A stretch of DNA of 15,722 bases from Omnitrophica WOR_2 bacterium RIFCSPHIGHO2_01_FULL_52_10 (lineage in GTDB: Bacteria > Omnitrophota > Gorgyraeia > Zapsychrales > Zapsychraceae). The notes below the pieces were generated by a model. It saw nothing but the letters and a program-made list of their open reading frames with translations, was not told where the DNA came from and did no database searches. How positions within the stretch are numbered: position 1 is the first letter of the stretch; the number at the start of each line of letters is the position of its first letter. A program made the translations under genes and the position numbers. Where the stretch lies: NCBI GenBank assembly GCA_001805565.1, contig MHGM01000008.1, forward strand, positions 1-15,722. Reading direction: 5' to 3'. Positions 1 through 15,722 of this stretch are shown one piece after another.

Positions 1-2
1 AA

Positions 3-812
3 CCCGACGCTTCGTTTGTTAAAGAAATGCCCCCGTTTGTAAAGTTGCATATCGCGTCAGCCTGGGTATTAATCATGTTTTTCCCCTTTACGCGTCTTGT
101 GCACGCTTTTTCTGTGCCCTTGCATTATTTCGTCAGATCTCCGCAAAGGGTTGTTTGGAACAGTTCACGCTCTCAAGTTCGTTTTGAACAAAAAATTCAG
201 TTTGATAATGAAAAACGTTTGTTCCTCAAGGCCGCCTTTGGCGCGGGGGCTTCGGCCGCGCTTTTATCCCTGGGCGTATTGGACAAGTTTTTCAGGTATT
301 TTCTCAAACAGGACCTGACCAATGCCGAGGAATCGCATATCCTGTCCCAAAAGCTGCAGCGCCTGAAACAGTCTGCCGCCGAGCGGGAGCTGGAACTTGA
401 GCGGATGAACAAGGACAGTATTTTCGTCGCCAGACTTTCCGAGCTTTCGAGTACCCGAGGAAAATATTTTATTGATTACCAGATGAGGCCGGCGCTTGCG
501 TTTCGCGATGAACGGGGACTGCCGGTCCTTATATCCGCCAAATGTACGCACCTGGGCTGTACCGTCGGGCAAGATCTGGATGCTCAAGGACGCATCCTGT
601 GCCCGTGCCATATTTCCTCTTTTGATATAAGAACAGGGCAGCCGACTCCCGGTTCACCGGCAAAATCACCATTGCCTCATTTAGGCTGGGCCTTAAAAGA
701 TGAACAAGGAAATCCGTTGATGGTCCAGGGCCCGGAGGGAAAGCGGGAAGGGGCGGTCGACTCCTCCCAGATGGAAAACAGTCTGCTGTTTATCGTCAAG
801 CGTTTTAGTTGA
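3..812 (+). CDS. NarI C-terminal helix fused in frame to a Rieske iron-sulfur protein (5' end outside window)
   Basis: The frame is open from the window edge; the first ATG is at 27 and residues are numbered from it. Residues 4-44 match the last helix of nitrate reductase gamma subunit NarI. They include PFTRLVH, and His8 and His26 are 18 apart, the spacing of the last two haem-b ligands of E. coli NarI. After a short basic linker comes a Tat-like KRLFLK (63-68) and a membrane helix (about 69-85). A charged, probably coiled-coil neck (about 98-130) follows, then a Rieske domain with CTHLGC (173-178) and CPCH (192-195), the 2Fe-2S ligands. No stop or good internal start separates the halves; only a TTG at 219 without a Shine-Dalgarno site could start a separate Rieske protein. 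NarI ends in the cytoplasm, where a Tat signal must begin, so the topology fits. narGHJ probably lie upstream (inference). Confidence 0.85.
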   Translation, partial: PDASFVKEMPPFVKLHIASAWVLIMFFPFTRLVHAFSVPLHYFVRSPQRVVWNSSRSQVRFEQKIQFDNEKRLFLKAAFGAGASAALLSLGVLDKFFRYFLKQDLTNAEESHILSQKLQRLKQSAAERELELERMNKDSIFVARLSELSSTRGKYFIDYQMRPALAFRDERGLPVLISAKCTHLGCTVGQDLDAQGRILCPCHISSFDIRTGQPTPGSPAKSPLPHLGWALKDEQGNPLMVQGPEGKREGAVDSSQMENSLLFIVKRFS

Positions 813-816
813 GGAG
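811..816 (+). promoter_or_regulatory. Ribosome binding site that sets the cytochrome b start
   Basis: GAGGAG lies 7 bases before the GTG at 824. It overlaps the stop codon of the Rieske gene. A TTG at 809 in the same frame would lie upstream of this site, so GTG 824 is the better start. Confidence 0.65.
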
Positions 817-823
817 AGAAAGA

Positions 824-1933
824 GTGAGTAAACCAAAGAATGGATTTTTGAAAATAGTTGATTTTTTCTCTGAGCGGATCCCATTTTATAATCTGAATTT
901 CGAACATATGGTCACGAAGAAGGAAGTTCCGGTCCATCGTATGAGCTGGGCTTATTATACGGGGGGGCTTACCCTTTTATTCTTTTTGATCCAGCTGGTA
1001 ACGGGTGTTTTCCTTTTATTCTATTACCAGCCGACGGTCAGCGATGCGCACGCTTCGGTGGAATATATCACATTTTTCGTCAAAAGCGGCTTCCTGATCC
1101 GCAATTTGCACACGTGGTCCTCTTCCTGCATGATTCTTTGTCTGCTGGTGCATTTGATAACATCGTTCGCGATGAAAGCTTTCGCCCGTCCCAGGGAAAT
1201 AACGTGGATTAGCGGGGCGATGCTGTTGATGATAACTTTTGCGTTCGGATTTACCGGCTATCTTTTGCCCTGGCACCAGATTGCGGTTAACGCGACCAAG
1301 GTCGTCTTGCAGTCTATTGAGGAGGCAGGGCATTATCTGCCCGGAGTCCTGGCCGCGCTCCCATCTTATATCAAAGAGATTATTCAAGGAGAAGTTTCGG
1401 TCGGTCAGGCAACGTTAAGCCGGTTTTACGCGTTGCATGTTGTCATCTTGCCTCTGTTGTTCGTGGGGGTGATAGGGCTGCATCTTCTGATGGTTCAGCT
1501 TCATGGAATGAGCAAGGGGGTTGATGAGCCCGCGAAGAAAAGCGAGAAGTTTTTTCCATTTTTCATTCTGAAGGATTTCTGGCTCTGGGGCGTTGTATTT
1601 CTAATTGTTTTTATCCTCGCGCTTTGCCTGCCATTTGAGTCTTTTTATTCATACCCTTTATTTGAAGCGTACGACGCGCTGGGTTCTACCCCGGACGGGA
1701 TTAAGCCGGAGTGGTACTTTTATTTTGTCTACTATCCGTTGGAGATCTTGCCTTTTTGGGTGGTTATGTTGGGTATGTCCATTTCCGGGGTTGGGATATT
1801 TTTCGTTCCATGGATATTTAAGAACACCAGCCGCAAGGTCCTTTCGATCATCGCCTGGATCATGGCGGCTTATTTGATTGTCATCACGCTTTTTGGTCAA
1901 TTGATATATGAAGTCTTCACGGGGCCCAAGTAA
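824..1933 (+). CDS. Cytochrome b of a bc-type complex (b6 and subunit IV in one chain)
   Basis: This is the dihaem, quinol-oxidising membrane subunit that partners the Rieske protein. With the GTG start it has 369 residues. Haem ligand pairs are His96/His110 in helix B (13 residues between) and His205/His220 in helix D (14 between). The 14-residue spacing is typical of cytochrome b6 rather than mitochondrial b. FTGYLLPWHQ follows helix C. The C-terminal half carries PEWY (295-298), the Qo-site motif, and three further helices like subunit IV, so the chain is a b6-IV fusion with about seven to eight helices. It begins 11 bases after the Rieske stop and overlaps the next gene by one base, so the genes are almost certainly one transcript. 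Confidence 0.92.
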   Translation: MSKPKNGFLKIVDFFSERIPFYNLNFEHMVTKKEVPVHRMSWAYYTGGLTLLFFLIQLVTGVFLLFYYQPTVSDAHASVEYITFFVKSGFLIRNLHTWSSSCMILCLLVHLITSFAMKAFARPREITWISGAMLLMITFAFGFTGYLLPWHQIAVNATKVVLQSIEEAGHYLPGVLAALPSYIKEIIQGEVSVGQATLSRFYALHVVILPLLFVGVIGLHLLMVQLHGMSKGVDEPAKKSEKFFPFFILKDFWLWGVVFLIVFILALCLPFESFYSYPLFEAYDALGSTPDGIKPEWYFYFVYYPLEILPFWVVMLGMSISGVGIFFVPWIFKNTSRKVLSIIAWIMAAYLIVITLFGQLIYEVFTGPK

Positions 1934-2520
1934 TGAGATTATTCGTCATTGTTATTTCGGCAACATTGATACAGGTAACGCCAGTTTTCGCGCACCCCGA
2001 GTTTCAACGTTATTCAAAGGGAGTATCGGGGCGTTCGGTCAACTGCGCGATGTGCCACAGGCATTCCGACGGGCCGGAAGGATTAAAGCCCGGGCAAATT
2101 GGCAGTCTGAATCAAGATGAGCTCAACGCGCTGGGGTTGGCCCGTCAGGCGCTCAAACCCGGGGCCGGAGTCCAAAGCCCCATCCTCAACGAATTTGGCA
2201 ACTCCATCTTAAACCAGTTGGGGAAAGAGAAAATATCGGAACTCCAGCAACGGCCGGAACTTTTAGCCGGGGCTCTGTCAAAAACAAACGACCTCGACGG
2301 AGATGGCATCCCCGATGTTGAAGAGTTTAAAGACGGAACGCATCCGCTGAATTCGCTGGATGGCCACCCCTGGAAGTTATTTAAAAACAATTTGGGAAAA
2401 AACTGGTTCGATATTCTGATGATCATATTGGCGACGGGGTCCGGCCTTTACGGACTTCAAAATATGCTCCTTTGGCTTTCCCTCAAGGCTGGGAAGGAGG
2501 AGGGGCATCGTGTCCGCTAA
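1933..2520 (+). CDS. Membrane-anchored monohaem c-type cytochrome with an EF-hand-like calcium loop
   Basis: The 195-residue protein starts with a signal peptide (about 1-20, ending VFA). One haem-c site, CAMCH (38-42), lies close to the mature N-terminus. Residues 120-131 form DLDGDGIPDVEE, a calcium-binding loop of the EF-hand or thrombospondin type-3 kind. A C-terminal helix (about 159-184) anchors the protein, leaving the haem in the periplasm. Its place right after Rieske and cytochrome b suggests it replaces cytochrome c1 or f as electron acceptor (inference). I recognise no named family. The ATG overlaps the cytochrome b stop (TAATG) and has no clear ribosome site of its own, which suggests translational coupling. 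Confidence 0.82.
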   Translation: MRLFVIVISATLIQVTPVFAHPEFQRYSKGVSGRSVNCAMCHRHSDGPEGLKPGQIGSLNQDELNALGLARQALKPGAGVQSPILNEFGNSILNQLGKEKISELQQRPELLAGALSKTNDLDGDGIPDVEEFKDGTHPLNSLDGHPWKLFKNNLGKNWFDILMIILATGSGLYGLQNMLLWLSLKAGKEEGHRVR

Positions 2521-3562
2521 GGGCTACCCGGTTATCGCAGATCTTTTCCCGGGGTATTTTGCATTGGTCATGGCCACTGGGATCGTTTCGATCGCCTGCC
2601 ATCTTTTCGAGTTGTCCGTGTGGGCGTCTTGGCTCTTTTATATCAATGTGGTCGCTTATGGTGTACTGGTCGTGTTAAATATCGCTCGGCTGGTATGGTA
2701 CCCGTCCCGCTTTTGGGCCGATCTAACAGATTTCGCCAAGGGTCCCGCTTTTTTCACTGTGGTTGCGGGAACAGGCGTCCTCGGCACGCAGGTCTGGATG
2801 CTTTACTCGAACTTCCCCGCGGCTTTTTCACTTCTTGTCGCTGCATTCGCGCTGTGGGTGGTCGTGATGTATACCTTTTTCTTCACCGCGATAATTCGAG
2901 ATGCAAAACCCGAGCTCGACAGCAGTATCAACGGAGCATGGCTCATCGCCACCGTCGGCACGCAGTCCATCTCGGTCTTGAGCACGCTTTTGGCGTTGCA
3001 TTCGACCGGCGTGAAGCCGACGATCATGCTTTTCTTTGCACTCTGCATGTATCTGGTGGGATGTATGCTGTATCTTCTCACGGTCTCCATCATCTTTTAT
3101 CGGTTGCTTTTTTTCCGAATCGAGTCGAAGGCCATGACCCCTCCTTATTGGATACTGATGGGAGCAGTGGCCATCACGACGCTGGCGGGTGCTACGCTTC
3201 TCCTTCACGCGGACGAATGGGATTTTTTGCAGTCACTGACCCCGTTCCTCAAAGGTTTCACGTTGTTTTTTTGGTCGATGGCGACATGGTGGATTCCTTT
3301 GCTCCTCGTCCTCGGCGCCTGGCGGCACCTGTACAAAAAGGTCGCGTTCGTTTATGATCCACAATACTGGGGGATGGTTTTTCCGCTTGGCATGTATGCA
3401 ACCTGTACGTTTAATCTCTCCAAGGCACTGGAGTTGCCTTTTCTGATGATGATCCCCAGGGTATTTCTTTTCATCGCGGTCGCCACGTGGATGGTAACTT
3501 TTTGTTCGATGATTTATGAGATCGTGCGGAGTTTCTTCAAAAGGCCCGCAGGAGTTTCGTAG
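2510..3562 (+). CDS. TDT/SLAC1-family (TehA-like) ten-helix transporter
   Basis: This 350-residue integral membrane protein carries the family signature PGYFALVMATGIVSIA (14-29), with about ten predicted helices. The family includes TehA, the yeast malate carrier Mae1, sulfite exporters and the plant anion channel SLAC1, which conducts chloride and nitrate. The GTG start at 2510 has a strong AAGGAGGAGG (2494-2503) seven bases upstream, and it overlaps the cytochrome gene by 11 bases. Its place in a nitrate-respiration operon suggests movement of nitrate, nitrite or a related anion. Substrate cannot be read from sequence, and dicarboxylate or sulfite transport remain possible. Confidence 0.85.
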   Translation: MSAKGYPVIADLFPGYFALVMATGIVSIACHLFELSVWASWLFYINVVAYGVLVVLNIARLVWYPSRFWADLTDFAKGPAFFTVVAGTGVLGTQVWMLYSNFPAAFSLLVAAFALWVVVMYTFFFTAIIRDAKPELDSSINGAWLIATVGTQSISVLSTLLALHSTGVKPTIMLFFALCMYLVGCMLYLLTVSIIFYRLLFFRIESKAMTPPYWILMGAVAITTLAGATLLLHADEWDFLQSLTPFLKGFTLFFWSMATWWIPLLLVLGAWRHLYKKVAFVYDPQYWGMVFPLGMYATCTFNLSKALELPFLMMIPRVFLFIAVATWMVTFCSMIYEIVRSFFKRPAGVS

Positions 3563-3583
3563 GCGGCGTAGCGGGTTGGATCG

Positions 3584-3721
3584 GTGGAATTTGACAGGCA
3601 TGCGGTTAGTGTTACCGGACAGGAAGGTTACCGTAAAGGTTTCGGTGTTTTCGTGATCCTCGCGTTTGTTTCTCTGGTATTCACTTTTATCCTTAAATCT
3701 CAAAGCCGGGTCAAAACATAA
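3584..3721 (+). CDS. Possible small single-helix membrane protein
   Basis: A 45-residue frame begins with GTG at 3584 and stops one base before the ATG of the MOSC gene. A polar N-terminus (VEFDRHAVSVTGQEGYRKG) precedes a clean hydrophobic helix (about 20-37) and a basic tail ending SRVKT. It fills a gap otherwise empty of genes, and its tight packing with the next gene favours a real gene. Against it, the ribosome site is poor (only GGAT nearby) and it is short. I recognise no family. An accessory subunit of the neighbouring membrane complexes is a guess. Confidence 0.4.
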   Translation: MEFDRHAVSVTGQEGYRKGFGVFVILAFVSLVFTFILKSQSRVKT

Positions 3722-3722
3722 T

Positions 3723-4217
3723 ATGTTGCCGCGAATTATTTCGATCAATATTTCCAAAGGCGGTATTCCCAAACTTCCCGTCTCATCCGTCCGGTTGATC
3801 GCCTCGGGCTTGGAGGGCGACGGCCACAATCACGCCAAGCATAACAGCCCCCTTCAGGCGGTTTGCCTCCAGGACATCGAAAAGTTAATTGATCTGAGCC
3901 GTAACGGCTATAGCCTCTCCCCGGGCAAGGCCGGTGAAAATTTGACGGTGGAAAATCTTCGCGTCAACAATCTGCCGGTAGGAACCATGCTTCAATTCTC
4001 CGGAGGCGTTCTCCTCGAAATTTCCAAGGTGCGAAAACCGTGTTATGTCATGGATGCCATCGCTGTGCGCCTGAAGGAGGATGCCATCGGGCGTCACGGG
4101 ATGTACGCGAAGGTCATCAAGGAAGGGTTTCTCAGCGTCGGAGAAACCATTGAGGCGATAAGACCAGATCCCGTCGATAACCCTGCCCCGGATCTCTGCG
4201 CGTCGCAGCCCTCTTAG
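3723..4217 (+). CDS. MOSC-domain protein
   Basis: The product is a compact, 164-residue stand-alone MOSC (molybdenum cofactor sulfurase C-terminal) domain. It starts at ATG 3723 with LPRIISINIS, the usual first strand. Other family features are GLEGDGHNH (about 29-37), a central GKAGENLTVENL and the conserved Cys in KPCYVMD. MOSC domains act in molybdenum-cofactor sulfur handling or bind the cofactor to reduce N-hydroxylated compounds, as in mARC and YiiM. Beside a molybdenum-dependent nitrate reductase locus, a cofactor-related role is likely but unproven. Upstream in-frame codons back to a TTG at 3666 encode part of no MOSC core, and I excluded them. No good ribosome site is visible, so coupling to the small upstream frame is possible. 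Confidence 0.82.
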   Translation: MLPRIISINISKGGIPKLPVSSVRLIASGLEGDGHNHAKHNSPLQAVCLQDIEKLIDLSRNGYSLSPGKAGENLTVENLRVNNLPVGTMLQFSGGVLLEISKVRKPCYVMDAIAVRLKEDAIGRHGMYAKVIKEGFLSVGETIEAIRPDPVDNPAPDLCASQPS

Positions 4218-4228
4218 ATAATTACGTC

Positions 4229-4257
4229 TTGACCTTCCCTGATAAATTCTTTACTAT
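4229..4257 (+). promoter_or_regulatory. Sigma70-like promoter for the racemase-hemerythrin-ferredoxin-nnrS operon
   Basis: TTGACC (4229-4234) and TACTAT (4252-4257) are separated by 17 bases. The start of transcription would be near 4264, about 23 bases before the next ATG. It separates the bc/transporter/MOSC half of the cluster from the nitrosative-stress half. I saw no clear FNR- or NsrR-type palindrome beside it. Confidence 0.6.
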
Positions 4258-4286
4258 AGTTTTGTCCGCACGGCAGGAGCTGGAGA

Positions 4287-5042
4287 ATGAAACACATAGG
4301 AATTATCGGGGGCTTAAGCCCCGAATCCACCATTGAGTATTACCGCATCATCTGCCGGGAATTCAACAAAAAAGAGGGGAAATTGAATTTTCCACAGATA
4401 ACGATCAGGAGTCTGAATCTGCAGGAGTTGCTCGGGTCGTTTGGGAAAAACCGGTGGGATGAGGTCGCGGAAAAAATTGGCAGTGCTATCTGTGATCTTG
4501 AAAAAGCCGGAGCCGAGTTTGTGGCCATCGCCGCCAATACCCCGCACAACGCCTATGACATCATCCAGCAGCGCTCCCCGATCAAGGTGCTCAGCATTAT
4601 GGAAGCGACCGCCGACAGCATCCGGCAGGCACGATTGAAGAAAGTCGGTCTGTTGGGCACCAAAGCGACGATGGAATACGGATTTTTCCAGAAGGCATTT
4701 CAGGGCCGCGGCATTGACACCGTTGTGCCCGAGGCGGCGCAGAGGAATTATATCGACCGTACGATCTGGGACAAGCTGTCCCATGGCGAAATTACGCGGG
4801 AGGACCGTCAGAAACACAAGGCCATTATCAAAAAGCTGGTCAACGACGGGGCCGAGGGCGTTATCCTTGGATGTACCGAGTTGCCTTCCCTGATCAAGCC
4901 GGAGGACAGCGATGTCCCGTTATTCGATACAACGCATATTCATGCCCTGACGGTCCTTGAGTACGCCATGGGGAAAACGGAAAAAACAAGTCAAGGAGGA
5001 TGCGATGGGCGAACAAAAAATAACGTCTTTCTACGCGCATGA
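4287..5042 (+). CDS. Aspartate/glutamate racemase-family protein with the first catalytic Cys replaced
   Basis: The N-terminus MKHIGIIGGLSPESTIEYY is typical of the aspartate racemase/YgeA superfamily. Two-base racemases use two cysteines. The second is present in GCTE (Cys196). At the first position, normally CNT, this protein reads AANTPH, with Ala83. Variants lacking the first Cys are known (E. coli YgeA has Thr), so activity may be one-sided or changed. AGGAG (4275-4279) lies seven bases before the start. The last ~20 residues (GKTEKTSQGG onward) are unlike the family and overlap the hemerythrin gene by 38 bases, so the tail may be an extension formed after loss of the original stop. Its role beside NO-handling genes is unclear. 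Confidence 0.82.
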   Translation: MKHIGIIGGLSPESTIEYYRIICREFNKKEGKLNFPQITIRSLNLQELLGSFGKNRWDEVAEKIGSAICDLEKAGAEFVAIAANTPHNAYDIIQQRSPIKVLSIMEATADSIRQARLKKVGLLGTKATMEYGFFQKAFQGRGIDTVVPEAAQRNYIDRTIWDKLSHGEITREDRQKHKAIIKKLVNDGAEGVILGCTELPSLIKPEDSDVPLFDTTHIHALTVLEYAMGKTEKTSQGGCDGRTKNNVFLRA

Positions 5043-5475
5043 TCATAACCAGCTGGACAAGTATTTTCAGGATTTCCAGGGGTTGAAAAAGAAGGATTAC
5101 GCGCAAGCCAAAGAGAATTTTAAAAAGTTCAAATTCGGGTTGCAGCGGCATATCGTCTGGGAGGAAGAGATCTTATTCCCGTTGTTTGAGGAGAAGACAG
5201 GCATGAAGGATGGCGGGCCGACGGAAGTGATGCGCCAGGAGCACCGGCAGATCGAGCAAGCCCTGGAAGCGCTCCATAAGAAAGTTCAGCGGCAGGATCC
5301 GCAGAGCGACTTGGAAGAAGACCTCGTCTGGAATCTTCTCAAACAACATAACATGAAAGAAGAGAACATTCTTTATCCGGCCATTGATCAGTCCATATCC
5401 GACAAGGAACGTCAAAACGTTTTTGGCAAAATGGACGCCCTGCCGGAACACAGGTATCGAACTTGTTGCGGCTGA
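5005..5475 (+). CDS. Hemerythrin-like diiron protein
   Basis: The protein (156 residues) is a four-helix HHE-type hemerythrin. Likely iron ligands are His12/His14, His49 and Glu53 (HIVWEEE), His80 (EHRQ), and His115 and Glu119 (HNMKEEN). It lacks the N-terminal domain of YtfE/RIC iron-sulfur repair proteins. Such single-domain hemerythrins bind O2 or NO and are often found with nitrosative-stress genes. The neighbouring nnrS supports NO sensing or scavenging (inference). ATG 5005 follows a strong AAGGAGGA (4993-5000). An earlier in-frame start at 4957 lies upstream of this site and was rejected. The C-terminus ends in TCCG, with two adjacent cysteines. Confidence 0.88.
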   Translation: MGEQKITSFYAHDHNQLDKYFQDFQGLKKKDYAQAKENFKKFKFGLQRHIVWEEEILFPLFEEKTGMKDGGPTEVMRQEHRQIEQALEALHKKVQRQDPQSDLEEDLVWNLLKQHNMKEENILYPAIDQSISDKERQNVFGKMDALPEHRYRTCCG

Positions 5476-5477
5476 AT

Positions 5478-5729
5478 ATGACCGTAAAAAAGTATAAATG
5501 GGTCCCGGTGATTGAAGAGTACCGATGCAACGGTTGCCGGGAGTGTGTCCTGGCCTGCGGGCCGAGGTGCTTTGAGATCGTCGGCAACGTGGCGGTTTTG
5601 ACAAAACCGGACATCTGCGGAAGCGAGGAACACTGCATCGCTCCCTGCCCAGTCGGCGTGATCCACATGGCGTGGGTGGAGATGGAAGGAGATTTTGATT
5701 TGCAAAGAGGGAAATGGCGTAACGTATGA
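5478..5729 (+). CDS. Small 4Fe-4S ferredoxin-like protein
   Basis: The 83-residue soluble protein carries eight cysteines. The first motif is CNGCRECVLAC (Cys17, 20, 23, 27), with an extra Cys31. The second is CGSEEHCIAPCP (Cys47, 53, 57), which lacks the middle Cys of a canonical CxxCxxCxxxCP. One standard 4Fe-4S cluster (17/20/23 plus 57) is well supported. A second cluster is uncertain and might recruit Cys27 or Cys31. It starts two bases after the hemerythrin stop and overlaps nnrS by four bases (ATGA), so the three genes are translated together. It may supply electrons to the hemerythrin or another NO-handling enzyme (inference). Confidence 0.85.
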   Translation: MTVKKYKWVPVIEEYRCNGCRECVLACGPRCFEIVGNVAVLTKPDICGSEEHCIAPCPVGVIHMAWVEMEGDFDLQRGKWRNV

Positions 5730-6907
5730 ATACTCTGCCGTTAAATTGTCCGGTTGTTTTGCAGACCGGGTTCCGCATTTTTTTTCTCGGGGCCGCGGCG
5801 TACGCGGTCCTGTCGATGGCTTTCTGGTTTGTGTTTTACGTCGCCGGGGGAAATATTTTTGTCGCGATGCCGCTCACGGTCTGGCATGGCCATGAGATGA
5901 TTTTTGGGTTCACCATGGCCGCTGTGGCCGGATTTCTTCTAACGGCGGTGATGAACTGGACGGGGTTGCCGACTTTAAACGGCTGGCCGCTTTTAATTTT
6001 ATTTTTGTTTTGGGCGATGGCGCGTGTCTTTGCGTTTATGCCCGCGTCTTTCCCGCTGTGGCCTATGGCGTTGTGCGATACCGCATTCCTCGTTTTTCTC
6101 TCGGGTGCCGTTATGCGGCCGATTATTGCGGCCAGGCAGTGGCGGCAATCCGCCGTCTTTTCAAAATTGATACTGATTTTATCAAGCGGGATTGTCTTTT
6201 ACGGGGCGCTGTTCCATGCCGATCTTAAGGTCGAGCGCAAGGCCTTGCGGTTCGCCGTTTATATGGTCGCCAGCTTGATCTTTACGATCAGCCGGAGGGT
6301 TCTCCCGTTTTTCATTGAACGCGGAGTCGGATATCCGGTGACCCTGCGAAACAGCCAGGTCCTTGATCTGGCAAGTTTGGTTTTTTTGATCGCGTTCTCT
6401 TTCGTCGACGTGTTTTGGAACTTCCCGGTTACCGTGGCTATTCTATGCGCGTTGCTGGTCATGGTGCATACGTTGCGGTTGTCAGGATGGTATACCCCCG
6501 GGATATGGAGAAAACCCCTGTTGTGGGTTCTGTTCGTGGGATATGCATTCTTGATTATGGGGTTTCTTCTTAAAATTCCTGCGGCTCTTTATCACCGCCC
6601 CGATGATTCCGCCCTGCACGCGTTGACCGCCGGAGGCATCGGTATTTTTACGCTGGGCATGATGGCCCGCGTATCTTGGGGGCACACCGGCCGCAATATT
6701 GCAGAAGCGCCGCGGCAGTTGCCGTTCATTTTCGTCCCGCTTGCCGCCGGCGCGATGGTCCGCGTTTTTTCCCCGATCCTTGATGGATCAAAACATGCCC
6801 TGTGGATCGCTTCCGGCCAGATTCTGTGGATGCTCTCTTTTGGGCTATACCTGTTTTTTTATTTCCGTATTCTCACCTCGTCCCGGCCCGATGGCAAATG
6901 GGGATAA
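5726..6907 (+). CDS. nnrS: NnrS family membrane protein
   Basis: NnrS is a haem- and copper-containing membrane protein linked to nitric oxide tolerance and found with denitrification genes. The 393-residue product has about twelve helices. The conserved WHGHEMIFGF (53-62) and the C-terminal signature from HALTAGG to GHTGR (about 298-323) are both intact. Their histidines are the likely metal ligands. Length is normal for the family. The start codon overlaps the ferredoxin stop by four bases. With the hemerythrin and ferredoxin it forms a compact cassette against the NO made during nitrate or nitrite respiration. Confidence 0.93.
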   Translation: MNTLPLNCPVVLQTGFRIFFLGAAAYAVLSMAFWFVFYVAGGNIFVAMPLTVWHGHEMIFGFTMAAVAGFLLTAVMNWTGLPTLNGWPLLILFLFWAMARVFAFMPASFPLWPMALCDTAFLVFLSGAVMRPIIAARQWRQSAVFSKLILILSSGIVFYGALFHADLKVERKALRFAVYMVASLIFTISRRVLPFFIERGVGYPVTLRNSQVLDLASLVFLIAFSFVDVFWNFPVTVAILCALLVMVHTLRLSGWYTPGIWRKPLLWVLFVGYAFLIMGFLLKIPAALYHRPDDSALHALTAGGIGIFTLGMMARVSWGHTGRNIAEAPRQLPFIFVPLAAGAMVRVFSPILDGSKHALWIASGQILWMLSFGLYLFFYFRILTSSRPDGKWG

Positions 6908-6960
6908 TCTCCCGAACCTGATATCCTGATATTGCCCCCTCTTGACACCTGACAAAACCA

Positions 6961-7242
6961 ATGTGTTCCGGGAGGCGGTTCAGGCTCGGGCGGGACCGGT
7001 TCTTCCACCAATGCCCCGGGATGGCAGAGTCAGGGATATTCGGGCGGCCCGGAGCGCCTGCAGGTGCGCCTGCGGTACCGCTACCTGCGCCGCGCGCGAA
7101 CCAGGACCCATTTGTCAGTGGACCGGTGTCTGGCGGCGTGTGCGCCTATGACAGCAGCCAGTTACGCGAGGCGATGAGTAAGTGCGGACGATGCGTGTGC
7201 CCCCAGTCGTTCGGGCCACGTTGTGAAGAACTGTTCAGATAG
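6961..7242 (+). other. GC-rich stretch with a doubtful, probably decayed Cys-rich frame
   Basis: The 452-base gap between nnrS and the next gene holds no convincing gene. One frame runs 6961-7242 and ends in a Cys-rich tail (KCGRCVCPQSFGPRC). Its first part looks non-coding. An alternative frame over about 6970-7050 instead reads a Gly/Ser-rich linker (GGGSGSGGTGSS). The switch between them near 7040 suggests a frameshifted fragment of a secreted, linker-containing protein. No ribosome site is apparent and I recognise no family. Confidence 0.2.
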
Positions 7243-7320
7243 TCGCTTTTTGAGTCTGCCCATTGAAATTGACCCGCCCACCCGAACCGGAATAGTTTAC
7301 TAATCAAGCGTAATTAGAGG

Positions 7321-7326
7321 TATAAT
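7321..7326 (+). promoter_or_regulatory. Probable -10 element of the GIY-YIG-like gene
   Basis: A perfect TATAAT lies 33 bases before the ATG at 7360. The matching -35 is poor. An upstream TTGACC (7269-7274) is too far away to pair with it. Confidence 0.4.
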
Positions 7327-7359
7327 GATTTCCAATCTGCGCACGGGAGGAAGAATGAT

Positions 7360-7653
7360 ATGAGCCTTGAAGAAGAGATCGATGATATTATCCATAAAGG
7401 TGGCGGAAGTTATTCCACCTGGTATGTCGGGGTCGCGACGAACCCGCGGGACCGGTTATTTGCAGGCCATAATGTCAATGAACAAGGCGGCGGATGGCTT
7501 TACCGTAAGGCTGGCTCAGAATCGAGCGCTAGGGATATTGAGGCTATTTTCCTGAAGAAAGGTTGTAAAGGTGGGCCGATCGGAGAAGATTTCCGGCCGC
7601 GTTATATCTACGCGTACAAAATGACGCGCACAACATGGGGAAGCAGGAGTTAG
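7360..7653 (+). CDS. Small GIY-YIG-like protein of unknown role
   Basis: The 97-residue product has features of a degenerate GIY-YIG nuclease fold: WYVGVATNPRDRLFAGHNV (about 21-39), then a Trp/Gly-rich loop and an ARDIEAIFLKKGC helix that supplies a conserved Glu. The first GIY element is not visible. Similar short proteins with a WYVG...HNV...GCKGG pattern occur scattered in bacterial accessory regions; I know no established function for them. GGGAGGAAG (7345-7353) lies six bases before the ATG. It is a single-gene unit, with an inverted repeat just after its stop. Confidence 0.55.
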   Translation: MSLEEEIDDIIHKGGGSYSTWYVGVATNPRDRLFAGHNVNEQGGGWLYRKAGSESSARDIEAIFLKKGCKGGPIGEDFRPRYIYAYKMTRTTWGSRS

Positions 7654-7658
7654 CGAGG

Positions 7659-7684
7659 GAATTCGGACGGGAGCGTTCGAATTC
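7659..7684 (+). terminator. Hairpin after the GIY-YIG-like gene
   Basis: GAATTCGGAC pairs with GTTCGAATTC around a six-base loop, starting six bases after the stop codon. No T-run follows, so intrinsic termination would be weak. It might instead protect the 3' end. Confidence 0.35.
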
Positions 7685-7701
7685 GCGCCCCCAAATAGTA
7701 G

Positions 7702-7730
7702 TTGACAAAACAGGAGAAATAGCGCATACT
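7702..7730 (+). promoter_or_regulatory. Sigma70-like promoter for the cold-shock gene leader
   Basis: TTGACA (7702-7707) and CATACT (7725-7730) are 17 bases apart. Transcription would start near 7737, giving a leader of about 155 bases before the cold-shock ATG. Long structured leaders are typical of cspA-type genes. Confidence 0.6.
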
Positions 7731-7772
7731 TTCTGCCGAGTAAAACGTTCAAGAGGAAGAAGTGATCTTAGA

Positions 7773-7809
7773 CCGCAAGGTAGAAGGTAATTACTTTGCG
7801 GCTTTTTTT
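7773..7809 (+). terminator. Intrinsic terminator inside the cold-shock leader (possible attenuator)
   Basis: An 11-base-pair stem (7773-7783 with 7791-7801, two G-T pairs) closes a seven-base loop. It is followed after one base by seven T (7803-7809). It lies downstream of the promoter at 7702-7730 and upstream of the coding region, so early termination would give an RNA of about 70 nucleotides. Confidence 0.65.
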
Positions 7810-7854
7810 ATTTACTCCCCCGATTGGGGAGTAAATAAAACAATATTAAGCCGC
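7798..7854 (+). promoter_or_regulatory. Competing long hairpin in the cold-shock leader (candidate antiterminator)
   Basis: A perfect 15-base-pair stem (7806-7820 with 7826-7840) has a five-base loop CGATT. An outer seven-base-pair stem, GCGGCTT (7798-7804) with AAGCCGC (7848-7854), extends it. The outer stem uses bases 7798-7801, which form the closing end of the terminator hairpin, and the inner stem uses part of its T-run. The two folds exclude each other. Confidence 0.55.
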
Positions 7855-7892
7855 CATTTTACTCAAATCTTGGAAAAGGAGGTAACACAGTC

Positions 7893-8093
7893 ATGGCAAG
7901 AGGAAAAGTAAAATGGTTTAGCGACCAAAAAGGTTTCGGCTTCATTACTCCGGAAAACGGCAAAGATGTTTTCGTACATCACAGCGCGATCCAGGGGGAA
8001 GGCTACAAATCATTAGCTGAAGGACAGGAAGTTGAGTTCGAAATCACTAATGGACCTAAAGGTGAGCAAGCCCAAAACGTCGTAAAGGCGTAA
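7893..8093 (+). CDS. CspA-family cold-shock protein
   Basis: This is a 66-residue single cold-shock domain that binds single-stranded RNA and DNA and melts RNA structure. RNP1 is KGFGFI (about 13-18) and RNP2 is VFVHHS (about 26-31). Length and start (MARGKVKWF) match the family exactly. A strong AAAAGGAGGT (7874-7883) lies nine bases before the ATG. The long structured leader and downstream terminator make it its own transcription unit. The leader could make expression respond to temperature or to the protein itself. Confidence 0.95.
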
Positions 8094-8108
8094 GTACAAC
8101 AAACAAGC

Positions 8109-8142
8109 GGCCCGGAGAGAAATCTCCGGGCCTTTGTTTTTT
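8109..8142 (+). terminator. Intrinsic terminator of the cold-shock gene
   Basis: GGCCCGGAGA pairs perfectly with TCTCCGGGCC around a GAAA tetraloop, followed by TTTGTTTTTT. It may also serve the convergent zinc-ribbon gene, though less well because that side lacks a strong T-run. Confidence 0.9.
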
Positions 8143-8165
8143 ATTGGCCATAGGTTATGGCCAAT
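8143..8165. repeat. Short perfect palindrome
   Basis: ATTGGCCATA and TATGGCCAAT (10 bases each) flank a three-base spacer. It starts immediately after the T-run of the cold-shock terminator and lies between two convergent genes. Confidence 0.6.
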
Positions 8166-8168
8166 AAT

Positions 8169-8220
8169 CCTCACGCTTTGTTTCGTTTTGTCCATCAAAG
8201 CTCAAAACGAAACAGTGAGG
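8169..8220. repeat. Two-part inverted repeat between convergent genes
   Basis: The outer arms CCTCAC and GTGAGG (6 bp) and inner arms GTTTCGTTTT and AAAACGAAAC (10 bp) enclose a 14-base loop, with a 5/1 internal bulge. It lies 18 bases beyond the stop of the minus-strand zinc-ribbon gene. No T-run follows on either strand, so a simple terminator is unlikely. Confidence 0.6.
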
Positions 8221-8238
8221 AAGAAGATTCTACCCTAC

Positions 8239-8418
8239 CTAGCGGCCGCTATCTTTGCGCTTGGCATAGCAACTTTTGCAGTAGATCGGACGGTCCCCGC
8301 TGGGCTTGAAGGGAACTTCGCATTCCTGTTTGCATTCCGAGCAGACCGCCTTGTGAAATTCTCTGGGACGCCCACCACCGAACCCGCCTCTGCCACCACC
8401 TTCTCTGTCGAAACTCAT
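8239..8418 (-). CDS. Small CxxC-x17-CxxC zinc-ribbon protein
   Basis: The minus strand encodes 59 residues that start MSFDREGGGRGGFGGGRPRE. A Gly/Arg-rich N-terminus, like an RNA-binding tail, leads into HKAVCSECKQECEVPFKP and then RPIYCKSCYAKRK. Cys26/Cys29 and Cys47/Cys50 form the CxxC-x17-CxxC zinc-ribbon pattern, found in a family of short proteins common in candidate-phylum bacteria. Function is unknown; nucleic-acid binding is likely from the ribbon and RGG-like tail. AAGGAG lies six bases before the ATG. It is the only confident minus-strand gene in the window and is convergent with the cold-shock gene, another small nucleic-acid binder. Confidence 0.85.
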   Translation of the reverse strand: MSFDREGGGRGGFGGGRPREFHKAVCSECKQECEVPFKPSGDRPIYCKSCYAKRKDSGR

Positions 8419-8501
8419 ATCATCTCCTTGATCTTAGGACCGTTCCGGGCTGGACACCAGTACAGCCTCGCGCCGATCACCTGTTTGATTTCATGATACA
8501 T
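8415..8501 (-). CDS. Possible 28-residue leader ORF before the zinc-ribbon gene
   Basis: A minus-strand frame from ATG 8501 encodes MYHEIKQVIGARLYWC and ends IKEMI. Its TGA overlaps the zinc-ribbon ATG (ATGA), an arrangement typical of translational coupling. No clear ribosome site precedes it and no family is recognised, so it may be chance. Confidence 0.2.
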   Translation of the reverse strand: MYHEIKQVIGARLYWCPARNGPKIKEMI

Positions 8502-8553
8502 GACTTTGCCGGGAAGCCAAGATAATCTTGAAATTTTTTTGCCCCCTAAATAA

Positions 8554-8616
8554 GGAGGCGTTACTGCCGGTGCCACGCTAAATTCAATCCAGCCCGACAC
8601 CGCCAGTAACGCCTCC
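8554..8616. repeat. Long stem-loop in the divergent intergenic region
   Basis: The 361-base gap between the zinc-ribbon gene and the cation transporter holds this and the next stem-loop. GGAGGCGTTACTG (8554-8566) pairs perfectly with CAGTAACGCCTCC (8604-8616). After one mismatch, five more pairs follow (8568-8572 with 8598-8602), leaving a 25-base loop. No T-run follows on either strand. Confidence 0.6.
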
Positions 8617-8633
8617 GTAGAACCGCTACAATT

Positions 8634-8669
8634 CTTGCCGCGCGGCAACAATTGCCTTTTTGCGGCAAG
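8634..8669. repeat. Nested stem-loop with alternative pairings
   Basis: Outer arms CTTGCCGC (8634-8641) and GCGGCAAG (8662-8669) enclose an inner hairpin GGCAA/TTGCC (8644-8648 with 8652-8656). TTGCCG (8635-8640) can alternatively pair with CGGCAA (8643-8648). The promoter -35 of the cation transporter lies inside it. Confidence 0.5.
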
Positions 8670-8679
8670 GTGGTAGAAT
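8652..8679 (+). promoter_or_regulatory. Probable promoter of the cation transporter
   Basis: TTGCCT (8652-8657) and TAGAAT (8674-8679) are 16 bases apart. The resulting leader of about 95 bases contains a weak GTTAC/GTAAC pairing, but I could not match it to a known metal riboswitch. Confidence 0.45.
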
Positions 8680-8779
8680 CGGGGTGCGTTACACGGCCCC
8701 GGAGTAACACGAATTAATTAAGGTTCAGGTATGTGCCTGGGGATTTCACTACAAACCAAACACGATTATCGGGAGCAAG

Positions 8780-9676
8780 GTGGATCGCGTATTCGACAGA
8801 AAAAATAAATTTCAAAAGGGGATGAGGGCGGCGGTTGTCAATATAATCCTCAATCTCGTCCTGGCAGGGGTAAAAATCCTTACAGGATTTTTCGGGAATT
8901 CCTATGCCCTTATTGCCGACGGGATAGAATCCCTGTTGGATATTTTTTCTTCAACAATTGTTTGGGGCGGCTTAAAGATCGGGTCTCTTCCTCCTGATAA
9001 TAATCATCCCTATGGCCATGGGCGGGCGGAATCATTGGCTGGCATGATGGTATCGGTTACGCTGATTTTGGTGGCTTTCGGGATCGCCGCGCACAGCATA
9101 AAGGAAATTTTTGTTCCGCATCATGCCCCCGCCGCGTTTACCTTATTTACCTTGATAGGCGTTGTCGTCATCAAAGAAATGATGTATCAGTTTTTGTGGA
9201 AAACAGGAAATGACTTAAAAAGTCTTTCCATTAAGGTTGATGCATGGCATGCCAGGTCGGATGCTTTGACCTCGCTTGCTGCGTTCATCGGCATTTCGAT
9301 CGCTTTGATTGCCGGTAAAGGTTATGAAAGCGCTGATGACTGGGCCGCGCTGTTTGCCAGTGGTGTGATCCTTTTTAATGGTTCCAAAATATTGAGATCC
9401 TCTATAGAGGATATCATGGATTCGGCAGTATCTCCCGAAACAGAAAATGCTTTTAAGAATATTGCCAGGACGGTTCCCGGTGTTTTAGATGTAGAAAAAT
9501 GTCGAATAAGAAAAAGCGGATTAAATTTTTTTGTTGAGATGCACATTGTGGTCAATGGGGATATCCCGATCAAAAAAGGGCACCAGATAGCCCACGAGGT
9601 CAAGAAGGCTTTAATGGATTCCGAGCCGCACATCCTGGATGTCCTGACACACATCGAGCCGCATGAGTATAATTAG
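8780..9676 (+). CDS. Cation diffusion facilitator (CDF) family metal efflux transporter
   Basis: CDF proteins export divalent metals such as Zn, Fe, Mn or Co in exchange for protons. The 298-residue product has six membrane helices in the first two thirds and a cytoplasmic C-terminal metal-binding domain. Likely site-A ligands are Glu50 and Asp54 in ADGIESLLD, and His157 and Asp161 in AWHARSD. HPYGHGRAE (76-84) is the conserved loop after helix 2. The C-terminal part contains the expected V-D-V-ExCRIRKSG and MHIVV strands. Glu at position 50, in place of the Asp or His usual there, may shift metal preference. GTG start follows GGGAG (8771-8775). Confidence 0.92.
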   Translation: MDRVFDRKNKFQKGMRAAVVNIILNLVLAGVKILTGFFGNSYALIADGIESLLDIFSSTIVWGGLKIGSLPPDNNHPYGHGRAESLAGMMVSVTLILVAFGIAAHSIKEIFVPHHAPAAFTLFTLIGVVVIKEMMYQFLWKTGNDLKSLSIKVDAWHARSDALTSLAAFIGISIALIAGKGYESADDWAALFASGVILFNGSKILRSSIEDIMDSAVSPETENAFKNIARTVPGVLDVEKCRIRKSGLNFFVEMHIVVNGDIPIKKGHQIAHEVKKALMDSEPHILDVLTHIEPHEYN

Positions 9677-9705
9677 TGGCCGTGCCTTTTTTAATCAAAA
9701 GGATT

Positions 9706-9725
9706 CCTCGGAGCTTGCTCCGGGG
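9706..9725. repeat. Short GC-rich hairpin after the CDF gene
   Basis: CTCGGAGC and GCTCCGGG pair with two central bases, extended by flanking C-G pairs. No T-run follows. It marks the start of the AT-rich accessory segment. Confidence 0.4.
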
Positions 9726-9788
9726 TGGATGGTACAATATGCAAGATGAGCTCCCCTAGAAATGGCTCGAAATCTATGCGGAGTGCTG

Positions 9789-9861
9789 CATCGACCTCTA
9801 AGCGGTGGGAAGATTTTTCATCAAAAAGCGATTCAAAATCTTCCTTCACCAGAGGTCGATG
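9789..9861. repeat. Long imperfect inverted repeat
   Basis: The 304-base gap after the CDF gene contains this structure and little else convincing. CATCGACCTCT (9789-9799) pairs with AGAGGTCGATG (9851-9861), GGTG (9804-9807) with CACC (9847-9850), and GAAGATTTT (9810-9818 region) with AAAATCTTC (9835-9843 region). A 61-residue minus-strand frame from 9873 crosses it, but I recognise nothing in that frame. Confidence 0.5.
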
Positions 9862-9894
9862 TTTGACATCCATATGTTCTTCTGGAGATAAAAA

Positions 9895-9984
9895 ATGAAA
9901 ATATTTTTGGAAGCATATGGCCGACCGTATGTTACAGTGGCTCGCGACGGTTTTGAGCATTTTGAAGAAGGTGCAGGGGTATGA
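9895..9984 (+). CDS. Possible 29-residue ORF coupled to the antitoxin-like gene
   Basis: MKIFLEAYGRPYVTVARDG is followed by FEHFEEGAGV and a TGA that overlaps the next ATG (ATGA). GGAG (9884-9887) lies seven bases upstream, a good ribosome site for so short a frame. It may be a remnant of a toxin gene that originally preceded the antitoxin. No family is recognised. Confidence 0.3.
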   Translation: MKIFLEAYGRPYVTVARDGFEHFEEGAGV

Positions 9985-10181
9985 GTAAATCAAAAAAGGT
10001 GATTATAGTTAAAAAGTTAAAAACGACATTTGATAAATGGATGGCCGATCCTGAAATCAAAGAACGTTTTGACAAGGAATATAAGGATTTTGTGTTATCC
10101 GAGGTTATTTTGGCCATGATGGCAAATATTAACACTTTTAGAAATTTCCCGCCTCCAAGTGTCCTGCCTGATAAACGGTGA
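9981..10181 (+). CDS. Truncated antitoxin-like protein (HigA/XRE type N-terminus, no HTH)
   Basis: The 66-residue product has a region TFDKWMADPEIKERFDKEY (about 15-34), then a helix FVLSEVILAMMA. This resembles the leader segment before the helix-turn-helix in HigA-type antitoxins. Instead of the DNA-binding domain, the frame continues into an unrelated tail (NINTFRNFPPPSVLPDKR) and stops. It therefore looks like a decayed antitoxin. AAGAAGG (9965-9971) lies nine bases before the ATG. The family assignment rests on pattern only. Confidence 0.4.
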   Translation: MSKSKKVIIVKKLKTTFDKWMADPEIKERFDKEYKDFVLSEVILAMMANINTFRNFPPPSVLPDKR

Positions 10182-10268
10182 ATTGAACATGTTCTCGTTC
10201 AGTAGTCTTGGGACCATTTGTTAGACATTGGATCATTCCCTACTAAATAACTTAACTTTGTTTATGAG

Positions 10269-10297
10269 TTGAATTTTATTATAGAATAAATTATACT
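10269..10297 (+). promoter_or_regulatory. Promoter of the AbiE toxin-antitoxin operon (leaderless start)
   Basis: TTGAAT (10269-10274) and TATACT (10292-10297) are 17 bases apart in AT-rich DNA. The -10 ends only seven bases before the ATG at 10305. Transcription should therefore begin at or next to the start codon. No ribosome site exists between them. Confidence 0.65.
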
Positions 10298-10304
10298 ACA
10301 TAAC

Positions 10305-11093
10305 ATGAATAACACAATTTATACGCCCCTTCAGATACGGGAAATTTTTCATTTGGAGTTTTTGCGCTGGTTTGGCAGAAAGCTCGAGTCAGAGCACTAT
10401 TGTCTTAAAGGAGGAGTCAACTTAAAGCTTTTCTTTAGAAGTATCCGTTACTCGGAAGACATGGATCTGGATATCCAGGGAGTCAGGGTTGAGAGAGTCA
10501 AGAAAAACGTTATGGAAATTCTGGCAGTTCGAGGTTTTTCCGACAGCCTTAAATCTTTTGGTATTGAAAAAATTGTGCCTCCGGATATCACAAAGGCCAA
10601 GCAGACCGAAACAACTCAGCGGTTTAAAATCCATCTTTTGACTTCAGCCGGAGAGGACCTGTTCGCTAAGATAGAATTCTCAAGACGCGGCATGAAAGGA
10701 GCTTCAGTTGTTGAGCCAGTTCCGGCACAAATTCTGCGATCTTATAAAATGGCGCCTTTATTGGTTCCGCATTACGATACGGCTTCAGCCATTCAGCAAA
10801 AAATCCAAGCACTGGCGCAAAGATCTGTATTACAGGCGCGCGATATATTCGATCTTTTTGTCCTCAGTTCACAATATGATAACGCACAGAAGCATCCTCT
10901 CGAGACGGGAAAGGCTGTCCTAAAAACTGCTTATGAAAATCTTTTTTTTGTCGAATATCCTCAATTCCGGGACACTGTTGTTTCCTATCTCGAGATTGAA
11001 GATCAGAAAGCATATTCTTCACCTTTGGCATGGGATGAGATCAAACTTAAAACAGCTCATTTTTTAGAAGAATTAAAAAATGGGAAAAAATAA
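10305..11093 (+). CDS. AbiEii-family nucleotidyltransferase toxin
   Basis: This 262-residue protein belongs to the AbiEii/MenT nucleotidyltransferase family, toxins of type IV toxin-antitoxin and phage-abortive systems. LKGGVNLKLFF (34-44) gives the GG-x2-L motif, and RYSEDMDLDI (48-57) gives the metal-binding acidic triad. The C-terminal helical part (from about 150, with IQQKIQALAQRSVLQARDIFDLF) matches the family. Length is close to normal and no frameshift is seen. It is the first gene of the pair, the reverse of the usual antitoxin-first order. Confidence 0.85.
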   Translation: MNNTIYTPLQIREIFHLEFLRWFGRKLESEHYCLKGGVNLKLFFRSIRYSEDMDLDIQGVRVERVKKNVMEILAVRGFSDSLKSFGIEKIVPPDITKAKQTETTQRFKIHLLTSAGEDLFAKIEFSRRGMKGASVVEPVPAQILRSYKMAPLLVPHYDTASAIQQKIQALAQRSVLQARDIFDLFVLSSQYDNAQKHPLETGKAVLKTAYENLFFVEYPQFRDTVVSYLEIEDQKAYSSPLAWDEIKLKTAHFLEELKNGKK

Positions 11094-11736
11094 TTCATCT
11101 ATGGTGAGCAAAATCGAACCACAAAATATCATGGTTTTTATCAAAAAATTGGGACGGAACATTTTTACGACCCATGAGATGATAGCGATCTCCGGTAAAT
11201 CGGCTTCCACCATCGTTCAAAGTTTAAACCGTTTGGCGAATCAAGGCCTGATCATCAAAATTTACCAGGGCGTATGGGCAGAACCAGGGCCAAGAGCTCT
11301 TTCACCGTTTGAAGTCATTCCTCACTTATTTCCGCGTCAGCGTGTTTATGTCTCCTTTATTAGTGCGCTTCACCTACACGGGATCGTTGAACAGATTCCC
11401 CAGGTGATTACTCTGGCTTCAACATCTCATTCCAATACCATTCGCACGAACGTAGGCGTTTTTTCTATTCATCAAATCGCTCCGTCATTCTTTGGTGGTT
11501 TTGATTGGTATAAAGGCGATGGGAGCTTTCTGATTGCCGAACCAGAGAAGGCCTTAATCGATAGCTTATATTTATCGAGCCGCAAGAAAAAGCAGTTCGG
11601 AAACTTCCCAGAGCTGCATTTCCCGAAAGAATTTAGTTTTAGAAAAGCGGCTAAATGGGCAAAACAAATCGCTGAAAAAAAAATACGTCAGTATGTTCTT
11701 AAAAAACTAGAAACTTTCTCAATAAGGCAAAATTGA
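11080..11736 (+). CDS. AbiEi-family antitoxin
   Basis: The 218-residue product has an N-terminal winged helix-turn-helix (about 13-70, with FTTHEMIAISGKSASTIVQS). The C-terminal AbiEi domain contains YVSFISALHLHGIVEQIPQ and the conserved AEPEKALIDSLY. AbiEi proteins repress their own operon and neutralise the AbiEii toxin. The gene overlaps the toxin by 14 bases, so the two are co-translated. ATG 11080 and ATG 11101 are both possible starts, neither with a strong ribosome site. Base composition is visibly richer in A and T than the housekeeping genes downstream. Confidence 0.83.
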   Translation: MGKNNSSMVSKIEPQNIMVFIKKLGRNIFTTHEMIAISGKSASTIVQSLNRLANQGLIIKIYQGVWAEPGPRALSPFEVIPHLFPRQRVYVSFISALHLHGIVEQIPQVITLASTSHSNTIRTNVGVFSIHQIAPSFFGGFDWYKGDGSFLIAEPEKALIDSLYLSSRKKKQFGNFPELHFPKEFSFRKAAKWAKQIAEKKIRQYVLKKLETFSIRQN

Positions 11737-11812
11737 ATAATAAATGAATATGGAACAACGAACTGCATTGGAAACCAAAATCAAGAAATCGATGAACAAA
11801 TCACTATTTTAA

Positions 11813-12463
11813 GTGATCTTAAAGCCAAGCATTTTGCCCACGTATGACATTGACTGCCATGAGATTTCCATGAGGGCCGATGACATTGAATCTGAGATGT
11901 TCACGGTTCTTGACGTCATGCTGAGCAATGAGGAGCTGGATGACAAAAGAATATTCCAGCTTGTGGAGCAGGCCGGGACTGCGCATAATGAGGAAATTGA
12001 ACGGGAGATTGCATCAGTTAAAAATAATCTTGATGAGAATCTCCTGAAGCAGGAACGGCTGAGCGGCATTTTCACGAATGGCCTGCTGGCAATGGAAGCA
12101 TACAAGAAACAGATTATTCCTTTGCGCGATGAAGAGAAGCAGTTGAAGGGAAGAATCCAGAAGCTGAAACTGCAGCTCATTGAAAGGGAAAAATCAGAGG
12201 AATATCAAAAACTGCTGAAGGCAGTGGTCAATCACGTTGATTACACCATGGATGAGCTTGACAGTGCGGCGAGGAAAGGGCTGTTGAGACTGGTGTTCAG
12301 GAACATCATTATCAAGAACGGGAGAGTCAAAAGTTTTGAGATATATCCCCCGTTCAAAAGCTTATATGAAGGAGCATGGCTACAATGGCAAACCAAGATA
12401 AACCAACAGGTTCCAGCACATCCGGTAAGCGTCTCTACATTGAGACTTACGGCTGTCAAATGA
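11813..12463 (+). pseudogene. C-terminal remnant of a large serine recombinase
   Basis: From about 11850 the frame reads CHEISMRADDIESEMFTVL, matching the end of the zinc ribbon in large serine integrases. A long coiled coil follows (about 11960-12220), then LLRLVFRNIIIKNGRVKSF, the typical strand near the C-terminus, and PPFKSLYEG. The catalytic resolvase domain and most of the recombinase domain are absent. A GTG at 11813 is not a credible native start. Beyond about 12375 the frame merely overlaps the 5' end of miaB in another register. The fragment marks the edge of a decayed mobile element that probably brought the AbiE pair. Confidence 0.7.
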
Positions 12464-13785
12464 ACTCCTATGATTCAGAGCTCGTGCGTTCGATTTTGGT
12501 GAAGGCGAAATATGCGTTGGTGCCCAGCGAGGATGAGGCGGATGTGGTGTTGCTCAACACTTGCGCCATCCGGGAGCACGCGCATCAGAAGGTTTATAAT
12601 CGGGTGCATGAAATACATCAGAAAAGGCGCAGTGGTCACAAGGACACAACGTCACAAGGTCACAAGCCGCTCATCGGCATTCTCGGTTGCATGGCGACGA
12701 ATCTGCGCACGGAGTTGCTGGGGAACCGTCGGCTCGATATTGATTTTATCGCCGGGCCGGATTCTTATAAGCGGCTGCCCGCGTTAATCCGGGAGTGCCT
12801 GGGGGACGAGGGACGAGGGACGAGGGACGAGAGACGAAAAATCTTTGATGTTACCTTGAGTGAATTCGAGACGTATTCGGACGTTTATCCGCGGCGCGAG
12901 CGCGGGGTCAATGCCTGGCTCGCGGTCATGCGTGGGTGCAATAATTTCTGCACGTTCTGTGTCGTGCCCTATACGCGCGGCCGGGAGCGCAGCCGGTCGG
13001 TGGAAAATGTCGTGGAGGAGACGCGCCAGCTGGCAGCAGACGGTTTTAAGCAGGTCACGCTTCTCGGTCAGAATGTCAACAGTTACCACTGCGAAGATCG
13101 TGATTTTGCTGACCTTCTGGAAGCAGTCAGCGGCGTGGAGGGCATCGAGCGCGTCCGCTTTACCTCGCCACACCCCAAAGATTTTCCGGACAAGCTGCTG
13201 GAGGTCGTGGCCCGTAACCCCAAAGTCTGCAAACATATTCATCTGCCGTTGCAATCCGGCAGTAACCGTATCCTGGGATTGATGGATCGCACTTATACCC
13301 GGGAAGAATTTACGGCCTTGGCCGACAAAATCCGCCGCCTGATCCCCGGGGTGGCGTTGTCCACGGATGTGATCGTCGGGTTCTGCACGGAAACCGACGC
13401 CGAATTCGAAGAGACCCTCGCGGTTTTGCGGGCGGTGAATTTTGATTCGGCCTTTACCTTCAAATATTCCGAGCGCAAAGGCACCATCGCCGGCCGCAAA
13501 TTCAAGGACGACGTGCCGGAAGCCATCAAAACTGAACGAATAGTCCGCTTAAACGAGCTTCAAAAAGAAATTTCGCTTAAGAAAAACCGCGCGCATATCG
13601 GCAAAACGCACGAGATCCTTCTGGAGAACAAGGGCAGCAAGCATTCGCCGGAGGTCCTTTACGGCCGCGCCGACGGCAACCACCTAGTCACCCTCGATGG
13701 GGGCGGCTGGGCCCTGGGCGAGTCCGTCAAAGTCCGCGTCATTGACGCCTCCCCCAATGTCTTAAAAGGGGTTGCAATTTCGTAG
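12385..13785 (+). CDS. miaB: tRNA-2-methylthio-N6-isopentenyladenosine synthase (MiaB)
   Basis: MiaB is a radical-SAM methylthiotransferase that modifies A37 of tRNAs reading UNN codons. Counted from ATG 12376, the auxiliary cluster Cys are 27 (YGCQMN), 63 (NTC) and 105 (GCMA). The radical-SAM triad is Cys188/192/195 (GCNNFCTFC), and a TRAM-like domain ends the chain. Two ATGs compete. GAAGGAG (12368-12374) is one base before 12376, too close, but ten bases before 12385, so I chose 12385. That site lies in the recombinase remnant. Two repeat tracts are carried in frame: SGHKDTTSQGHK (about 86-97) and DEGRGTRDERR (about 144-154). Both fall in probable surface loops, so function is likely kept. 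Confidence 0.95.
   Translation: MANQDKPTGSSTSGKRLYIETYGCQMNSYDSELVRSILVKAKYALVPSEDEADVVLLNTCAIREHAHQKVYNRVHEIHQKRRSGHKDTTSQGHKPLIGILGCMATNLRTELLGNRRLDIDFIAGPDSYKRLPALIRECLGDEGRGTRDERRKIFDVTLSEFETYSDVYPRRERGVNAWLAVMRGCNNFCTFCVVPYTRGRERSRSVENVVEETRQLAADGFKQVTLLGQNVNSYHCEDRDFADLLEAVSGVEGIERVRFTSPHPKDFPDKLLEVVARNPKVCKHIHLPLQSGSNRILGLMDRTYTREEFTALADKIRRLIPGVALSTDVIVGFCTETDAEFEETLAVLRAVNFDSAFTFKYSERKGTIAGRKFKDDVPEAIKTERIVRLNELQKEISLKKNRAHIGKTHEILLENKGSKHSPEVLYGRADGNHLVTLDGGGWALGESVKVRVIDASPNVLKGVAIS
12635..12666 (+). repeat. Octamer tandem repeat inside miaB
   Basis: Four units of about GTCACAAG, the second diverged to GACACAAC, run head to tail. They encode part of the Gly-His-Lys-Asp-Thr stretch before the GILGCMA motif of MiaB. 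Confidence 0.7.
12805..12839 (+). repeat. Heptamer tandem repeat inside miaB
   Basis: Five units of GACGAGG (the last two diverged to GACGAGA and GACGAAA) lie head to tail, 35 bases in all. They encode a charged Asp/Glu/Arg loop between two MiaB domains. The overall frame is open on both sides. Confidence 0.75.
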
Positions 13786-13800
13786 AAAATGTTGTATATA

Positions 13801-13866
13801 TTTGTATCTCGTATCTTGTATCTCGTATTTCGTGCTTTTGCGAGATACAAGATACGGGATACGAAA
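13801..13866. repeat. Heptamer-based long hairpin between miaB and nadA
   Basis: The left arm (13801-13825) is built of units like GTATCTC and GTATCTT. The right arm (13841-13866) is its reverse complement: 22 consecutive pairs (one G-T), then a single bulge and three more pairs. The loop is 15 bases. The hairpin ends three bases before the nadA ATG. Confidence 0.85.
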
Positions 13867-13869
13867 GCC

Positions 13870-14904
13870 ATGCTTACTAAACAGCGCCACATAACTCCCG
13901 AGCAGCTCCACGAATCCCTGAAGAATATCAAGGTCGGCGGCACGGTCTGCCATTATTCCCTCAAGAAATGCGCGGAACTGGTCCCGGTCATCAACGAAAT
14001 CAATGAATTAAAAGAGGAACTGAACGCCGTCATCCTGGTCCATTCCTACGTCAGTCCCGAGATCGTCTACGGTGTCGGGGATTACGTGGGCGATTCCTAC
14101 GCCTTGAGCAAAAACGCGATGGAAACGAAAGCGGATGTGATTGTCTTCGCCGCGGTGCGGTTTATGGGGGAGACGGCCAAGATCATGAACCCCGGAAAGG
14201 ATGTCCTCATCCCCATGGCCCTGGACGGCTGCACGCTGGCGGATTCGATCAACGCCGCGGAAGTCCGGCGCCTGCGCCGGCAGTTCCCCGGCTACACCTT
14301 CGTCTGCTACATCAACACGACCGCCGAGGTCAAGGCGGAATGCGACGTGTGCGTCACGTCCTCGAACGTCTACAAGATCGTCGAGCGCATCCCCAGCGAC
14401 AAGATCTACTTTTTGCCTGACAAGCTGATGGGCCAGAACCTCGTCAATGAAATGTATGCCCGCGGCGTGCATAAAACGATCAGCTACTACACCGGCGCCT
14501 GCTACGTGCATGAGGAATACGGCCAGGACCAGATCTTCCGCGTCCGGACCGAATATCCCAACGTGAAGGTCGTCAGCCACCCGGAATGCAGCCCCGCGGT
14601 CGTCGCCCATTCGGACTTTGTCGGTTCCACCGCCGAGATGCTGGGATACATGCGCGAGACCGAATCCAAGGAATTTTTGATGCTCACCGAATGCGGGCTT
14701 TCTTCGCGTCTGCAGAAAGAGTTCTCCGAGAAAAAACTGGTGGGCACCTGCACCCTGTGCCGCTACATGAAGTCCAATACCCTCGCAGATATCCTGCGGG
14801 CGATGAAAAACCCCGCGCCCCGCGACCGCGTGGTCCTCGATGAAACCGTGCGCCGGCGCGCCGCGCGCACGATCGAGGCGATGTTCGCGTACACTCGGCA
14901 GTAA
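13870..14904 (+). CDS. nadA: Quinolinate synthase (NadA)
   Basis: NadA condenses iminoaspartate with dihydroxyacetone phosphate to quinolinate in NAD synthesis, using a 4Fe-4S cluster. The 344-residue product keeps the three cluster cysteines: Cys121 (DGCTLADS), Cys240 (HPECSP) and Cys294 or 297 (GTCTLC). His58 in VHSYVSPE and GDSYALS near 75-80 are further active-site features. Start at ATG 13870 fits the family. A longer frame back to 13789 only translates the upstream hairpin repeat. No ribosome site is visible before 13870, because the hairpin occupies that space. It may rely on readthrough from miaB or be weakly translated. Confidence 0.93.
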   Translation: MLTKQRHITPEQLHESLKNIKVGGTVCHYSLKKCAELVPVINEINELKEELNAVILVHSYVSPEIVYGVGDYVGDSYALSKNAMETKADVIVFAAVRFMGETAKIMNPGKDVLIPMALDGCTLADSINAAEVRRLRRQFPGYTFVCYINTTAEVKAECDVCVTSSNVYKIVERIPSDKIYFLPDKLMGQNLVNEMYARGVHKTISYYTGACYVHEEYGQDQIFRVRTEYPNVKVVSHPECSPAVVAHSDFVGSTAEMLGYMRETESKEFLMLTECGLSSRLQKEFSEKKLVGTCTLCRYMKSNTLADILRAMKNPAPRDRVVLDETVRRRAARTIEAMFAYTRQ

Positions 14905-14913
14905 TTAAGCAAA

Positions 14914-14990
14914 TCGTATCTCGCATCTCGTATTTCGTATCTCGCGTTTCGTGCCGTCGCGAGATACGCTTCACGAGATACTAGATACGA
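14914..14990. repeat. Second heptamer-based long hairpin, after nadA
   Basis: Arms of 33 bases (14914-14946 and 14958-14990) pair at about 27 positions, with an 11-base loop. Units such as CGTATCT and CGCATCT match the hairpin before nadA. It fills most of the nadA-metX gap and ends just before the metX promoter. Confidence 0.85.
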
Positions 14991-14998
14991 ATGTGAAA

Positions 14999-15027
14999 TT
15001 GACACGCCCAAAGCCCTGTGTTAATAT
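14999..15027 (+). promoter_or_regulatory. Promoter of metX (near-leaderless)
   Basis: A perfect TTGACA (14999-15004) and TAATAT (15022-15027) are 17 bases apart. The -10 ends nine bases before ATG 15037, so the transcript leader should be only a few bases long. No ribosome site is present. Confidence 0.75.
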
Positions 15028-15036
15028 TCTCCCCAT

Positions 15037-15722
15037 ATGCACATCGTTGAAACCCAATATCATACGTGTTGCGCGCCGCCGCATGAGCTCAAGCTTAAAA
15101 GCGGTGTGAGCCTCGGACCGGTCACCCTCGCCTACGAAACCTACGGCACGCTCAATAAAGATAAGTCCAACGCCATTATGGTGTTCCATTCTCTGACTGG
15201 CGACGCGCACGCGGCGTTTTTCCATAAGGGCGAGGAGAAGCCTGGATGGTGGGACACGATGATCGGGCCCGGCAAGGGCTTTGACACGGACAAATATTTC
15301 GTCATTTGCTCGAACGTGATCGGCGGATGCAAAGGAAGTACCGGTCCGGCGTCGATCAACCCCAAGACCGGAAAACCGTTCGGCTTAAGTTTCCCTTTTG
15401 TCACCATCGACGATATGGTCGCCGCGCAGAAACATCTTATCGACCATCTGGGCATTAAAAAATTGTTGTGCGTCTCCGGCGGTTCGATGGGCGGACTGCA
15501 GGCGCTGATCTGGGCGACGCAATATCCCGGCTACGTTGAGTCGGTCATCGCCATTGCCACCAATACCCGTCACACCGCCCAGCAGATCGCCTTGCACGAA
15601 GTCGCGCGCCAGGCCATCATGGGCGATCCGGACTGGCAGGGGGGCGACTATTACGGCAAATCGATCCCCGCGCGCGGGCTCGCCTTGGCGCGGATGATCG
15701 GGCACATCACCTACATGAGCGA
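15037..15722 (+). CDS. metX: Homoserine O-acetyltransferase (MetX), 3' end outside window
   Basis: MetX acylates homoserine for methionine synthesis. About 228 residues are visible. The alpha/beta-hydrolase fold shows [12 protein letters not shown] (about 29-40), HSLTGDAHA near 50-58, [15 protein letters not shown] near 90-103, and the nucleophile elbow SGGSMGG with Ser150. Family-typical features continue to the window edge (MIGHITYMS). The catalytic Asp and His lie beyond the window. Start ATG 15037 follows the promoter so closely that the mRNA is probably leaderless. It could act on acetyl- or succinyl-CoA, since family members vary. Confidence 0.93.

Follow-up and report, generated by a model that had tools for sequence, protein, structure and literature searches.

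The window, by which we mean the whole 15,722-nucleotide stretch analysed here, runs from base 1 of a contig in a draft genome of 0.9 Mb (105 contigs, 59.7% complete). Its first open reading frame (3-812, forward strand) comprises 269 open codons and continues beyond the window edge on its 5' side (ORF listing), the start of NarI being missing because the window begins at contig base 1. Pfam searches placed two domains in this frame, the end of the nitrate reductase gamma subunit NarI (PF02665, residues 1-52, profile positions 165-216 of 217, E = 6.5e-13) and a Rieske domain (PF00355, residues 141-224, E = 1.8e-8). The in-frame NarI-Rieske fusion proposed in a first-pass annotation of the same DNA is real, since both domains lie within one open frame and the arrangement recurs in other assemblies. 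Two histidines 18 residues apart (residues 16 and 34, nucleotides 48-50 and 102-104) align with His187 and His205 of E. coli NarI, in agreement with the haem-binding helix that this annotation had recognized. The features of the frame and of the two genes behind it are given in Table 1.

Table 1. Coordinates of the NarI-Rieske frame and the following operon genes in the window.
Feature	Coordinates	Strand	Basis
NarI C-terminal end, last membrane helix TM5, 5'-cut by contig edge	3..158	+	PF02665, alignment to E. coli NarI
K/R-rich cytoplasmic linker ending in Tat-type motif KRLFLK (nt 213-230)	159..230	+	family charge, motif counts, W218/R238
Sixth membrane helix, weakly hydrophobic, then positive charges (DKFFRYFLK); approximate borders	231..287	+	hydropathy, predicted helix
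Helical neck	321..410	+	AF2 helix P0001 273-302, block pLDDT 80-90
Rieske [2Fe-2S] domain; CTHLGC nt 543-560, CPCHIS nt 600-617	423..674	+	PF00355, ligand counts, Foldseek
Cytochrome b, b6-like, subunit-IV-like C-terminus; PEWY nt 1706-1717	824..1933	+	PF00033 (E 2.8e-42), PF00032 (E 2.5e-5)
Small protein, one haem-c motif (CAMCH, nt 2044-2058), EF-hand-like stretch, C-terminal membrane helix	1933..2520	+	alignment

A homologue listed at 100% identity (P0001, 435 aa) consists of a whole NarI followed by the Rieske part, and a full-length PF02665 match was obtained in a relative, the protein of locus L003 (profile positions 1-215 of 217, E = 4e-58). The family hydropathy profile displays the five helices of NarI, a further peak at P0001 residue 249 and, in the interval separating helices 2 and 3, a weak additional one at residue 82; positive charge is concentrated in P0001 residues 201-239 (family-mean K+R of 7.5). 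The AF2 model of P0001 (pLDDT 83.2, pTM 0.51) comprises a predicted helix at 221-266 (block pLDDT 61-79), the neck helix and a beta Rieske head, and bears out the membrane helix and neck that had been read from the sequence between the two domains. Foldseek matched the model to E. coli NarI (E = 4e-11) and, in separate hits, to Rieske proteins (E from 4e-5). By ligands and fold, the fused chain is a member of both the NarI and the Rieske families.

The hydropathy and charge profile fits a topology in which NarI ends in the cytoplasm and the sixth helix brings the Rieske domain out, and we regard these chains as probably Sec-Tat dual-inserted proteins. They share with the actinobacterial Rieske protein and Sco3746, as these are described in the available text of PMC5449189, several Sec helices, the Tat motif, a final helix of low hydrophobicity followed by positive charges, and, as predicted for the fused chains, an exported cofactor domain; here, however, the Tat helix is preceded by the five haem-b helices of NarI, and the fused family is not among the proteins treated in that text.

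In every one of the 28 loci examined, the window included, a b6-like cytochrome b gene lies downstream on the strand of the fusion, with an aligned gap of -15 to +194 nt; among them, the sequence of L017 starts only in the linker ahead of the sixth helix, and the frame of L002 is interrupted by a stop at codon 288. The listed ORF of the window's cytochrome b starts at TTG 809, although translation more likely begins at GTG 824, which is preceded by GAGGAG. Of the solved structures, cytochrome b6 chains match this protein best (E about 3e-49), its histidines 101, 115, 210 and 225 are kept in all 28 loci, and PEWY is present in 21/21 loci reaching that far.

In relatives whose contigs reach far enough, the genes run in the order diheme cytochrome c, narG (about 1210 aa), narH, narJ, narI/Rieske, cytochrome b and membrane cytochrome c. 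In the window the contig edge cuts off whatever precedes the end of narI, and the full NarI in frame after narGHJ, which the first-pass annotation had expected there, was observed in relatives (L003-L007, L009, L010, L012-L016 and L101). The membrane cytochrome c was present in 21 of the 28 loci and the upstream cytochrome c in 16, the remaining stretches ending before those genes. The upstream diheme protein is homologous to the Thermus cytochrome c encoded before narG (27% identity, E = 4e-16), and the NarG N-terminus of L003 carries no twin-arginine signal. In the small membrane cytochrome c, C38, C41 and H42 are invariant (10 aligned sequences); the window copy has no Pfam match, and a fold search with its model (pLDDT 81.7, moderate) gave no useful match (best E = 3.3). 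No homologue of cytochrome c1 or f was found in the operon, whose c proteins match generic cytochrome c, the TSP3 repeat only, or nothing, and the small membrane cytochrome c is a candidate functional stand-in for cytochrome c1/f. It also shares with its relatives the conserved stretches SPILN and DLDGDGIPD.

In one related locus, 92% identical over the NarI end (L018:9503-11979), the Rieske domain, cytochrome b and membrane cytochrome c are all gone, leaving a NarI of 233 aa. This state is either a natural reversal or an assembly fault; unless the assembly is at fault, the joint loss fits a functional unit. Behind this shortened NarI lie a 469-aa frame and a MOSC-like gene.

Conservation and distribution of the fused family

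The suggested search of proteomes for NarI-Rieske pairs revealed that the fusion had been understated: the fused chains make up a widespread family and are no isolated case. Both domains are carried by 116 of the best 120 homologues listed (of 529), the other four being short and Rieske only, and by all of the best 120 of 750 matches obtained with the Obscuribacter protein, several proteins among the matches listed in both searches being short pieces. According to record titles, related loci come from Omnitrophota (the loci closest to the window), Hydrogenedentota, 'Proteobacteria', Sumerlaeaceae, Cyanobacteria, FCPU426, Verrucomicrobia, BRC1, Obscuribacter and one unplaced bacterium; one match from the search with the Obscuribacter protein is named Acidobacteria. 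No plasmid-borne fusion was found, as none of 42 matching plasmid records covered 80% of P0001, the best being Thermus NarI. Among the matches listed, the fused proteins are mostly named plain nitrate reductase gamma subunit in their sources, which hides the fusion in databases, and a full-text search of the literature (open-licence papers) returned no description of a NarI-Rieske fusion.

The junction (nucleotides 140-230, P0001 residues 212-242) had been flagged as a possible assembly error. This is contradicted by its conservation in 54 aligned relatives, where W218 and R238 are invariant and P213, Q214, V216, R222 and R237 nearly so, and by the continuous fusion elsewhere, including on contigs of 1.6 and 3.2 Mb. 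Given the recurrent fusion and the conserved junction, a separate Rieske start at TTG 219 is likewise unsupported. Motifs were counted in 223 full-length relatives, selected from 236 fetched proteins by a length of 400-480 aa. The Tat-type motif named in the first-pass annotation has KR in the window and RR in most relatives: before the sixth helix, RR occurs in 194, KR in seven, and 22 gave no match by the pattern used. The Rieske domain is complete, as had been claimed, and CTHLGC plus CPCH[VIML]S, with the cluster ligands, the disulphide cysteines and the Ser, is kept in 222/223. The residue after CPCH is V, I, M or L in every one of the 223, and the third residue beyond is Phe in 222. In the light of Rieske mutants in general, a lower cluster potential would fit menaquinol. 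A close relative (L002:1717-3024) carries its in-frame stop (codon 288) in the neck, ahead of the Rieske domain; either the gene copy is broken or the sequence contains an error.

In the window's own phylum, NarI was found in 11 of 285 genomes, as six fused-length frames (the cut frame of the window counted) and five short ones. Three of the short NarIs (L095, L096 and L097; L095:4294-16540) occur with separate genes for a flavoprotein, a Rieske protein, cytochrome b and a six-haem-c protein, all before narG and on the same strand. Pfam confirmed the separate bc-type genes in L095, and these operons represent an alternative arrangement that brings bc genes and Nar together. Like the fused operons, they hold bc components and Nar in one direction as one gene block; they differ in having no fusion, a cytochrome b of 512 aa, a Rieske motif CPCHGSKF and an NAD(P)-type flavoprotein gene in front. 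Of the other two short NarIs, one belongs to a plain narGHJI (L100), and the contig of the other starts near narH (L098). In the phylum of the Hydrogenedentota record (G289), 16 of 68 genomes matched: ten with fused-length frames, all with the Rieske motif and two also with an unfused copy, five with unfused NarI only, and one partial. The phylum of the Obscuribacter record (G298) gave 13 matches in 292 genomes (three fused, three short NarIs, seven partial or weak), and that of the Verrucomicrobia record (G296) eight in 288, two of them fused. In two genomes with both kinds of narI, the unfused gene is followed by a frame with five (L148:2118-2921) and three (L136:1-981) haem-c motifs.

Haem ligands, quinol site and phylogeny of NarI

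The four histidines that bind haems bD and bP, two of which lie within the window, are kept in 130/130 fused NarIs. A different pattern emerged at the position of E. coli Lys86, which we take to be a quinol-site residue. In the fused proteins it is non-polar in 127 of 130 (F in 77, L in 16, V in 12, I in 10, A in 9, M in 2 and G in 1), the other three having R (2) or N (1); in 17 unfused NarIs it is R in 13, K in 2 and Y in 2. P0001 has F there, at a site that precedes the window start. Both sets of counts omit the unfused L107 and L137 and the fused L117 and L139, missed by the pattern used, and the 130 fused NarIs are distinct sequences, some of them close to each other. Because three fused proteins have R, R and N and two unfused ones have Y, the residue is not diagnostic. 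Solved entries among the fold matches of the P0001 model include, by title, NarI-K86A (1y5i), NarI-H66Y (1y5l) and a Q-site inhibitor complex (1y4z).

In a tree of 43 fused NarIs (less than 68% identical to each other) and 15 non-fused ones including E. coli, the fused chains are monophyletic (SH-aLRT 93.2, UFBoot 85) and branch beside Thermus-like NarIs. The surrounding clade is well supported (99.8/100), and its 10 non-fused NarIs all have Arg at the Lys86 position. Taken together, the Arg in these 10 and the monophyly of the fused chains place the loss of the basic residue on the fusion branch, and since the fused NarIs form one clade, this loss may have been a single event. The first-pass annotation had proposed that such a chain would tether nitrate reductase to a bc-type complex. 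The cytochrome b gene directly behind the fusion in all 28 loci is strongly suggestive of such a tether, in what would be a physical complex; the sequence change at the quinol site points to rerouted electrons and not merely to a tether.

Proposed electron route and alternative explanations

In the textbook scheme, NarGHI is its own quinol oxidase and conserves about two charges for each nitrate. We consider it probable, though by no means certain, that NarI-Rieske is a subunit of a respiratory nitrate reductase with its own bc-type complex, in which NarI would have ceased to be the main quinol oxidase. NarGH would lie on the cytoplasmic side, and NarI, with its two haems b and five helices, would end in the cytoplasm; Sec would insert these first five helices, after which Tat would probably insert the sixth and so bring the Rieske domain to the periplasmic side. 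The adjacent cytochrome b would oxidise (mena)quinol at its Qo site in a Q-cycle, and the Rieske cluster would accept the high-potential electron and pass it to the periplasmic haem bD of NarI, directly or via one or both of the operon's c-type cytochromes, the membrane-bound one and the NarC-like diheme protein. From haem bD, electrons would run over haem bP, NarH and NarG to nitrate, with an expected yield of about 4 charges per nitrate versus 2.

The genome that speaks most directly for this route is G283 (88% complete), whose sole Rieske and sole PF00033 matches lie in the fusion operon and in which family searches gave no match to heme-copper oxidase/NOR, cd1 or Cu-oxidase_3, leaving nitrate reductase as the obvious acceptor. 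Against a nitrate reductase with its own bc-type complex we count the 22 of 223 relatives without the Tat motif, the stop in the neck of L002, and the R, R and N at the Lys86 position of three fused NarIs, with Y in two unfused ones and a change that may date from a single event; moreover, the transfer from Rieske to haem bD could be uphill.

Comparable designs are known or proposed elsewhere. In Streptomyces coelicolor, Nar1 requires and co-purifies with the bcc-aa3 supercomplex, and Falke et al., working on spores, proposed a route from bc to haem bD of NarI with 4 instead of 2 H+, while calling it unclear how Nar1 interacts with the supercomplex (available text of PMC7931247). Common to both proposals is a cytoplasmic-side NarGHI fed by a bc complex at haem bD; in S. 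coelicolor the partners are separate, co-purifying gene products (same source), whereas here Rieske and NarI form one chain and cytochrome b is encoded in the same operon. The Thermus thermophilus narCGHJI operon (L031) has the same gene order, a homologous upstream diheme c and a NarI of the same 99.8/100 clade, but in this NarI, which ends normally, Arg occupies the Lys86 position, and neither a Rieske protein nor a cytochrome b is listed in the L031 stretch. Thermus NarC and NarI interact in two-hybrid tests (available text of PMC7694296). The fused operon can be likened in its construction to Thermus narCGHJI with a b6-like complex merged into it, and in its working to the proposed Nar-bc supercomplex. 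The haloarchaeal nar cluster (NarB Rieske, NarC di-b-haem) also links a Rieske protein and a b-type quinol oxidase to nitrate reductase, but there, in the available text of PMC7754194 and PMC4683180, NarGH lies outside the membrane, NarC is no NarI homologue and the genes are separate. With a NarG that lacks an export signal, the fused system is not a haloarchaeal-type Nar, and with no c1 or f in the operon it is not a canonical bc1/b6f either.

The most serious alternative, which we nonetheless judge unlikely, is that NarI still oxidises quinol, that Rieske, cytochrome b and cytochrome c form an ordinary complex III feeding oxidases or nitrite/NO reductases, and that the fusion only holds the two together. 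Of the 20 fused genomes scanned, 16 encode a PF00115 (heme-copper oxidase/NOR) protein, among them the genome of the window; G300, the genome of L018 (without the Rieske half), is left out of this count. Outward electron traffic is thus possible in most. Further Rieske-domain proteins, some short and ferredoxin-like, were found in 15 of 16 genomes scanned and further cytochrome b in 6 of 8, and together with the PF00115 proteins these mean that Rieske electrons could leave elsewhere, which weighs against a nitrate reductase with its own bc-type complex. The NnrS and hemerythrin genes near the window operon suggest NO-related metabolism, and a role of Thermus NarC in conducting electrons outward, from Nar to Nir/Nor, has been proposed (available text of PMC7694296). 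However, a tether of this kind sits poorly with the non-polar Lys86 position of nearly all fused NarIs, as well as with two genomes, G224 and G283 (both 88% complete), that carry the operon and have no PF00115, cd1 or Cu-oxidase_3 match.

A reversed enzyme, in which NarGH would oxidise nitrite, NarI would pass electrons to the c haems, and Rieske and cytochrome b would serve reverse flow to quinone, is highly improbable: a similar cluster with a NarC homologue does serve nitrite oxidation in Nitrobacter (available text of PMC7694296), but there is no heme-copper oxidase match in G110, G224, G283 or G377. Even slightly less credible is a vestigial or structural Rieske domain that stabilises the complex without electron transfer. 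The residue after CPCH, Gly in L095-L097 and V/I/M/L in the fused family, would agree with it, as would the stop of L002 and the lost domain of L018; the near-complete retention of the cluster ligands and Ser, and of the haem histidines and PEWY in cytochrome b, argues against it. Finally, an artefact of a missed stop, an indel or a chimeric assembly joining two genes, which gains some plausibility from the window lying at the end of a contig in a draft genome that is 60% complete, has negligible probability and is refuted by the recurrence of the fusion, large contigs included, and by the conserved junction.

Returning to the nitrate reductase with its own bc-type complex, we incline slightly towards a more specific form of it, in which these operons would encode one integrated Q-cycle enzyme: complex III and NarGHI would be merged by the shared NarI-Rieske subunit, NarI would have stopped oxidising quinol and become wired to Rieske, and the system would have arisen once and spread over several phyla. 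If this is true, nitrate respiration would conserve about twice the energy per electron pair, and energy estimates for it would change in lineages known mostly from assembled genomes. The occurrence of the fusion in several uncultured bacterial groups suggests that nitrate reductase and a bc-type complex are built there as one unit. With the covalent link kept across several phyla and the quinol-site residue changed, the question of a bc-fed Nar becomes directly testable, the link itself offering a sequence mark for such nitrate reductases. The fused chains also add a family of probable Sec-Tat dual-inserted proteins.

Behind the operon, the window holds genes for a SLAC1/TDT-type transporter, a MOSC protein, an Asp/Glu racemase, a hemerythrin, a small ferredoxin and NnrS (window:2510-6907), a nitrogen-oxide neighbourhood. 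At the corresponding position, L003 has two MFS transporters, putatively NarK-like by position. Further along (window:10305-11736), an overlapping gene pair resembles an AbiEii/AbiEi type IV toxin-antitoxin system, the AbiEi match falling just under the Pfam cut-off.
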